Assembly: GCA_024404675.1 (NCBI GenBank)
Contig: JAKSPO010000001.1
Coordinates: forward strand, 1 to 64,000
Reading direction: 5' to 3'
DNA from: Lachnospiraceae bacterium
GTDB lineage: Bacteria > Bacillota > Clostridia > Lachnospirales > Lachnospiraceae
Length of the DNA: 64,000 bases
Shown: positions 1 through 64,000 of the stretch, one piece after another
How positions within the stretch are numbered: position 1 is the first letter of the stretch
Layout: each line of letters opens with the position of its first letter
Made by a program: the position numbers and the translations under genes
Notes under the pieces: model-generated
Database searches by the model: none
The model's input: only the letters and a program-made list of their open reading frames with translations
Told to the model about the DNA's origin: nothing

Positions 1-289
1 CATGGAAGCTAATTTTAGTACCACTCTCCGGGAAGAATCGTGGTACTGAATTCCACGGAAGCTGATTTTAGTACCACGCTCCGGGAAGAATCGTGGTACT
101 GAATTCCACGGAAGCTGGTTTTAGTACCACTCGCCAGGCCAAGCGGTGGTACTGGATTCCATAGAAGCTAATTTTAGTACCACTCTCCGGGAAGAATCGT
201 GGTACTGAATTCCATGGAAGCTAATTTTAGTACCACTCTCCGGGAAGAATCGTGGTACTGAATTCCATAGAAGCCAGATTTAGTACCAC
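1..289. repeat. 53-bp tandem repeat array with a hairpin in each unit
   Basis: Five full units and one partial unit recur with an exact 53-bp period; the GGAAGCT-like start of each unit falls at 4, 57, 110, 163, 216 and 269. Each complete unit carries an inverted repeat, AGTACCAC and GTGGTACT, around a loop of about 15 bases. Unit junctions carry a second short palindrome, TTCCATGGAA or a one- to two-base variant. The third unit (110-162) has a different loop, but that loop still pairs (CGC with GCG), so the hairpin is kept while the sequence changes. The array probably continues left of the window. No coding role is apparent. Confidence 0.9.
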
Positions 290-302
290 AGCCCACAGCC
301 CC

Positions 303-363
303 CACCGCAAAGCACAATACAACACCGCAAAGCTCAACACAACACCCACAAAGCACAATACAA
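303..363. repeat. Three tandem 20-21 bp units
   Basis: Three imperfect copies of a C/A-rich unit beginning CACCGCAAAGC start at 303, 323 and 343. The first two are 20 bp and the third is 21 bp; they differ at only a few bases. They lie between the 53-bp array and the terminator of the Xre-type gene. No function is evident. Confidence 0.7.
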
Positions 364-392
364 AAAAGAAGCTATGAAACCATAGCTTCTTT
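362..392 (-). terminator. Rho-independent terminator of the Xre-type regulator
   Basis: A perfect 12-bp stem (365-376 with 381-392) closes on the 4-base loop AAAC. On the - strand it is followed by a run of T (362-367 are A on the + strand). It lies about 40 bp past the stop of the - strand regulator gene. Confidence 0.75.
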
Positions 393-433
393 CTGACTTA
401 TCAACTGATTCAATTCATGCGATGCAAGCGGGA

Positions 434-943
434 TTAGCTGAGCTTCTCAATCAGGCAGATGGCCTCAACCTTCCATTCGCGGCAGGCATAGAAGCCTTTC
501 TCGGAATAGAGGAGTGCTTCTCTTGCGTAACCGCAGGCGGTCTGCTTGTCGACATCAGACTTACTTGCATAGGAGAGTGCGCTCATCGTGTAGATGGCAC
601 AGGCCTCATCGAAGAACTCGGAGGTATCCGAAAGAAAAGGCTTCAAAAATTGCATTGCCTCTTCAAAGCGGCCACCCTTATAATGCTCTTTGGCTGCGGT
701 GATGCACTCGTAGCCGGTAGGAGCCGAAACCTCGCCGCCCTTCTGCTGGGCACTGAGCATCTGAATGGAAATATCAAGCTTTTTGGAAAGATATTCAAGA
801 GTCTTGATGGAAGGAACGGCAACGCCGCTTTCTATCTGACTCAGCATATTCCTTGTAATAAAGCTGCCGACAACCTCGCTCTGGGTCATCTTCTTGGCGA
901 GTCTGGCACTCTTAATAATCTTACCTAATTCTGCACGATCCAT
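434..943 (-). CDS. Xre-family HTH regulator with helical C-terminal region
   Basis: This 169-residue protein is a probable DNA-binding transcription regulator. Residues about 5-60 form an Xre/Cro-type helix-turn-helix (LGKIIKSARLAKKMTQSEV, then MLSQIESG and PSIKTLEYLSKKL). Residues about 75-169 look wholly helical with TPR-like spacing (ECITAAKEHYKGGRFEEAM), which suggests a sensor or protein-interaction part; this is inference. The start at 943 is supported by a CGGAGG box just upstream. It is the only confident - strand gene here and diverges from the DUF885 lipoprotein gene, with a 218-bp gap holding promoters for both. Target and signal are unknown. Confidence 0.85.
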   Translation of the reverse strand: MDRAELGKIIKSARLAKKMTQSEVVGSFITRNMLSQIESGVAVPSIKTLEYLSKKLDISIQMLSAQQKGGEVSAPTGYECITAAKEHYKGGRFEEAMQFLKPFLSDTSEFFDEACAIYTMSALSYASKSDVDKQTACGYAREALLYSEKGFYACREWKVEAICLIEKLS

Positions 944-1033
944 AGTTTATCCTCCGATTTCTCAAATTTTGGAATAAGACCCGTATCGTGTTTCGGGAAT
1001 ACTTTCTGTAAAAACAGTTTACTTATCGTTTTC

Positions 1034-1062
1034 ATTGTAGTTTATTTCTTAGAAAAACGCAA
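1034..1062 (-). promoter_or_regulatory. Sigma-A type promoter of the Xre-type regulator
   Basis: On the - strand, TTGCGT (1062-1057) and TACAAT (1039-1034) are separated by 17 bp. The predicted leader to the ATG at 943 is about 85 bases. Confidence 0.55.
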
Positions 1063-1102
1063 GTGTAATTTACAAAAAATACGATGCACTGGATGTTTGG
1101 TG

Positions 1103-1131
1103 TTGTATTTTACGTCATCTTGGAGTATACT
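1103..1131 (+). promoter_or_regulatory. Sigma-A type promoter of the DUF885 lipoprotein gene
   Basis: TTGTAT (1103-1108) and TATACT (1126-1131) are separated by 17 bp, about 30 bp before the chosen ATG at 1162. The promoter lies inside a possible upstream in-frame extension, which supports the downstream start. Confidence 0.55.
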
Positions 1132-1161
1132 GTGCCTATCAGTTTGAATGGAGGTTTCTTT

Positions 1162-3066
1162 ATGAAAAGAATCAGAAGAATCATTGCTTTGATGCTTGTT
1201 CTCTGCTTCTTTGGCAGCATGCTTTCGGGCTGCGGCAAGAAGGAAGAGGATTCTGCTAAGAAGAGAGATAAAAACACTGCAACGGCAACGCCTACAGTAA
1301 CGGCTAAGCCTACGGATGCGCCGACGGAAACTCCGACGCCGATACCTACGGAGATACCCGATAACAAGCCTACCCCTGCATTCGGTAAGCCTGAGTATAC
1401 CGAGGAGCAGAAGAAGTTCAACGCATTTCTCGATGAGGTTTTGGTTGAGTTTTCGAAGGGTAGCGGCTTCTCAATTCATTTTTCGTTTGAGAATCCGGAG
1501 CAGTTTGGTATCGAAAGAGTGCTTGACTGCGGAGACGTAACGACCGATATTCCCCGTTACATCGAGACCTGTACCGCTTTTAAGGCACGTCTTTCCGAGT
1601 TCGATTACAACAAGCTGACCGAGGGTCAGAAGGTCAACTACGACCGTATGATGTACGAGTTCAATCTTGGTATTGCCTATAAGAATCTGAATGTGCATAC
1701 CTACTGCGGCATCTACAGCAATAACAACAATATTATCAGCGATCTGTCCACACTGCTTACCGAGTATCCGCTGATTACCGAGCGTGATGTTATGGATTAT
1801 CTTACGGTAATGGAGTCGATTCCTGCGTTCCTTGATGCAGTTTATGCAGAGGCTTATACCGAGTATACAACGAACAAATGTGTTCTGACCGAGAGCATGA
1901 TCGATACCACAATCGAGAACATCGAGGGTATCGTCGTTACGGAAGCAAACCCGATTAAGGAGGCATTTGCTGCTAACATTAAGGAGGCTAAGCTCTCTGA
2001 AGATAAGGAGGCTTCCTATATTGCTGCCCTTGATAAGGTGCTTACTGATGTGGTATTCCCGGCACTGATTCAGATGGGCGACAACGTTGCCGGTATGTAC
2101 GACCTGGCAACCGACAAGCCTTACGGTATGTCTGCACTGAGCGGCGGTAAGGAGTACTATGAGTACATGATTCAGGGCTCTCTCGGCGTAGAGATGAGCG
2201 CTGACGAGCTTTTCAAGTATCTTGACGGCAAATTCAAGGATGAATATTCTGCACTGGTTAGACTTGCAACCTTCCACTCCGGCGCTTTGGCGGAGTATCC
2301 TTATGCAGACTACAAGGTAGAGGATGCAAAGGCTAATCTTGACTCCCTGAAGGAGTTCATTAAGAAGGATTATCCGGCAATTCCCGAAACACAGTATACC
2401 GTTTCCGAGCTTCCCGATGCGCTTCGTGTTGACGGTGTTCTTGCTTACTTCCTGACACCGCAGTACGACAATCCCGGAAGAAAGGTAATTCGTTTCAATC
2501 CGGACGGTATCTCTAAGGATGAGTATGGCGACAAGGATTGCGTAGGCTTCTTCAGCACACTTGCGCATGAGGGCTATCCGGGTCACCTGTACCAGAATGC
2601 TTACTTCGTAAACTGCGAAGGCTTCCATGCAATCAACAATCTTCTCGGCTACACCGGTTATACTGAGGGCTGGGCAGTTGTTGCAGGTCAGGCAGCTTAC
2701 AATTATATCGTTCCGAACGAGTATGTTGCACAGCTTTATGCGCTGGATTACAACCTTTCCATGGATATGGCAAGTATTGCTGCAATCGGCGTTAACTACT
2801 ACGGCTGGAGCGTTGACGATCTTGCAGACTACCTTGATGACTACAATTTCGGTGACTATGCAGAGATGTTCTATGAGGATGTTATCGTAGATCCGGTTGT
2901 ATATCTTCCTTACACCATCGGTCGTTATCTGATGCTTGATACCATCGAACTTCTGAAGGCAAAGGGCTATACCGATATGGAAGCAAAGACCGCGATTCTG
3001 AATGTCGGTCCTGCAAGCTTTGAGGTATTGTGGAAGCATCTTGGTGTTACATTCAACGCAAAGTAG
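1162..3066 (+). CDS. DUF885 family metallopeptidase-like lipoprotein
   Basis: This is a predicted lipid-anchored surface protein of 634 residues. The N-terminus is a lipoprotein signal ending LSGC with Cys24, followed by a Thr/Pro-rich linker (about 40-75) of the kind that tethers extracellular domains. The rest matches the DUF885 family: HEGYPGH at 469-475 resembles a gluzincin HExxH-like site, and GYTEGWA lies downstream, where these families carry another metal-binding glutamate. Peptidase activity is inferred from the family and its substrate is unknown. I start at 1162 because GAGG precedes it, the signal peptide begins there and the promoter lies just upstream; an in-frame extension to 1084 is unlikely. 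The polymerase gene follows after only 6 bp. Confidence 0.85.
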   Translation: MKRIRRIIALMLVLCFFGSMLSGCGKKEEDSAKKRDKNTATATPTVTAKPTDAPTETPTPIPTEIPDNKPTPAFGKPEYTEEQKKFNAFLDEVLVEFSKGSGFSIHFSFENPEQFGIERVLDCGDVTTDIPRYIETCTAFKARLSEFDYNKLTEGQKVNYDRMMYEFNLGIAYKNLNVHTYCGIYSNNNNIISDLSTLLTEYPLITERDVMDYLTVMESIPAFLDAVYAEAYTEYTTNKCVLTESMIDTTIENIEGIVVTEANPIKEAFAANIKEAKLSEDKEASYIAALDKVLTDVVFPALIQMGDNVAGMYDLATDKPYGMSALSGGKEYYEYMIQGSLGVEMSADELFKYLDGKFKDEYSALVRLATFHSGALAEYPYADYKVEDAKANLDSLKEFIKKDYPAIPETQYTVSELPDALRVDGVLAYFLTPQYDNPGRKVIRFNPDGISKDEYGDKDCVGFFSTLAHEGYPGHLYQNAYFVNCEGFHAINNLLGYTGYTEGWAVVAGQAAYNYIVPNEYVAQLYALDYNLSMDMASIAAIGVNYYGWSVDDLADYLDDYNFGDYAEMFYEDVIVDPVVYLPYTIGRYLMLDTIELLKAKGYTDMEAKTAILNVGPASFEVLWKHLGVTFNAK

Positions 3067-3072
3067 GAGCTT

Positions 3073-4353
3073 ATGAAGAGCGATTCCGCTTTCTTATGTA
3101 TTGATCTGAAATCATTTTACGCCTCCGTGGAGTGCGCGGAGCGCCATCTGGATCCGATGACGACCAACCTGGTCGTCGCGGACCCGGAACGCTCGGACAA
3201 GACAATCTGTCTTGCGGTTTCGCCCTCCATGAAGGCGCTTGGTGTGAAAAATCGCTGTCGTGTATTTGAGATTCCGAAGAATATCGAATATATCATGGCA
3301 GAACCCCGTATGCAGAAGTATATCGACTATGCGGCAGAAATCTACGGCATTTATCTGCAGTACATCTCCCCGGAGGACATTCATGTCTATTCAATCGACG
3401 AATGCTTTCTGGATGTTACGGGCTATCGGAAGCAGTACGGGATGAGTGCCCGTGAGCTTGCGATCAAGTTTATGAGCGAGATTCAGGAAAGGCTTGGAAT
3501 CCGTGCCACCTGCGGCATCGGAACCAATTTGTATCTGACGAAGATTGCTCTTGATATTACGGCGAAGCATTCGCCCGATTTCATCGGTGAGCTTGATGAG
3601 GAGACATATCAGAGAACGCTTTGGAACCATAAGCCGATTACGGATTTCTGGCGTATCGGTCCGGGAATATCGCGCAGGCTTGCGGAGCGTGGCATCTATA
3701 CAATGGGCGATCTGGCGCATGCGGACGAGGATATGCTTTATAAGACCTTCGGAATCGATGCGGAGCTTCTGATTGATCATGCGTGGGGGCGTGAGAGTAC
3801 GACCATGAAGGACATCAAGGCATTTCGCTCGAAAACAACCGTATTCAGCTCCGGACAGGTGCTGATGCGCGATTATCGTTTCGACGAGGCGCGACTGGTG
3901 ATGAAGGAGATGGTCGAGGAGCTTTGCCTCAGAATGGTGAAGGGCGAGGTTATGTCGAAGTCGCTTTCGATGTATGTCGGCTATTCTAACGCCTTACATA
4001 TTCCGGGAAGCGGCGGAACCGCGGCACTTCCTGAGGAGACTAACAACGACCGTGACTGGATCGATGCCGTGATGCGTGTATTTGATACCGTAGTGGACCC
4101 GCAGTACCCGATAAGGCGGATGGGACTTTCCTGCAACAATGTCGTGAAGGACACCGGCATTCGCCAGCTGAGCCTTTTTGATACGGCGGAGGAGAGTGAG
4201 GATAAGGCGCGCGAGAATCGTCTGCAGAAGACGGTACTTGCCTTAAAGGAACGCTTCGGGAGCAATGCGTTGTTAAAGGGTCGGGACCTTTCGGAGGGCG
4301 CGACCGCAATCGAGAGAAATAACCAGATCGGAGGACATAAGCGTGGCAAATAA
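3073..4353 (+). CDS. Y-family DNA polymerase (DinB/UvrX-like)
   Basis: This 426-residue protein is a lesion-bypass polymerase. CIDLKSFYASVE near the N-terminus carries the first catalytic aspartate and SIDECFLDV carries the second acidic pair of the palm. Finger and little-finger regions follow. QLSLF at 365-369 matches the beta sliding-clamp binding motif, which supports a functional polymerase. The start has TAGGAGC just upstream. It overlaps the YolD-like gene by 11 bp, the usual arrangement for the UvrX/YolD type in Firmicutes. I saw no GAAC-N4-GTTC SOS box upstream, and the gene may be read from the lipoprotein promoter. The exact subfamily (Pol IV or UvrX) is not settled. Confidence 0.9.
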   Translation: MKSDSAFLCIDLKSFYASVECAERHLDPMTTNLVVADPERSDKTICLAVSPSMKALGVKNRCRVFEIPKNIEYIMAEPRMQKYIDYAAEIYGIYLQYISPEDIHVYSIDECFLDVTGYRKQYGMSARELAIKFMSEIQERLGIRATCGIGTNLYLTKIALDITAKHSPDFIGELDEETYQRTLWNHKPITDFWRIGPGISRRLAERGIYTMGDLAHADEDMLYKTFGIDAELLIDHAWGRESTTMKDIKAFRSKTTVFSSGQVLMRDYRFDEARLVMKEMVEELCLRMVKGEVMSKSLSMYVGYSNALHIPGSGGTAALPEETNNDRDWIDAVMRVFDTVVDPQYPIRRMGLSCNNVVKDTGIRQLSLFDTAEESEDKARENRLQKTVLALKERFGSNALLKGRDLSEGATAIERNNQIGGHKRGK

Positions 4354-4690
4354 GCAAAGACCGAAGATGAGTCCCGCAGACCGTGCCAAGCAGTTTATGC
4401 CGTTCGATGCCGTAAAGGGTTTACGAGAGGCTCTTGCCAGAAAGGAAGCAGAGCTTCTTTTTGTTGAAAGAAACGATATCTCCGAGGACGGTATCGCTTA
4501 TATGAACGAGATGCTTTCCTCACTTTCAAAGGACGACAGAGTTCGGGTGAGCTATTACGCGGACCATATCTATCATACGGTGAGCGAAACCGTTGTGAAG
4601 GTAGATGCCGCAAGAGAGATTCTGGTTCTTTCGGGGATGGAAATCGCATTTTCCGATATCACGGAAATCAGTCGAAGCGAGGAAGTTTAA
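4343..4690 (+). CDS. YolD-like protein
   Basis: This 115-residue protein begins with the RAKQFMPFDAVKGL segment typical of the YolD-like family and continues with a small beta-rich region (DRVRVSYYADHIYHTVSETVVKVD). Family members sit beside Y-family polymerases and are thought to take part in translesion synthesis; their biochemical role is not well defined. A GTG start at 4343 is chosen because GGAGG lies at 4330-4334. The 11-bp overlap with the polymerase gene suggests coupled translation. Confidence 0.85.
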   Translation: MANKQRPKMSPADRAKQFMPFDAVKGLREALARKEAELLFVERNDISEDGIAYMNEMLSSLSKDDRVRVSYYADHIYHTVSETVVKVDAAREILVLSGMEIAFSDITEISRSEEV

Positions 4691-4743
4691 CTTTTCTGCA
4701 ATATTCAATGTCATTCCTTCGTAAAAATCCGCCGGCTGCATAG

Positions 4744-4778
4744 TTTTTGTGCAATGTTTTTGGAATAATTCACAAAAA
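4744..4778. promoter_or_regulatory. Inverted repeat upstream of the EF-G-like gene
   Basis: TTTTTGTG (4744-4751) and CACAAAAA (4771-4778) form a perfect 8-bp inverted repeat with a 19-base gap, ending three bases before the -35 hexamer of the next promoter. It could be an operator or a weak terminator of the polymerase operon. Confidence 0.35.
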
Positions 4779-4781
4779 CAA

Positions 4782-4810
4782 TTGAAAGAATTACTTAAAA
4801 TTGGTAAAAT
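4782..4810 (+). promoter_or_regulatory. Sigma-A type promoter of the EF-G-like gene
   Basis: TTGAAA (4782-4787) and TAAAAT (4805-4810) are separated by 17 bp. The start codon lies 39 bp past the -10. Confidence 0.6.
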
Positions 4811-4849
4811 GTTCCTATGTTCTACAAATCCAATTGGAGGTTTACCACT

Positions 4850-6940
4850 ATGCAGACCTATAAGTACGAGAAAATCCGTAACGTTGCCATTTTGGGACAT
4901 GGCGGCTGCGGTAAAACTACACTGGTGGAGGCAATGGCATATACGACCGGTATCACAAAGAGACTCGGCCGCGTAGAAGATGGAACAACCATCAGTGACT
5001 ACGACAAGGAGGAGCAGAAGAGACTGTTCTCAATCAGTACCACTGTCGTTCCGATTCTTTGGGAGGAGACCAAGATCAATTTCCTGGATACCCCGGGTTA
5101 TTTTGATTTTGTCGGAGAAGTAGAAGAGGCAATCAGTGTTGCCGATGCAGCGGTTATCGTTATTTCCGCTAAGGCAGGTATCGAGGTTGGTACACAGAAG
5201 GCGTGGGACCTTTGTGAGAGATACCATCTGCCCCGTATGATTTTTGTAACCGATATGGATGACGATAACGCAAGCTATCGTAACGTAGTCGAGAGTCTTC
5301 GCGAGCGTTACGGCAATCGTATCGCACCCTTCCACACACCGATTCGTGAGAATGAGAAATTCGTCGGCTTCGTTAACGTTGTTAAGAATGCAGGCCGCCG
5401 TTTCTCCAACAATCTCGGTGAATATGTTGACGGAGATATTCCGGAGTATTCTAAGGAGTATTCCGAGAAGTATCGCTCCGCTTTGATGGAGTCTATCGCA
5501 GAGTCCAGCGAGGAGCTGATGGAGAAGTTCTTCGAGGGTGAGGAATTCACCATGGTTGAGATTGAGAATGCAATTCGTACGGGCGTTGCTTCCGGCGATA
5601 TGGTTCCGATTCTTTGCGGCTCCGGCGTGCAGGCACGCGGCGCGTTTGCCCTCCTGCAGGCAATCGATAAGTATTTCCCGTCTCCGAACAAGGGCGTTAT
5701 TACCGGTATGAGCCAGAAGACCGGCACCACCTTCTTCGCTGACTATGATGCCAACAAGGATTTCTCCGCGAAGGTATTCAAGACAATCGCGGATCCGTTT
5801 ATCGGCAAATTCTCGCTCATCAAGGTATGCTCTGGTGTCCTTAAGAGCGATTCCGTTATTTACAATGCCAACAAGGAAACAGAAGAGAAGCTTTCCAGAC
5901 TGTATGTGCTTCGCGGTAAGGAGCAGATTGAAGTCAAGGAGCTCTACGCAGGTGATATCGGTGCAATCGGAAAGCTTTCCGATACCCAGACCGGCGACAC
6001 GCTTTCCACGAAGGCGAACCCGATCATCTATGACGCCTTTAAGATGTCAACGCCTTACACCTATGTGCGCTACGAGGCGAAGACCAAGGGCGATGACGAT
6101 AAGATTTCTCAGGCACTTGCTAAGCTGATGGAGGAAGACAAGACACTTGCCATCGTAAACGACAAGGAGAATCGCCAGACACTTCTTTACGGTATTGGCG
6201 ACCAGCAGCTTGAGGTTACGGTAAGCAAGATTCTCGGCAGATATAAGGCAGAGATTGTTACCTCCAAGCCGAAGATTGCATACCGCGAAACGATTCGTAA
6301 GCAGGTACAGGTTCAGGGACGTCATAAGAAGCAGTCCGGCGGCGCAGGCCAGTTCGGTGATGTTATTATGGTATTTGAGCCCTCCGGCGATCTTGAGAAG
6401 CCGTACATCTTCGAAGAGAAGATCTTCGGCGGCTCCGTTCCGAAGAACTTCTTCCCGGCTATCGAAAAGGGTATTCAGGAGAGTGTTCTGGCAGGACCTC
6501 TGGCAGGCTACCCGGTAGTCGGCATTAAGGCTACCTTAGTGGATGGTTCCTACCATCCGGTTGACTCGAACGAAATGGCCTTCAAGCTTGCTGCGAAGAA
6601 AGCCTTTAAGCTCGGAATTATGGATGCAACCCCGATTATTCTTGAACCGATCGCAACGCTGAAGGTTGTTATCCCGGATCGCTTCACCGGCGATATCATG
6701 GGAGACCTCAGCAAGAGACGCGGCCGCGTTCTTGGTATGAATCCGCTTGCGAACGGTAAGCAGGAGATTATTGCGGATATTCCGAATGCAGAGCTGTTCG
6801 GATATTCGACCGACCTTCGTTCCATGACCGGAGGCATCGGCGATTTCTCGTATGAATTTGCCAGATATGAGCCCGCAACGGCCGATGTTCAGGCAAAGGT
6901 AATCGAAGAGGCCGAGAAGGTCAAGGACGACGAGGAATAA
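4850..6940 (+). CDS. Elongation factor G-like translational GTPase (EF-G paralogue)
   Basis: This 696-residue protein has the full EF-G layout: GTPase domain, domain II, and domains III-V with RFTGDIMGDLSKRRGRVLGM near the C-terminus. The P-loop is GHGGCGKT (16-23), unlike the AHIDAGKT of housekeeping EF-G, so it belongs with the EF-G-like/FusA2 group. G3 is DTPGYFDF. The G4 motif, normally NKxD, reads TDMD (134-137), so the asparagine that helps set guanine specificity is missing. The start at 4850 follows TTGGAGG (4834-4840); an upstream in-frame start at 4817 is rejected. It probably acts on ribosomes, but whether it replaces, rescues or regulates EF-G is unknown. A main fusA is presumably elsewhere. 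Confidence 0.88.
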   Translation: MQTYKYEKIRNVAILGHGGCGKTTLVEAMAYTTGITKRLGRVEDGTTISDYDKEEQKRLFSISTTVVPILWEETKINFLDTPGYFDFVGEVEEAISVADAAVIVISAKAGIEVGTQKAWDLCERYHLPRMIFVTDMDDDNASYRNVVESLRERYGNRIAPFHTPIRENEKFVGFVNVVKNAGRRFSNNLGEYVDGDIPEYSKEYSEKYRSALMESIAESSEELMEKFFEGEEFTMVEIENAIRTGVASGDMVPILCGSGVQARGAFALLQAIDKYFPSPNKGVITGMSQKTGTTFFADYDANKDFSAKVFKTIADPFIGKFSLIKVCSGVLKSDSVIYNANKETEEKLSRLYVLRGKEQIEVKELYAGDIGAIGKLSDTQTGDTLSTKANPIIYDAFKMSTPYTYVRYEAKTKGDDDKISQALAKLMEEDKTLAIVNDKENRQTLLYGIGDQQLEVTVSKILGRYKAEIVTSKPKIAYRETIRKQVQVQGRHKKQSGGAGQFGDVIMVFEPSGDLEKPYIFEEKIFGGSVPKNFFPAIEKGIQESVLAGPLAGYPVVGIKATLVDGSYHPVDSNEMAFKLAAKKAFKLGIMDATPIILEPIATLKVVIPDRFTGDIMGDLSKRRGRVLGMNPLANGKQEIIADIPNAELFGYSTDLRSMTGGIGDFSYEFARYEPATADVQAKVIEEAEKVKDDEE

Positions 6941-6948
6941 GATTTTGG

Positions 6949-6978
6949 TTGGTGGCATGGCAACGGCTGTGCCACCAA
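6949..6978 (+). terminator. Hairpin after the EF-G-like gene
   Basis: TTGGTGGCA (6949-6957) pairs perfectly with TGCCACCAA (6970-6978) around 12 bases. The T tract after it is short (TTTCG), so it is either a weak terminator or an RNA stability element. Confidence 0.4.
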
Positions 6979-7030
6979 TTTCGCTGTAAATATGCAGCGG
7001 ATATTTTAACGGAAAAGGATAAGAAAAAGT

Positions 7031-8050
7031 ATGTTTTCGAAGTTTTATCCGGCTGAAATGGCCGAATCCAGCTACGATATCGACTATGAGTCGTTATATA
7101 AGCAGGGCTATCGCGGACTGATTTACGATATCGACAACACGCTTGTAGAGCATGGCGTTGATGCGAATGAGCAGGTGATTGCACTGTTTCGCAGACTGAA
7201 CGAGATCGGTTTTCGTATCTGCCTTCTTTCAAATAACAAGGCGCCCCGCGTAAGACGCTTCTATCGCGGTGTTTCCATCAAGGGCGTTCATCTGCATTAC
7301 ATTTTTAATGCACATAAGCCGAGCCGGAAGAACTATCGTAAAGCAATGCTTCTGATGAAGACGACGAAGAAGAACACGCTTTTCATCGGCGACCAGCTCT
7401 TCACGGATGTGTACGGTGCAAACCGTGCGGGCATCCGGTCATTTCTCGTTAAGCCAATCAGTAAGCGTGAAGAGATTCAGATTGTATTAAAGAGACCGCT
7501 TGAGAAGCTGGTGCTGTTCTTCTACCGGAAGGACCGTCTGAACCGCCTTAAGAACACCAATCTGGTGCTGATTGGCTTTATGGGAACGAAGAAGGAGGCG
7601 GTCGGCCGTAAGTTAGCGGAGGACTTCGGTTACGAATATATCGAGACCAATCGATTGATTGAAGAGAAGATGAATATGCCCGTTAAGGAAATCTTTGCGA
7701 CAAAGGGCGAGGAGTTCTTCCGTGAGCTGGAGGTTATGGTGCTTCGCGAGCTCGTCCGCAAGGGGAAGCGTAATGTTATCGTAACGGGAAGCGGCATGCC
7801 GATGCTTGAGAAGAGCCAGCGCAGACTTCGTAAGCTTGGGTATGTAATCTGCCTGAGTGTTTCCGACGAGAATGTGATGGAGGCAATCAAAGACGAGCCG
7901 AACCGTGCGCTGATGCCTGCGGACGAAAAGGGTGTGCAGAATGTTCTGACGGAGTACATGTTCGTCTATCGTATGATTGCGCACCGCGTTGTTTCGACAG
8001 ATGATCGAAGCATCGATGAGATTGTAAATGAGGCCAGACAGTGCCTGTAA
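7031..8050 (+). CDS. YqeG-type HAD phosphatase fused to a degenerate shikimate-kinase-like domain
   Basis: This 339-residue protein has two parts. Residues 1 to about 165 match the YqeG HAD-IIIA family: DIDNTL (D33, D35), LLSNNK with S67, HKPSRK, and GDQLFTDVYGAN. Residues about 175-339 resemble shikimate kinase: LIGFMGTKKEAVGRKLAEDFG, ETNRLIE, FFRELE, NRALM. Key kinase positions are altered. The P-loop, normally GFMGxGKS/T, is GFMGTKKEA with the second glycine replaced and the Ser/Thr lost; DTD is ETN; the GGG segment is TGSG. The shikimate-contacting FRxxE arginine is kept. The second half is therefore probably a non-catalytic relic or binding domain. aroQ follows 36 bp later, which fits an origin in aromatic biosynthesis. 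Confidence 0.82.
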   Translation: MFSKFYPAEMAESSYDIDYESLYKQGYRGLIYDIDNTLVEHGVDANEQVIALFRRLNEIGFRICLLSNNKAPRVRRFYRGVSIKGVHLHYIFNAHKPSRKNYRKAMLLMKTTKKNTLFIGDQLFTDVYGANRAGIRSFLVKPISKREEIQIVLKRPLEKLVLFFYRKDRLNRLKNTNLVLIGFMGTKKEAVGRKLAEDFGYEYIETNRLIEEKMNMPVKEIFATKGEEFFRELEVMVLRELVRKGKRNVIVTGSGMPMLEKSQRRLRKLGYVICLSVSDENVMEAIKDEPNRALMPADEKGVQNVLTEYMFVYRMIAHRVVSTDDRSIDEIVNEARQCL

Positions 8051-8086
8051 ATATATCTGTTAATCAATATTTTAGGAGGATATGAA

Positions 8087-8533
8087 ATGGGACGTAAAAT
8101 TGTGGTTGTAAACGGACCGAACCTGAATTTTCTTGGAAAGAGAGAGCCCTCGATTTATGGCGCAGAGACCTATGAGGAGCTGGTGAAGCTGATTAAGGAG
8201 CAGGCTGCGGACAGAGAGATTGAGGTGGACTGCTTCCAGAGCAATTACGAGGGTGCTATTATTGATCGACTTCAGCAGGCCGTGATTGACAATGTGGATG
8301 GTGTAATCATCAACCCCGGAGCATTTGCCCATTACAGCTATGCGATTTATGATTGCCTTCTTGATATGCCGATGCCGAAGATTGAGGTTCACCTGAACGA
8401 TGTGTACAACCGTGAGCCGTTCCGTCAGGTTTGTGTAACCTCGCCGGCATGCTTTACGACCATTATGAGACAGGGCTTCCAGGGATATATTTCCGCAATG
8501 GACAGACTGATTGAGCTTTGGGAGGAAGAATAA
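8087..8533 (+). CDS. aroQ: Type II 3-dehydroquinate dehydratase
   Basis: This 148-residue cytoplasmic enzyme dehydrates 3-dehydroquinate to 3-dehydroshikimate, step three of the shikimate pathway. Family motifs are NGPNLNFLGKREPSIYG with the catalytic Arg and Tyr, FQSNYEGAIID, NPGAFAHYSYAIYD with the active-site His, and EVHLNDVYNREPFR. Length is normal. AGGAGG upstream supports the start. It lies between the YqeG fusion and the M24 peptidase gene, which starts 3 bp after its stop. Confidence 0.93.
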   Translation: MGRKIVVVNGPNLNFLGKREPSIYGAETYEELVKLIKEQAADREIEVDCFQSNYEGAIIDRLQQAVIDNVDGVIINPGAFAHYSYAIYDCLLDMPMPKIEVHLNDVYNREPFRQVCVTSPACFTTIMRQGFQGYISAMDRLIELWEEE

Positions 8534-8536
8534 GCG

Positions 8537-9604
8537 ATGCGTGACAGAATCAATCGTGTGTTGCAGATGCTTCCGGTGATGGAGGCGGATGCTGTGATGG
8601 TCTCAGACCTTGCCAACATGCGTTATATTTCCGGCTATACGAACGACACCGGCGTTCTTTTTATTACCGGTGAAGCCTGTTATCTCCTGACGGATTTCCG
8701 ATTCCTGTTCCAGGCAATGGAAGAGGCGGAGGGATTCACCGTTATGGATATTGCGGGTAAAGGCTACGGAAAGCTCGTATCGGAGCTTTGCAAAAAGCAT
8801 GGCATCAGATGCCTTGCGATTGAAAAGGAAGCACTTACCTACAGTCAGTATCTTTCTTACGAAGCAGAAATCGAATGTGAACTGAAGGCCGTTCCCAACC
8901 TTCTTTCGGAGCTTCGTTGGATCAAATCTCCGGAGGAGATAGCGTGTCTTCGAAAGGCGGAGGAGATCGGTGATATCGCATTTTCCGAAATTCTCCCCTA
9001 CATTAAGCCGGGCGTTACCGAGCTAGAGATTGCTGCGAGACTTTCTTTCTCCATGAAGATGCATGGAGCTTCCGGCGATTCCTTCCCGGCAATCGTCGCT
9101 TCGGGTGTTAATTCTTCGATGCCGCATGCGATGCCTTCAAGCCGCAAGCTGCAGGAGGGGGATTTTCTGACGATGGACTTCGGCTGCGTTTATAATGGCT
9201 ATTGCTCGGACATGACAAGAACGGTTGTGCTTGGAGCGGCAAGCGAGAAGCAGAAGGAGATTTACAATACCGTGCTTCGCGCGCAGGAGGCTGCACTTGC
9301 GGCACTTCGTCCGGGACGATCCGGAATGGAAATCGATGCCGTAGCAAGAGACATTATTAAGGAGGCCGGGTACGGAGACTGCTTCGGACATGGTCTTGGA
9401 CACAGCGTCGGACTGGAGATTCATGAGTCACCGAACTGTAATATGCGCGATCAGCGAATTCTGAAACCCGGTATGCTGATGACAGTGGAGCCCGGTATCT
9501 ATGTAAAGGATTTCGGTGGTGTCAGAATCGAAGATATGGTGGTTATCACTGAGGATGGGTACGAGAATTTGGCTCATTCCGAGAAAAAATTAATCGAACT
9601 GTAA
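8537..9604 (+). CDS. M24 family Xaa-Pro aminopeptidase-like metallopeptidase
   Basis: This 355-residue protein has the creatinase-like N-terminal half (about 1-125) and the pita-bread catalytic half. Metal ligands are visible in order: MDFGCVYNGYCSDMTRT (two Asp), GHGLGHSVGLEIHE (His), VEPGIY (Glu) and GVRIEDM (Glu). It is expected to remove N-terminal residues preceding proline from peptides. It sits between aroQ and efp; EF-P relieves stalling at proline runs, so the pairing with a prolyl peptidase is thematically apt, though that link is inference. The start is 3 bp after the aroQ stop, with GGAGGAAG overlapping the aroQ end. Confidence 0.9.
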   Translation: MRDRINRVLQMLPVMEADAVMVSDLANMRYISGYTNDTGVLFITGEACYLLTDFRFLFQAMEEAEGFTVMDIAGKGYGKLVSELCKKHGIRCLAIEKEALTYSQYLSYEAEIECELKAVPNLLSELRWIKSPEEIACLRKAEEIGDIAFSEILPYIKPGVTELEIAARLSFSMKMHGASGDSFPAIVASGVNSSMPHAMPSSRKLQEGDFLTMDFGCVYNGYCSDMTRTVVLGAASEKQKEIYNTVLRAQEAALAALRPGRSGMEIDAVARDIIKEAGYGDCFGHGLGHSVGLEIHESPNCNMRDQRILKPGMLMTVEPGIYVKDFGGVRIEDMVVITEDGYENLAHSEKKLIEL

Positions 9605-9612
9605 AAAAACAG

Positions 9613-9641
9613 TTGAAAAAATGCGATATATAGGATAAACT
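9613..9641 (+). promoter_or_regulatory. Possible promoter of efp
   Basis: TTGAAA (9613-9618) and TAAACT (9636-9641) are 17 bp apart in the 112-bp gap before efp. The -10 match is only fair. Confidence 0.35.
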
Positions 9642-9716
9642 ATGTATCGGTGGCTTTTTGTGTTTTAGCGGAAAGCTTAAATATGATAATTTTATCCGAA
9701 ACAAGGAGGATTCAAT

Positions 9717-10274
9717 ATGATTTCAGCAGGCGATTTCAGAAACGGTATCACGCTTGAAATTGACGGCAAGGTGTTGCAGGTTATCGAGTTCCAGCATGTT
9801 AAGCCCGGTAAAGGTGCAGCATTTGTTAGAACGAAGATGAAGGATGTTAAGAACGGTGGTGTGGTTGAGCAGACCTTCCGTCCTACCGATAAGTATCCGC
9901 AGGCTCACATTGAGAGAGCAGATATGCAGTATCTCTACAAGGATGGCGACATGTACAACTTCATGAACACTGAGACCTTCGACCAGATCTCTCTTACCGA
10001 GGATCAGTGCGGCGACGCTATGAAGTTCGTTAAGGAGAACGAGATGGTTAAGACGCTTTCTCATGCAGGCAAGATCTTCTCTATTGAGCCTCCGTTGTTC
10101 GTTGAGCTTCAGATCACCTCTACAGAGCCCGGCTTCAAGGGTGACACCGCTACCGGCGCTTCCAAGCCCGCAACCGTTGAGACCGGCGCAATGGTTATGG
10201 TTCCTTTGTTCGTAAACGAAGGCGAGACCATTCAGATTGATACCCGTTCCGGCGAGTACATGAAGAGAGTTTAA
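9717..10274 (+). CDS. efp: Elongation factor P
   Basis: This 185-residue protein binds between the ribosomal P and E sites and promotes peptide bond formation at polyproline stretches. The N-terminal KOW-like domain carries the loop KPGKGAAF, whose lysine is the usual modification site, followed by two OB-fold domains ending in [12 protein letters not shown]. Length is typical. A strong AAGGAGG precedes the ATG, and a strong terminator follows within 20 bp, so it ends its transcription unit. Confidence 0.96.
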
Positions 10275-10290
10275 TTAAATCGCTTCCTTA

Positions 10291-10321
10291 AGCCACAGGC
10301 CTTGTGCCTGTGGCTTTTTTG
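10291..10321 (+). terminator. Rho-independent terminator of efp
   Basis: A perfect 10-bp stem, AGCCACAGGC (10291-10300) with GCCTGTGGCT (10306-10315), encloses a 5-base loop and is followed by T7. Confidence 0.92.
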
Positions 10322-10337
10322 TATTATTGAAAAAATT

Positions 10338-10348
10338 TGTGACCTTTT
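10338..10348 (+). promoter_or_regulatory. Possible ECF-type -35 element upstream of the serpin cassette
   Basis: TGTGACCTTTT resembles the AAC/ACC-plus-T-tract -35 elements of ECF sigma factors. No confident -10 partner is seen. If real, it would let the downstream ECF factor control its own operon. This is a guess from pattern alone. Confidence 0.25.
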
Positions 10349-10448
10349 CGGTTACTCAGGCATTTAAGTAATGAATCAAAATTCAGATACCTGGGAATCT
10401 GTTCCCCTTGGAGCAGATAATCAATTCGATGAATCGGGAGGAAAGAGA

Positions 10449-11732
10449 ATGAAACAGGTGAAACGATTGGTCGCGATAGTATTGATCGCGGTTTGTGTGG
10501 CGGGTACAGTCGGATGTGCAAATGAAGAGGCTGCCGGAAGCAGAAGAACAGGGAAGGACGATAAAGGACCTTCCTATGGCGCCTCGGTCGAGCTGACCGG
10601 TACAAGCGGGCAGACTCCGGAGGAGAAGGCAGCGGATGAGCAGTTTGCAAGAGCTTACAGAGAATTTGCATATCGGGTGTTCAGAGAGTGTGCGACGGAT
10701 GAAACGATGATGGTTTCACCGTACTCGCTGTATATCGCGCTTTCGATGCTTATAAACGGTACGGGCGGCAAAGCGAGAGCTGAGCTCGAGCAGGCGCTGG
10801 GCCTTGAGACGGGGCTTCTGAACAGCTATAATGCCGGCTTTGTAAGAAAACTGACGGCTGACCGTGGCGTAAAATTCAAGAGTGCGAACTCCATCTGGAT
10901 CCGTGATGATTTTGCTAAAGAGGTTCGCGAGGAGTTCCTTAAGACCTGCGGCGACTACTACAGGGCTTCGGTATTTCGGACGGACTTTTCGAAGGCGCTG
11001 CCGGATATCAATGCCTGGACAGCGGAGAAGACGGACAACATGATTCCGAACCTTCTGCAGACGATTTCGCCGGATACGGTTATGCTTCTGATTAATGCGA
11101 TTCTGTTCGACGGCGGATGGCAGACCCCGTTTGATAAAAACCGCACAAAGGAAGAGGTGTTCACGCACGAGGACGGAACATCAGAGCTTCGCAGTATGAT
11201 GAACGGTATGGGCGACGGAGTCTTTTATGAGACGGATTACTGCACCGGCTTCAGAAAGAGCTACGCAGACGAGAACTATTCCTACATCGCACTGTTACCG
11301 AAGGAGGGCGTAACGCTTGACAGACTTGTGGCGTCGATGGATGCGAGCTTTGCGGATCGTTTTTTTGAAAGCGCCGAATACGGTATTGTCAATGTGAAAA
11401 TCCCTGTGTACAAGGAAGATTATTCCGTAAGACTTGATTCAATACTTCAGCGGATGGGCGTTCGAAACATCTTTGAGGACGGGGGGGCGGATTTCTCCGG
11501 ACTTACCCAGAAGGGAAATGATGTTTATGTATCTCAGGTGTTTCAGAAGACGAGAATCGAAGTGACCGAGGAGGGCGTTAAGGCTGCGGCTGCGACGGTA
11601 ATCAGTGTAGATAAATGCAGTGCCGTAATTGACGAGCCGCGCATTTATGATGTATACTTGGATCGTCCCTTTGCATATATGATTGTGGACAACAGTACCT
11701 TCGCACCGATCTTCATCGGTACGGTGAGGTAA
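10449..11732 (+). CDS. Serpin family lipoprotein (serine protease inhibitor)
   Basis: This 427-residue protein is a predicted membrane-anchored serpin. The signal ends AGTVGC, giving a lipidated cysteine. The serpin fold is recognisable from MMVSPYSLYIALSMLINGTGGKA and SANSIWIR to the C-terminal DRPFAYMIVDN and FIGTVR. The reactive-loop hinge EVTEEGVKAAAAT is of inhibitory type, with small residues at P12-P9, although P14 is Val rather than Thr/Ser. Counting from the hinge puts P1 at Cys390 and P1' at Ser391, an unusual choice that affects target specificity. The start at 10449 follows GGGAGGAAAG; an in-frame extension to 10371 lacks a signal. It probably blocks host or competitor proteases. 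A sigma/anti-sigma pair follows directly. Confidence 0.88.
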   Translation: MKQVKRLVAIVLIAVCVAGTVGCANEEAAGSRRTGKDDKGPSYGASVELTGTSGQTPEEKAADEQFARAYREFAYRVFRECATDETMMVSPYSLYIALSMLINGTGGKARAELEQALGLETGLLNSYNAGFVRKLTADRGVKFKSANSIWIRDDFAKEVREEFLKTCGDYYRASVFRTDFSKALPDINAWTAEKTDNMIPNLLQTISPDTVMLLINAILFDGGWQTPFDKNRTKEEVFTHEDGTSELRSMMNGMGDGVFYETDYCTGFRKSYADENYSYIALLPKEGVTLDRLVASMDASFADRFFESAEYGIVNVKIPVYKEDYSVRLDSILQRMGVRNIFEDGGADFSGLTQKGNDVYVSQVFQKTRIEVTEEGVKAAAATVISVDKCSAVIDEPRIYDVYLDRPFAYMIVDNSTFAPIFIGTVR

Positions 11733-11755
11733 CGATACATCAGGAGTAAGCAGCT

Positions 11756-12250
11756 ATGGACCGGAATGCCTGTGGGCGTCAAGCAATGGAGGAGCACATC
11801 AGAAGCATATTGAGCGAATACGGCGATTTGCTGTACCGCGTGAGCCTTTCGATTGTCGGAAACGCCTCGGATGCCGAGGATATGGTGCAGGATGCACTTG
11901 TTGCTTACACCGGGGAGGCACCGTATTTTCCGGATGCCGCACACGAGAAGCAATGGCTTGTTAAGGTCGTTCGCAACAACAGTCTGATGTTTCTTAGAAA
12001 GAACCGTAATCGAGAGCGGATTCTTGAGAATTACGTATATACGAGCAGAAGCTCGACGGCCGATTACGGAATCATGGAGGCCCTGAAGCAGGTTCCGGAG
12101 AAATACAGGACGGTTCTCGTGCTGCACTACGTCGAGGAGTACCGCGTGGAGGAAATCGCAGCGTTACTCGGCAAATCGGTATCGGCAATCAAGATGCGCC
12201 TGAAGCGCGGAAGATCACTTCTGGCGGATAAGTATGAGGAGTATGCTTAA
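11756..12250 (+). CDS. ECF-type RNA polymerase sigma factor
   Basis: This 164-residue protein has the two-domain ECF layout. Region 2 lies at about 15-80 (YRVSLSIVGNASDAEDMVQDAL, then EKQWLVKVVRNN), and region 4 at about 105-155 (LKQVPEKYRTVLVLHYVEE and EIAALLGKSVSAIKMRLKRGR), which recognises the -35. It starts 23 bp after the serpin gene with AGGAG upstream. Its stop codon shares one base with the next start (TAATG), indicating translational coupling to the putative anti-sigma factor. The regulon is unknown, but the serpin gene is a natural candidate. Confidence 0.92.
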   Translation: MDRNACGRQAMEEHIRSILSEYGDLLYRVSLSIVGNASDAEDMVQDALVAYTGEAPYFPDAAHEKQWLVKVVRNNSLMFLRKNRNRERILENYVYTSRSSTADYGIMEALKQVPEKYRTVLVLHYVEEYRVEEIAALLGKSVSAIKMRLKRGRSLLADKYEEYA

Positions 12251-12924
12251 TGAATGCAGAGGAACAATTAAAAAAGAGTATGTCCGGTCATAAGCTGTCG
12301 GACGATGCGCGTGAGAGAATCGTGGCGGGTGTCCTTGAAAAAGCTCCGATTGCTCCTGCGGCAAGGTCTGGTAGAGCGCAGGCAGGAACAGCATGGCGGA
12401 TCGCTTTTACGTCGGTTCTTGCACTGTTCATGGGGGCGGTTCTCTGGGGAATGATGGGCATGCTGAGTCGCGAGGATGAGTCGGCTGAATTCAAGGAATC
12501 GTATATCGTCACGCCGGTGACGTTTGAAGATACGATTCATATGTCAGAAAGTAAAGTGGACCATGTCGCGGATTCCCATAAGGCGGATGACGTAAATCTT
12601 TCTGCTGTCGGGAGCAAGGATTCAGACAGCGAGCTTACGAGCGATAAACCGTATGAAAATGTGAAGAAGGACCCCGTTGTTCCGGCTGCAACGTATGCAC
12701 CGGCACGGCCGGAAATCATGGAGGCAGAGCAGCTTTCGAAGGCCATGTATGATGAGCTCTGCGATGTCTGTGAGGATGCTTCGCATACATATCGGGTCAT
12801 TTCTTATGTGAACGACGGAGCGGCTGAAACGGTGGTTATGGAGGATTGTACTACGGGCGATTATTTCCTGTTTTACTATGCCTCGGAAAGCGGAATCCGG
12901 ATCTTTGAAAAATTAACGAAATGA
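12250..12924 (+). CDS. Single-pass membrane protein, probable anti-sigma factor
   Basis: This 224-residue protein has a short cytoplasmic N-terminus (1 to about 48), one transmembrane segment (about 49-71, IAFTSVLALFMGAVLWGMMGML) and an extracellular part rich in Asp, Ser and Lys up to about 150, then a small compact C-terminal region. Its TAATG overlap with the ECF sigma gene and its topology are those of an anti-sigma factor; I do not see a zinc-binding HxxxCxxC motif, so the call rests on context. It would hold the sigma factor at the membrane until an outside signal releases it. A strong terminator follows. Confidence 0.7.
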   Translation: MNAEEQLKKSMSGHKLSDDARERIVAGVLEKAPIAPAARSGRAQAGTAWRIAFTSVLALFMGAVLWGMMGMLSREDESAEFKESYIVTPVTFEDTIHMSESKVDHVADSHKADDVNLSAVGSKDSDSELTSDKPYENVKKDPVVPAATYAPARPEIMEAEQLSKAMYDELCDVCEDASHTYRVISYVNDGAAETVVMEDCTTGDYFLFYYASESGIRIFEKLTK

Positions 12925-12932
12925 ATATCGGA

Positions 12933-12966
12933 TGTCGTATCATTTTCGGATGATACGACATTTTTT
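12933..12966 (+). terminator. Terminator of the serpin/ECF cassette
   Basis: A perfect 11-bp stem, TGTCGTATCAT (12933-12943) with ATGATACGACA (12950-12960), has a 6-base loop and is followed by T6. Confidence 0.92.
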
Positions 12967-13014
12967 GATTTCTGTATAAAACCGTCATGATCACAAAAAA
13001 ACCACATCCTACCA

Positions 13015-13043
13015 TTGAATTTTTACTCACGCTTTGGTATAAT
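13015..13043 (+). promoter_or_regulatory. Sigma-A type promoter of the Asp23 gene and probably the following run
   Basis: TTGAAT (13015-13020) and a perfect TATAAT (13038-13043) are 17 bp apart, 50 bp before the chosen start. Confidence 0.7.
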
Positions 13044-13093
13044 ATGCATATTATAGGAGTGATATGCAATCCGAAGAAAAGGAGAGTTTATAT

Positions 13094-13480
13094 ATGAGCA
13101 AAGAGAATGAGCCGATCTACGGTGTACAGATTAATCCGGAGGGAATGGACGGAAGCGTTCGAATCGCCAACGACGTGATTGCTTCCATCGCAGGACTTGC
13201 CGCTACCGAGGCAGAGGGCGTTGCGTACATGTCCGGTAAGATTACCAATGAAATCATCGGAAAGCTTGGTATCAAGAATCTTTCGAAGGGTGCGGTAATC
13301 GGTGTACAAAACGGCGAGGTAAGCGCAGAGCTTTCCATCGTAGTACGCTACGGATACAGTATTCCGAAGGTTTCGAAGGCAGTTCAGGACAAGGTCAGAA
13401 CCGCGATTGAAAGCATGACGGGACTTACGGTAGTGCGTGTGAATGTGCACATCGTAGGAATGGACATTGAAAAGGCGTAA
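13094..13480 (+). CDS. Asp23/Gls24 family envelope protein
   Basis: This 128-residue protein matches the Asp23/Gls24 (DUF322) family: VRIANDVIASIAGLAATEAEGV, then GKLGIKNLSKGAVIG and IVVRYGYSIPKVSKAVQDKVRTAIESMTGL. Family members associate with the membrane and are linked to envelope stress tolerance. An upstream in-frame ATG at 13064 also has an AGGAG box but with very short spacing; I prefer 13094, which has AAAAGGAGAG about 9 bp upstream and starts just before the conserved region. It heads the nusB-xseAB-ispA-dxs run, as in related Clostridia. Confidence 0.88.
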   Translation: MSKENEPIYGVQINPEGMDGSVRIANDVIASIAGLAATEAEGVAYMSGKITNEIIGKLGIKNLSKGAVIGVQNGEVSAELSIVVRYGYSIPKVSKAVQDKVRTAIESMTGLTVVRVNVHIVGMDIEKA

Positions 13481-13499
13481 TAGGAACGGAACATTTTTC

Positions 13500-13540
13500 G
13501 GGGAAGTGAATGATTACGCATGCGCTTCCCCTTTATTTTT
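13500..13540 (+). terminator. Attenuator or terminator between the Asp23 gene and nusB
   Basis: GGGGAAGTG (13500-13508) pairs with CGCTTCCCC (13523-13531) with one G-T wobble and is followed by TTTATTTTT. It may reduce read-through so that the Asp23 gene is made in excess of nusB and later genes. Confidence 0.6.
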
Positions 13541-13562
13541 GACAGATAAGGAGTACCACATC

Positions 13563-14018
13563 GTGAACAATGATGAGATGCAATTGACTGAGGTGGTTAA
13601 GCTTTCTCAGAGCGAGAAGCGAGAGCAGGTTTTCGTTACACTGTTCCTTTCCGGCTTTTATGACGAGCAGGACAAGGCAGAGGCGATTGCGACCTATTAT
13701 GAGATCCAGAATTTTAGTAAAGAGCTTGCTGCGCAGCTTAAGGAGCGCTACGAAAGCGTTACCGCAAGGCTCGGTGAGATTGATACCCTCCTTGCAAAGT
13801 ACGCAATCGGCTGGAATCTGGAGCGTATCGGTAAGGCTGAGATCAGTATCCTGCGTCTTGCTGCCTTTGAGATTTTGTATGACGAGAGTATCCCCGAGAA
13901 GGTGGCAGCCAACGAGGCTGTTGAGCTTGCGAAGAAGTACGGCTCGGTGGATTCCTATGGGTTTATTAACGGAATTATCGGAAAGGTGATACAGAATAGT
14001 CGTGAATCCAGTGTATAG
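13563..14018 (+). CDS. nusB: Transcription antitermination factor NusB
   Basis: NusB joins NusE and other factors on boxA RNA to suppress early termination, chiefly in rRNA operons. This protein is 151 residues from a GTG start at 13563, which has AAGGAG at 13548-13553; the open frame extends back to 13467 but that part would overlap the terminator and the Asp23 gene. Family signatures are SQSEKREQVFVTLFL near the N-terminus, NLERIGKAEISILRLAAFEILYD, and IPEKVAANEAVELAKKYG followed by FINGIIGKV. The xseA gene starts 16 bp before its stop. Confidence 0.92.
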   Translation: MNNDEMQLTEVVKLSQSEKREQVFVTLFLSGFYDEQDKAEAIATYYEIQNFSKELAAQLKERYESVTARLGEIDTLLAKYAIGWNLERIGKAEISILRLAAFEILYDESIPEKVAANEAVELAKKYGSVDSYGFINGIIGKVIQNSRESSV

Positions 14019-15213
14019 TGTTTCCCAGGCGACGCTTTACATCAAGAACCTGTTTACGCGGGATGCCGTGCTTGCACGAATTGTAGTGGAGGGTGAAGTC
14101 TCCAACTGCAAATACCATTCCTCCGGCCATATATATTTTACGCTTAAGGATGCGGGCGCCCAGTTAAAATGTGTGATGTTTGCATCCGCAAGGCTTAAGG
14201 GGCTTGACTTTCAGATGGGGGAAGGCGCGAAGGTGCAGGTGCTCGGTCGAATCTCGGTTTACGAGCGTGACGGGTCCTATCAGATGTATGCGGATCGAAT
14301 CGTGATGGCCGGCCTCGGAGAGCTTTATGAGCGCTATGAAAGGCTGAAGAAGCAGCTTAGCGAAGAAGGACTTTTCGACAGAGAGCACAAGAAGCCGATT
14401 CCGATGTATCCGAAACGGATCGGTATCGTAACGGCCGAAACAGGTGCGGCGCTTCAGGACATCTGTAATATTCTTCATCGACGGAATCCGTATGTACAGC
14501 CGATTCTGTCGCCCGCACAGGTGCAGGGCGAGGGTGCTGCGGATACGATTGTTCGCGCCATTCACCGCTTAGAGCGGATTGGCGTAGATGTTATCATCGT
14601 CGGGCGCGGCGGCGGTTCGATTGAGGATTTGTGGGCGTTCAACGAGGAAAAGGTGGCACGCGCCGTATATGCATGTGCTATTCCGATTATATCCTGTGTC
14701 GGTCATGAGACCGATACAACGATTATAGATTATGTATCCGACCTGAGAGCACCGACTCCCTCGGCAGCGGCTGAGCTTGCGGTGAGAGAGGCGGAGGAGC
14801 TGTCGGGGCGACTGGTGGATTATCACAGTGAGCTGCTTGGTGCGATGCTTGATGCTATCGCCCGCAAGCGGGATGCCTTACAGTACACGGAGCGTCTTCT
14901 TTGGTCCTTAAGACCGACTGCAAGGCTAGAGCGTCGGAAGGAGCAGCGGGATGCGTTACAGAAAGCGCTTGTCTCGGCAATGGAGGCTAACCTGGCAAGG
15001 GCAAGACACAGGCTTGAGCTGTGTGCCGCAAGACTGGATGGGGTGTCTCCGGCGAAGAAGCTCAGTAACGGCTATGGGTATATTTCGGATGCCGCAGGAC
15101 ATGCGATTACAGAGGCTTCGAAGGTGAAGCCGGGGGACGAGGTCCGCATATTCCTTCGGGACGGAGAGCTTAAGACCGAAGTGAAGGAGATCGGCCTTTA
15201 TGACGAGCAGTAA
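14002..15213 (+). CDS. xseA: Exodeoxyribonuclease VII large subunit
   Basis: This 403-residue catalytic subunit degrades single-stranded DNA to short oligonucleotides from both ends. The N-terminal OB fold is clear (VEGEVSNCKYHSSGHIYFTLKD), followed by the conserved core RIGIVTAETGAALQDI, DVIIVGRGGGSIEDLWAFNEE and VGHETDTTIIDYVSDLRAPTPS, then a coiled-coil C-terminus. The GTG start at 14002 overlaps nusB by 17 bp. The small subunit gene follows 15 bp later. Confidence 0.95.
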   Translation: MNPVYSVSQATLYIKNLFTRDAVLARIVVEGEVSNCKYHSSGHIYFTLKDAGAQLKCVMFASARLKGLDFQMGEGAKVQVLGRISVYERDGSYQMYADRIVMAGLGELYERYERLKKQLSEEGLFDREHKKPIPMYPKRIGIVTAETGAALQDICNILHRRNPYVQPILSPAQVQGEGAADTIVRAIHRLERIGVDVIIVGRGGGSIEDLWAFNEEKVARAVYACAIPIISCVGHETDTTIIDYVSDLRAPTPSAAAELAVREAEELSGRLVDYHSELLGAMLDAIARKRDALQYTERLLWSLRPTARLERRKEQRDALQKALVSAMEANLARARHRLELCAARLDGVSPAKKLSNGYGYISDAAGHAITEASKVKPGDEVRIFLRDGELKTEVKEIGLYDEQ

Positions 15214-15228
15214 AGGGGTGAAGTAATT

Positions 15229-15438
15229 ATGGCAGACAGTAACAAAGAGGTTTCTCTTGAGAACCGGATGCAGCAGATGGAAGACATCATCAGAAGGATG
15301 GAAAGCATGGAGCTTTCGTTAGATGAGTCCTTCCGCCTTTACAAGGACGGAATGGAGCAGCTTAAGGTGTGTGCGGAGATGATTGATACGGTTGAAAAGC
15401 AGCTGCAGGTAATTGAGGAGGGTGGTTCCGATGAGTGA
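15229..15438 (+). CDS. xseB: Exodeoxyribonuclease VII small subunit
   Basis: This 69-residue helical protein carries the family pattern EDIIRRMESMELSLDESFRLYKDGMEQL. It binds the coiled coil of XseA to form the active nuclease. AAAGGGGTGAAG precedes the ATG. Its end overlaps the ispA start by 8 bp. Confidence 0.93.
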   Translation: MADSNKEVSLENRMQQMEDIIRRMESMELSLDESFRLYKDGMEQLKVCAEMIDTVEKQLQVIEEGGSDE

Positions 15439-16351
15439 CCGGAATTTTACGGATATTTTAGCCGAGAAGCAGGCGCAGGTAACGGAATTGATTAAGGCGT
15501 GTCTTCCGAAGGAGGAGGGCAAGCAGAGGATTCTTTTCGAGGCAATGAATTACAGTGTTCTTGCCGGCGGTAAGAGACTTCGTCCGATGCTGATTTTGGA
15601 AACCTATCGTTTCCTTGGCGGCGCACCGGAGCGTGAGCAGGACATTGTGGTACCCTTTATGGCAGCGATGGAGATGATTCATTCCTATTCGCTTGTGCAC
15701 GATGACCTTCCGGCTATGGACAATGATATGTATCGTCGCGGAAAGCTGACGACCCACGCCGCATACGGACATGCGGTCGGTATTCTTGCGGGCGACGGAC
15801 TTTTGAATTATGCCTACGAAACGGCACTTCATGCAGGCGCGAAATCGCTTGAGGAATGTCAGCGCATCTATGAGGCACTTCGTGTACTTTCGGAGAAGGC
15901 CGGCGCATACGGTATGGTAGGCGGTCAGACAGTTGATGTTATCGGAACCGGTAAGAATTTTACCGAGGAGGAGCTCCTTTTTATCTATAAGCTTAAGACG
16001 GGAGCTCTGCTCGAGGCATCGATGATGCTTGGCGCGATTCTTGCGGGTGCACCGAACGAGACGGTTTCTTCGATGGAAGCAATTGCTTCCGATGTCGGCC
16101 TTGCGTTCCAGATTCAGGACGATATTCTGGATGTTACCAGCACCGTAGAGGTGCTTGGTAAGGCGGTATTCAGCGACGAGAAGAACAAGAAGACTACGTA
16201 TGTATCCCTTTTTGGCATCGAAGAAGCCAAGAAGATGGTTGAGTCGCTTACCGAGCGGGCATTGATTCGTCTTTCCGACAGCGGAAATGATTCTGCAGAC
16301 GGTGAATTTTTGAAGAATTTGCTTCTGTCACTGGTACATCGTACCAAATAG
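15431..16351 (+). CDS. ispA: Polyprenyl (farnesyl) diphosphate synthase
   Basis: This 306-residue enzyme condenses dimethylallyl and isopentenyl diphosphates to geranyl and farnesyl diphosphate, feeding undecaprenyl carrier synthesis. The first aspartate-rich motif is DDLPAMDND and the second is QIQDDILD; GGKRLRPML and KTGALLEASMMLGA are also typical. The start at 15431 has GGAGGGTGG upstream; an extension to 15413 is less likely. Placement before dxs groups two isoprenoid genes. Confidence 0.93.
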   Translation: MSDRNFTDILAEKQAQVTELIKACLPKEEGKQRILFEAMNYSVLAGGKRLRPMLILETYRFLGGAPEREQDIVVPFMAAMEMIHSYSLVHDDLPAMDNDMYRRGKLTTHAAYGHAVGILAGDGLLNYAYETALHAGAKSLEECQRIYEALRVLSEKAGAYGMVGGQTVDVIGTGKNFTEEELLFIYKLKTGALLEASMMLGAILAGAPNETVSSMEAIASDVGLAFQIQDDILDVTSTVEVLGKAVFSDEKNKKTTYVSLFGIEEAKKMVESLTERALIRLSDSGNDSADGEFLKNLLLSLVHRTK

Positions 16352-16374
16352 TGCAGGCGCAAGCGGAGAGTGTA

Positions 16375-18240
16375 ATGAGCAATTTGCTTGATAAAATCAA
16401 TCAACCGAATGATGTCAAGAAGATTCCTGACGAGCAGATTCCTGCGCTATGCAGGGAGCTTCGAAGAAGTATTCTTCGTACGGTCAGCCGAAACGGCGGC
16501 CATCTGGCGTCCAATCTCGGTTCGGTAGAGCTTACGGTTGCCTTGCACCGCTTCTTAGATCTTCCGAAGGATAAGTTAGTCTGGGATGTCGGGCATCAGG
16601 CGTATACCCATAAGCTGCTTACGGGTCGTAAGGATGCCTTCGGAACCCTTCGCAAGAAGGGCGGCATCAGCGGCTTCCCGAAGCGTGCGGAGAGTCATTG
16701 CGATGTAATCGACACAGGACACAGCTCCACCTCGATTTCGGTCGCTGCGGGACTTGCGGAGGCAAGAGATCTGAAGGGCGAGACGCACCGCATTGTAGCG
16801 GTAATCGGTGACGGCTCCTTGTCCGGCGGACCTGCTTACGAGGCACTTAATAATGTCGGTCGAAGCAAGAGCAATCTGATTATTGTATTAAATGACAACG
16901 AAATGTCGATCTCGAAGAATGTAGGAGGCATGGCCAACTACCTTCGTAAGGTCCGCATGAGTGAGAATTATATCGATCTGAAGGGCAATCTGGAGAATGT
17001 CTTCAATAAGACGGCATTTGGCGAAAGGGTTGCAAACAGTATCAAAAAGACTAAGGCGACACTTCGTTCCATGGTAGTGCCCGGTGAATTCTTTACGGAG
17101 ATGGGGCTTACCTATTACGGACCGATTGACGGCCATAACATTCACGAGCTCGAGCGTGCCTTGCATGCGGCTGAGAAGGTGCACGGCGCAGTCATCATCC
17201 ATGCGGTAACGAAGAAGGGTAAGGGCTATCGTCCCTCTGAGACGGAGCCGAGCAGATTCCACGGAACGCCGCCGTTCGATGTGATGAGCGGAAAGCCCTT
17301 TGAGGCCTTGCGTGGGGTGAGCTATACAGACATATTCCGAAGCGAGATCTGTGCGATTGCGTCGGAGAATAAGGATGTTGCGGCAATTACCGCAGCGATG
17401 GCGGACGGAACGGGACTGGACCGCTTTCAGAAGCAGTTCCCGGAGCGATTCTTCGATGTTGGAATCGCGGAGGGACATGCGGCTTCCTTTGCCACAGGAC
17501 TTTCCCTGAACGGAATGCATCCCGTACTTTGTGTATATTCGACCTTTTTACAGCGGGCGTATGACGAGATTATGCAGGATATTTGCCTGAATAATCGTCC
17601 GGTCACACTCGCAATCGATCGTGCCGGTATTGTCGGCAGCGACGGTGAGACGCATCAGGGTATTTTCGATGTCGCATTTCTTTCTCATATGCCGGGAATG
17701 ACGATTTTTGTACCGCGTAACGGTGCGGAGCTTCGTGCGATGCTTCGTGTGGCAGTTTCGATGGAGACACCGACTGCAGTCCGTTATCCGAGAGGCAGCA
17801 AGGATATCGATTTTATGGAGAACACGGTTCCCATTACCGTCGGCAAGGCAGAGGTTATGAAGCGCGGCAGTAAGGTTGCGATTCTGTTCTTGGGAACGCT
17901 TGCATCCGAAGCGATGGAGCTTTGCGGTATGCTTGCCGAGAGAGGAATCGACGCAACCATTATCAACGCAAGATTTGCAGCTCCCTACGATAAGGCGCTG
18001 ATTCAGAGTCTTTCCATTAACCATCAGCTCTTGGTATGTATGGAGGAGGGCGTAAGAAGCGGCAGCTTTTCGGAGCATGTTATGGCTTATGTTATGGAGG
18101 AGCAGCTTCCCATGCGGGTTGTAAGTTGCACGCTCGGAGACCGTTTCCTGCCGCAGGGAACGCAGGCAGAGCTTCGAAACGATTGCGGGTTGACTGCCGG
18201 GAAGATTTACGAAAGAATCAGTGCATATCTGGAGAAATAG
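16375..18240 (+). CDS. dxs: 1-deoxy-D-xylulose-5-phosphate synthase
   Basis: This 621-residue thiamine diphosphate enzyme joins pyruvate and glyceraldehyde 3-phosphate, the first step of the MEP isoprenoid pathway. The cofactor motif GDGSLSGGPAYEALNNVG, the segment LNDNEMSISKNVGGMANYL, FFDVGIAEGHAASFATGLS and DRAGIVGSDGETHQG are all characteristic. The start at 16375 is preceded by GGAGAG. It follows ispA and precedes tlyA by 3 bp. Confidence 0.96.
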   Translation: MSNLLDKINQPNDVKKIPDEQIPALCRELRRSILRTVSRNGGHLASNLGSVELTVALHRFLDLPKDKLVWDVGHQAYTHKLLTGRKDAFGTLRKKGGISGFPKRAESHCDVIDTGHSSTSISVAAGLAEARDLKGETHRIVAVIGDGSLSGGPAYEALNNVGRSKSNLIIVLNDNEMSISKNVGGMANYLRKVRMSENYIDLKGNLENVFNKTAFGERVANSIKKTKATLRSMVVPGEFFTEMGLTYYGPIDGHNIHELERALHAAEKVHGAVIIHAVTKKGKGYRPSETEPSRFHGTPPFDVMSGKPFEALRGVSYTDIFRSEICAIASENKDVAAITAAMADGTGLDRFQKQFPERFFDVGIAEGHAASFATGLSLNGMHPVLCVYSTFLQRAYDEIMQDICLNNRPVTLAIDRAGIVGSDGETHQGIFDVAFLSHMPGMTIFVPRNGAELRAMLRVAVSMETPTAVRYPRGSKDIDFMENTVPITVGKAEVMKRGSKVAILFLGTLASEAMELCGMLAERGIDATIINARFAAPYDKALIQSLSINHQLLVCMEEGVRSGSFSEHVMAYVMEEQLPMRVVSCTLGDRFLPQGTQAELRNDCGLTAGKIYERISAYLEK

Positions 18241-18243
18241 CCT

Positions 18244-19050
18244 ATGAAGGAGAGATTGGATGTTCTGCTTACAGCCGGTGGCTTCTGTACCTCGAGAGAG
18301 AGGGCGCGGAACCGTATCATAGCCGGCGATGTAACCGTCAACGGCAGAACGGTAACCAAGCCGGGAACGATGGTTTCCGAGGAGGACCATATCGAGCTTT
18401 CGGGTGAAGATATGCGTTATGTGGGACGCGGTGGCTACAAGCTTGAGAAGGTGCTTACCGATTTTTCGGTGCAGCTTACGGGCAGGACGTGTATCGATGT
18501 CGGCGCCTCGACGGGAGGTTTCACCGATTGTATGCTTCAGCACGGAGCCGCTAAGGTGTATGCAATCGATGTCGGTACCGATCAGCTTGCGGAAAGCCTT
18601 CGCGCGGACGAGCGGGTCGTTTCGATGGAGCAGACGAATATTCGTGAGGTTACACCCGAGATGCTTTCGGGAGAGGCGGATTTTCTGGCGGCGGATGTTT
18701 CTTTTATCTCGTTAACGAAGGTTCTGCCGATCTTTCGAACACTTGTCAGGGAGGGCGGACAGATTGCGTGCCTGATTAAACCGCAGTTTGAGGCCGGCAA
18801 AGCTTTGGTAGGAAAGCATGGCGTTGTGAAGGACCGTAGGGCGCATCGTACGGTAATCACAGAGGTTATGCAATGTGCCGTTTCGTGCGGATTTTCGGTG
18901 GATGGACTTTGTTATTCACCGATATGCGGACAGAACGGGAATATAGAGTATCTGTTTCTCGCAACGAGGAATGAAATGACGAATCCGATGATGGACACAG
19001 GAACCATAGAAAGGATTGTTAATGAAGCATTTTTGCATCATGGCAAATGA
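18244..19050 (+). CDS. tlyA: TlyA family S4-domain RNA methyltransferase
   Basis: This 268-residue protein has an N-terminal S4 RNA-binding domain (about 1-60, RLDVLLTAGGFCTSRERARNRII) and a Rossmann-type methyltransferase domain (DVGASTGGFTDCMLQHGAAKVYAIDVG, DVSFISL, LIKPQFEAG). TlyA homologues 2'-O-methylate ribosomal RNA; the older haemolysin label reflects the family name only. The nadK start lies within its last 30 bp. Confidence 0.92.
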   Translation: MKERLDVLLTAGGFCTSRERARNRIIAGDVTVNGRTVTKPGTMVSEEDHIELSGEDMRYVGRGGYKLEKVLTDFSVQLTGRTCIDVGASTGGFTDCMLQHGAAKVYAIDVGTDQLAESLRADERVVSMEQTNIREVTPEMLSGEADFLAADVSFISLTKVLPIFRTLVREGGQIACLIKPQFEAGKALVGKHGVVKDRRAHRTVITEVMQCAVSCGFSVDGLCYSPICGQNGNIEYLFLATRNEMTNPMMDTGTIERIVNEAFLHHGK

Positions 19051-19852
19051 GGAGAAGGATCCGAAGGGGTATATGGCAAATCGTCTTGCGGACAGCTTTC
19101 GAAGCAAGGGCTGCAGGGCTTATGTCGTTCCGCCGATGGTTCCGGGAGACGAGTACGGAGAGCTTATGCTCGAACCCGGTACCGAGTGTGCAATCATACT
19201 CGGCGGAGACGGAACGCTTCTTCGTGCGGCCAAGCTTCTGCAGCCGAGCGGAGTTCCGATTATGGGAATCAATCTCGGCAATCTCGGCTTTCTGACTGCG
19301 CTTGAGTATCAGGATGCGGAGAAGGCAATTGAGCAGCTGATTTCCGACCAGTACAGGATTGAGCAAAGGACGCTTTTACAGGTTGATTTTCAGGGCGAGA
19401 TTGCGGAGAAGACTGCGATGAACGATGTTGTCATCGCAAGAGCAGGCTTTTCAAGACTGATTCGCCTTCGCCTCCTGGTTAACGGGCAGGTCGTTGAGGA
19501 TTACCGCGGCGACGGTGTTGTTATTGCGACGCCTACCGGCTCGACCGGTTATAGTCTGAGTGCAGGCGGCCCGGTTGTTTCGCCGATGGCGAAGACGCTT
19601 GTGGTGACACCGATATGTCCGCATATGCTTTCGGCAAGACCGCTTGTTGTTTCCGAGGATGATGTGATTTCTGTTGAGGTATTCCCGGGCTCCCGATCGA
19701 TGGAGAAGGAGGCACAGGTTACCGTAGACGGTGATGAAACCCTGGCACTTTCGGTTGGACAGACGGTAACGGTTTCAAGAAGTGAGGCTACGATTCCCAT
19801 CGTGATGCTAGAGGGCATTTCCTTCTGGGATAAGGTACATTGTAAGCTTTGA
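19022..19852 (+). CDS. nadK: NAD kinase
   Basis: This 276-residue enzyme phosphorylates NAD to NADP. Signatures are LGGDGTLLRAAK, GINLGNLGFLTALE, NDVVIARAGFSRLIRLRL, and DGVVIATPTGSTGYSLSAGGP. The chosen ATG at 19022 has GAAAGGA upstream; a TTG at 19016 is a less likely start. It overlaps tlyA by 29 bp and is followed by argR. Confidence 0.95.
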   Translation: MKHFCIMANEEKDPKGYMANRLADSFRSKGCRAYVVPPMVPGDEYGELMLEPGTECAIILGGDGTLLRAAKLLQPSGVPIMGINLGNLGFLTALEYQDAEKAIEQLISDQYRIEQRTLLQVDFQGEIAEKTAMNDVVIARAGFSRLIRLRLLVNGQVVEDYRGDGVVIATPTGSTGYSLSAGGPVVSPMAKTLVVTPICPHMLSARPLVVSEDDVISVEVFPGSRSMEKEAQVTVDGDETLALSVGQTVTVSRSEATIPIVMLEGISFWDKVHCKL

Positions 19853-19880
19853 TTGTTTCGTAGGCGTTTTGGAGGACAGG

Positions 19881-20348
19881 ATGAAGAATAAGAGACAAAG
19901 TAAGATAATTGACTTGATTTCCAACAACGAGATCGGCACGCAGGACGAGCTTGCATTTCTCCTGAAGGAGGCCGGCTTTAAGGTAACACAGGCGACCATC
20001 AGCCGTGATATTCGTGAGCTGAAGATTACGAAGATGCCGATTGAAAAGGGACGTCAGCGTTATGTTGCAATCAGCCGTGACAATGCAGGCAATTCGAGCA
20101 GAGACCGTTACGGCAGAATCCTGAAGGATGCGCTTGTTTCCATGGATACCGCGCAGAATATTCTCGTGATTCGCACCAGTGCCGGAATGGCTATGGCGGT
20201 TGCTGCTGCAATCGATGCCATTCAGATTCCTTCCATTGTCGGTTCGCTTGCCGGTGATGATACTGTATTTTGTGCCGTAAAATCGGCGGAAGAGGCTTCG
20301 GACGTTCTCGTTCAGATCAACGCGATCGTTCGTGATGAAGAAGAATAA
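19881..20348 (+). CDS. argR: Arginine repressor
   Basis: This 155-residue regulator binds ARG boxes with arginine as co-repressor. The N-terminal winged helix contains TQDELAFLLKEAGFKVTQ and ATISRDIRELK; the C-terminal hexamerisation domain contains the arginine-binding segment SLAGDDTVF. The ATG at 19881 follows GGAGG at 19870-19874. Position between nadK and recN is conserved in Clostridia, although here yebC and a repeat array intervene before recN. Confidence 0.94.
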   Translation: MKNKRQSKIIDLISNNEIGTQDELAFLLKEAGFKVTQATISRDIRELKITKMPIEKGRQRYVAISRDNAGNSSRDRYGRILKDALVSMDTAQNILVIRTSAGMAMAVAAAIDAIQIPSIVGSLAGDDTVFCAVKSAEEASDVLVQINAIVRDEEE

Positions 20349-20400
20349 CAGCTTGGCTGTATTCCGATAGAAACCATTTTGAAAGAGAGGACTTGATTGT

Positions 20401-21138
20401 ATGTCAGGACATTCCAAATTTGCAAACATCAAGCATAAGAAGGAGAAGAACGATGCTGCAAAGGGTAAGGTATTTACCCGTCTCGGTCGTGAGATTGCCG
20501 TTGCCGTTAAGGAAGGCGGTCCGGATCCGAACAACAACAGTAAGCTGAAGGATATTGTTGCTAAGGCAAAGGCCAATAATATGCCGAACGATACGATTGA
20601 GCGTAGCATTAAGAAGGCTGCCGGCGATGCAAATGCCGTTAACTACGAGCACGTTACCTACGAGGGCTACGGTCCGAAGGGTATCGCTATCATCGTTGAG
20701 GCACTTACCGATAACAAGAACCGTACCGCTGCGAACATCAGAAGCGCGTTCACCAAGGGTAACGGAAGCATCGGTGCACAGGGCTGTGTTTCTTTCATGT
20801 TCGATGAGAAGGGCCAGATTATCATCGACAAGGAAGAGTGCGATATGGATCCGGATGATCTGATGATGCTTGCACTGGATGCAGGTGCTGAGGATTTTGC
20901 GGACGAGGAGGATTCTTACGAGATTCTTACCGATCCCGATTCCTTCAGTGCGGTTCGTGAGGCCTTGGAGGCTGCGAAGATTCCGATGCTGCAGGCCGAG
21001 GTAACGAAGCTGCCGCAGACCGAGGTTGAGCTTACCGATGAGCAGGATATTAAGATGTTCAATCGTACGCTTGATCTTCTGGATGATGACGACGATGTAC
21101 AGGATGTATACCATAACGGTATTCTTCCGGAGGAGTAA
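20401..21138 (+). CDS. YebC/PmpR family DNA-binding protein
   Basis: This 245-residue protein matches the YebC/TACO1 family from MSGHSKFANIKHKKEKNDAAKG to the C-terminal domain (EVTKLPQTEVELTDEQ, LDLLDDDDDVQDVYHN). Family members have been described as transcription regulators and, more recently, as translation factors that ease ribosome stalling. AAGAGAGG lies upstream of the ATG. The repeat array begins right after its stop codon. Confidence 0.94.
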   Translation: MSGHSKFANIKHKKEKNDAAKGKVFTRLGREIAVAVKEGGPDPNNNSKLKDIVAKAKANNMPNDTIERSIKKAAGDANAVNYEHVTYEGYGPKGIAIIVEALTDNKNRTAANIRSAFTKGNGSIGAQGCVSFMFDEKGQIIIDKEECDMDPDDLMMLALDAGAEDFADEEDSYEILTDPDSFSAVREALEAAKIPMLQAEVTKLPQTEVELTDEQDIKMFNRTLDLLDDDDDVQDVYHNGILPEE

Positions 21139-21153
21139 GGGGCTGGGGAGCTC

Positions 21154-21686
21154 TTTAGTTTGAAGAAGACTACGTGCGCGAGGGCATCAGGACTCCTCCC
21201 GCTTCGCGGGCCCCTCCTCATGCCAAAGGGCATCAGGACTCTTCCCATACTGCGTATGGGTCCCTCCTTGCTAGTTACAAATTTAGTTTGAAGAAGACTA
21301 CGTGTAGTGCACGGGGGATAAGGAATGCGTGCACGGGGCATCAGGACTCTTCCCATACTAACGTATGGGCCCCTTTGCTAGTTACAAATTTAGTTTGAAG
21401 AAGACTACGTGTAGTGCACGCATATACAATTTCGTCCGTCCCACCGCGTGATAGAATCCCGCGGCAGGACGAACGAATGCGTGCACGTCATAAGAAGGAA
21501 TCTTCCCATACTGCGTATGGGCCCCTTTGCTAGTTACAAATTTAGTTTGAAGAAGACTACGTGTAGTGCACGCATATACAATTTCGTCCGTCCCACCGCG
21601 TGATAGAATCCCGCGGCAGGACGAACGAATGCGTGCACGTCATAAGAAGGAATCTTCCCATACTGCGTATGGGCCCCTCCTTCTTA
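21154..21686. repeat. Array of composite hairpin repeats between yebC and recN
   Basis: Four copies of a block starting TTTAGTTTGAAGAAGACTAC begin at 21154, 21282, 21389 and 21541. Copies 3 and 4 are practically identical for about 136 bp. A full unit holds hairpin A, with an outer arm GTGCACGCAT/ATGCGTGCAC and nested arms TTCGTCC/GGACGAA and CCGCG/CGCGG, and hairpin B, CCCATAC/GTATGGG. Unit links read TTTGCTAGTTACAAA. In copy 2 hairpin A has a short unrelated interior but keeps GTGCACG/CGTGCAC, and hairpin B keeps its arms around a different loop. Copy 1 lacks hairpin A and adds CCCGC/GCGGG. No convincing gene lies inside. The block separates yebC from recN. Confidence 0.9.
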
Positions 21687-21716
21687 TCAATTCCCGGAGA
21701 GAGGGAAAGGTTATTT

Positions 21717-23384
21717 ATGCTTTTAAGCTTACATGTGAAAAATTTTGCCATCATAGATGAGGTCTGGGTGGATTTCGGACCCGGGATGAACATTCTGACC
21801 GGTGAAACCGGTGCCGGCAAATCGATTCTTCTTGGGTCGGTCAATGCGGCATTGGGCGGTAAGGTGAACCGGGAGATGCTTGGCCGAAATGCGGATTATG
21901 CGCTTGCGGAGCTGATTTTTGACTGTGAGAACGAGCGGATTGTATCGCTGCTTCAGGCGCATGACATTCCCATCGAGGAGAATCTGATTATTTCGAGAAG
22001 AATCTCCGATAACGGGCGAAGCATCAGCCGAGTCAACGGTGAGACCGTCAACACAGGCTTTCTGAAAGAGCTTTCCGCGCTTCTTTTAGAGGTGTTCGGG
22101 CAGCACGAGAATCAGACATTGCTTGCCGCGCAGAATCAGCTGGCACTTGTGGACCGTTATGACAAGGAACATGCCGAGCCGCTTCTTACGGAGCTTCGAA
22201 GTGAGTACGGTTTGTATCGGAAAGCGAAGAAGGACTACGAGGAAGCACTTACGCACGGGGAGGGTCTCGCAAGAGAGCTGTCCTTACTTGAGTACGAGCA
22301 TAACGAGATTCAGGCCGCAGCACTGAAAAAGGGCGAGGACGAGGCTTTGGAGGAACGCTATAAGATTCTTTCTAACCGAAACCGTATCGCCGAGGCGGTC
22401 GGAGAGGCCGACCGGGTGATTCATTCGGATTCGGAGGCAGCCTCGGAGCTTATCGGACGAGCACTTCAGAAGCTAAGCCGTGTGCTTATTTATGATGAAA
22501 ATCTTAACAGCATATATGAAGAAATCGAGCAGGTTGAGGAACAGCTGAACGACATCGGCTGCCGCCTGTCCGACTATATGGACAGCCTTGCCGAGGAACC
22601 CGGCGAGCTTACCGAGGTTGAGGAGCGATTGAATCTGATTAATCGCCTCAAAGCCAAATACGGTAAGTCCATTGAAGATATTGTTTCCTATGACAGGTCG
22701 CTTTGCGAAAAGATTGATCGTCTTCAGAATTATGACCGTTATCTTGCCGACAGTGAGAAGCAGCTTTCCGTAATGGAAGCGAAGCTTTCGGGGCTTTGCA
22801 AGAAGCTCGGAACGGTTCGTGCGGAGGCCGCGAAGGCACTCGAGCGAAAGATTACTGAGGCATTGACGGATCTGAATTTCCTCGATGTATCCTTCGAGAT
22901 TCGCTTAGAGCCTGTTTTGATGACGGAAAATGGTACGGAGACCGCAGAATTCTGCATCTCCACGAATCCGGGTGAGCCGATTCGACCGATTTCCAAAATC
23001 GCCAGTGGCGGTGAGCTTTCCAGAATCAGCCTTGCCGTCAAATCCGTTTTCGCCGGTCGCGACGAAATCGAAACCTTGATTCTGGATGAGATCGATACCG
23101 GTGTCAGCGGACGAACCGCGCAAAAGGTAGCAGAGAAGATGGCTAGCATCGCTAAGGAGCATCAGATTCTCTGCATCACACATTTGCCGCAGATTGCTGC
23201 GATGGCCGACGAGCATTTTCTGATAGAAAAGGCAACGGACAACGCGACAACGAAGACGAATGTGACCGCCCTTTCGGAGGAGCAGACCGTTTCGGAACTG
23301 GCAAGAATGCTCGGTGGCGTATCGATTACCGAGTCTGTGCGTAACAATGCAAGAGAGATGCGTATGCTTGCAAAAAAGCGATAA
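21717..23384 (+). CDS. recN: DNA repair protein RecN
   Basis: This 555-residue SMC-like ATPase acts in double-strand break repair. The Walker A motif GETGAGKSIL lies near residue 30, long coiled coils fill the middle (about 150-370), and the C-terminal lobe has the ABC signature KIASGGELSRISLAVK and Walker B LILDEIDTGVSG. The start at 21717 is supported by GAGAGGGAAAGG and the family N-terminus LSLHVKNFAIID; an in-frame extension to 21600 would run into the repeat array. No SOS box is visible upstream. Confidence 0.95.
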   Translation: MLLSLHVKNFAIIDEVWVDFGPGMNILTGETGAGKSILLGSVNAALGGKVNREMLGRNADYALAELIFDCENERIVSLLQAHDIPIEENLIISRRISDNGRSISRVNGETVNTGFLKELSALLLEVFGQHENQTLLAAQNQLALVDRYDKEHAEPLLTELRSEYGLYRKAKKDYEEALTHGEGLARELSLLEYEHNEIQAAALKKGEDEALEERYKILSNRNRIAEAVGEADRVIHSDSEAASELIGRALQKLSRVLIYDENLNSIYEEIEQVEEQLNDIGCRLSDYMDSLAEEPGELTEVEERLNLINRLKAKYGKSIEDIVSYDRSLCEKIDRLQNYDRYLADSEKQLSVMEAKLSGLCKKLGTVRAEAAKALERKITEALTDLNFLDVSFEIRLEPVLMTENGTETAEFCISTNPGEPIRPISKIASGGELSRISLAVKSVFAGRDEIETLILDEIDTGVSGRTAQKVAEKMASIAKEHQILCITHLPQIAAMADEHFLIEKATDNATTKTNVTALSEEQTVSELARMLGGVSITESVRNNAREMRMLAKKR

Positions 23385-23406
23385 AGCAATGTATTTGGAG
23401 GAGAAC

Positions 23407-24843
23407 ATGAAGAAGATTCTTTTTGTTGCATCGGAGTGTGTACCGTTCATTAAGACCGGAGGACTTGCAGACGTTGTAGGCTCCCTCCCGAAGTATATCA
23501 ACAAGGACGAGTTTGATATCCGCGTGATGGTACCGAAGTATATGGCGATTTCCCAGAAATACCGTGATCAGATGGAGTATGTGACACATTTTTATGTGGA
23601 TCTTGCGTGGAGAAGTCAGTATGTCGGTGTTTTGAAGGCCGTGCTTGACGGAATTACCTTCTATTTCATCGATAATGAGTTCTATTTCGCAGGCGATAAG
23701 CCTTACGGCTACATTCATGAGGATATCGAGAAGTTTGCATTTTTCGATAAGGCATGTCTGTCCGCTCTTCCGGCAATTGATTTCCGTCCGGACATCATTC
23801 ATTGCCATGACTGGCAGACCGGTCTGATTCCGCTTATGTTGCATGACCGCTTCCAGGAGAATCCGTTCTATCACGGCATCAAGACGATCATGACGATTCA
23901 TAACCTGAAGTTCCAGGGTATCTGGGATGCGAAGTCCGTGCAGGATATCACCGGCCTTTCCTCCTACTATTTTACACCCGATAAGCTTGAGGCTTACGGC
24001 GATGCGAACTATCTGAAGGGCGGACTTGTTTATGCGGATCGTATCACGACCGTAAGTAATACCTACGCTAACGAGATTAAGACGCAGTTCTACGGCGAAG
24101 GTCTTGACGGACTGATGAATGCAAGAAGCAACGAGCTTTCCGGTATCGTTAACGGTATCGACTTTAATGAGTACAACCCGGCAACGGACCCGTTCATCGT
24201 GCAGAATTACAACGCAATCACCTTCCGTAAGGAAAAGGCGAAGAATAAGCGTGCATTGCAGAAGGAGCTTGGGCTGCAAGTAGATGATAAGGTATTCATG
24301 ATGGGTATTGTATCCCGCCTTACCGACCAGAAGGGTCTTGACCTTGTGGATTGTGTAATCGAAGAGATCTGCGCAACGGATACACAGTTTGTCATTCTTG
24401 GAACCGGTGACCCGAAATACGAGAACCTTTTCCGTCATTTTGAGTGGAAATATAAGGATAGAGTATCTGCGAATATATTCTATTCCAATGAGCGTTCTCA
24501 CAAGATTTATGCAGCCTGTGACGCTTATCTGATGCCGTCCCTTTTCGAGCCCTGCGGACTTTCCCAGCTGATGAGCCTTCGTTACGGTACCGTGCCGATC
24601 GTTCGTGAGACCGGTGGTCTTAAGGATACCGTAGAGCCGTACAACCAGTATGAAAATACCGGTACCGGCTTCAGCTTCTGCAACTATAATGCACATGAAA
24701 TGCTTGATACCATTCGTTATGCAAAGGATGTATTCTACAACCACAAGCGTGAGTGGAACAAAATTATCGACCGCGGTATGGCCAAGGATTTCTCCTGGAC
24801 CAATTCCGCAAAGCAGTATGAGGACCTGTATCGCTCCATGTAA
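23407..24843 (+). CDS. glgA: Glycogen (starch) synthase, ADP-glucose type
   Basis: This 478-residue GT5 glycosyltransferase extends alpha-1,4-glucan from ADP-glucose. The substrate motif KTGGLADVVGSLP begins at residue 16; HCHDWQTGLIPLML, MTIHNLKFQGIW and the C-terminal PSLFEPCGLSQL and ETGGL are also typical. The ATG at 23407 follows TTGGAGG; the longer open frame from 23314 overlaps recN. No other glycogen genes are nearby, so it is a lone insertion between recN and murE. Confidence 0.95.
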   Translation: MKKILFVASECVPFIKTGGLADVVGSLPKYINKDEFDIRVMVPKYMAISQKYRDQMEYVTHFYVDLAWRSQYVGVLKAVLDGITFYFIDNEFYFAGDKPYGYIHEDIEKFAFFDKACLSALPAIDFRPDIIHCHDWQTGLIPLMLHDRFQENPFYHGIKTIMTIHNLKFQGIWDAKSVQDITGLSSYYFTPDKLEAYGDANYLKGGLVYADRITTVSNTYANEIKTQFYGEGLDGLMNARSNELSGIVNGIDFNEYNPATDPFIVQNYNAITFRKEKAKNKRALQKELGLQVDDKVFMMGIVSRLTDQKGLDLVDCVIEEICATDTQFVILGTGDPKYENLFRHFEWKYKDRVSANIFYSNERSHKIYAACDAYLMPSLFEPCGLSQLMSLRYGTVPIVRETGGLKDTVEPYNQYENTGTGFSFCNYNAHEMLDTIRYAKDVFYNHKREWNKIIDRGMAKDFSWTNSAKQYEDLYRSM

Positions 24844-24890
24844 GCGGCAGTTCTTTGATCAATGTGATGATTCATCCCTTTCAACAGGGT

Positions 24891-24929
24891 TCCCACGGCG
24901 TTTCGGCGTCGTGGGAGTTTGTGTTTTTC
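24891..24929 (+). terminator. Probable terminator of glgA
   Basis: TCCCACGGCG (24891-24900) pairs with CGTCGTGGGA (24907-24916) with one G-T wobble, followed by a T-rich tail that includes TTTTT. Confidence 0.65.
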
Positions 24930-24977
24930 TCTGTATGTGTTTTTGGGGACATTCGGACATCCGTCGAGGAGGTTTTT

Positions 24978-26432
24978 ATGAAGATCAGAGAGTTATTAAA
25001 TGAGGACAGAGTTCTGGTGCAGGGCGATGCGGAGACGGAAATCACAGGAATCGCCTATGATACAAGAAAGCTTACGCCCGGGAATCTGTTCGTTTGTATC
25101 GTTGGTACGGTTACCGACGGACATAACTATATCGATAAAGCCATAGAGCTTGGTGCGGCAGCACTGATTGTCACAAAAGCAGTAGAGGTGCCCTCGCATA
25201 TCGCAGTCATCCGGGTAACAGATGACCGCGCCGCGTTAAGTGCAGTCAGCACAATCTGGTTCGGACACCCGGCTGAGAAGCTTATTACCATCGGACTTAC
25301 CGGAACAAAGGGCAAGACAACGACTGCCTTTATGATTCGTGAGATTCTGGAAAAAAGCGGTATTCCCTGCGGTCTGATCGGAACGGTCGAGAATATTATC
25401 GGGGATGAGCATATTCCCTCCGCACATTCCACACCGGAGTCTTATGTTGTGCAGGAATATCTCGCAAGAATGGTTGCAAAGGGACTTCGCGCAGTCGTTA
25501 TGGAGGTTTCCTCACAGGGGCTTAAGATGCAGCGTGTCGGCGGAATGACCTTTGATTACGGCATCTTTACGAACTTTGGCAGTGACCATATCGGAGACGG
25601 TGAGCATAAGGACCTTGCGGAGTATTTTGCCTGCAAGCGTATGCTCTTTGGCATGAGCCGTGTCGGTATCTTTAACGGTGACGATGCAAGAGCTTCCGAT
25701 ATGATGGAGGGGCAGCCCTGCAGAAAGGTTGTGTTTGGGCAGAAGGCAGATGCCGATTATCGGATGAGCGATGTGAAGCTCACGAACGAGAACGGTAATC
25801 TTGGTGTTGCGTATCATCTGTCCGGAAAGCTTTCGGCCGAGGTAGTGGTCGATATTCCCGGTGCATTTAACGCTTATAATTCCCTTGCTGCGCTTTCTGT
25901 AAGCGCGGAGCTTGGTGTTTCCACTGACACGATTCTTGCTGGCATGAAGGAGATTCATGTACGCGGTCGCGTGGAGCCTGTGAAGGTATCCGACAGCTAT
26001 TCCGTGATGCTTGATTATGCGCATAACGGTATGTCACTTAAGAGCCTTCTTACGACGCTTCGTGAGTATCAGCCGAAGCGCCTTATATGCATGTTCGGCT
26101 GCGGCGGAAACCGTTCGAAGGATCGTCGTTACGAGATGGGCGAGATCAGCTCCCGTATGGCAGATCTTACGGTGGTAACCTCGGATAACCCACGTTACGA
26201 GAAGCCGGAGGATATTATTGCAGACATTATTACCGGTGTGAGGAAGGCCGATGGCCGTTATGTTACGATTGCGGATCGAAGAGAAGCCATTCGCTATGTG
26301 CTTCAGAATGCCGAGCCGGGAGATTGCATCGTGATTGCCGGCAAAGGACATGAGGACTATCAGGAGATATGCGGTCAGAAGTATCATATGGACGACCGTG
26401 AGATGATTTTAGAGGAGGCCGGAATCCGATAG
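24978..26432 (+). CDS. murE: UDP-MurNAc-L-Ala-D-Glu:meso-diaminopimelate ligase
   Basis: This 484-residue Mur ligase adds the third residue of the peptidoglycan stem. The ATP site is GLTGTKGKTTTAFM; STPES, DYAHNGMSLKSLL and SDNPRYEKPEDI follow. The DNPR motif is the marker of meso-diaminopimelate rather than lysine specificity. The start at 24978 follows GAGGAGG; an upstream in-frame start at 24855 would cross the terminator. It is remote from the division cluster later in the window. Confidence 0.93.
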   Translation: MKIRELLNEDRVLVQGDAETEITGIAYDTRKLTPGNLFVCIVGTVTDGHNYIDKAIELGAAALIVTKAVEVPSHIAVIRVTDDRAALSAVSTIWFGHPAEKLITIGLTGTKGKTTTAFMIREILEKSGIPCGLIGTVENIIGDEHIPSAHSTPESYVVQEYLARMVAKGLRAVVMEVSSQGLKMQRVGGMTFDYGIFTNFGSDHIGDGEHKDLAEYFACKRMLFGMSRVGIFNGDDARASDMMEGQPCRKVVFGQKADADYRMSDVKLTNENGNLGVAYHLSGKLSAEVVVDIPGAFNAYNSLAALSVSAELGVSTDTILAGMKEIHVRGRVEPVKVSDSYSVMLDYAHNGMSLKSLLTTLREYQPKRLICMFGCGGNRSKDRRYEMGEISSRMADLTVVTSDNPRYEKPEDIIADIITGVRKADGRYVTIADRREAIRYVLQNAEPGDCIVIAGKGHEDYQEICGQKYHMDDREMILEEAGIR

Positions 26433-26471
26433 ATGACGGGAGCTGTCCGGAGCTTCTTGGGAGGAGAGCGG

Positions 26472-28646
26472 ATGATGTACGCAGACGTTATTATTGATAT
26501 TTCCGCGAAGTCGCTTGACAGAGTGTTTCAATACCGTGTGCCGGAAGCGTTAGAGGATATTGTTTCGGTCGGAACCGCTGTGCAGATTCCCTTCGGAAAA
26601 GGCAACAGCCTTCGGAAGGGCTACATCGTTTCGCTTGGTACCGAGCCGAAATACGAGGTCTCCCGAATCAAGGAAATTGTCGCGATTCCCAAGAAGGATC
26701 TTACCATCGAGGATACGATGGTCGGGCTTGCGCAATGGATCAGAGAGCAGTACGGCGGAACGCAGTACGAGGCACTTCGAACGGTAATTCCGGTGCATGA
26801 AAAGGTGCAGAAGAAGGCGAAGAGAATCCTTCGGCGCCTTACCTCCGCTGAGGAAATCTATGCCGTTTATATGAGTGCCGTTAATAAGAAGCACAAAGCA
26901 AAGGCAAGGCTTCTTGAGCCGTTCTGTACGCAGGATTTCATCCCGTATGAGCTCGCAACCGGCAAGATGAATGTCACGAAAGCAACCATTGATTATTATA
27001 TCGGGCAGGGAATGCTTGCGGTGGTTGAGACGCGTGACGAGCTTTATGAGGGCGACGGTCTTACGGTTACTTTGAATGAGGAGCAGGATGAGGCGGTACG
27101 TACCGTTTTGGAGAAGCGGTATCTTGGAAAGCCTTTTCTTCTGTTCGGCATTACCGGAAGCGGTAAGACCGAGGTTTATCTGAAGATTATTGAGCAGATT
27201 ATTGCAGAGGGAAAGCAGGCAATCTGTTTAATCCCCGAAATTGCGCTTACCTATCAGACGGTGCTTCGATTCTATCGCTGCTTCGGAGACCGTGTCGGCT
27301 ATGTGCATTCGAAGATGGCGGCAGGCGACCGCTATGAGCAGTTTGAACGCGCGAGAAAGGGCGAGATTTCCGTTATGATCGGCCCGCGCTCTGCCTTGTT
27401 CACACCTTTTCCGAACCTTGGCCTTATCGTCATTGACGAGGAGCAGGAGCGTACCTACCACAGTGAATCTGCACCGAAATATTATGCGGATGAGGTAGCC
27501 AAAAAGAGAGCGGCGGACTGTGGTGCAGCCGTTGTGCTCGGCTCCGCAACCCCGTCCGTTAAGAGCTATTATCTGGCGAAGACGGGCGAGTATGAGCTGA
27601 TCAAGCTTACCAAAAGAGCGAAAACGGGTGCTGCACTTCCTTCCGCGACCATCGTTGATATGCGAGAGGAGCTTGCGGCCGGAAACCGAAGCATATTCAG
27701 TAGAGCTTTGAAGCAGGCGCTTGCGGACTGCCTTTCGAATAAGCAGCAGGCGATGCTGTTTTTAAACAGGCGCGGCTACTCGGGAATGGTTTCCTGCAGA
27801 AGCTGCGGTGAGGCAATTACATGTCCGCACTGCGATGTCACGATGACGCTTCACAGAAGCGGACGGATGCAGTGTCATTACTGCGGACATACCATACAGC
27901 TGCCGGACGTATGTCCGAACTGTCAGTCGAAATATATTGCGGCCTTCGGTACGGGAACGCAGAAGATTGAGGACTTTGTGAAGAAGGAGTTCCCGGACGC
28001 GCGTGTGATGCGTATGGACGCAGACACAACGAAGGGAAAGGACGGCTATGAAACGATTCTGTCCGCCTTCTCCGAAGGAAAGGCCGATATTCTTGTCGGT
28101 ACGCAGATGATCGTCAAAGGACATGACTTTACTAATGTGACGCTGATGGGCGTTCTGATGGCGGATATGTCACTTGGCGTTTCGGAATATTCCGCGGCGG
28201 AGCGGACCTTTCATCTGCTTGCGCAGGCGGCGGGAAGAGCCGGCCGAGACCGGTATCCGGGTCGGGTCATCATTCAGACCTATCGACCGGAGCATTATGC
28301 CCTGCAATGTGCCGCAGCGCAGGACTATCCGACATTTTTCGAAGAAGAAATCGGCTTTCGTAAGCTCGCTAAGTACCCGCCCTGCGCTTCGATGCTTAAG
28401 GTGCTTGGGCTTGGAAGGGACGAAGGGAAGCTTTCGGAGGCGATGAAGGCACTGGGCGAAACGGTTCGGGATGAGACGATTACCGTTCTTGGGCCCACAC
28501 CGGATTTCGTTCGGTTCACGCAGGATGTCTACCGGCAGGTACTGTATCTGAAGTGTGCGGAGAGAGCACAGCTGAAGGCAGCCAAGGACCGGATGGAGCA
28601 GATGCATTTTGATAATATCTCGATACAATTCGAGTTTGATAACTAG
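26472..28646 (+). CDS. priA: Primosomal protein N' (replication restart helicase PriA)
   Basis: This 724-residue DEAD-type helicase reloads the replisome at stalled forks. The N-terminal 3'BD is followed by Walker A GITGSGKTEVY and the helicase box DEEQ (usually DEEH). The zinc-binding insert has paired cysteines CRSCG, CPHC, CHYCG and CPNC. Helicase motifs V and VI are present (VGTQMIVKGHDF, QAAGRAGR). GGGAGG lies at 26459-26464; ATG at 26472 or 26475 could be used. Confidence 0.94.
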   Translation: MMYADVIIDISAKSLDRVFQYRVPEALEDIVSVGTAVQIPFGKGNSLRKGYIVSLGTEPKYEVSRIKEIVAIPKKDLTIEDTMVGLAQWIREQYGGTQYEALRTVIPVHEKVQKKAKRILRRLTSAEEIYAVYMSAVNKKHKAKARLLEPFCTQDFIPYELATGKMNVTKATIDYYIGQGMLAVVETRDELYEGDGLTVTLNEEQDEAVRTVLEKRYLGKPFLLFGITGSGKTEVYLKIIEQIIAEGKQAICLIPEIALTYQTVLRFYRCFGDRVGYVHSKMAAGDRYEQFERARKGEISVMIGPRSALFTPFPNLGLIVIDEEQERTYHSESAPKYYADEVAKKRAADCGAAVVLGSATPSVKSYYLAKTGEYELIKLTKRAKTGAALPSATIVDMREELAAGNRSIFSRALKQALADCLSNKQQAMLFLNRRGYSGMVSCRSCGEAITCPHCDVTMTLHRSGRMQCHYCGHTIQLPDVCPNCQSKYIAAFGTGTQKIEDFVKKEFPDARVMRMDADTTKGKDGYETILSAFSEGKADILVGTQMIVKGHDFTNVTLMGVLMADMSLGVSEYSAAERTFHLLAQAAGRAGRDRYPGRVIIQTYRPEHYALQCAAAQDYPTFFEEEIGFRKLAKYPPCASMLKVLGLGRDEGKLSEAMKALGETVRDETITVLGPTPDFVRFTQDVYRQVLYLKCAERAQLKAAKDRMEQMHFDNISIQFEFDN

Positions 28647-28674
28647 CGGCTGAGCCGCAGGATGGAGGAACGAA

Positions 28675-29175
28675 ATGGCAATTCGTAAGATTCGTACGCA
28701 GGGTGACCGCGTTCTTGAGAAGGTTTGTAAGCCTGTCTCTGAGATGAGCGATCGCACCATTGAGCTGATTGAGGATATGATTGAGACGATGTATGAGGCA
28801 GAGGGCGTTGGTCTTGCCGCACCGCAGGTCGGTATCCTGAAGAGAATGTTTGTAATCGATGTTTCCGAGGAGGGCAATGATCCGATCGTATTCATCAATC
28901 CTGAGATTGTTGCAACGGACGGGGAGCAGAACGGCTTTGAGGGGTGCCTCAGTGTGCCCGGTAAGAGCGGTCTTGTGACAAGACCGAATTACGTCAAATG
29001 CCGTTATCAGGACGCTTCGCTTACCTGGCAGGAGATTGAAGGAGAGGGACTTTTAGCAAGAGCCATCCTTCATGAGAACGACCACCTGGACGGACATCTT
29101 TATGTTGAGAAGGTTGAGGGACGTCTGTATGATAATTCCGAGCTTCAGCAGGAAGATGCGGAGCAGGAAGGTTAG
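28675..29175 (+). CDS. def: Peptide deformylase
   Basis: This 166-residue metalloenzyme removes the formyl group from nascent N-terminal methionine. All three motifs are present: GVGLAAPQVG, EGCLSVPG with the metal-binding Cys, and LHENDHLDG with the two His and catalytic Glu. GGAGG precedes the start. It pairs with fmt, 11 bp downstream, which carries out the reverse chemistry on initiator tRNA. Confidence 0.95.
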   Translation: MAIRKIRTQGDRVLEKVCKPVSEMSDRTIELIEDMIETMYEAEGVGLAAPQVGILKRMFVIDVSEEGNDPIVFINPEIVATDGEQNGFEGCLSVPGKSGLVTRPNYVKCRYQDASLTWQEIEGEGLLARAILHENDHLDGHLYVEKVEGRLYDNSELQQEDAEQEG

Positions 29176-29186
29176 GGAGAAGATTC

Positions 29187-30101
29187 ATGCGTATTGTATA
29201 TATGGGAACGCCCGATATTGCGGCGATCATTTTAAAACGTCTTTTGGAGGAGCCGTACGAGATTGTTCTTACCGTGACACAGCCCGACCGTCCGAAGGGA
29301 CGCGGCAAGGAGCTTGCGAAGTCTCCGGTGAAGGTTCTTTCGGAGGAGCACGGCATTCCGGTATTTCAGCCGGAACGCCTTAGAAATCCCGAGGCGGTAG
29401 CGGTAATTCGCGAGGCAAAGCCGGATATGATTGTTGTTGCGGCATTTGGTCAGATTCTGCCGAAGGAAATTCTTGATATGCCGAAATACGGCTGTATCAA
29501 TGTACACGCATCGCTGTTGCCTGCATACCGCGGTGCTGCGCCGATTCAGTGGGCGGTGCTCGACGGACAGAAGGAGAGCGGCGTTACGATCATGTATATG
29601 AACGAGGGGCTTGATACCGGCGATATTCTTCTGCAGAAGAGGGTAAGCCTTTCTCCGGAGGAGACGGGCGGCTCTTTGTATGATACCCTTTCCGTTATGG
29701 GTGCGGAGCTTCTTACGGAGGCTATTCCCAAAATTGTTGACGGCACGCTTACCGCAGTGCCGCAGGGCGAGATGACGACTGCTTATGCAAAGCAGCTCAC
29801 AAAGGAGATGGGACGGCTTGATTTTACGAGACCTGCAGAGGAGCTTGAACGCTACATCCGCGGTCTGAATCCATGGCCGGGCACCTACACGCAGCTGGAC
29901 GGAAAGACCTTTAAGATCTGGCGCGCAGAGGTTGTGACGCTTACGGATTCGTCTTTAGAGATTGGAACCGTAACCGACATCACAAAGAAAAGCTTCACGT
30001 TCGTTACCGGCAAGGGAGGACTTCGTGTCCTTGAACTGCAGCCGGAGGGAAAGCGCAGGATGACGACCGAGGAGTTTTTAAGAGGATATCATTTTCACTG
30101 A
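29187..30101 (+). CDS. fmt: Methionyl-tRNA formyltransferase
   Basis: This 304-residue enzyme formylates Met-tRNAi using 10-formyltetrahydrofolate. The N-terminal domain carries VAAFGQILPKEIL, NVHASLLPAYRGAAPIQWA and DTGDILLQ; the C-terminal OB-like domain includes RGLNPWPGTYT. Length is normal. It lies between def and rsmB. Confidence 0.95.
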   Translation: MRIVYMGTPDIAAIILKRLLEEPYEIVLTVTQPDRPKGRGKELAKSPVKVLSEEHGIPVFQPERLRNPEAVAVIREAKPDMIVVAAFGQILPKEILDMPKYGCINVHASLLPAYRGAAPIQWAVLDGQKESGVTIMYMNEGLDTGDILLQKRVSLSPEETGGSLYDTLSVMGAELLTEAIPKIVDGTLTAVPQGEMTTAYAKQLTKEMGRLDFTRPAEELERYIRGLNPWPGTYTQLDGKTFKIWRAEVVTLTDSSLEIGTVTDITKKSFTFVTGKGGLRVLELQPEGKRRMTTEEFLRGYHFH

Positions 30102-30116
30102 CTGGAGGCATAAAGC

Positions 30117-31466
30117 TTGACCGCAAGAGAATCGGCATGGAATATGCTAAATCGAATCAATGAGGAAGGCATCTTATGTCATAAGGCACTTCGTTCCCTG
30201 GAGGCGGATGGATTAAGTCCCGTTGACAGAGCGCTTGCAACACGACTTGTGCACGGAACGTTAGAACGTAGCATCACAATAGACCGGGTTATTAGCCATA
30301 AGACCGGAAAGCCTGTCGGGAAGCTGAAGCCGCGGCTTCGTAACCTGATGCGGATGAGTGTCTATCAGTTGTTGTTTCTGTCGCAGATTCCTGCCTCCGC
30401 AGTATGCAACGAAGCGGTAAAGCTTGCGAAAAAGGGTGGCTATGCCGGGCTTAGCGGCTTTGTAAACGGCGTCCTTCGCGGACTGTCCCGCGAGGTCACG
30501 GAGGCCGGTAGCGGAGAAGCGTATATTCATTTGCTCGCTGCTTCGATGCAAGCTCAGGAGGCGAAAAGCTTTTTGCATGCGATGCCGCCTGCATTTATCG
30601 ATTATTATGAAACGAACTATCCTTCAGAAGCAGAGGGAATGTTTCAGGCATTTCTCTCAGAGGGCGGGATTTCGATTCGACTGAACCGAAGCCGCGGCAC
30701 GATGGAGGAGCTGAAGGCGTCGCTTGACAAGGCTTCGATTGCTTACCGGGACGGCCTTCTTAGCAATACACTTTACATTGAAAAGGCAGGCAATCTTTCG
30801 ACAACGGAAGGGTTTCTTAGGGGACTATTCAGTATTCAGGATCAAAGCTCGGCACTGGCCGGGAATATCCTTCCCTTAAGGGCGGGGATGAAGGTGTTAG
30901 ACCTTTGTGCGGCACCGGGTGGTAAGAGCATTCATGTAGCCGATGAGCTTTCGGCACTCGGTGGCGGAAGCGTTCTAGCCAGAGATATTGCTGCAGGTAA
31001 GCTCCCGAGAATCCGTGAGCATATCGCGCTTCTTTCCCTTGACAATATTACCGTGGAAGCGGGGAATGCATCGGTTTATGACCAGAGCCTTTCGGAGCAG
31101 TTTGATCTGGTGCTTGCAGACCTCCCGTGCTCAGGGCTTGGTGTAATCGGTCGAAAGCCTGACATTAAGACGAAGACAACGCTTTCGGACATCCGCACGC
31201 TTTCTGAACTGCAGCGATTGATTCTTACCTCGGCGGTTCGTTATGTGAAGGCCGGCGGCTACCTTTGCTATTCGACCTGCACCGTGACGGTTGAGGAAAA
31301 TGACCGAAACTGCGATTATATCGAATCCCTCGGCTTTTCGCGCGAGGATTTCTCCGAGAAGGTTCCGGCGTCTTTACGGAAGCGTTATCAGAACGGCAGG
31401 CTGCAGCTGTTCCCGCAGGACGGAACGGACGGCTTCTTTGCGGCACTTTTCCGGAAGAAGGAATGA
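30117..31466 (+). CDS. rsmB: 16S rRNA cytosine-C5 methyltransferase RsmB
   Basis: This 449-residue protein has an N-terminal NusB-like domain (about 1-130) and a C-terminal Rossmann methyltransferase domain: VLDLCAAPGGKSIHVADEL, then LADLPCSGLGVIGRKPDIK with a cysteine of the m5C pair, and CYSTCTVTVEEND with the other. It is expected to methylate C967 (E. coli numbering). The start is TTG at 30117, chosen because GGAGG lies 8 bp upstream. It overlaps or abuts rlmN. Confidence 0.93.
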   Translation: MTARESAWNMLNRINEEGILCHKALRSLEADGLSPVDRALATRLVHGTLERSITIDRVISHKTGKPVGKLKPRLRNLMRMSVYQLLFLSQIPASAVCNEAVKLAKKGGYAGLSGFVNGVLRGLSREVTEAGSGEAYIHLLAASMQAQEAKSFLHAMPPAFIDYYETNYPSEAEGMFQAFLSEGGISIRLNRSRGTMEELKASLDKASIAYRDGLLSNTLYIEKAGNLSTTEGFLRGLFSIQDQSSALAGNILPLRAGMKVLDLCAAPGGKSIHVADELSALGGGSVLARDIAAGKLPRIREHIALLSLDNITVEAGNASVYDQSLSEQFDLVLADLPCSGLGVIGRKPDIKTKTTLSDIRTLSELQRLILTSAVRYVKAGGYLCYSTCTVTVEENDRNCDYIESLGFSREDFSEKVPASLRKRYQNGRLQLFPQDGTDGFFAALFRKKE

Positions 31467-31468
31467 AT

Positions 31469-32509
31469 ATGGACAGAAAAGATCTGAAAAACATGACAAA
31501 GGAAGAGCTTACCGAGGAGCTTATTGCAATCGGCGAGAAGAAGTTTCGCGCCGGACAGATGTATGACTGGATGCATAAGAAGCTTGCGGTATCGCCGATG
31601 GAGATGACGAACCTTTCCGAGGCCTTTCGGCGTAAGCTCTGCGAAACCTATTCCTATACAACGCTTGAGAAGGCGGTAATGCTTACTTCGAAGCTTGACG
31701 GAACGCGAAAATACCTGTTTAGTCTTGCGGACGGCAATGTCATCGAAAGCGTGTGGATGCAGTATCATCACGGCAATTCCGTATGCATCTCCTCGCAGGT
31801 TGGCTGCCGTATGGGTTGCACCTTCTGCGCCTCGACGCTCGGCGGCCTGGTACGGAATCTGACTGCGGCGGAAATGCTCGAGCAGGTTTACGCAATCGAG
31901 CGGGATACCGGTGAGCGCGTTGCGAACGTAGTCGTTATGGGAACCGGCGAGCCGCTTGATAATTATGAGAACCTGATAAGATTCATCCATATGCTTTGCT
32001 CGGAGGACGGACTTAATATCAGCCAGAGAAATGTGACGGTTTCCACCTGCGGACTGGCACCGATGCTTCGGCGGCTTGCAGACGAGAAGCTTGCGATTAC
32101 GCCGGCACTTTCCTTACATGCGCCGAATGACGAGCTTCGAAGAAAGCTGATGCCGGTTGCGAAGAGCTATTCCATCAACGAGCTGATGGAGGCGGTCGAT
32201 TATTACATCGAAAAGACCGGTCGACGGATGAGCTTTGAATACAGCCTGATACAGGGAGAGAATGACACGGAAGCCTTGGCGGGAGAGCTTTGCAGGCTTC
32301 TTAAGGGAAGAAATTGCCACGTGAATCTGATCCCTGTAAACCCTGTTGAAGAGCGTGAATATAAGCGCTCTCAACCCGCAAATGTATTAAGTTTTCAAAA
32401 ATTTCTTGAAAAAGCCGGCATAAATGTTACAATTAGAAGAGAAATGGGCTCCGATATCAATGCGGCCTGCGGCCAGCTGCGACGTCATTTCGAAGAGGAG
32501 CACCGATAA
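31469..32509 (+). CDS. rlmN: Dual-specificity RNA methyltransferase RlmN
   Basis: This radical SAM enzyme (346 residues from 31469) makes 2-methyladenosine at 23S A2503 and in some tRNAs. The cluster motif is CRMGCTFCASTLGG, with VVMGTGEPLDNYEN and VSTCGLAP after it; NAACGQLR holds the C-terminal catalytic cysteine. An ATG at 31463 overlaps the rsmB stop as ATGA and may also be used, but AAGGA is better spaced for 31469. Confidence 0.94.
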   Translation: MDRKDLKNMTKEELTEELIAIGEKKFRAGQMYDWMHKKLAVSPMEMTNLSEAFRRKLCETYSYTTLEKAVMLTSKLDGTRKYLFSLADGNVIESVWMQYHHGNSVCISSQVGCRMGCTFCASTLGGLVRNLTAAEMLEQVYAIERDTGERVANVVVMGTGEPLDNYENLIRFIHMLCSEDGLNISQRNVTVSTCGLAPMLRRLADEKLAITPALSLHAPNDELRRKLMPVAKSYSINELMEAVDYYIEKTGRRMSFEYSLIQGENDTEALAGELCRLLKGRNCHVNLIPVNPVEEREYKRSQPANVLSFQKFLEKAGINVTIRREMGSDINAACGQLRRHFEEEHR

Positions 32510-32520
32510 GGGAGGAAGCC

Positions 32521-33243
32521 ATGAAGGCGATTGCCGTAACCAATGTGGGAAATAAGCGAAGCATGAATCAGGACTATTATTTCAGTTCTGACGAGCCTGT
32601 CGGCATCATGCAGAATCTGTACATCGTTGCAGACGGTATGGGCGGACACAACGCAGGAGATTATGCTTCCAGATTTTCCGTAGATCGATTTGTAGAGCTT
32701 GTTCGTGAGAGCAAGGAGCGTACGCCGATTTCTGTAATTGATGCGGCGCTTAAGACAACCAACGAGGAGCTGATTGCCAAGGCGAGATCACAGCGTGAGT
32801 ATGACGGTATGGGTACCACATTTATTATGGCGACCCTGCAGGACGACGGATATCTTCTGATTGCCAATATCGGAGACAGCCGCCTGTATATCGTTAACGA
32901 TACAATCAACCAGATTACGCAGGATCATTCCCTGGTTGCCGAGATGGTACGAAACGGCGAGATCAAAAAGGAAGAGGCAAGATTCCATCCGCAGAAGAAT
33001 GTTGTGCTTCGTGCCTTGAGTACGCGCTCGGTTGTGAATCCCGATTATTATAAGATTAAAGTGAAGCGTGGAGATTATATCCTTCTTTGCTCCGACGGGC
33101 TGTGGGAGATGGTAGAGGAGGGTGAGCTTCTGAAGCTTATCAGCGAATACGATGATGTTGCCGACATCGCCGACAAGATGGTCTTTATGGCCAACGAAAA
33201 CGGCGGCAAGGATAATATTACCCTGATTTTAATGAAGGTTTGA
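32521..33243 (+). CDS. PP2C-type Ser/Thr protein phosphatase (Stp/PrpC)
   Basis: This 240-residue metal-dependent phosphatase reverses the action of the PASTA kinase encoded next to it. Motifs in order are VADGMGGHNAGDYAS, GMGTTF, ANIGDSRLYIV, CSDGLWEM and KDNITLI, which together hold the metal-binding aspartates. Length is standard. GGGAGG precedes the start. The kinase gene begins 58 bp downstream, the normal arrangement in Firmicutes. Confidence 0.95.
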   Translation: MKAIAVTNVGNKRSMNQDYYFSSDEPVGIMQNLYIVADGMGGHNAGDYASRFSVDRFVELVRESKERTPISVIDAALKTTNEELIAKARSQREYDGMGTTFIMATLQDDGYLLIANIGDSRLYIVNDTINQITQDHSLVAEMVRNGEIKKEEARFHPQKNVVLRALSTRSVVNPDYYKIKVKRGDYILLCSDGLWEMVEEGELLKLISEYDDVADIADKMVFMANENGGKDNITLILMKV

Positions 33244-33301
33244 TACATCGGACTTTGGACCGATGCAGTGAGGGAAGAATTAGAAAGGATTATTTTGCAG
33301 T

Positions 33302-35212
33302 ATGATTACACCCGGTATGGTTATAGGTGATCGTTACGAGATCATTGAAAAGATCGGCTCCGGCGGTATGGCGGATGTATATAAGTCCAGATGCCGTAAG
33401 CTGAATCGCCTCGTAGCAATCAAATTTCTGAAACCCGAGTACAGCAGTGACAACACCTTTGTTACGAAATTCCGTGGCGAGGCAGAGTCCTGTGCGGGAC
33501 TGACACATCCGAATATCGTCAGTGTATATGATGTAGGCGATGAGGGCGATCTGCACTATATCGTTATGGAGCTCGTGGAAGGTATTACCCTGAAGCGTTA
33601 CATCGAGAAGAAGGGACAGCTCGACATCAAGGAGGCTGTCGGTATCGCAATTCAGATTGCGCAGGGCCTTGAGGCAGCACATGCCAAGAAGGTTATTCAC
33701 AGAGATATTAAGCCCCAGAACATCATTCTGTCCCGTGAAGGAAAGGTTAAGGTTGCGGATTTCGGTATTGCCAAGGCTGCAACCACGACGAACACGATCC
33801 GTGAGACGACAATCGGTTCCGTGCATTATCTTTCCCCCGAGCAGGCAAGAGGCGGCTACAATGACGAGCGAAGCGATATCTATTCCCTTGGTATCACAAT
33901 GTATGAGATGCTTGCGGGCAAGGTTCCGTATAGCGGTGATAACAACGTTTCCATCGCACTTTTACACATCAACGGTGTAGCAACGCCGCTTTCCGAACTG
34001 AACCAGAATATTACGCCTGCGGTTGAGAAGATTGTTCGTAAATGTATGAGCAAGAAGCCTGAGAGAAGATATTCCTCCGCGGCTGAGCTGATCAGAGACC
34101 TGAAGGCATCTATTACGAATCCTTCGGGTGAGTTTGTGACTATGACTGCCGCAGTTGTAACCGATTCTCCGACGAGACATCTGTCAACCGATGAGGTGCG
34201 TCAGATCAAAAACGGTGCGAAGACCACCTATTTTGACGAGGACGATGACGGTGACGATGAGGACGAGGATCCGAAGAAGGCAGTTGTCGTTCGCCGCAGT
34301 AAGAGTGACGACGATGACGAGGATATCGATGAGGTTGGCGGCATCTGGGAGAAGGTGGCTTTATTTGCCAGCATCCTTCTGATGCTTTGCGTTGCCGTAG
34401 TCGTTATTATGTTCCTCAATAAAGCAACCGGTATTTTTGATAAGTCCAATAAAGGACAGACGCTGAATCCGACCAAGAAGGTTACAAGCACCCCTTCCCC
34501 GACACCGGTTCCGAAGACCGAGGGTATGCCGAATCTTGTCGGACAGACGCTTACACAAGCAGAGGTTAAGCTGAAATCGCTTGGTCTGAACCTGAATATT
34601 ACGGCGCCTGAGGATACGCAGACGAACAATAATTATCCTGCCGGCACGATTACCGGACAGGAGCCGCAGTACGGCGCGGAGCTGTCCTACGGCGATACGG
34701 TCGTTCTGCATGTCAGCATCGGTAAGGGTACCTTTACCATTCCTCCCGTTAAGGGCAAATCCCTTGACCAGGTTAAGAAGATGTTCTCCTCCAATATGGA
34801 GATTGTAACGATTCCGGAATCCAACGATGCGGATGAGAATACCGTGCTTCGTACCGAGCCCGGCGAGGGTGCCAAGGTTGAGGTCGGTTCGTCCATCACC
34901 ATCTATTACAGTATCGGACCGGAGCCCGTTAGTGTACCGAACATAGTCGGTTCCTCCGAGGCTGCTGCGAAGTTAAGCCTTACGAAGGCCGGACTGAATG
35001 CGGAGACGCATACGGAATATTCGGATGCACCGGAGGGAACGGTATTCAACCAGCTTCCCGGAGCGAATGAAGAGGTTAAGAAGGGCTCGACGATTTCCAT
35101 CTTCGTAAGCATGGGACCGGAGCCTACACCTGAACCGACTCCGACGCCTACCCCTACCCCGACACCTATTCCGGAGTCCACACCGGAACCTACTCCGGAT
35201 GATGATGTATAG
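33302..35212 (+). CDS. PASTA-domain Ser/Thr protein kinase (PrkC/PknB type)
   Basis: This 636-residue membrane kinase senses peptidoglycan or lipid II and controls growth and wall synthesis. Residues about 10-270 form a Hanks kinase: GSGGMADVYKS, VAIKFLK, HRDIKPQN, DFGIAKA and SPEQARGG. An acidic stretch (about 305-345) precedes one transmembrane helix (about 353-373). Three extracellular PASTA repeats follow at about 406-477, 478-541 and 542-610, and the tail is a Pro-Thr-Glu run. It follows its phosphatase gene. Confidence 0.95.
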   Translation: MITPGMVIGDRYEIIEKIGSGGMADVYKSRCRKLNRLVAIKFLKPEYSSDNTFVTKFRGEAESCAGLTHPNIVSVYDVGDEGDLHYIVMELVEGITLKRYIEKKGQLDIKEAVGIAIQIAQGLEAAHAKKVIHRDIKPQNIILSREGKVKVADFGIAKAATTTNTIRETTIGSVHYLSPEQARGGYNDERSDIYSLGITMYEMLAGKVPYSGDNNVSIALLHINGVATPLSELNQNITPAVEKIVRKCMSKKPERRYSSAAELIRDLKASITNPSGEFVTMTAAVVTDSPTRHLSTDEVRQIKNGAKTTYFDEDDDGDDEDEDPKKAVVVRRSKSDDDDEDIDEVGGIWEKVALFASILLMLCVAVVVIMFLNKATGIFDKSNKGQTLNPTKKVTSTPSPTPVPKTEGMPNLVGQTLTQAEVKLKSLGLNLNITAPEDTQTNNNYPAGTITGQEPQYGAELSYGDTVVLHVSIGKGTFTIPPVKGKSLDQVKKMFSSNMEIVTIPESNDADENTVLRTEPGEGAKVEVGSSITIYYSIGPEPVSVPNIVGSSEAAAKLSLTKAGLNAETHTEYSDAPEGTVFNQLPGANEEVKKGSTISIFVSMGPEPTPEPTPTPTPTPTPIPESTPEPTPDDDV

Positions 35213-35223
35213 GATGCATTTGC

Positions 35224-36111
35224 ATGAAAGAAGCAACTGGTAAGATCATTAAAGGAGTCGGCGGACTCTATGAAGTGTATGTAGAAGGCCTTGGTCCGGT
35301 GGAATGCCGGGCCAAGGGTATTTTACGATATAACGGAATTAAGCCCCTCATCGGGGACAATGTAAAGCTTGAGATTCTGGACGAAGAGAAGCGTATCGGG
35401 AATCTTGAGCAGGTTCTGCCGCGTTCCAATTCGCTGATTCGCCCCGCTGTGGCGAATGTTGACCAGGCAATGGTTGTTTTTGCGGTACGGGAGCCGGAGC
35501 CGCATCTGAATCTGTTGGATCGTTTTCTGATTCTGATGCAACGGGAGCAGGTGCCGGTTATCATCTGCTTTAACAAGACCGATAAGGCTGCGCCCGGCGA
35601 TATGGAGCGACTTTCGTCGATTTATGCGGGAAGCGGCAGCCGCGTGATATTCGTGCAGGCAAGAGATGCCTCGACGATGCAACCGGTCTACGAGGCGCTT
35701 CTTGGTAAGACGACGGTGCTTGCCGGACCGTCCGGTGTCGGCAAATCAACGATCATGAATTTCGCACAGCCGATGGCCAATATGGAGACCGGCGGCCTTA
35801 GTGAGAAGATCATGCGCGGCAAGAATACGACGAGGCATTCTCAGTTGAATTATGTGACAAGGGATACCTATTTATGTGATACGCCCGGCTTCAGCTCGCT
35901 GTTTCTGCCGGACATTGAACCGGAGGAGCTGCAGGGCTTTTATCCGGAATTTGCAAGCTATAACGAGCTCTGTCGCTTTCCGGACTGCGTGCACAGAAGA
36001 GAGCCGGAGTGCGAGGTGAAAAGGGCCGTTGAGAACGGTCTGATCGCGGCGGAGCGTTATGAAAATTATGCCCTTTTGTACGATGAGCTTTCATCCAAGC
36101 GAAGGTGGTAA
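35224..36111 (+). CDS. rsgA: Ribosome small subunit biogenesis GTPase RsgA
   Basis: This 295-residue circularly permuted GTPase helps mature the 30S subunit. The N-terminal OB fold is followed by G4 (FNKTD), then G1 (GPSGVGKSTIMN) and G3 (DTPGFSS), the permuted order that defines the family. The C-terminal zinc site reads CRFPDCVHRREPEC. It follows the kinase gene by 11 bp. Confidence 0.95.
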   Translation: MKEATGKIIKGVGGLYEVYVEGLGPVECRAKGILRYNGIKPLIGDNVKLEILDEEKRIGNLEQVLPRSNSLIRPAVANVDQAMVVFAVREPEPHLNLLDRFLILMQREQVPVIICFNKTDKAAPGDMERLSSIYAGSGSRVIFVQARDASTMQPVYEALLGKTTVLAGPSGVGKSTIMNFAQPMANMETGGLSEKIMRGKNTTRHSQLNYVTRDTYLCDTPGFSSLFLPDIEPEELQGFYPEFASYNELCRFPDCVHRREPECEVKRAVENGLIAAERYENYALLYDELSSKRRW

Positions 36112-36138
36112 TACAGAAATGTATGAATGGGAGCAGCT

Positions 36139-36804
36139 ATGAGTAAACGTGTGAATCGTTTGTCTCCGTCCATCCTGGCGGCAGACTTCAATATTCTTGG
36201 TGAGCAGATTGCGGCAATCGAGGAGGCAGGAGCGGAGTTTCTGCATTTTGATGTTATGGACGGTCTGTTCGTACCGAGCATCAGCTTCGGCATGCCGGTT
36301 TTAGAAAGCATTCGGAAGAAGACGAAGCTTTTCATGGATGTGCATCTGATGATTCAGGAGCCGATTCGTTATGTGGAGACCTTTCAGAAGGCCGGTGCGG
36401 ATCTGATTACGGTGCATTACGAGGCGTGTGAGGATGTTGCGGGAACGCTTCAGGCGATTCGTAGGAGCGGCTGTAAGGTTGGCCTTACAATCAAGCCGAA
36501 GACGCCGGTTTCCGTGCTGAGGCCCTATGTAAAGGATGTGGACCTTGTGCTTCTTATGTCTGTTGAACCAGGCTTTGGCGGTCAGAAGTTCCTTCCCGAG
36601 ACGATAGAGCGTCTTCATGAAACGAGAGCGCTTTTTGCGGAAGAGGGCGTCAGCCCGCTTCTTGAGGTTGACGGTGGAATCACCGTTTCGAATGTTGCGG
36701 AGGTACTTGCGGCAGGTGCGGATACGATCGTTGCGGGAAGTGCTGTATTCCGCGGCGATATTAAGGCAAATGTCAAGGCATTTGGCGAGATTATGAAGCC
36801 GTAG
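36139..36804 (+). CDS. rpe: Ribulose-phosphate 3-epimerase
   Basis: This 221-residue TIM-barrel enzyme interconverts ribulose 5-phosphate and xylulose 5-phosphate. Signatures are LSPSILAADFNILGEQ, HFDVMDGLFVPSISFG, HLMIQEP, MSVEPGFGGQKFLP and EVDGGITVSNV. The chosen start at 36139 follows GGGAG; an in-frame ATG four codons upstream overlaps that box. Its neighbour rsgA precedes it in many Firmicutes. Confidence 0.95.
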   Translation: MSKRVNRLSPSILAADFNILGEQIAAIEEAGAEFLHFDVMDGLFVPSISFGMPVLESIRKKTKLFMDVHLMIQEPIRYVETFQKAGADLITVHYEACEDVAGTLQAIRRSGCKVGLTIKPKTPVSVLRPYVKDVDLVLLMSVEPGFGGQKFLPETIERLHETRALFAEEGVSPLLEVDGGITVSNVAEVLAAGADTIVAGSAVFRGDIKANVKAFGEIMKP

Positions 36805-36872
36805 CATCGAAGCGTTCGGCTATTTTTGAAGCGATAGCAGAGTATATTGAAAAGAGCTAATTTAGCAGGAAG

Positions 36873-36904
36873 CGACCGGGCATTGCCGCGGTCGTTTTCT
36901 TTTA
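36873..36904 (+). terminator. Probable terminator after rpe
   Basis: CGACC (36873-36877) pairs with GGTCG (36890-36894), with an inner GGC/GCC pair and small bulges, followed by TTTTCTTTT. It lies about 70 bp past the rpe stop. The rest of this 411-bp gap up to 37089 shows nothing else I recognise. Confidence 0.55.
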
Positions 36905-37089
36905 CAATTCTGTTTCGCGGTGTGATTTTTGATGGCAGAACATGCCTGCTTCGGTAAGTAATTCGTATGATCGGGCGAGCTTATGACGGGACGGAAACAG
37001 GATGATTCTTCGTTTATGTAAAGCAATGTAAAATAAAACAGCGAAAAAGTAGAAGCGATTTTACCGAAAGAACAAAAATTCATAGTTTT

Positions 37090-37121
37090 TTTACTTGTTT
37101 ATGGTTGATATTTTACTTGTT
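37090..37121. promoter_or_regulatory. Direct repeat overlapping the pflB promoter
   Basis: TTTACTTGTT occurs at 37090-37099 and again at 37112-37121, a 22-bp (two helical turn) spacing. The second copy lies in the promoter spacer. Such a pair could bind a redox or metabolic regulator; the regulator is not identified. Confidence 0.45.
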
Positions 37122-37133
37122 ATGCTATACAAT
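37105..37133 (+). promoter_or_regulatory. Sigma-A type promoter of pflB
   Basis: TTGATA (37105-37110) and TACAAT (37128-37133) are 17 bp apart, giving a leader of about 75 bases before the pflB start. Confidence 0.65.
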
Positions 37134-37215
37134 AGAGAATGATTAAAAACTATAATCTAACGCCCAACAGACACAACTTCTTGGGCTTATATAATTTTGA
37201 AGGAGGGCATTTTGT

Positions 37216-39480
37216 ATGGTTAACCGCGAACAGTGGAATTCTTTCCGTGGACGTCTTTGGAAAGAAGAAGTTAATGTACGTGATTTCATTCAGAACAACT
37301 ACACCCCTTATGATGGCGATGAGTCATTCCTTGAGGGAACAACAGAAGCAACAGATATTCTCTGGGGCAAGTTGCAGGAGCTTTTTAAAGAGGCTCGTGC
37401 GAAGAACGGCGTATTGGATATGGATACCGATATCGTATCGACCATTACCTCTCACGGCCCCGGCTACTTGTATGAAGAGGATAAGACCTTGGAGAAGGTT
37501 GTCGGCCTTCAGACCGATAAGCCTCTGAAGAGAGCATTCATGCCTTTCGGCGGTATCAAGATGGCTGAGCAGTCCTGCCAGATGTACGGATACACCCCGA
37601 GCCCTGAGCTCCACAAGATCTTCACCGAGTATCATACCACTCACTCCGATGCAGTATTCTCAGCTTATACCCCTGAGATTCGCGCAGCAAGAAAGGCACA
37701 CATTCTGACCGGTCTTCCGGATACCTATGGTCGTGGTCGTATCGTTGGTGACTACAGAAGAGTTGTTCTTTACGGTATCGATTTCCTCATCGAGAAGAAG
37801 CAGGATGATTTGAACAACATCGGTTGCGGTGTTATGACCGACGATATCATCCGTCTTCGTGAAGAGGTTGCTATGCAGATTAAGTGCCTGAAGCAGATGA
37901 AGGTTATGGCTGCTTCCTATGGCTACGATATTTCCGCTCCCGCTAAGAACTTCCGTGAGGCAGTTCAGTGGCTGTACTTCGGTTACCTTGCTGCTATCAA
38001 GACCCAGAACGGTGCAGCAATGTCCGTAGGTCGTGTTTCCACCTTCCTTGATATCTACGCTGAGAGAGACCTCAAGGCCGGTATCATCACCGAGAAGGAA
38101 GCACAGGAGATCATCGATCACTTCGTAATGAAGCTTCGTATGGTTAAGTTCGCAAGAATCGAGGCTTACAACCAGCTCTTCTCCGGTGACCCGGTATGGG
38201 CTACCCTTGAGGTTGGTGGTCTTGGTGTTGACGGACGTTCTCAGGTTACCAAGAACGACTATCGTTTCCTGCATACCCTTCAGAACATGGGACCTGCTCC
38301 CGAGCCGAACATGACCATTCTCTACTCCAAGAGACTTCCGGATAACTTCCGTAAGTTCGCTGCTAAGATCTCCATCGAGACCTCTTCCGTACAGTATGAG
38401 AACGATGAGACCATGCGTCCTGTTTGGGGCGATGATTACAGCATTTGCTGCTGCGTATCCGCAACCCAGACCGGTAAGGAGATGCAGTTCTTCGGCGCAA
38501 GAGCTAACCTTGCTAAGGCACTTCTTTACGCTATCAACGGTGGTAAGGATGAGCCCGATGGTCTTACTCCCGGCGCTCAGATCGGACCGGAGTATGCACC
38601 GATCACCTCTGATGTACTTGATTACGATGAGGTTGTTAAGAAGTATGACCTTTACCTTGAGTGGCTGGCAGGTCTGTATGTAAACTGCCTGAACCTCATT
38701 CACTATATGCACGACAAGTACTACTATGAGGCAGCTGAGCTTTCCCTCATGGATACCGATCTTCGTCGTACCTTCGCTACCGGTATTGCAGGTTTCTCTC
38801 ATGTAGTAGATTCCCTTTCCGCAATCAAGTATGCAAAGGTTATGCCTGTTCGTAACGAGGCTGGTCTTACCATTGATTTCAAGATCGAGGGTGAGTTCCC
38901 TAAGTACGGTAACGATGATGACAGAGCAGATGATATCGCAGTATGGCTCCTTGACACCTTCATGAAGAAGATTAAGAAGCATCATACCTACAGAGATTCC
39001 GAGCCTACCACCTCTATTCTTACCATTACTTCTAACGTTGTATACGGTAAGGCTACCGGTGCTACCCCGAACGGTCGTCCGGCTAAGGCTCCTTTCTCCC
39101 CTGGTGCTAACCCGTCCTACGGCGCAGAGCAGAATGGTTTGCTTGCATCCCTGAACTCCACCGCTAAGATTCCTTACACCTGGGCACTGGATGGTATCTC
39201 TGATACGCAGACCATCAATCCTTCCGCTCTTGGTAATACCGAGGATGAGAGAGTTAACAACATGGTTAACGTATTGGATGGTTACTTCGAGCAGCCGTCT
39301 CACCACTTGAACGTAAACGTATTCGGCATCGAGAAGCTTCTTGATGCACAGGAGCATCCGGAGAAGGAAGAGTACCAGAACTTCACCATCCGTGTATCCG
39401 GTTACGCTGTTAAGTTCATTGACCTTACTCGTGAGCAGCAGAACGACGTTATCTCCAGAACCTTCCACTCCAAGATGTAA
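37216..39480 (+). CDS. pflB: Formate C-acetyltransferase (pyruvate formate-lyase)
   Basis: This 754-residue glycyl radical enzyme splits pyruvate and CoA into acetyl-CoA and formate during anaerobic fermentation. Active-site cysteines are in [13 protein letters not shown] (C411-C413), and the radical site is RVSGYAVKF with Gly729 near the C-terminus. Length is normal for PflB. GGAGGG lies upstream. Its codon use favours the codons expected of highly expressed genes. A strong hairpin and then its activase gene follow. Confidence 0.97.
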
Positions 39481-39515
39481 TCGGAGTACAAGGTTATATC
39501 CATTAGGCATTTTAG

Positions 39516-39551
39516 AATACCCGGTAGGCACATACCTGCCGGGTATTTTCA
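39516..39551 (+). terminator. Terminator or attenuator between pflB and pflA
   Basis: AATACCCGG (39516-39524) pairs with CCGGGTATT (39539-39547), extended inward by AGG/CCT, with a short T tract after it. It probably lowers pflA expression relative to pflB, since little activase is needed. Confidence 0.75.
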
Positions 39552-39636
39552 ATCAAAACATCCGATGCTTGCATATGGAGTTTAGCAAGCGCAAATGTGT
39601 TTCGCCGGAGTATTCCGGGAGAAAGGAAGTATAGTT

Positions 39637-40380
39637 ATGAGTCAATTAAAGGGATATGTACATTCTCTGGAGTCCTTCGGTTCCGCAGACGGTCCCGGCG
39701 TAAGATACCTGATCTTTCTGCAGGGCTGTAATATGCGCTGTCGTTACTGCCATAACCCCGACACCTGGAAGATGGAGACGGGACAGCTGATGACCGCTGA
39801 CGAGATTCTTGATAAGGCGGAGCGTTTCCGTTCCTTCTGGGGCAAGGACGGCGGTATTACCGTAAGCGGCGGCGAGGCACTTTGCCAGCTTGATTTTCTT
39901 TTGGAACTGTTTCAGAAGGCCAAGGAGCGGAATATTCATACCTGCCTTGATACCTCCGGCAGTCCGTTTACAAAGGAGGAACCCTTCTTTGGAAAGTTCG
40001 CTGCATTGATGCAGGTGACGGATGTCGTGATGCTTGATATTAAGCATATTGATGACGAAAAGCACAAGGAGCTGACCGGACGCTCGAATGTCAATATTCT
40101 GCAGCTGGCGGATTATCTGAATGAGATTGGAAAGGATGTATGGATTCGCCACGTGCTTGTACCGGAGTGGACAGATGTGGATGAATACCTTCTTCGTCTG
40201 CGGGCATATCTGGATACGCTTTCGAATGTGAAGCGTATCGATGTGCTTCCCTATCATACGCTTGGCGTGTTCAAATGGAAGGAGCTTGGTGTGAAGAACC
40301 TTCTCGAGGAGGCAGGAATCAATCCGCCGGAGCCTGAGAGAGTGGCACATGCTAAGGAGATTCTTGGTGCAATTTCCTAA
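39637..40380 (+). CDS. pflA: Pyruvate formate-lyase activating enzyme
   Basis: This 247-residue radical SAM enzyme puts the glycyl radical on PflB. The cluster motif is CNMRCRYCHNPDTW, preceded by the N-terminal SLESFGSADGPGVRYLIFLQG typical of activases, and VSGGEALCQ follows. The start at 39637 has GAAAGGAAG upstream; the in-frame extension to 39595 lacks one. It follows pflB and ends at a long hairpin terminator. Confidence 0.95.
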   Translation: MSQLKGYVHSLESFGSADGPGVRYLIFLQGCNMRCRYCHNPDTWKMETGQLMTADEILDKAERFRSFWGKDGGITVSGGEALCQLDFLLELFQKAKERNIHTCLDTSGSPFTKEEPFFGKFAALMQVTDVVMLDIKHIDDEKHKELTGRSNVNILQLADYLNEIGKDVWIRHVLVPEWTDVDEYLLRLRAYLDTLSNVKRIDVLPYHTLGVFKWKELGVKNLLEEAGINPPEPERVAHAKEILGAIS

Positions 40381-40414
40381 ACGCGGTTCTTATCTCGTGA
40401 GATGAATTCCATGG

Positions 40415-40453
40415 GAGTAGGAGGGATGCTGATGCATTCTTTCTACTCTTTTT
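40415..40453 (+). terminator. Terminator of pflA
   Basis: A 15-bp stem with G-T wobbles (40415-40429 with 40434-40448) closes on a 4-base loop and is followed by T5. Confidence 0.75.
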
Positions 40454-40520
40454 GTATCTTTATGAATACCGGTAAGCTGTTAGTTCGGGAAACAACAGGA
40501 TAGCGAAAAGGCGGCAGGTT

Positions 40521-40530
40521 AACAATTGTT
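40521..40530. promoter_or_regulatory. Palindrome upstream of the MarR gene
   Basis: AACAATTGTT is a perfect palindrome and is framed by GCGGC (40511-40515) and GCCGC (40533-40537). It lies about 25 bp before the -35 of the next promoter and may be a second operator. Confidence 0.4.
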
Positions 40531-40550
40531 GAGCCGCTAAGACAAGCGAG

Positions 40551-40584
40551 AGATGTTGACACGGCAACATCTCGGGGCTATACT
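40551..40584 (+). promoter_or_regulatory. MarR gene promoter with overlapping operator-like inverted repeat
   Basis: A consensus TTGACA (40556-40561) and TATACT (40579-40584) are separated by 17 bp. AGATGTTG (40551-40558) and CAACATCT (40565-40572) form a perfect 8-bp inverted repeat across the -35. This is the geometry of an autorepressed MarR-type promoter. Confidence 0.7.
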
Positions 40585-40609
40585 TACAAGAGTGTGAGGA
40601 GGCTTTAGA

Positions 40610-41062
40610 ATGATAGAGAATTTTGAGAGATTACGCACCGGCGTGAATTCGATTTATAAATCCGTTCGCCGGATTCAGCAGAACGAAATGACTGCACTTG
40701 GGCTTAGCTGCAAGCATGTGCTGCCATTTTACTTTCTGATGATGAATCGGGAAGGACTTACCGCTGCGGAGTTGTGCACGCTTTGCAATGTGGACAAGGC
40801 CGGGATATCCCGTGTGCTTTCGGAGATGAAGGAGATGGGGTACGTGGCTATCGAGAAGACTTCGGAGCGCCGCGCCTACCGAAGTAAGGTTCTTCTGACG
40901 GGTGCGGGAGAGCAGACCGCGGAGATGATTCGGGAGCGGATTCTTCGGGCAACGATGGAGGGCGGACAGACCGTTAGCGAGGAAGAACGGGAGATTTTCT
41001 ACCGGGTATTAGGCATCATCGGAGCTAACTTAGAGCGTGCCGCAGAGCAGACGAATGAATAA
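40610..41062 (+). CDS. MarR family transcriptional regulator
   Basis: This 150-residue protein has the winged-helix MarR fold: an N-terminal dimer helix, then LTAAELCTLCNVDKAGISRVLSEMKEMGYVAIEKTSERRAYRSKVLLTGAG and a helical C-terminus. It probably represses its own promoter and the alcohol and aldehyde dehydrogenase genes downstream (56 bp gap). GTGAGGAGG precedes the start. The ligand is unknown; aldehydes or phenolic compounds are common for the family. Confidence 0.9.
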   Translation: MIENFERLRTGVNSIYKSVRRIQQNEMTALGLSCKHVLPFYFLMMNREGLTAAELCTLCNVDKAGISRVLSEMKEMGYVAIEKTSERRAYRSKVLLTGAGEQTAEMIRERILRATMEGGQTVSEEEREIFYRVLGIIGANLERAAEQTNE

Positions 41063-41118
41063 TCGGGCTCCTAAGAGATTGCAGGAGACCATAGAATAAG
41101 ATACATAAGAGGTATGAC

Positions 41119-42342
41119 ATGAACATTTTCAAAAAGCTGTATTGCAGAGTATTTCAGACGGGATTTAAGATTGCACTTCCGTTACTTCCGTATCGAACCC
41201 CGAAGCAGTTAAGGTCCGTAACGGATATTCCGGAGGTTTTGAAAAGTAAGAAGATCGATTCGGTGCTTTTAGTAACGGACGGTGGCATTATGTCGCTTGG
41301 ACTTACGAAGCCCCTCGAGGAGTGCCTTTCGGCAAATGGCATCCGCTGCGCGGTATACGATAAGACCGTTCCGAACCCGACGACGGCCAATGTGGACGAG
41401 GCGCTTCAGATCTACCGTGACAATGCTTGCGGCGCACTGATCGGCTTTGGCGGCGGCTCCAGTATGGATTGCGCGAAGGCTGTCGGCATTCTTGTTGCGA
41501 AGCCCGGAAAGACGCTTGCTGATGTAAAGGGTATTCTTAAGGTACATAAGAAGCTGCCGCTTCTCATCGCGGTCCCGTCCACTGCAGGTACCGGTAGTGA
41601 GACGACGCTTGCGGCGGTTATTGTAGACAGTGAGACGAGACATAAGTATGCCATTAATGATTTTCCGTTGATTCCCCGCTACGCAGTGCTTGACCCGAAG
41701 GTGACGCTTTCCCTTCCGCCCCGGATTACCTCGACGACCGGTATGGATGCACTGACACATGCCGTGGAAGCCTACATCGGCCGCTCCACAACGGCGGGTA
41801 CCCGTAAGGATGCCTGCACGGCGGTAGCGCTGATATTCGAAAACCTTGACAAGGCAGTCTTCGAGGGAACGGATGTTACGGCTAGAAGAAATATGCTGAA
41901 GGCCTCTTTCTATGCAGGCTGTGCTTTCACGAAGACTTATGTCGGCTATGTGCATGCGGTTGCACATTCCCTCGGCGGCGAGTATAACATTCCGCACGGG
42001 CAGGCCAATGCCATTCTGTTGCCGGTTGTACTAGAAGCCTACGGCGATGTAATCTACGGAAAGCTGAAACGCCTTGCAATTGAGGCAAAGCTTGCAACAG
42101 AGGAGACGGATAGTGAGACGGCAGCGAAGGCATTTATCGCTGCAATCAAAGATATGTTAGTGCGCTACAATATCGGTAGCACCCTGAAGGGAATCCGAGA
42201 GGAGGATATTCCGAAGCTGGCAACTTATGCCGATAAGGAGGCCAACCCGCTTTACCCTGTGCCGGTTCTTTGGAACGCGGAGGAGCTCAGACGGTTCTAC
42301 TATGCAGTAATGGAGAAGGAAGAGAATCATGCAGATCAGTGA
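41119..42342 (+). CDS. Iron-containing alcohol dehydrogenase
   Basis: This 407-residue protein belongs to the group III, iron-dependent alcohol dehydrogenases. The NAD(P) site is GFGGGSSMDCAKAVG; the iron ligands lie in GMDALTHAVEAYIG and VHAVAHSLGGEYNIPHGQANA. It should interconvert an alcohol and an aldehyde. The aldehyde dehydrogenase gene overlaps its end by 14 bp, so the pair can turn an aldehyde into alcohol or acid. The physiological substrate is not clear from sequence. Confidence 0.9.
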   Translation: MNIFKKLYCRVFQTGFKIALPLLPYRTPKQLRSVTDIPEVLKSKKIDSVLLVTDGGIMSLGLTKPLEECLSANGIRCAVYDKTVPNPTTANVDEALQIYRDNACGALIGFGGGSSMDCAKAVGILVAKPGKTLADVKGILKVHKKLPLLIAVPSTAGTGSETTLAAVIVDSETRHKYAINDFPLIPRYAVLDPKVTLSLPPRITSTTGMDALTHAVEAYIGRSTTAGTRKDACTAVALIFENLDKAVFEGTDVTARRNMLKASFYAGCAFTKTYVGYVHAVAHSLGGEYNIPHGQANAILLPVVLEAYGDVIYGKLKRLAIEAKLATEETDSETAAKAFIAAIKDMLVRYNIGSTLKGIREEDIPKLATYADKEANPLYPVPVLWNAEELRRFYYAVMEKEENHADQ

Positions 42343-43699
42343 GATCGTTGAAAAACAGAGAGCATTTTTTCATACGGGCGCCACGCTTTCTGTGAAGTTT
42401 CGCTTAGAGGCGCTTAAGAAGCTTAAGGCCTGCATTCAGCGCTACGACGAAGAGATTGCAGCTGCGGTAAAGGCAGACCTTGGGAAGAGCAAGATGGAAA
42501 GCTATATGGTGGAGAATGGACTGGTGCTTAGTGAGATCAGTTATATGTTAAAGCATACCCGCTCCTACGCAAGAGAGAAGACGGTCTGGACACCGCTTGC
42601 GCATTTCGCCTCAAGAAGCTTTAAAAAGCCGTCCCCGTACGGTGTCGTACTCATTATGAGTCCCTGGAACTATCCGTTTATGCTCGCGCTTGAGCCGATG
42701 GTGGATGCACTTGCTGCCGGCAATACGGTAGTGCTTAAGCCGAGTGCCTACTCGCCGCATACGAGTGCGATTATAGAAAAAATCATCGGAGAATGCTTCC
42801 CTGCGGAATATGTTTCGGTTGTTTCCGGCGGGCGCAAGGAAAACCAGGCGCTTTTACAGGAGCATTTTGATTATATTTTCTTCACCGGCAGTCAGGCTGT
42901 CGGCAGAGAGGTTATGCAGAAGGCGTCCGTGCATCTGACACCTGTCACGCTTGAGCTTGGCGGAAAGAGCCCGTGCATCATTATGAAGGATGCCAATCTG
43001 AAGCTTGCAGCGAAGCGTTTCGTCTTCGGAAAGCTTTTAAACTGCGGGCAGACGTGCGTGGCACCGGATTATATCTATTGCCACGAAAGCGTCAGGGATG
43101 CATTTGTCGAAGAGGTGAAGAAGCAGCTTCGGAAGCAGGGCGGAGAGGATTGTTTTCAAAACCCCGATTATGGTAAGATAATCAACGAAAAGCATTTTCA
43201 GAGGGTAAGCGGACTGATTGATCAAAGTAAGGTCGTATACGGCGGGCAGACCAAGCCGGAGACGTTGCAGATTGCACCTACTGTGATGACTGACGTGACC
43301 TGGGAGGATGCGGTGATGCAGGAGGAGATATTCGGTCCTTTGGTACCGGTCCTTACCTTCACGGATACAAAGAATCTGATTGAGAAGCTCCATACTATGC
43401 AGGAGCCGCTTGCATTTTACGTATTTACATCCTCAAAGAAGACGGCAAAGCAGCTGATGAGTGCCTGCAGCTTCGGCGGCGGATGCATCAACGATACCAT
43501 CATCCATCTGGCAACCAGCGAGATGGGTTTTGGCGGTGTCGGTGCGAGTGGTATGGGCGCTTATCACGGAAGGGTGGGCTTTGACACATTTACCCACTAT
43601 AAGAGCATTGTGGATAAGAAGACCTGGTTGGATCTGCCGATGCGATATCAGCCCTACAAGCGTTTTTATGACAAGCTGATTCATATATTCTTACGATGA
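42329..43699 (+). CDS. Aldehyde dehydrogenase (class 3-like)
   Basis: This 456-residue NAD(P)-dependent enzyme oxidises aldehydes to acids. Conserved parts are SPWNYPFMLALEPMVDALAAGN, FTGSQAVGREVM, ELGGKSPCII with the general-base Glu, and LLNCGQTCVAPDYI with the catalytic Cys. Length and the short N-terminus match the ALDH3 group, which handles medium and long-chain or aromatic aldehydes. It overlaps the alcohol dehydrogenase gene by 14 bp and precedes a lipoprotein gene. Confidence 0.92.
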   Translation: MQISEIVEKQRAFFHTGATLSVKFRLEALKKLKACIQRYDEEIAAAVKADLGKSKMESYMVENGLVLSEISYMLKHTRSYAREKTVWTPLAHFASRSFKKPSPYGVVLIMSPWNYPFMLALEPMVDALAAGNTVVLKPSAYSPHTSAIIEKIIGECFPAEYVSVVSGGRKENQALLQEHFDYIFFTGSQAVGREVMQKASVHLTPVTLELGGKSPCIIMKDANLKLAAKRFVFGKLLNCGQTCVAPDYIYCHESVRDAFVEEVKKQLRKQGGEDCFQNPDYGKIINEKHFQRVSGLIDQSKVVYGGQTKPETLQIAPTVMTDVTWEDAVMQEEIFGPLVPVLTFTDTKNLIEKLHTMQEPLAFYVFTSSKKTAKQLMSACSFGGGCINDTIIHLATSEMGFGGVGASGMGAYHGRVGFDTFTHYKSIVDKKTWLDLPMRYQPYKRFYDKLIHIFLR

Positions 43700-43713
43700 A
43701 AAAGGAGGCATTT

Positions 43714-45360
43714 ATGAGAAAATTCCTGATTCTTTTAGTGATTCTGTGTGCTGTTTTCATGACGGCGTGCGGCGAGGAGGAGAAGTCCTCCGGTGTGAAG
43801 AGAGAGCAGAGTGGCTCTAAGGTTACGAATGCTCCGGATGAAAAGGACCCGTCCGGGACTCCTAAGCCCGGAGACAATGATCCGACACCGGAACCGACAA
43901 AGCCTGCTTCCACAGAGTTTACAGGGCATTACAGCAACAATCTCTATGCAACAGGCGGCCGCCTGGTAGAGGACGAGGGATGTACGTTCCTTCTTGATAA
44001 TGACGAACGTGGTCAGAAGCAGTGCCTTTATTCCATAAGTGACAGTGCGGATGCGAAGCCGGTTCTTCTGATGGAGATTCCTACTTATAACGAGGGCGGT
44101 TATATGATTCCGCTTGAATATTACGGTATGGTTGGATACGGCAATATGCTTTATCTTCTGGACGGTCACGATCGGGACAATACAGTGATTTATTACTGCG
44201 CAAAGGATGGTAAGAGTCAGGGAAAGTTCGGCAATATTCCGGGAATTGTTGCCGTAGAAGGCGCATCCTCGGTTGGCAGTAAGATGTATTATGTTTCTTA
44301 TCCCTACAGAGATTATTTCGACGAGCGGCTTGGCGATTGTGCGGATCGGATTACGCTTTACGAGGTGGATTTTGAGAAGAAAACAATCAATCCGGTTTCG
44401 ATGTCCGTGAAGCTTGGCGAGTTAGAGCATATCCGAATTGCCGGCGTTACAAGCGAGGCAGTCTATTACGTCCTTTGCGGCAAATTTGACAGCGACCTGA
44501 AGGGCTTCTATCGCTACGACCTTGCGAGCGGTGCAAGTAAGGAAATCTTAAAGAAAAAGAGCGAAGATCTTGGTGCGCTCACATTAGCGGGGCATTATAT
44601 CCTTTTTGAAGACGATCACGATATCTACAGTGTGGATGTTCTGACGGGCGAGCTTTATCGGATTGCTACGGATGTAAGCCTTCGCTCCGAGGCACATGTT
44701 GTGGACGATGTTGTCTATTATCTGCTTGATGAGGTGGAGCTTTTCAGCTGTGACATCCACGGCGATAACCGTAAAAGGGTTGCTTCGAAGGCACCGGGGA
44801 CACATAATGACAAGAAGACACTCGGAACTTCCGGAGACTGGTTCTATTATACGGTTGATGATTCCTTCTACAGAATGAAGCGCGACAGCAGCACCTTCCC
44901 TTCCGAGGAGCAGACACTTGTCGTTCCCGAGAAGCCGGTGCTTCAGGTAAATGAGGGGGTATTCGTACCGGATACTTCCATCTTCGGACAGACAATTGCA
45001 CAGCTTAATCAGTATTTCGGCTCGATTCCGACACCCGAGACCTGGGAGTGGGAAGGTGGCTATGATTCGTATACGGATATCTATTTTAACGGAGACAAGT
45101 ATACGCTTTTCTTCACCCGCAACAAGCTTCATGCGGTACGTTTTGAGTTCTATTCCTACGATATTCCCAGGTATCTGGTGGAAGAGTATACGGCCAGATA
45201 CGGTTCTTATCAGATGCGTACAGATAGCTACGGCAACGTGATTTCGACCGGCATCAATGGCTACGGTTATCGTTTCAGAACCGATTTCGGTTATCTGGAT
45301 CTGTTCTACAATTACTACGACGAGGAGCCGCATACGGCGATTCATTTCAGTCTTTACTAG
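43714..45360 (+). CDS. Lipoprotein of unknown function with propeller-like repeats
   Basis: This 548-residue protein has a lipoprotein signal ending MTAC (Cys19), a Pro/Thr linker to about residue 65, and then repeated segments such as VGYGNMLYLLDG, SSVGSKMYYVSYP, VVDDVVYYLLDEVELFSCDIHG and GDWFYYTVDDSFYRM. These look like beta-propeller blades of the DUF5050 kind. The last 130 residues differ and may be a separate domain. The ATG at 43714 follows AAAGGAGG. It overlaps nothing but starts 14 bp after the aldehyde dehydrogenase stop. I do not recognise a specific function. Confidence 0.75.
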   Translation: MRKFLILLVILCAVFMTACGEEEKSSGVKREQSGSKVTNAPDEKDPSGTPKPGDNDPTPEPTKPASTEFTGHYSNNLYATGGRLVEDEGCTFLLDNDERGQKQCLYSISDSADAKPVLLMEIPTYNEGGYMIPLEYYGMVGYGNMLYLLDGHDRDNTVIYYCAKDGKSQGKFGNIPGIVAVEGASSVGSKMYYVSYPYRDYFDERLGDCADRITLYEVDFEKKTINPVSMSVKLGELEHIRIAGVTSEAVYYVLCGKFDSDLKGFYRYDLASGASKEILKKKSEDLGALTLAGHYILFEDDHDIYSVDVLTGELYRIATDVSLRSEAHVVDDVVYYLLDEVELFSCDIHGDNRKRVASKAPGTHNDKKTLGTSGDWFYYTVDDSFYRMKRDSSTFPSEEQTLVVPEKPVLQVNEGVFVPDTSIFGQTIAQLNQYFGSIPTPETWEWEGGYDSYTDIYFNGDKYTLFFTRNKLHAVRFEFYSYDIPRYLVEEYTARYGSYQMRTDSYGNVISTGINGYGYRFRTDFGYLDLFYNYYDEEPHTAIHFSLY

Positions 45361-45394
45361 TGTATTGATGGAGTTTATATGCGGAGGGTAAGCT

Positions 45395-45844
45395 ATGGTT
45401 CGGTTGGTTTATGTTATTATCATATCGCTTCCCCTGATCATATATTACCTGCTTCGCTGCAATTATGTTGTCGGACATGCAGAAAAATATACGGAAGAGA
45501 ATCGATAATCCATTGCAAAGCATATGGTGCACTTCGTAAAGAAGAACGGACGGCGGTATTTCATCTTCCCGGAAGGGCAGTATAACGATAATACGAACAA
45601 TATGCTTTCGTTTAAACCCGGTGCCTTCAAATGCTCGGTGAAAGCAAAGGCACCGATTGTACCGGTTGCTTTGGTGGATTCTTATAAGGTGTTTAAGCGG
45701 AATACGTTAAGGACAGTGAAGACACAGGTGCATTTTCTGAAGCCGCTTTATTATGAGGATTATAAAGAGTATTCCACTATGGAGATTGCTGAGATTGTGC
45801 GCGAGCGAATCGTACAGGCAATCGAGCAGATGCAGGGAGCGTAA
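45395..45844 (+). pseudogene. Internally deleted 1-acyl-glycerol-3-phosphate acyltransferase (plsC-like)
   Basis: Two pieces of a PlsC-type acyltransferase lie in order. The first (45395-45508) encodes 37 residues with a membrane helix, VRLVYVIIISLPLIIYYLL, and HAEKYTEENR, then a stop. The second (45524-45844) encodes the C-terminal half from GRRYFIFPEGQYN, acyltransferase motif III, through KAKAPIVPVALVDSYKVF to the end. The region between, which should hold the catalytic NHxxxxD motif and motif II, is missing. GGAGGG before 45395 suggests the start is still translated, but the enzyme cannot be active. Active acyltransferase is presumably encoded elsewhere. Confidence 0.82.
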
Positions 45845-45878
45845 GCCGGAGTTAGTAGTAACCTATCCATTGTGATGG

Positions 45879-45907
45879 TTGTTGTGGGTGTTTAACTGTG
45901 TTATAAT
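45879..45907 (+). promoter_or_regulatory. Sigma-A type promoter of the large secreted protein gene
   Basis: TTGTTG (45879-45884) and a perfect TATAAT (45902-45907) are 17 bp apart, about 65 bp before the start. Confidence 0.6.
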
Positions 45908-45972
45908 GAGAGAATATGATGAATAACACTTAGAACAGGCGGACTGTTTTAAGAACGGAGGAACAGTTTAGT

Positions 45973-48900
45973 ATGAAGAATATGAAAAGACTCCTTGCAG
46001 TTATGCTTGCGTTAGTCCTGGTTTGCGGGGTGCTACCGATGACAACGCATGCAGCGGAGAGCGAGAATCCGTACAATGGTAATGTTCATTTCGGATATGT
46101 GATTGGAGGAGAGACTCCCATATTGCTCGACCGTAACGATCGATATCTCTCGGTTAACGCGGGAACGCCAACAGTGCATAGAACGGAGCCCGATAACTGG
46201 TGTGCTTATTATAATCGGGAGACTGGTGTTCTTACACTGAAGGATTATAATGGTCCCCAGATCAGGCTGGATACAGTGCCCGGTGACTTTACCGTAAAGC
46301 TCATCGGTACGAATGTGATTAACAGTCCGACGAGCATAGGAAACAGAAACTACGGTATCCAGAAGACGAACAGTTCCGGTGCATTTATTATTACCGCCGA
46401 CGAAGCAGCTACGCTTACAATCAATGTAACCGGTAGCGAGGGGCAGGTTGCACACGGTATCGATATGAATATTCAGGGGTGGAAGGACTGCTCCTTTACA
46501 CTTGGCGGAAAGGCACATCTGATTGTGAATGCGCAGGCAGTAACTGCCGATTACTCTAACGGTGCAGTAGGAATCTATGCGAGTGCAGTACCGGTTACGA
46601 TTCAGGATGATGCTTCCTACACGGCGAGAATTGAGAATGCAGCGAGTTGCGCTTCCGTTCCGACCTCCCGTTGCGGTATCTTTACGGGTGTTACGCCCAT
46701 TCTGATCGATACCACCGGAAGCATTGATATGGATTGCTCACAGCATGTGGAAGATAATGATAAGAGTGCCGGTTTCAGCGGAAACATTCTTACCGTGAAA
46801 AAGGTTGGAGGTTTTGTTGTAAAAACTACACCGAACGAATTCAGTAATCTGAAGAACAGCGATGCTTACTGGCCGAATGCCAATTACCTTGATATGGATG
46901 CATATTGGTTTGAGACCTATGTTACCGAGACGGAGAAGACCTATACAATCACTGAGAGAATCCCCGGTTCCCAGTACAAGGTGTTCTTAGAAGAACCTGC
47001 CGATCTTGCAATCAGCGTCGGTGCGACGGCTACGATGAAGATGGCAATGGATAAGGATCTGATTGTGTCGAACGGTTATGCGACGATATTTCTTCAGGAG
47101 CAGACCGGCGAGGATACCTGGGATACTGTTTATCCGCTGTCGCCCGGTGGCTATGGTGGTTCCTTGAAGCTTATAAAAAGTGATACAGAGGCTACGAAAA
47201 CATATCGTTGGCAGGTTAGTACCACTACTGCCGGTAAACAGGAAAGTAAGCCCTTTACAGTTACCTGGGCATATGGCCAATTCACAAAGCAGCCGAAAGG
47301 CGGAAGCAGTGAAGCAGGTCAGCCGTTTAAGGTTGAATTTGCGGCCAATATAACTGATCGTTATATCGGTGTAGAGAAATATGACGCTTCGAAGGACACC
47401 TGGGCTATGCAGGGTCGTTTCGCTTCCACGGAGACTACTTATACCATTCCTTACGGAACACCTTTTGTGACCGATCGGTACAGACTCTATATTGACAAAG
47501 GCGGGATCGACGGAGCAACCATATACAGTGATGAGTTTGAGATCACCTGGGGAGCTGATATTTTTAAAACGCAGCCTACAGGTGGCAGAGTTCTTCGGAA
47601 TGATAAATTCATGGTTTCTTTCGCTGTTAAGGATTATGCCGAAGGGGCAACCCTCCTTCTTCAGAGAAAGTATGAAGACCATTGGTATGATATGGGTGCA
47701 ATTAAGCCGAACGATCAGATCGACGGTAGCCCGGTAATCAATACGGTAACCTACAGAGTGGTATGTACTTATAAGGGAAATACTTATTACAGTGACGAGT
47801 TTAAGGTTATCTGGGAAGACGGTGGCTGGATCAGAATTCCTACGAGCGAGCTTGTTTTAACGCCTAACCGGATCGAAGCCGGCACGGTCCTTACGATCAA
47901 TGAGGATGTCATTGAAACGAATCAGGACATCTATGACGGTTACTTGGAAGGTAATATTAACTGGATCTATACCGAATCCGATGGCAGCGTCCATATTCTT
48001 CGTCCGAAGGATCTGAGCAGCCTTACGATTACGGAGAATATGCTTGGCGGAAAGGTATACTGCATTGTATACGGCCTTAATGACATATACGCCTTTGTAT
48101 CGTCGGTAATATCGCTTACGGAAACGGACGAAGCAGTGCTTCTTGGTTACTCCCTTTCCCTGACGGATCAGATTGGTGTTAATTTCCATATTGCACTTCC
48201 CGAGGATGTACTTGCGGATGACGGCGCATATCTGGAATTCACGGTTCCCGGTGCCGAAAAGCAGACAGTAGCGGTTGTGGATTCGGATGTACGTACGGTA
48301 GATGACAAGGAGTGTTATGTATTCCGCTGCGAGGTTGCGCCGAAGCAGATCATGGATACAATCACCGCAAGAGTCATGACGAGTGACGGAGAGTGCAGCG
48401 GCGAGTATGAATTTGCCGTATGGGATTATATTCAGTATATTTATGACAACGAAGAGGCCTATGATGCAGATACGCTTGCGCTTGTAAGGGCAATCAATCT
48501 GTATGGCTACTACGCACAGAAGTATTTCAATTATCATACGGAAAACCTTGCAGATATCGAGCAGGCAGACGCTGCAACGCTTAGCGACAATATGCTTGAG
48601 ACGCTTGGCATCAGCTTTACCGCTACATCCTTAGATACCGTCGGCGACACGCTTGCTTCGATGGGAATCGATGTATACGGCCATAGCCTGATTCTTGCAT
48701 CGCAGGTGAAGCTTAGAATGTATTTTGGTATGAGCGATAAGCTTGTAGCAGGCCTTTCGGGCAATGCGATTGTGGATACTGCTACCGGTGCGGCCTATAC
48801 ACTTAAGAAGTATCAGGACGGCATCTATTACATTGAATCGGATGCCTACTTGGCAAATGAAGGCATGAAGCCTTTACAGATTACAATCACGGTTGACGGC

Positions 48901-49047
48901 AAGACGGTTACGATTACGTCTTATACCTATCAGTACTGTAAGGATGCTTTGCTTAACAAAGCTACGGATACAGCACTTAAGAATCTGGTAAATGCTTACG
49001 TATATTACACTTATACTGCAAATCTTGTGAAGCCCTACAAGCCTTAA
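45973..49047 (+). CDS. Large secreted multidomain protein of unknown function
   Basis: This 1024-residue protein begins with a signal peptide (LLAVMLALVLVCGVLPMTTHA, cut near residue 28). Residues about 30-330 are rich in short beta segments (TGVLTLKDYNGPQIRLD, FTVKLIGTNVI) and resemble carbohydrate-binding beta-helix domains. Ig-like repeats follow, marked by FTKQPKGG (about 437) and FKTQPTGG (about 530). A C-terminal region from about 722 (LGYSLSLTDQIGVNFHIALPE) ends without an LPxTG anchor. Such proteins are commonly surface or matrix proteins in Lachnospiraceae; the function is inferred only in that general sense. Confidence 0.78.
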   Translation: MKNMKRLLAVMLALVLVCGVLPMTTHAAESENPYNGNVHFGYVIGGETPILLDRNDRYLSVNAGTPTVHRTEPDNWCAYYNRETGVLTLKDYNGPQIRLDTVPGDFTVKLIGTNVINSPTSIGNRNYGIQKTNSSGAFIITADEAATLTINVTGSEGQVAHGIDMNIQGWKDCSFTLGGKAHLIVNAQAVTADYSNGAVGIYASAVPVTIQDDASYTARIENAASCASVPTSRCGIFTGVTPILIDTTGSIDMDCSQHVEDNDKSAGFSGNILTVKKVGGFVVKTTPNEFSNLKNSDAYWPNANYLDMDAYWFETYVTETEKTYTITERIPGSQYKVFLEEPADLAISVGATATMKMAMDKDLIVSNGYATIFLQEQTGEDTWDTVYPLSPGGYGGSLKLIKSDTEATKTYRWQVSTTTAGKQESKPFTVTWAYGQFTKQPKGGSSEAGQPFKVEFAANITDRYIGVEKYDASKDTWAMQGRFASTETTYTIPYGTPFVTDRYRLYIDKGGIDGATIYSDEFEITWGADIFKTQPTGGRVLRNDKFMVSFAVKDYAEGATLLLQRKYEDHWYDMGAIKPNDQIDGSPVINTVTYRVVCTYKGNTYYSDEFKVIWEDGGWIRIPTSELVLTPNRIEAGTVLTINEDVIETNQDIYDGYLEGNINWIYTESDGSVHILRPKDLSSLTITENMLGGKVYCIVYGLNDIYAFVSSVISLTETDEAVLLGYSLSLTDQIGVNFHIALPEDVLADDGAYLEFTVPGAEKQTVAVVDSDVRTVDDKECYVFRCEVAPKQIMDTITARVMTSDGECSGEYEFAVWDYIQYIYDNEEAYDADTLALVRAINLYGYYAQKYFNYHTENLADIEQADAATLSDNMLETLGISFTATSLDTVGDTLASMGIDVYGHSLILASQVKLRMYFGMSDKLVAGLSGNAIVDTATGAAYTLKKYQDGIYYIESDAYLANEGMKPLQITITVDGKTVTITSYTYQYCKDALLNKATDTALKNLVNAYVYYTYTANLVKPYKP

Positions 49048-49068
49048 GCGAGTGTTTATGTGAATTTC

Positions 49069-49114
49069 TATGTGCCACAAATCTGAAAGGACGGTTTGTG
49101 GCACATATTTGTCT
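49069..49114 (+). terminator. Terminator of the large secreted protein gene
   Basis: A perfect 13-bp stem (49069-49081 with 49095-49107) closes on 13 bases and is followed by TTTGTCTT. Confidence 0.75.
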
Positions 49115-49160
49115 TCTTAGGCAAGAAGGGAAGAATGCAGGCAGATGAGGAGGGAAATGG

Positions 49161-49571
49161 ATGCAGATTGACGATGTGAAAAACGAAATCCGCCGCCTTG
49201 GCTTCTCGGTGGAGGACACAAGTAATGATGGATTTTTCATCAAGAAGGAGACGATTCCCGGCATAGAGGAGCTCGTCCGTCTGATCGAATGGATTCCGGC
49301 TGAAAAATGTATCTTCTTCTGGAATTATTATCATGTCACGGTTACCGACCCCGGCTCGTATGTGACCGCGGTTGTGTTAGGGGATCATGCAGTCTATCAG
49401 GAAGGCAACCACGGCTGGAGCAATCATTTTCAAAGAATCTCCCTTCTGGATCTGGCAGAATTGATTCAGAAGAACTGGGACAAGGACTGGGAGCAGGGCA
49501 GATACTTGAACGGTATTGAGATCAAAAGGTTCTATCATAATAGCGGTAATGCGTATCTGAAGCAGCTGTAG
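49161..49571 (+). CDS. Small protein of unknown function
   Basis: I do not recognise this 136-residue protein. It has no signal peptide or membrane segment, is acidic and rich in aromatic residues (FFWNYYHVTVTD, HGWSNHF, RFYHNSGNAYL), and looks like a compact alpha/beta domain. GAGGAGGGAAA supports the start. It lies between a terminator and a Nudix gene in an accessory stretch. Its make-up would fit a small immunity-like or cytoplasmic accessory protein, but nothing in the sequence proves that. Confidence 0.65.
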   Translation: MQIDDVKNEIRRLGFSVEDTSNDGFFIKKETIPGIEELVRLIEWIPAEKCIFFWNYYHVTVTDPGSYVTAVVLGDHAVYQEGNHGWSNHFQRISLLDLAELIQKNWDKDWEQGRYLNGIEIKRFYHNSGNAYLKQL

Positions 49572-49636
49572 GATAGAAGTATGTGCAGGAGGCATATGAA
49601 TTGGGAAAGCGCATTGTGGGAAAGTGAGGAATTAAG

Positions 49637-50101
49637 ATGACCGGATATATGGCAGAGATGCGAAAGCTGGTGGGGCACCGGACGGTGATACAATGTGCGG
49701 CAAGTATCATCTGTGTGGATGCGGACGGCAGGATACTGCTTGGCTTGAGAAGCGATAACCATATGTGGGGATACGCAGGCGGTGCGGTGGAAATTGACGA
49801 ATATGCGGAGGATTGCGCGAAGAGAGAGCTGTTCGAAGAGATGGGGATTACGGCAGATGCGATAGAGTTCTTCTTTGTAAACTCCGGACCGGAGACGCAT
49901 TATATCTATCCAAACGGCGATGAGGTGTCCAATTTTGAAATCGTATACCTGTGCAGAGCCTGGCACGGGACGCCTGAAGCAAGGGACGGGGAGATGGAAG
50001 AATTACGATTCTTCCGTGTTGGTGAGATCGAGCCAGAGCAGATATCGCCGCCAATCAGAAGGGTAATGGCGGAATATAGAAAGCGTGTACAAGGGGAATG
50101 A
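49637..50101 (+). CDS. Nudix hydrolase
   Basis: This 154-residue protein contains a complete Nudix box, GAVEIDEYAEDCAKRELFEEMGI (G, x5, E, x7, REUxEExGU pattern), which binds metal and hydrolyses nucleoside diphosphate derivatives. Substrate is not predictable. GTGAGGA lies before the start. It follows the unknown small protein by 65 bp. Confidence 0.88.
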   Translation: MTGYMAEMRKLVGHRTVIQCAASIICVDADGRILLGLRSDNHMWGYAGGAVEIDEYAEDCAKRELFEEMGITADAIEFFFVNSGPETHYIYPNGDEVSNFEIVYLCRAWHGTPEARDGEMEELRFFRVGEIEPEQISPPIRRVMAEYRKRVQGE

Positions 50102-50139
50102 CCGGCTTGTAGCGATGGAGGAATACATGAGTATTATCG

Positions 50140-50404
50140 GTGGGTATCAAAAAACATGGATTTGACGCATACGGCGAGAAGGTTCTTAAGGCCGAGCAGA
50201 TTGCAAACCATTGTCTCAGTAAGGCCTGTGCAGAAAGCATCGCTGCTGACGGTATGCTAAGTGCCTTACTTGAGAAGGCGAAGAGAAAGGGCGGGTTCTC
50301 GACTTTCGATTGCGAAAAGCATGACGGAGTTCCAGGGCGGAAGCATGCGAGTAGCCATAGACGGTGATCTGTTCAAGGCTACACTTAGCTTCCCGTTAGT
50401 ATAA
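50140..50404 (+). pseudogene. Decayed sensor histidine kinase remnant
   Basis: The final part (about 50282-50404) reads SRLSIAKSMTEFQGGSMRV then AIDGDLFKATLSFPLV and a stop. This matches the C-terminal end of a HATPase domain, normally GLGLSIAKS followed by a GG segment and a final beta strand. The glycine-rich G2 box before it is broken: KRKGG is in another frame and GLGL is lost. Upstream, an open frame from 50140 encodes KHGFDAYGEKVLKAEQIANH and more, which I cannot assign; a stop follows MSIIGGYQ in a neighbouring frame. H box, N box and any sensor domain are absent. The 3' tail of a kinase gene has survived. Confidence 0.6.
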
Positions 50405-50455
50405 GAGACTCCTTTTTATTACTCATTTTATCAAGTAATCGGAAGGAATATAGGA

Positions 50456-50480
50456 TATAATACAATCATGATATCATGAT
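50456..50480. promoter_or_regulatory. -10 element and perfect 16-bp palindrome before the AraC-GGDEF gene
   Basis: TATAAT (50456-50461) is followed at 50465-50480 by ATCATGATATCATGAT, a perfect 16-bp palindrome placed at the expected transcription start. No good -35 hexamer is seen, as at activator-dependent promoters. It is a good candidate operator for the downstream regulator. Confidence 0.55.
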
Positions 50481-50496
50481 AGAAAGGACGAGGAGC

Positions 50497-51327
50497 ATGG
50501 AGAAGATACAGATTCTTATGGAAGCGCTTGCATACATAGATAATAATCTGACGGAAGCTTTGAATACAGAAGACATCGCGAATCATCTGTACTGTTCTAA
50601 GTCCACTATCGAAAAGCTTTTTAAGTATATTAATGACATGTCAATCAGAGAGTATATCATTCGAAGGAGAATGAGTAAGGCTGCCCGTGAGATGATCGCG
50701 CATCCGGAGCTGACGCTTTTAGTTATCGGAATCCGGTACGGATACGGAAGCAATGAGGCATTTTCCAGAGCATTTTACGGTGTGTGGCAGGTATTACCTT
50801 CGGAATTCAGGAAGAATCCCGCAAGCTATGAGCTGTTTCCGGGGTATAGACTTGACAGAGAGTTAATGGAGGAAAAACGCATGAAAGACAGAAAGAAGAT
50901 TGATATCAGTGAATTATATGATTGTATTAAGGCCAGAAGAGAATGTTATCTTGTGCTTGGTGATGTAAAGCATCTGACGCCGATTAACGAGATTTCTACC
51001 AAGGCAGGTGATCTTGCCATTATCACCGCTATGAACCGTATGGTAGAAGCATCGGGCGCGGAGGATGTTGTATTTCGAATCGGCGGGGATGAATTTGTCA
51101 TCTTAACGAATTCTACCGATGAGGATTACGCCAAAGGCCTGTGCAGGGAGATTACGAGCCATAACAAGGAGTGCATCGAATGGGATAACAGGCAGATTCC
51201 TTTGTCGATGTACACAAAGGCTGTCCGCGTAGACGCTTCGGGTGTACTTCGCTATTCCGAGTTCTTCTCGATGTTACATGAGGAGCTTAGCGATGAGTTC
51301 AAAAGTCAGGCCGAGAATGTAGAGTAA
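50497..51327 (+). CDS. AraC-type regulator fused to a GGDEF domain
   Basis: This 276-residue protein joins two domains. Residues 1 to about 105 are an AraC double helix-turn-helix (NTEDIANHLYCSKSTIEKLFK, IREYIIRRRMSKAAREM, VIGIRYGYGSNEAFSRAF). Residues about 140-270 are a short diguanylate-cyclase-like domain with GDVKHLTPINE, KAGDLAII and an intact FRIGGDEFVIL (GGDEF at 196-200). Here the DNA-binding part comes first and no ligand-binding cupin or receiver is present. The GGDEF part may make c-di-GMP or may bind nucleotide as a sensor; it is shorter than the usual 160 residues. AAAGG lies 9 bp before the chosen ATG; an ATG at 50476 falls in the palindrome. Confidence 0.8.
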   Translation: MEKIQILMEALAYIDNNLTEALNTEDIANHLYCSKSTIEKLFKYINDMSIREYIIRRRMSKAAREMIAHPELTLLVIGIRYGYGSNEAFSRAFYGVWQVLPSEFRKNPASYELFPGYRLDRELMEEKRMKDRKKIDISELYDCIKARRECYLVLGDVKHLTPINEISTKAGDLAIITAMNRMVEASGAEDVVFRIGGDEFVILTNSTDEDYAKGLCREITSHNKECIEWDNRQIPLSMYTKAVRVDASGVLRYSEFFSMLHEELSDEFKSQAENVE

Positions 51328-51362
51328 GCTTTGGCTTGCACGGCTAAAATGGGACACTTTTT

Positions 51363-51401
51363 AAGAGGATTCGGTTCATCATCGGATCCTCTTATTCTTT
51401 C
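51363..51401 (+). terminator. Terminator of the AraC-GGDEF gene
   Basis: AAGAGGATTCG (51363-51373) pairs with CGGATCCTCTT (51383-51393) with one wobble, followed by ATTCTTTC. Confidence 0.6.
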
Positions 51402-51428
51402 GCGGGGCGGGAAATGTATGATCCGATG

Positions 51429-51457
51429 TTGAGTTTCCGATGGGAGTGTGCTACAAT
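51429..51457 (+). promoter_or_regulatory. Sigma-A type promoter of the YeiH-like gene
   Basis: TTGAGT (51429-51434) and TACAAT (51452-51457) are 17 bp apart, 53 bp before the start codon. Confidence 0.55.
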
Positions 51458-51510
51458 GAAGCCTATCTGTAAATGTGATAAGGTCTGAAAACAGGTAAGG
51501 AGAACCAGCT

Positions 51511-52596
51511 ATGAAATTCACAAAGAAAACAATCCCGGGAATCATAATCTGCGCGATTATTGCAGCAATTGCGACATTTCTAGGTCAGGTCAAAATCGGA
51601 AGCGTATCGCTTGAAGTGATTGGAGCCCCGGTATTTGCTATATTAATCGGCATGCTCATAACGCTTATCAGAGCGTCCTTTTCTGCTGGTGCGACGGTTC
51701 AGCCGGGCATCAAATTCACCTCTAAAAAAATTCTTCAGTGGGCAGTGGTTATTCTGGGATTTTCCTTAAACCTTGGAACCATTGCCAAGGTCGGAACACA
51801 AAGTCTTCCGGTAATCATATGCACAATATCGACTGCTTTGATTACGGCGTTCTTTATGATGAAGCTTTTGAGAATTGACGCCAAGGTTTCTACGCTGATC
51901 GGAGTAGGCTCTTCCATATGCGGTGGTTCAGCCATCGCAGCTACGGCACCTGTAATTGAAGCCGATGACGAAGAGGTGGCACAGGCAATTTCCGTTATCT
52001 TTTTGTTTAATGTTATGGCGGCACTGATATTTCCTTCACTGGGACGGGCAATCGGCCTTGGCTCAGAGGGCTTTGCAATCTTTGCGGGAACAGCCGTAAA
52101 TGACACCTCCTCCGTTACCGCAGCAGCCTCTACCGCTGAGGGACTGTACGGCGTTGAGGGGATTTTGTCAACAGCAGTTACCGTAAAGCTGACAAGAACG
52201 CTTGCGATTATTCCGATTACGTTGGTACTTGCCCTTTACAGAATGTATTCTGTGAAGAAAACAGGTGGAACATCAAGTACATTTGATTTTAAAAAGATAT
52301 TCCCCTGGTTCATCCTGTTCTTTATAGGTGCCTCAATCATCACAACGCTTGTGGGAATCGTTCCCGCCTCCGCATTTACCGGCTTTTACAAGGATAGCTT
52401 TGTGCCGGCAATGAAATGGCTGGCTAAATTTTTTATTGCAATGGCAATGTGTGCGATTGGATTGAATACAGATATTGTTAAGTTAATAAAAAAGGGCGGG
52501 AAGCCTATTCTTATGGGCTTTGTGTGCTGGATGGCGATTACTGCTGTTTCTCTTGGTATCCAGCTGCTGACGGGCATATATTATACGAATCTGTAG
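51511..52596 (+). CDS. YeiH/UPF0324 family putative sulfate exporter
   Basis: This 361-residue membrane protein has about ten hydrophobic segments and the family signature [42 protein letters not shown] in the centre, then [13 protein letters not shown]. The family is annotated as putative sulfate exporters on limited evidence. GGAGAACC lies before the start. It has its own promoter and stands alone. Confidence 0.88.
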
Positions 52597-52738
52597 TATC
52601 GAAGGTACGTATGCCACGCCCCCGGAGTAGTAGGTGCAATGCTTATCCGTTTTTTTACAGATAGACGATGCTTAAGAGGAGCGTGCGAAAAAGGTGCGGT
52701 GGGGCGGCACAGGATAGCTTCGATAGGAATAGACAATT

Positions 52739-53461
52739 ATGGGCGATAGATTAGTAGTGGTTTATGTGTGTGTAGCGATTGGGATATATCTAGGTGTGAT
52801 ACTTCTGTCAACAATATACTACCTCGTAAAGAATGCGCATAATCAGCCCTCGCATCAGGAAAAGGACGGTATGCTTGTAGTTGGGGTATACGATGGCAGC
52901 ATCAGGATGCGACGATACAGGGAATTTGCCTTCCTCCATAGGAATGGAGAATACACCTTGTCGCAGGAAAGCAGGAAAGCATTTATAGAAGGCATCGTAT
53001 TCGGAAATGTGTGGGCATTGCTATTTCTGTTAATTACGGTCGGCATTCTTTTTGTGAAAGAGGATGCAAGAATTGCCCTCCCCGGAGTGTTCGTTGCAAT
53101 CGCATGCCTTATCACGCTTTCGATTGAAACGGAGTTATATCAGTACAGCAAATGCAAGAACTATCTGAAGAAAATCCGCGAAACGGAAAGGACACAAACG
53201 ATGGAATATACGATACAGGGAAGACGGCTTGTGTGGGAGTATGATGCGGCGATCCAGGATGCGAGTAAGCTTAAGGATAACAATCTGTATATCGAAGGCG
53301 TCTGGAATATGAAAGATACGGTAGGCTATACGGACACCTGTGTTGGCCTGTCCGTGGTTTCGAAGGATTGCTTCTACTTCGTCACATTCGGTGGCGTGGG
53401 ATTCACCATGAAGGTCGCAGACGGCAAAGTGGAATGTATCAAAAAGCAGATTACGAAGTAG
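52739..53461 (+). CDS. Membrane protein of unknown function
   Basis: This 240-residue protein has one N-terminal hydrophobic segment (about 5-30, VVYVCVAIGIYLGVILLSTIYYLV) and a hydrophobic pair at about 85-130, with a soluble C-terminal domain (about 145-240, YTIQGRRLVWEYDAAIQDASKL, VVSKDCFYFVTFGGVGF). The layout recalls YcxB-like proteins, but the match is weak and I give no function. The ribosome binding site is poor. The 142 bp before it show no recognisable element. Confidence 0.65.
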   Translation: MGDRLVVVYVCVAIGIYLGVILLSTIYYLVKNAHNQPSHQEKDGMLVVGVYDGSIRMRRYREFAFLHRNGEYTLSQESRKAFIEGIVFGNVWALLFLLITVGILFVKEDARIALPGVFVAIACLITLSIETELYQYSKCKNYLKKIRETERTQTMEYTIQGRRLVWEYDAAIQDASKLKDNNLYIEGVWNMKDTVGYTDTCVGLSVVSKDCFYFVTFGGVGFTMKVADGKVECIKKQITK

Positions 53462-53580
53462 GCAACGGCAACCGGACGTTATATTATGTACCTAAATCCT
53501 ATGTGTTAAGGTGTTATTATACTATTGCAAATGATAACTAAAACCTACATTTTTATTTTACCATTTACAATAATATATTT

Positions 53581-53606
53581 AGGCCGCAGAAGTGCGGCCT
53601 TTTTTG
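53581..53606 (+). terminator. Rho-independent terminator before ychF
   Basis: AGGCCGCA (53581-53588) pairs perfectly with TGCGGCCT (53593-53600), with a 4-base loop and a T5 tail. Confidence 0.9.
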
Positions 53607-53635
53607 TTGAGTTTTTGGCGGCACTATGATATACT
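53607..53635 (+). promoter_or_regulatory. Sigma-A type promoter of ychF
   Basis: TTGAGT (53607-53612) and TATACT (53630-53635) are 17 bp apart, directly after the terminator. Confidence 0.6.
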
Positions 53636-53685
53636 ACTACAAGTATGCAATAAGAAAAATATCCTGAAATTATGGAGGTAGATAT

Positions 53686-54783
53686 ATGAAACTTGGAATC
53701 GTCGGATTACCGAATGTCGGAAAGAGTACATTGTTCAATTCGTTGACGAAGGCAGGAGCGGAGTCGGCCAACTATCCCTTCTGTACCATCGACCCCAATG
53801 TGGGCGTGGTTACCGTGCCGGACTCGAGACTGCAGGTGCTGACCGATATGTATCAGTCGAAGAGAACCATTCCTGCGGTTGTGGAATTTGTTGACATTGC
53901 AGGACTTGTTAAGGGAGCTTCCCAGGGTGAAGGCCTTGGCAACCAGTTCCTTTCTCACATTCGTGAGACCGATGCAATCGTGCATGTGGTTCGTTGCTTC
54001 GAGAATACCAACATCATTCATGTTGAGGGAAGCATCGATCCGATTCGTGATATTGAAACCATTAATCTCGAGCTGATTTTCGCAGACCTTGAGACTATTG
54101 AGCGTCGTATTGCAAGAGTTTCCAAGGGCGCAAGCTATGATAAGGCTCAGGCTAAGGAGCTTGCGATGTTAAAGGAGCTGAAGGACCTTTTGGAGGCAGG
54201 CAAGAAGGCAAGTGAGTACGAGACCGATGACGAGGATGAGCTTGGATGGCTTCGCGGCTACTCCTTCTTAACGAGAAAGCCTGTGATTTATGCAGCTAAC
54301 GTATCCGATGATGATATTGCCAATGACGGCGCTGACAACGAAATGGTAGCAAAGGTTCGTGAGTTCGCAGCACAGGAGGGCTCCGAGGTATTCGTTATCT
54401 GCGCACAGCTCGAGGAGGAGATTTCCGAGCTTGAGGACGATGAGCGCAAGGAATTCCTTGAGGAGATGGGTCTTGAGGAGGCCGGTCTTGAGAAGCTTAT
54501 TAAGGCAAGCTACCATCTTCTTGGACTGATCAGCTTTTTGACAACGGGACCGGATGAGACAAGAGCCTGGACCATCACAAACGGTATGAAGGCACCGCAG
54601 GCAGCCGGTAAGATTCACACCGACTTCGAGCGCGGCTTCATTCGTGCCGAGGTTGTGGCATACGACGATCTGGTAGCAAGCGGCAGCATGCTGCAGGCGA
54701 AGGAGAAAGGTCTTGTGCGCTCAGAGGGCAAGGAATATGTTATGAAGGACGGCGATGTTGTTCTGTTCCGTTTCAATGTATAA
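53686..54783 (+). CDS. ychF: Obg-like ATPase YchF
   Basis: This 365-residue protein of the Obg-like family prefers ATP over GTP. P-loop is GLPNVGKSTLFNSLTKAG; DIAGLVKGASQGEGLGNQFL is the G3 region; the G4 position reads NVSDDD rather than NKxD, as expected for ATP use. The C-terminal TGS domain includes FLTTGPDETRAWTI. It is linked to ribosome binding and stress responses. GGAGG precedes the start and lgt follows 17 bp later. Confidence 0.95.
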   Translation: MKLGIVGLPNVGKSTLFNSLTKAGAESANYPFCTIDPNVGVVTVPDSRLQVLTDMYQSKRTIPAVVEFVDIAGLVKGASQGEGLGNQFLSHIRETDAIVHVVRCFENTNIIHVEGSIDPIRDIETINLELIFADLETIERRIARVSKGASYDKAQAKELAMLKELKDLLEAGKKASEYETDDEDELGWLRGYSFLTRKPVIYAANVSDDDIANDGADNEMVAKVREFAAQEGSEVFVICAQLEEEISELEDDERKEFLEEMGLEEAGLEKLIKASYHLLGLISFLTTGPDETRAWTITNGMKAPQAAGKIHTDFERGFIRAEVVAYDDLVASGSMLQAKEKGLVRSEGKEYVMKDGDVVLFRFNV

Positions 54784-54800
54784 GTTAAGGGGAGAACCGT

Positions 54801-55775
54801 ATGTCTCAGTTGCTGAGTTATTGTTATACAGATATTAATTTCCCGAATCTGGGACTGTATTTTAAAAATGTCCGCGACGGCTTCACCGTATTCGGCTTTA
54901 AGATTGCCTTGTACGGAATCTTCGTTGCGATGGGTATGGTGTTTGGATATCTTCTGACGGAGTATGTTGCGAAGAAAACCGGGCAGAACAGTGAGAACTA
55001 TCTTGATTTTGTTATCATTGCCATTATCTTAGGCGTTGCCTGCGCGCGGCTTTACTATGTTGCCTTCAACTGGGAGGCATTTGCCGATCATCCGTTGTCA
55101 ATCTTCAATCTGCGGACGGGCGGACTTGCCATCTACGGCGGCGCAATCGCGGGTATTCTGACCGCTCTGATCTTTGCGAGAGTGAAGAAGCTGAATTCAG
55201 CACAGTTTCTGGATACAGCGATTGTCGGACTGGCGCTCGGACAGATTATCGGGCGTTTCGGCAACTTCGTGAACAGAGAAGCCTTCGGCACGTATACAAA
55301 TGGCCTCTTCGCCATGCAGGTGGATGTTAGAGATGCTGCTTCGTATTTTAATCCGGCCACGAGCCTTACGTATGTGCAGAACCTCTTCGCAGGTAAGCCT
55401 GAAGCGCTTGCCAATGTTATGAAGATTCGGGACAATGCCATAGTTACCGAGACGGCGACCTACATTCAGGTTCATCCGACCTTCTTATATGAAGCACTTT
55501 GGAATCTGATGCTTTTAATTCTGATGCTCGTGCTCACGAAGTATAAGCGTTTCCACGGTCAGATCAGTCTTGTATATCTGATGGGCTACGGCCTCGGTCG
55601 TTTCTGGATTGAGGGACTTCGTACCGATCAGCTGTTTCTCTGGAAGACCGGTATACCGGTTTCGCAGATTGTAAGCCTTACCTTTGTTGCAATCGGCGTT
55701 ATCACCTACACACTTGTTATGGTACGCTTAAAGCGTAAGAAGAGCGAGAATAAGGGTGATGTAGAAATCAAATAA
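54801..55775 (+). CDS. lgt: Prolipoprotein diacylglyceryl transferase
   Basis: This 324-residue membrane enzyme attaches diacylglycerol to the lipobox cysteine of prelipoproteins, such as the three lipoproteins in this window. The signature GRFGNFVNREAFG is present, with RTGGLAIYGGAIAG before it and HPTFLYEALWNL and GLGRFWIEGLRTDQL after. About seven transmembrane segments are visible. An insertion of about 40 residues follows the signature, making it longer than many homologues. Confidence 0.94.
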   Translation: MSQLLSYCYTDINFPNLGLYFKNVRDGFTVFGFKIALYGIFVAMGMVFGYLLTEYVAKKTGQNSENYLDFVIIAIILGVACARLYYVAFNWEAFADHPLSIFNLRTGGLAIYGGAIAGILTALIFARVKKLNSAQFLDTAIVGLALGQIIGRFGNFVNREAFGTYTNGLFAMQVDVRDAASYFNPATSLTYVQNLFAGKPEALANVMKIRDNAIVTETATYIQVHPTFLYEALWNLMLLILMLVLTKYKRFHGQISLVYLMGYGLGRFWIEGLRTDQLFLWKTGIPVSQIVSLTFVAIGVITYTLVMVRLKRKKSENKGDVEIK

Positions 55776-55808
55776 GGCTCGAAAGCATCGGGCAGAATCG
55801 TTCATTCT

Positions 55809-55852
55809 GAGCGGATAAGGGAAGATTTTCTTCCTTTGTCCGCTCTTTTTTT
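55809..55852 (+). terminator. Terminator of lgt
   Basis: GAGCGGA (55809-55815) pairs with TCCGCTC (55839-55845), continued inward by an imperfect GGGAAGA/TCTTCC arm, followed by T7. Confidence 0.85.
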
Positions 55853-55893
55853 GCGTAATCGAACAAAATATGAAGTTTTTGTAAAAAAAGTAC

Positions 55894-55922
55894 TTGCATT
55901 TTTGGTTTTTAGTCTGTATTAT
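55894..55922 (+). promoter_or_regulatory. Sigma-A type promoter of the division cluster
   Basis: TTGCAT (55894-55899) and TATTAT (55917-55922) are 17 bp apart, 59 bp before the mraZ start. Confidence 0.65.
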
Positions 55923-55930
55923 GAAAAATG

Positions 55931-55976
55931 TGGAGGGAAATGGAGCGATTTTCCCATAAAATGTCACGAAATGGAG
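55931..55976. promoter_or_regulatory. MraZ-box-like direct repeats
   Basis: TGGAG occurs at 55931-55935, 55941-55945 and 55972-55976, the first two with the 10-bp period expected of MraZ binding sites; TTTTCCCA at 55949-55956 reads TGGGAAAA on the other strand. MraZ is known to bind short TGGG-type direct repeats near its own promoter, so this is a likely autoregulatory site. The last copy also serves as the ribosome binding site. Confidence 0.55.
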
Positions 55977-55981
55977 CGTCA

Positions 55982-56416
55982 ATGAACAAATTAGCCGGAA
56001 AATATGAGCATAGCATTGATGCCAAGGGCAGAATCATCGTGCCTTCGAAGTTCCGCGAGGAGCTCGGAGACTCGTTCATTGTTACCCTTGGTCTTGACGG
56101 CTGCCTTTATATCTTCTCGGATGACGGCTGGGACAAGTTCACCGAGCAGTTAGAGAAGCTTCCGGGAACGAAGGACCACAGACGTACCAAGCGTTACTTT
56201 ATGGCGAACGCAGCGAACTGTGACATTGATAAGCAGGGACGTGTCCTGGTACCGGCTTCCTTACGGGAGCAGGCCGGCATCGAAAAGGATGTTGTTCTTG
56301 TCGGCATGATCGATAAGATCGAGCTGTGGAGCAAGGAGCGTTTTGACGGCCTTGACAGCTTTGAATCGGTTGATGATATCGTAGAAAGCCTTACGGATTT
56401 CGGTATCAGTTTCTAG
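55982..56416 (+). CDS. mraZ: Transcriptional regulator MraZ
   Basis: This 144-residue protein has two SpoVT/AbrB-like half-domains, each with the DxxGR pattern: [18 protein letters not shown] and [17 protein letters not shown]. MraZ regulates the division and cell wall cluster. The ATG at 55982 is chosen because it gives the usual N-terminus ([17 protein letters not shown]) and has GGAG upstream; an extension to 55928 would begin inside the promoter region. Confidence 0.95.
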
Positions 56417-56424
56417 GAGGCAGC

Positions 56425-57360
56425 ATGGAAGAGTTCAAACATTATTCCGTAATGCTTCAGGAGACAATCGACGGCCTTAATATTAAGCCGGATGGAATAT
56501 ATGCGGACGGTACGCTCGGCGGCGCGGGGCATTCCTCAGTGATTGCCTCAAAGCTCACAACCGGCAGACTGATCGGCATTGATCAGGATAAGGATGCCAT
56601 CAAGGCAGCAACGGAGCGGCTGATGCCTTACCGGGAGCGCGTCACCATCATCCGGAATAATTATGAGAATATGGTTTCGGAGCTGAATGCACTCGGCATC
56701 GATAAGGTTGACGGTATCCTCCTTGATCTGGGCGTGTCCTCTTACCAGCTTGATACCGCAGACCGCGGCTTCAGTTATATGGCGGACGCACCGCTTGATA
56801 TGCGAATGGACGACCGCGTGACGGAAACAGCCGGCGATATCGTAAACGGCTACACGGAGAGTGAGCTGTTCCGTGTGATTCGTGACTACGGCGAGGACAA
56901 TTTTGCGAAGAACATCGCAAAGCATATCGTAAGAGCAAGAGAGAAGAAGAGAATCGAAACCACGGGGGAACTCGTGGAAATCATAAAAGAAGCAATTCCT
57001 GCAAAGCTTCGTGCCGTCGGCGGACACCCGGCGAAGAAGACCTTCCAGGCGCTTCGGATTGAATTGAACAGAGAATTGAATGTGTTACAGGATTCGCTTG
57101 AGGGGATGATTGATAAGCTCGCTCCCGGCGGAAGGTTCTGCATCATAACGTTCCATTCCCTTGAAGACCGCATCGTAAAGACCGCCTTCAAAAGAGCGGA
57201 GCAGCCTTGTACCTGCCCGCCGAGCTTTCCGGTCTGCGTGTGTGGTAAGAAGCCTCTCGGAACGGTTATTACAAGAAAACCGATCCTTCCGAGTGAGAAA
57301 GAGCTCTCGGAAAATTCCCGTTCTAAGAGTGCAAAGCTTCGAATCTTCGAAAAATATTGA
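56425..57360 (+). CDS. rsmH: 16S rRNA m4C1402 methyltransferase RsmH
   Basis: This 311-residue SAM-dependent enzyme N4-methylates C1402 of 16S rRNA. Signatures are [59 protein letters not shown] and [12 protein letters not shown]. It follows mraZ by 8 bp, the standard order. GGAGG precedes the ATG. Confidence 0.96.
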
Positions 57361-57424
57361 ATAATTTGAAAAAAAGCGAGCATTTTCCGCGCAAAAGATA
57401 TATAATGAGAGGAGATATGTTGTT

Positions 57425-57991
57425 ATGGCAGCGTACAGAGAGAGACAGCAGAGACAGAGCAGTAATTCCGCAAGAATTAAGAATCAGGCATATATAGAAG
57501 GCAACACCGTTCGTAAGACCGCTTACGAACCGGAACAGACTCCCGTCGTACCCCCCGAGGTCGAAGCAAGACCGCGACGCGAGATTGACAGAAGACCGGT
57601 AACCGGCTTCCGTCGTAATATGGATTTCCTTACCACCGCGGTACTTGGAATCTCCATGGCGATTGTACTGGTGCTTGCACTTCAGTTCCTTAAGGTTTCC
57701 GCAGCGGTAACCGAGCTTGATAAGGAAATCGTTACGATGACGAAGCAGTATGAGAAGCTTCGTGGCGAGAACGATTCCGCACTGTTTGACATCGCGGATG
57801 ATATCAACCTGAACGAGGTTTATGAGATAGCAGTCGGTAAGCTTGGAATGGTTTACCCGAATCATAATCAGATCGTAGAGTTCGAGTGCGTTGGCGACGG
57901 CTATGTTCGCCAGTACACATCGGTTCCGGATGCGGCAGATGAAGGAAATACAGATGCCGTTACACAGGTATTGCGTCGTCTGCTGAAGTAA
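57425..57991 (+). CDS. ftsL: Cell division protein FtsL-like
   Basis: This 188-residue bitopic protein has a long basic cytoplasmic tail (1 to about 65), one transmembrane helix (about 69-90, LTTAVLGISMAIVLVLALQFL) and a heptad-rich coiled coil (VSAAVTELDKEIVTMTKQYEKLRGEN). Topology and place between rsmH and the division transpeptidase identify FtsL, which joins FtsB and FtsQ in the divisome; sequence similarity in this family is low. TATAAT at 57401-57406 may belong to a local promoter, but no -35 is visible. Confidence 0.78.
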   Translation: MAAYRERQQRQSSNSARIKNQAYIEGNTVRKTAYEPEQTPVVPPEVEARPRREIDRRPVTGFRRNMDFLTTAVLGISMAIVLVLALQFLKVSAAVTELDKEIVTMTKQYEKLRGENDSALFDIADDINLNEVYEIAVGKLGMVYPNHNQIVEFECVGDGYVRQYTSVPDAADEGNTDAVTQVLRRLLK

Positions 57992-58016
57992 CCGCAACGG
58001 AAGGATTTTTCACATT

Positions 58017-59927
58017 ATGAGCAGTAATTCGACAAGGCCGCAGAAGAGAAAGAAGATTTTGACGCGAAAGATGCAGGTGCGTTTCATCGCTGTATTTGGA
58101 ATCGTTATTCTTGCCTTCCTCTTTCTGATCGGCCGTGTTGTTTTTTTAAAACAGAAGCACGGAATCGATTATTCTAACGCAGTTCTCAGCCACCAGAGCT
58201 ATGTGAACACCAACATTCCCTACGAAAGAGGGCGTATTACCGATCGTAACGGTACCGTTCTTGCAAAGAACGTTGTTACCTATAACGTTATCCTCGACCC
58301 GGGTGTTGTGAACGCCAACAACGGTATGTATGTGGATGCAACGGTGAAGGCGATTACGAAGGCATTTTCCTTGAATGCATCGGATATTCGGGATATTCTT
58401 AAGAACAACCCGAAGAGCTCCTACTACATCCTTCTGAAGGGACGGCCGTATGAGGAGGTCAGCGCCTTTAAGAAGCTGCAGGAGGACAATCATAAATACG
58501 TAAAAGGTGTATGGTTTGAGACTGTATTCACCCGTGTATATCCCTACGGTAGTCTTGCTTCGCATGTAATCGGCTTTGTCAATAACGATAACTCCGCAGG
58601 CGGCGGTATCGAGTTACAGTACGACAGCTACCTTTCCGGTAAGCCCGGACGTGAGAGCGGCTACTATGATGCCGAGCTGAATCTGATTAAGAAGACGTGG
58701 CCTGCAGAGGACGGCGACACCATTGTGTCAACCATTGATGTTGCTGTGCAGACCGCGGTTGAGAATAATATCAAACGCTATAATGTTGAGACCGGCTGCA
58801 AGAATATCGGCGTTCTCGTTATGAATCCGAACAACGGTGAGATTTATGCGATGGCTTCCAATGAAGGGTTTGATCTGAACAACCCGAGAGATCTAAGCGC
58901 TTTTTATTCCGCGGAGGAAATCGCCGAAATCGGAAGCGACGGTGCTAGGCTTAGCGAAGCGCTCAATGCAATGTGGCGTAACTTCTGTGTAAATGATACC
59001 TTTGAGCCGGGCTCCACCTTTAAGTGTATTACGGTGTCCGCTGCCCTTGAGGAGGGCGTTGCGGGTGCGAAGAATACCTATTACTGCGGCGGTGTTGCAG
59101 AGCTTGATACCTATAAGATTCACTGTAACAATCGTAGCGGACATGGTCTTCTCGACCTCGAGCATTCCCTGATGCGTTCCTGCAATATGGCGATGATCGA
59201 TATCGCATCGAAGCTTGGTCGTACGACCTTCCGCTCTTATCAGGACCGTTTCGGCCTCGGAAGAAAGACCGGTCTTGACCTTCCGGGTGAGGCAAAGGGT
59301 ATTCTCATTGATGCACAGAACCTGAACGAGGTTGAGCTTGCAACCAGTAGCTTCGGTCAGGGCTTCAATGTTACTATGGTACAGATGGCTGCCGCTTACA
59401 GCTCCATCGTAAACGGCGGATACTATTATACTCCGCATGTTGTGAAGAAGATTGTGAACGCAAGCGGCGCTACGGTTTACGAAGCGAAGAACACGATTTC
59501 CGCAAGAACCGTTTCGAAGTATACTGTTGATTTTATGCGTCGTGCAACGCTTAGCACCGTAGAGGGCGGTACCGCAACTCCCGCAAAGGTTAAAGGATAT
59601 CTTGTAGGTGGTAAGACCGGTACGGCACAGAAGGGACGTCGTGCGGACGGCAAATATATCGTTTCCTTTATCGGAAGCGTACCTGCCGACAACCCGCAGG
59701 TTGTCATTTATGTAGTCATTGATGAGGTTAATTCCGAAACCTTATATAATTCCAGTAAGCCGGCAACAACACTGGCTTCGCAGATTCTGCAGGAGATTCT
59801 CCCGCATCTTGGATTGTATCCGTCTGAGGGTGAGATTGACTACGGCGTTGATTACACCGGCGAAGAGTTTGACGATGAGCACGGTGCCAAGGTGGAAGGA
59901 CCTGAAGGAGACGAGGGTAAGAATTAA
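58017..59927 (+). CDS. Division-type class B penicillin-binding protein (FtsI/SpoVD-like)
   Basis: This 636-residue transpeptidase crosslinks septal peptidoglycan. It has one N-terminal membrane helix (about 23-43), a dimerisation domain (RGRITDRNGTVLAKN) and the catalytic domain with SxxK (GSTFKC), SxN (RSCNMA) and KTG (GGKTGTAQK). No C-terminal PASTA domain is present, unlike many SpoVD proteins. It lies after ftsL by 25 bp. It may serve in vegetative division or sporulation; sequence alone does not decide. Confidence 0.92.
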   Translation: MSSNSTRPQKRKKILTRKMQVRFIAVFGIVILAFLFLIGRVVFLKQKHGIDYSNAVLSHQSYVNTNIPYERGRITDRNGTVLAKNVVTYNVILDPGVVNANNGMYVDATVKAITKAFSLNASDIRDILKNNPKSSYYILLKGRPYEEVSAFKKLQEDNHKYVKGVWFETVFTRVYPYGSLASHVIGFVNNDNSAGGGIELQYDSYLSGKPGRESGYYDAELNLIKKTWPAEDGDTIVSTIDVAVQTAVENNIKRYNVETGCKNIGVLVMNPNNGEIYAMASNEGFDLNNPRDLSAFYSAEEIAEIGSDGARLSEALNAMWRNFCVNDTFEPGSTFKCITVSAALEEGVAGAKNTYYCGGVAELDTYKIHCNNRSGHGLLDLEHSLMRSCNMAMIDIASKLGRTTFRSYQDRFGLGRKTGLDLPGEAKGILIDAQNLNEVELATSSFGQGFNVTMVQMAAAYSSIVNGGYYYTPHVVKKIVNASGATVYEAKNTISARTVSKYTVDFMRRATLSTVEGGTATPAKVKGYLVGGKTGTAQKGRRADGKYIVSFIGSVPADNPQVVIYVVIDEVNSETLYNSSKPATTLASQILQEILPHLGLYPSEGEIDYGVDYTGEEFDDEHGAKVEGPEGDEGKN

Positions 59928-59972
59928 TTCCGCAATAAACGGATCGATTATATGCTAAGAGAGGGAAGGATT

Positions 59973-61334
59973 ATGGTACTGAAGGACAAAAACATCATCG
60001 TAGTCGGCGCAGGCAAGAGCGGTATTTCCGCATCTAAGCTTCTGTCCGGCGAGGATGTAACCATCACACTTTATGACGGAAACGAAAAGCTTGATAAGGA
60101 CGAGCTCCGTTCGAAGCTTGGCGAAGGCTTTCACGGAGATATTGTTACCGGACCCTTTACGAAGGAGCTTGAAGAGAAGGCGGAGCTGATTATATTAAGC
60201 CCCGGCGTTCCGGCCGATCTTGACTTTCTGAATCGCCTTCGCGAGGCTGGCGTTCCGATCTGGGGCGAGGTTGAGCTTGCGTATCGCTTTGCAAGCGGCA
60301 GACTGATTGCCATTACCGGAACGAACGGCAAGACGACAACGACGGCGCTGACCGGCGAGATTATGAAGCTGCATTTTGCGAAGACATTTGTCGTAGGTAA
60401 TATCGGTACGCCTTACACGGACTTTGCTAAGGAGATGACCGAGGAGAGCGTTACGGTTGCCGAGATGAGCAGCTTCCAGCTCGAGTCCATCGAGGAGTTT
60501 CATCCCTGCGTCAGTATGATTCTGAATATTACACCGGACCACCTGAACCGCCATCATACGATGGAGGCTTACGTAGAAGCGAAGTTTAACATTGCGAAGA
60601 ATCAGACGCCCGGTGAGGTTTGCGTATTGAATTATGAGGATATGAGACTGCGTGAGTGGGCTGAGAAGCTGCATACGAAGATCTTCTGGTTCAGCAGCAC
60701 AAGAATCCTTCGCCGCGGCCTTTACCTCGTTGGTGACAATATTGTTTTCAATGACGGTATGCGTGAAGAGACCGTAATCAATGTTCACGAGATGAATATT
60801 ATCGGTCGTCACAATTATGAAAATGCCATGGCAGCCATCGCCGCCGGTATTTCGATGAAGATTCCGATGGACACGATCCGTGAGGCACTCCGCAACTTTG
60901 TGGCGGTTGAGCATCGAATTGAGTATACGGCAACGAAGCAGGGCGTTATTTATTATAACGACTCTAAGGGAACGAACCCGGATGCTTCGATTCAGGCAGT
61001 GAAGGCAATGAGCCGTCCGACGATTCTGATCGGCGGAGGCTATGACAAGGGCTCTGATTATGAGGAGTGGATTGCCACATTTGACGGAAAGGTAAAGCTT
61101 CTGCTTCTGATGGGGCAGACTGCCGACAAGATTGAGGAGACTGCAAGAAGGATGGGATTTCAGGCAATCCTTCGTGTAAACTCGATGCAGGAGGCTGTTG
61201 AGACGGCTGCGGCCAATGCCGTTAGCGGTGATGCAGTGCTTCTGTCTCCCTGCTGTGCAAGCTGGGGCATGTTCAAAAACTATGAGGAGCGCGGCGAGAT
61301 CTTCAAGGCACTCGTTCGGGCGCTTCCGGACTAA
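59973..61334 (+). CDS. murD: UDP-N-acetylmuramoyl-L-alanine:D-glutamate ligase
   Basis: This 453-residue Mur ligase adds D-glutamate to the stem peptide. Features are VVGAGKSGISASKLL at the N-terminus, the ATP site GTNGKTTTTALTGE, ITPDHLNRHHTMEAY, and NDSKGTNPDASIQAVKAM. The start at 59973 has GGGAAGGA upstream; an in-frame start at 59952 is less likely. In related clusters mraY normally precedes it, but here the penicillin-binding protein gene does. Confidence 0.94.
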   Translation: MVLKDKNIIVVGAGKSGISASKLLSGEDVTITLYDGNEKLDKDELRSKLGEGFHGDIVTGPFTKELEEKAELIILSPGVPADLDFLNRLREAGVPIWGEVELAYRFASGRLIAITGTNGKTTTTALTGEIMKLHFAKTFVVGNIGTPYTDFAKEMTEESVTVAEMSSFQLESIEEFHPCVSMILNITPDHLNRHHTMEAYVEAKFNIAKNQTPGEVCVLNYEDMRLREWAEKLHTKIFWFSSTRILRRGLYLVGDNIVFNDGMREETVINVHEMNIIGRHNYENAMAAIAAGISMKIPMDTIREALRNFVAVEHRIEYTATKQGVIYYNDSKGTNPDASIQAVKAMSRPTILIGGGYDKGSDYEEWIATFDGKVKLLLLMGQTADKIEETARRMGFQAILRVNSMQEAVETAAANAVSGDAVLLSPCCASWGMFKNYEERGEIFKALVRALPD

Positions 61335-61359
61335 AGATTAATGATGTGAGGTTGTTATC

Positions 61360-62562
61360 GTGGCAAGAGAGAATGCAATTTTCAGACCGCTTCGCAGAGC
61401 GGGCGAGGGAAGAGAGGGAGAGAAGCGTGTGAAGCCGAAGCGTTACTTCGACTACATGCTTCTGTTTATGATCCTTTTTCTCATCAGCTTCGGTCTTGTC
61501 ATGATCTACAGCATCAGCGCCTATAATGCGACCAAGTATTATGATGATGCAACGCTTTTTGTGCGGAACCAGGCAATTTATGCTGTGCTTGGCTTTGTGC
61601 TGATGCTGATTGTTGCAAAGTTTGATTATCACTGGTATGTTGCAAAGCTTAAGATCCATAAGAAGTTTCAGCCGTCTCTGCTGCTGATTGGCTACATCAT
61701 CTGTATCGCCTTACAGTTCTATGTATGGAGGTGGGGTGACGGAACGAACGGCTCTAACCGTTGGATTCCGCTCGGTAAGTCCTTCAAGCTGCAGCCTTCG
61801 GAGATTACAAAGCTTCTGATGGTACTTCTGGTTGCTTATCTTGCTTATATTGCGCCGAAGAAGCTGGACCATTTCTCCGGCTTCTTCCGTATCCTTTTTT
61901 ACTCGGCTCCGCTTGTCTTCCTGGTTGCTGCGGAGAACTTTACCACGGCGTTAATTATGGTTGGTGTCGTTTTCGCGGTTCCTTTTATTACAAGTCGTAA
62001 GAAGGGGTATTTCTTCTTCTCGCTGGCGTTGGCATTTGTTGCCGGTATCGGCCTTATTCAGATGGAAGGATATAGAAGGGCGCGAATCGATATCTGGCTT
62101 GATATTGAGAATACTCCCGGTGGTTACCAGATTCTGCAGGGACTTTACGCGCTCGCAAGCGGTGGATGGTTCGGTAAGGGACTCGGCAACAGTATCCAGA
62201 AGCTTGGGTACATTCCGGAGGTTCATACCGATATGATCTTCACCTGCATCATTGAGGAGCTCGGTATCGTGGGCGGATTCTTCCTGGTGGCGATTTATGG
62301 TGTGCTTCTGGTAAGACTTTTCAAGGTTGCCGTACATGCTCCCGACCTGCTCGGTTCGCTGATCGTTGTCGGTGTCTTCGTGCAGATTGCGATGCAGGCA
62401 GTTTTGAATATTGCGGTAGTAACCAACACGATTCCTTCGACCGGTGTTCCGCTTCCCTTTATCAGCTACGGCGGAAGCTCATTAGTCTTTTTGATGATCG
62501 AGATGGGATTTGTTCTGAATGTGTCAAATCAGATCGATTACGATGCTGCTCCACAGCAGTAG
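61360..62562 (+). CDS. ftsW: FtsW/RodA/SpoVE family glycosyltransferase
   Basis: This 400-residue SEDS protein polymerises lipid II glycan at the septum with its partner transpeptidase. About ten membrane segments are visible. Family signatures are NGSNRWIPLGKSFKLQPSEITKL, AENFTTALIM, TDMIFTCIIEELGIVGG and STGVPLPFISYGGSS. A GTG start at 61360 is used here; another GTG at 61429 is possible because the first 25 residues are charged and not conserved. The usual murG after it is missing. Confidence 0.93.
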   Translation: MARENAIFRPLRRAGEGREGEKRVKPKRYFDYMLLFMILFLISFGLVMIYSISAYNATKYYDDATLFVRNQAIYAVLGFVLMLIVAKFDYHWYVAKLKIHKKFQPSLLLIGYIICIALQFYVWRWGDGTNGSNRWIPLGKSFKLQPSEITKLLMVLLVAYLAYIAPKKLDHFSGFFRILFYSAPLVFLVAAENFTTALIMVGVVFAVPFITSRKKGYFFFSLALAFVAGIGLIQMEGYRRARIDIWLDIENTPGGYQILQGLYALASGGWFGKGLGNSIQKLGYIPEVHTDMIFTCIIEELGIVGGFFLVAIYGVLLVRLFKVAVHAPDLLGSLIVVGVFVQIAMQAVLNIAVVTNTIPSTGVPLPFISYGGSSLVFLMIEMGFVLNVSNQIDYDAAPQQ

Positions 62563-62582
62563 AATGAGATGGGAGAGCATCG

Positions 62583-63356
62583 ATGGCAACGATAGTTAAA
62601 CTCGAAAAACGTACAGTTCTATGGCTCAAAATCGGCATCGCAATATTGCTTGCAGCCCTTATAATACTTGGCTTCCGGCTATGGTTCGTTAAGACGTATC
62701 GAATCGACCGGGAGAAGGATGTAAGCGTTATCGTTATCGGTACGAGCGGGCGATATTCCGAGAAGGAGATTCGGGATTATACCCTCGACAAATGGTATGA
62801 GAATTATTGGATTCTGACACGGTGGTACTACAAGTATAGAAAGGTCGAGCCGCTCCCGTATCTCGAAAAGATTTCGGTCAATGTTACGGACGACGGCAAG
62901 ATTGAAATCAAGGCCTATGAGAAGATGCCGATCGGTTGCATCCTTGAGATGGGCAACTACCTGTATTTTGACAATGACGGCATCATCGTTTCCTCAAAGA
63001 AGGAGAATGTGGAGAAGTTGCCGATTGTTACCGGTCTTGAATATTCCCGTGTAACGCTTTACAAACGGTTTGAAACGCAGAAGGACGATTTGTTCCGCGT
63101 TGTTATGAATATCGTCCAGCAGCTGAAGAAATACGGCATCGTAGCGGATGAGATTCACTTTGGCTCGGAAGAGCAGGTTACGCTTTTATGCGGCGGAAAC
63201 CGCTTTGAGCTCGGTACCCGTGATACCTATGATGTACAGATCCAGATGATACGCGGAATTCTTGATCGAATCGGTTCGCAGGAGACGAAATATCACTTCC
63301 ATATGGAGAATGTGGAGAGCGTTACGGACGAACTTCATGCTACAATTATAGAATAA
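62583..63356 (+). CDS. ftsQ: FtsQ/DivIB-like division protein
   Basis: This 257-residue protein has a short cytoplasmic tail, one transmembrane helix (about 14-36, LKIGIAILLAALIILGFRLWFV) and an extracellular part starting with a POTRA-like region (VIGTSGRYSEKEIRDYTL). Low sequence conservation makes the call depend on topology and its place directly before ftsZ. GGGAGAG precedes the start. Confidence 0.82.
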   Translation: MATIVKLEKRTVLWLKIGIAILLAALIILGFRLWFVKTYRIDREKDVSVIVIGTSGRYSEKEIRDYTLDKWYENYWILTRWYYKYRKVEPLPYLEKISVNVTDDGKIEIKAYEKMPIGCILEMGNYLYFDNDGIIVSSKKENVEKLPIVTGLEYSRVTLYKRFETQKDDLFRVVMNIVQQLKKYGIVADEIHFGSEEQVTLLCGGNRFELGTRDTYDVQIQMIRGILDRIGSQETKYHFHMENVESVTDELHATIIE

Positions 63357-63433
63357 AGCGGTATTTTGACCGAAAAAGTAATGATATTGCTGTAGAATGG
63401 CAAGAAAAAAATCAAGTATTTTCAAAATTCTAC

Positions 63434-63462
63434 TTGCATCTCACGGCATTTCGTAATATAGT
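63434..63462 (+). promoter_or_regulatory. Sigma-A type promoter of ftsZ
   Basis: TTGCAT (63434-63439) and TATAGT (63457-63462) are 17 bp apart in the 176-bp gap before ftsZ. The -35 equals that of the mraZ promoter. It would let ftsZ be read apart from the wall genes. Confidence 0.6.
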
Positions 63463-63532
63463 AAGTAGTAGAATTGTGTTAATTAGTCATATTTTGTTTT
63501 AAAACATATATTATTTGAAGGAGGATAAAACC

Positions 63533-64000
63533 TTGCTCGAGATTAAAGGTGACGAGAAAGAGGCCGGTGCAAAGATTATAGTCATCGGTGTGGGCGGTGC
63601 TGGTAATAATGCAGTTAACCGTATGATTGAAGAAGGTATCCAGTGTGTAGAGTTCGTATGTGTGAATACGGACCGTCAGCATTTGAAGAATTGTAAAGCA
63701 CCGAGCTGTATTCAGATCGGTGAGAAGCTTACAAAGGGACTTGGTGCAGGTTCTCAGCCTGACGTAGGAGAGAAGGCTGCCGAGGAAAGTAAGGAAGAGC
63801 TTACCCAGATGATTAAGGGTGCCGACATGGTATTTGTTACCTGCGGTATGGGTGGCGGTACCGGTACCGGTGCAGCTCCCGTTGTTGCACAGATTGCTAA
63901 GGAGCTCGGCGTACTTACCGTTGGTATCGTAACCAAGCCTTTCCGTTTTGAAGCTAAGCAGCGTATGGCGAATGCAATCTCCGGTATTGAGAGACTTCGT
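63533..64000 (+). CDS. ftsZ: Cell division protein FtsZ, 5' part
   Basis: The first 156 codons of FtsZ, the tubulin-like GTPase that forms the division ring, run to the window edge. The nucleotide-binding core is visible: [22 protein letters not shown], and the tubulin signature [15 protein letters not shown]. The start is TTG at 63533, preceded by AAGGAGG (63518-63524) with 8-base spacing; no ATG or GTG fits better. It has its own promoter. Confidence 0.93.

Follow-up and report, generated by a model that had tools for sequence, protein, structure and literature searches.

A dispersed two-hairpin repeat forms a tandem array between yebC and recN in a Lachnospiraceae bacterium

We found that the interval between yebC (20401-21138) and recN (ATG at 21717) in a 64,000-nt stretch of a Lachnospiraceae genome (the window) holds an inserted array of hairpins (21150..21687, + strand), which is probably a tandem cluster of a dispersed, non-autonomous repeat made up of two hairpins, A and B, that falls in the REP/MITE class and is recognized by its folded shape, more likely as single-stranded DNA (ssDNA) than as RNA. 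On either strand, the whole array is far more stably folded than its dinucleotide shuffles (z -8.2 and -8.0); it is non-coding, and no transposase is encoded inside it. It is punctuated by a 23-nt block (TTTAGTTTGAAGAAGACTACGTG) that occurs in four exact copies (at 21154, 21282, 21389 and 21541), and the window still holds only these four when up to three mismatches are allowed, compared to none in 100 shuffles. An earlier note, made from the sequence alone, had described four units of block, hairpin A and hairpin B; the four blocks stand, but they are accompanied by three hairpins A and five hairpins B, since the first unit has no A.

All parts of the array lie on the + strand. The first block (21154..21176), with no hairpin A after it, leads into hairpin B copy 1 (21182..21225), which has the inner hairpin CCCGC-TTC-GCGGG and an outer stem of 10 positions with one C.C mismatch (GGCATCAGGA/TCCTCATGCC), and then into B copy 2 (21228..21273; inner hairpin CCCATAC-TGC-GTATGGG). 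The second block (21282..21304) is followed by a short form of hairpin A (21307..21334), read directly, and by B copy 3 (21336..21384), with the inner loop TAAC. In this A the arms GTGCACG/CGTGCAC enclose a 14-nt interior, so that, as the earlier note had it, copy 2 retains the arms around a different interior. The third block (21389..21411) precedes the long form of hairpin A (21414..21486), with outer arms GTGCACGCAT/ATGCGTGCAC, a 5' bulge, and an inner stem with an extended apical hairpin, and B copy 4 (21489..21538); the fourth block (21541..21563) precedes a second long A (21566..21638), identical to the one before it, and B copy 5 (21641..21688), in which the 10-bp outer stem is intact (ATAAGAAGGA/TCCTTCTTAT). 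Hairpin B thus consists of a 10-bp outer stem, an internal loop of 5/4 nt and an inner stem (CCC..GGG), often capped by a GNA triloop on the strand opposite yebC and recN. The arms that had been described as kept while the loops differ are the inner ones, and the 10-position outer stem is present besides; it is preserved only in the first and last window copies and lost in three of five, the lead-in of the following block occupying the place of the outer 3' arm in copies 2, 3 and 4; this loss counts against our reading. The remark that size and nesting go beyond a simple REP was a fair one, since a single B has the size of a REP and the array combines A with B. The last two units, described as nearly identical and duplicated, proved to be 100% identical over 152 bp (21362-21513 and 21514-21665, together 21362..21665), and we conclude that this tandem duplication is recent.

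The array is absent from all 12 congeners, out of 18 inspected, with a readable yebC-recN spacer. In three close congeners (G001, G016 and G021), in which we read the spacer, the yebC stop and the recN start are 33-38 nt apart, compared to a gap of 578 nt in the window genome, and these three have the stretch before recN in common; in G007, G012 and G018 a distance of 4-14 nt separates the matched segments of yebC and recN. Thus, the short spacer in close congeners identifies the array as a lineage-specific insertion. One other congener (G002) also has a longer spacer. A search for empty sites among the pattern-found loci yielded four pair rows, none of them clean. In two more distant congeners (G013 and G014; L240, L243), a different insert rich in hairpins occupies the yebC-recN gap.

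The locus is not unique, as a genome-wide search revealed ten B copies at three sites in the same genome; one of the other two precedes an apparent rnr gene, and the other adjoins what looks by eye like a tRNA gene. Among 22 genomes of the genus, a model (R1) built from 22 hand-picked B hairpins detected B in 8, the window genome included, at E <= 0.01; among 150 family genomes, each from a different genus, it did so in 12 at E <= 1e-4. The 150-genome scan used stricter filters and scored at most 42 candidates per genome, so that a copy number of 42 is a lower bound. A core pattern matched at least 119 stretches from at least 77 assemblies in a collection of named genomes; among these 77, 70 are titled Lachnospiraceae, Clostridiales or like genera, and the others are titled Treponema (four), Mogibacterium, Muribaculaceae and Bacteroides (one each). 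Ten carrier genomes searched whole gave 2 to 71 matches each. These further copies, the empty orthologous site and the relatives in many genera support the idea, one of several in the earlier note, of a mobile or dispersed miniature element. No viral contig searched matched the core pattern, and the plasmids searched gave no match either. One record deposited as an unverified bacteriophage (MT839694.1; L307) does have B, but to judge from its ORFs (the end of clpC, radA, thyX) it looks like a piece of bacterial chromosome, and we rejected it as a phage copy. The open-licence papers searched did not describe a repeat of this kind in Lachnospiraceae. B-like hairpins stand in Treponema-titled records at L103, L128, L146, L148 and L209, and the hairpin of L103 is the apex of a long palindrome. 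The records titled Muribaculaceae and Bacteroides hold B at L200 and L205; L200 aligns at 75-78% with a Lachnospiraceae locus, so that its title may be wrong.

The stems of these hairpins covary, so that the refuting condition set in the earlier note, units confined to this locus and lacking base-pair covariation, does not hold. In the seed alignment (A1), 92% of cells were paired compared to 79% in shuffles, and double-changed cells numbered 42 compared to 12.5. Double-changed cells were likewise in excess among 109 matches (100 distinct; 192 compared to 59 in shuffles) and in the genus set (60 matches, 42 distinct; 74 compared to 22), although these last two comparisons rest on alignments that had been fitted to the model and are biased in its favour. 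A cleaner test of pairing used 114 distinct combinations from the pattern scan, in which the outer six base pairs lie outside the search pattern: on average 5.06 of 6 were paired, compared to 3.49 with permuted arms (maximum of 200 permutations 3.73), and the arms comprised 51 different sequences. At positions 1-6, pairing was found in 93, 79, 92, 104, 105 and 104 of the 114 combinations. The drop from 104 at position 6 to 24 at position 7 implies that the stem has a sharp length of 10 bp. Positions 1 and 2, beside AGGA, are often mismatched, which counts against our reading. The conservation of loop letters in L091-L209 is a product of the search pattern and is no evidence. At a site between two sequences read by eye as tRNA genes, the third arm pair shows compensatory types, being C-G in G018, A-T in G016 and G.T in G007, if these are the same insertion, and each of these copies is also mismatched at position 1 or 2; at a second tRNA site the A stems are altered yet paired, with a bulge in G007 (by eye). 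The pair changes at these tRNA sites may stem from conversion by other copies.

Hairpin A and hairpin B form a genuine composite, in which A is a second, 5'-bulged hairpin that precedes B in a minority of sites. By folding, 31 of 126 sites showed a 5'-bulged hairpin in the 75 nt before B, compared to 16 with one downstream and 4-11 in five rounds of shuffling; some of the downstream hairpins serve as A for the following unit, and four of the upstream ones are distant from B. A sequence-based test located A upstream of B in 25 of 128, 10 of 22 and 10 of 31 sites (shuffled means 3.6, 0.3 and 0.8) and on the mirrored side in only 5, 4 and 1 sites. The end of the A stem lies 0-8 nt, mostly 2-6 nt, from the B arm. 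A MAFFT alignment of hairpins A was too poor for counting and was left out. Among 26 distinct A bulges of 6-8 nt, 21 start with A and 13 end in AA. By eye, the plan of hairpin A is the same in G146 and G126, and its apical part varies among the G146 copies, as the earlier note had seen in the window. The 103 of 128 pattern-found B sites without a recognizable A count against our reading.

We examined 96 sites for their genomic context, and found 15 in crude ORFs and 81 in intergenic gaps, of which 54 are tandem, 20 divergent and 7 convergent (background 427, 97 and 86). Because 20 sites are divergent and only 7 convergent, we dropped the idea that the hairpins are terminators. Fourteen sites lie within 300 bp of a tRNA, a count made without a control, and some copies lie within operons, for instance between ORFs read as rpsJ and rplC, and between others read as transporter permeases. 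The ORFs between neighbouring copies at five loci (L210, L166, L129, L100 and L157) read as ordinary genes, with no transposase. Similarly, in a Pfam comparison of 133 neighbouring proteins (169 found, 154 after a length cut, then 140, of which 7 were left out), no transposase was among the 25 families listed of 157 matched, and the top family matched at most 5 of the 133 proteins. For the A-B units of the window genus, no terminal inverted repeats could be delimited and no target duplication was seen; the lack of a target duplication, like that of a mobilizer in these comparisons, counts against our reading. In one other genome (G066), however, B is the apex of a long near-palindromic, high-copy MITE with inverted-repeat ends like TAGGCANTTGCGAAA (L210-L229), from which we took 20 stretches holding 21 copies that match the MITE core. 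Flanks of 10-13 bp are duplicated at a constant place in 6 of these 21 copies; the control is unclean, as 27 of 200 mismatched copy pairs also have at least 10 letters in common, and the argument is therefore carried by the constant position of the duplicated flanks. Thus, unrelated elements can carry B or include it as a part.

We considered that B might be an ordinary GTAG-tagged REP family moved by a RAYT/Y1 transposase; the earlier note had listed a search for a TnpA-REP-like protein among its checks. The hairpin is of REP size, its stems vary in a complementary fashion and its loops are short, as described for REPs in PMC3733652; GTAG or GCAG stands at the foot of some copies; and the genome has one RAYT-like gene. 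However, GTAG and GCAG each occur at the 5' foot of the 10-bp stem in only 11 of 135 cases (22 of 135 together) with no conserved column there, the sole conserved flank of the stem being an A on its 3' side (99 of 135). The RAYT-like gene (~315 aa; L053, G000:C4:12537-12872) is surrounded by a different palindrome, GGTCCCTTGGGGACGGGG, on both flanks, and a scan of 30 Y1 loci, with ~1.5 kb of flank on either side as far as the contig extends, found no B. Nor does Y1 track B: in the 150-genome family sample it is present in 8 of 12 carriers compared to 80 of 138 non-carriers, and there was no Y1 match in the copy-rich G146 (at least 42 B copies) or in G062, G063, G064 and G067 (4, 19, 23 and 16 copies). 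This reading is thus largely refuted and very improbable, and a TnpA-REP-like link is not supported. We also considered a passive origin of the pairing, in which template switching within palindromes copies one arm to the other and no factor reads the fold. Correction of quasi-palindromes by template switching is known, and the tandem duplication points to active slippage or recombination at the array. However, pairing ends sharply at 10 bp, and the asymmetric internal loop and the A bulge stay uncorrected, which makes this explanation quite unlikely.

An alternative that we judge unlikely, though less so than the previous two, is that A-B is a structured RNA, transcribed from the strand that tolerates G-U and acting as a small RNA or as an element in mRNA processing or stability, like REP hairpins in transcripts. 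The covariation of the stems agrees with it, as do the copies within operons, such as that between the rpsJ- and rplC-like ORFs, and the occurrence of G(CTTG)C in 16 of 116 loops. Moreover, mismatches on the + strand are A.C in 59 cases compared to G.T in 21 (by assemblies 34 to 15, p 0.009); the minus strand is therefore the wobble-tolerant one, and its excess of G.T over A.C in this wide set is what an RNA would show. The genus set alone is weakly reversed (17 G.T and 11 A.C on the + strand), which counts against our reading. The minus strand also runs along the gene orientation in 36 of 54 tandem gaps (compared to 18). Among 84 loci it coincides with the majority coding strand in 52 (52 to 32, p 0.04), and among 106 with the G-rich strand in 63 (63 to 43, p 0.06). 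This orientation bias is weak, and the favoured strand in the window is antisense to yebC and recN; both points count against our reading. Against an RNA, we found nothing over threshold with Rfam in the window (the best array match, at E 0.62, is far below its threshold) and only tRNAs in ten relatives; divergent gaps account for 20 of the 81 intergenic sites, convergent gaps for only 7; the 40 loop types listed include C(GNRA)G 3 times and no C(TTCG)G; and presence is patchy, with tandem arrays and both orientations, and no consistent orientation to genes. The triloops are mostly GNA on the minus strand (47 of 64, with 3 TNC, among 116 loops of all sizes), compared to 27 of 220 strand counts in background hairpins, and the loops of hairpin A are C(GNA)G in 16 of 30. 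GNA loops on G-C stems are extraordinarily stable as DNA minihairpins, according to PMC4686876. The GAA loops could partly mirror common descent, which counts against our reading. In DNA folding of three window hairpins the minus strand was better each time (-12.1/-11.6, -11.7/-10.4 and -31.3/-25.9 kcal/mol). Thus, the strand, loop and folding data weakly favour folded ssDNA over RNA.

Returning to the two-hairpin repeat read as folded ssDNA, we infer recognition by shape, since the stems change freely but mostly pair, and the bulges and internal loops are of near-fixed size. The repeat would spread non-autonomously through some Lachnospiraceae chromosomes. Its arrival at the yebC-recN gap followed the divergence of this lineage from the nearest congeners, and unequal exchange or slippage then perhaps doubled the 152-bp units. 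An enzyme or host factor acting in trans may recognize the folded single strand by its shape, the recognized strand being most likely the one opposite yebC and recN, as ssDNA exposed in replication. We also entertain, tentatively, the more specific idea of a family recognized almost purely by shape, with free stem letters and fixed stem lengths and unpaired bases, which would act as ssDNA of one strand with GNA caps, would be served by an enzyme unrelated to Y1/RAYT, and could either stand alone or form the apex of palindromic transposons to which it is unrelated.

The A-B repeat works like a REP or MITE, has neither the tag nor the transposase link of classical REPs, and is under clear constraints of shape. 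Integron attC sites provide a known example of folded-strand recognition with unpaired landmark bases. In Proteobacteria, small dispersed palindromes are well studied, and there the tag is present, plus, for the GTAG kind, the RAYT transposase. B resembles the REP/BIME sequences of the GTAG and CGTC superfamilies, as these are portrayed in PMC3733652, in being a short, dispersed palindrome that is mainly intergenic (of 96 sites, 81 are not in crude ORFs) and occurs both singly and in tandem groups, with short loops, G-T pairing, and stem residues that alternate in a complementary way. In contrast to REPs, B has no conserved GTAG/CGTC tag at its foot and no RAYT link, has a 10-bp stem with a 5/4 internal loop, and is joined at part of its sites to the bulged hairpin A. 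Moreover, according to PMC3733652, REPs lie mostly in unidirectional and convergent gaps, whereas B does not avoid divergent gaps. The ends of IS200/IS605 elements, as described in PMC6006769, are similarly hairpins recognized as folded strands with unpaired landmark bases, but B has no conserved tetranucleotide guide at its foot, and we found no enzyme for it. The A-B repeat is small, dispersed and non-autonomous like MITEs, but for its units in the window genus we could delimit no terminal inverted repeats, and we saw no target duplication. The BOX elements of pneumococcus are modular, made up of boxA, boxB and boxC. Like them, the array belongs to a Gram-positive genome and is put together from small hairpin modules, and it is set apart by taxon and, by description, by its modules. 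In genera of the Lachnospiraceae, a widespread family of the gut and rumen, we find a REP-like life style without a conserved tag or a RAYT link, in which the stems drift while remaining paired. The B family makes recognition by structure only a testable idea, and raises the question of what moves REP-like elements that have no tag.

Two other repeats stand beside copies of B. One is a variant hairpin (AGGACTCCGTC...GCCACCT) whose outer arms resemble those of B but whose internal loop differs; it lies beside B in L025, L032, L017 and L039, and in L017, L025 and L032 it sits between sequences that read as tRNA genes. A second family of tandem repeats, with a period of 53 bp and the motif GTGGTACTGAATTC, occupies positions 1-289 of the window and also lies beside the C2 copy of B (L008, about 3520-3700, G000:C2), and the arms of B at C2 (GTACCAAGGA/TCCTTGGTAC) have GTACCA in common with this 53-bp repeat.
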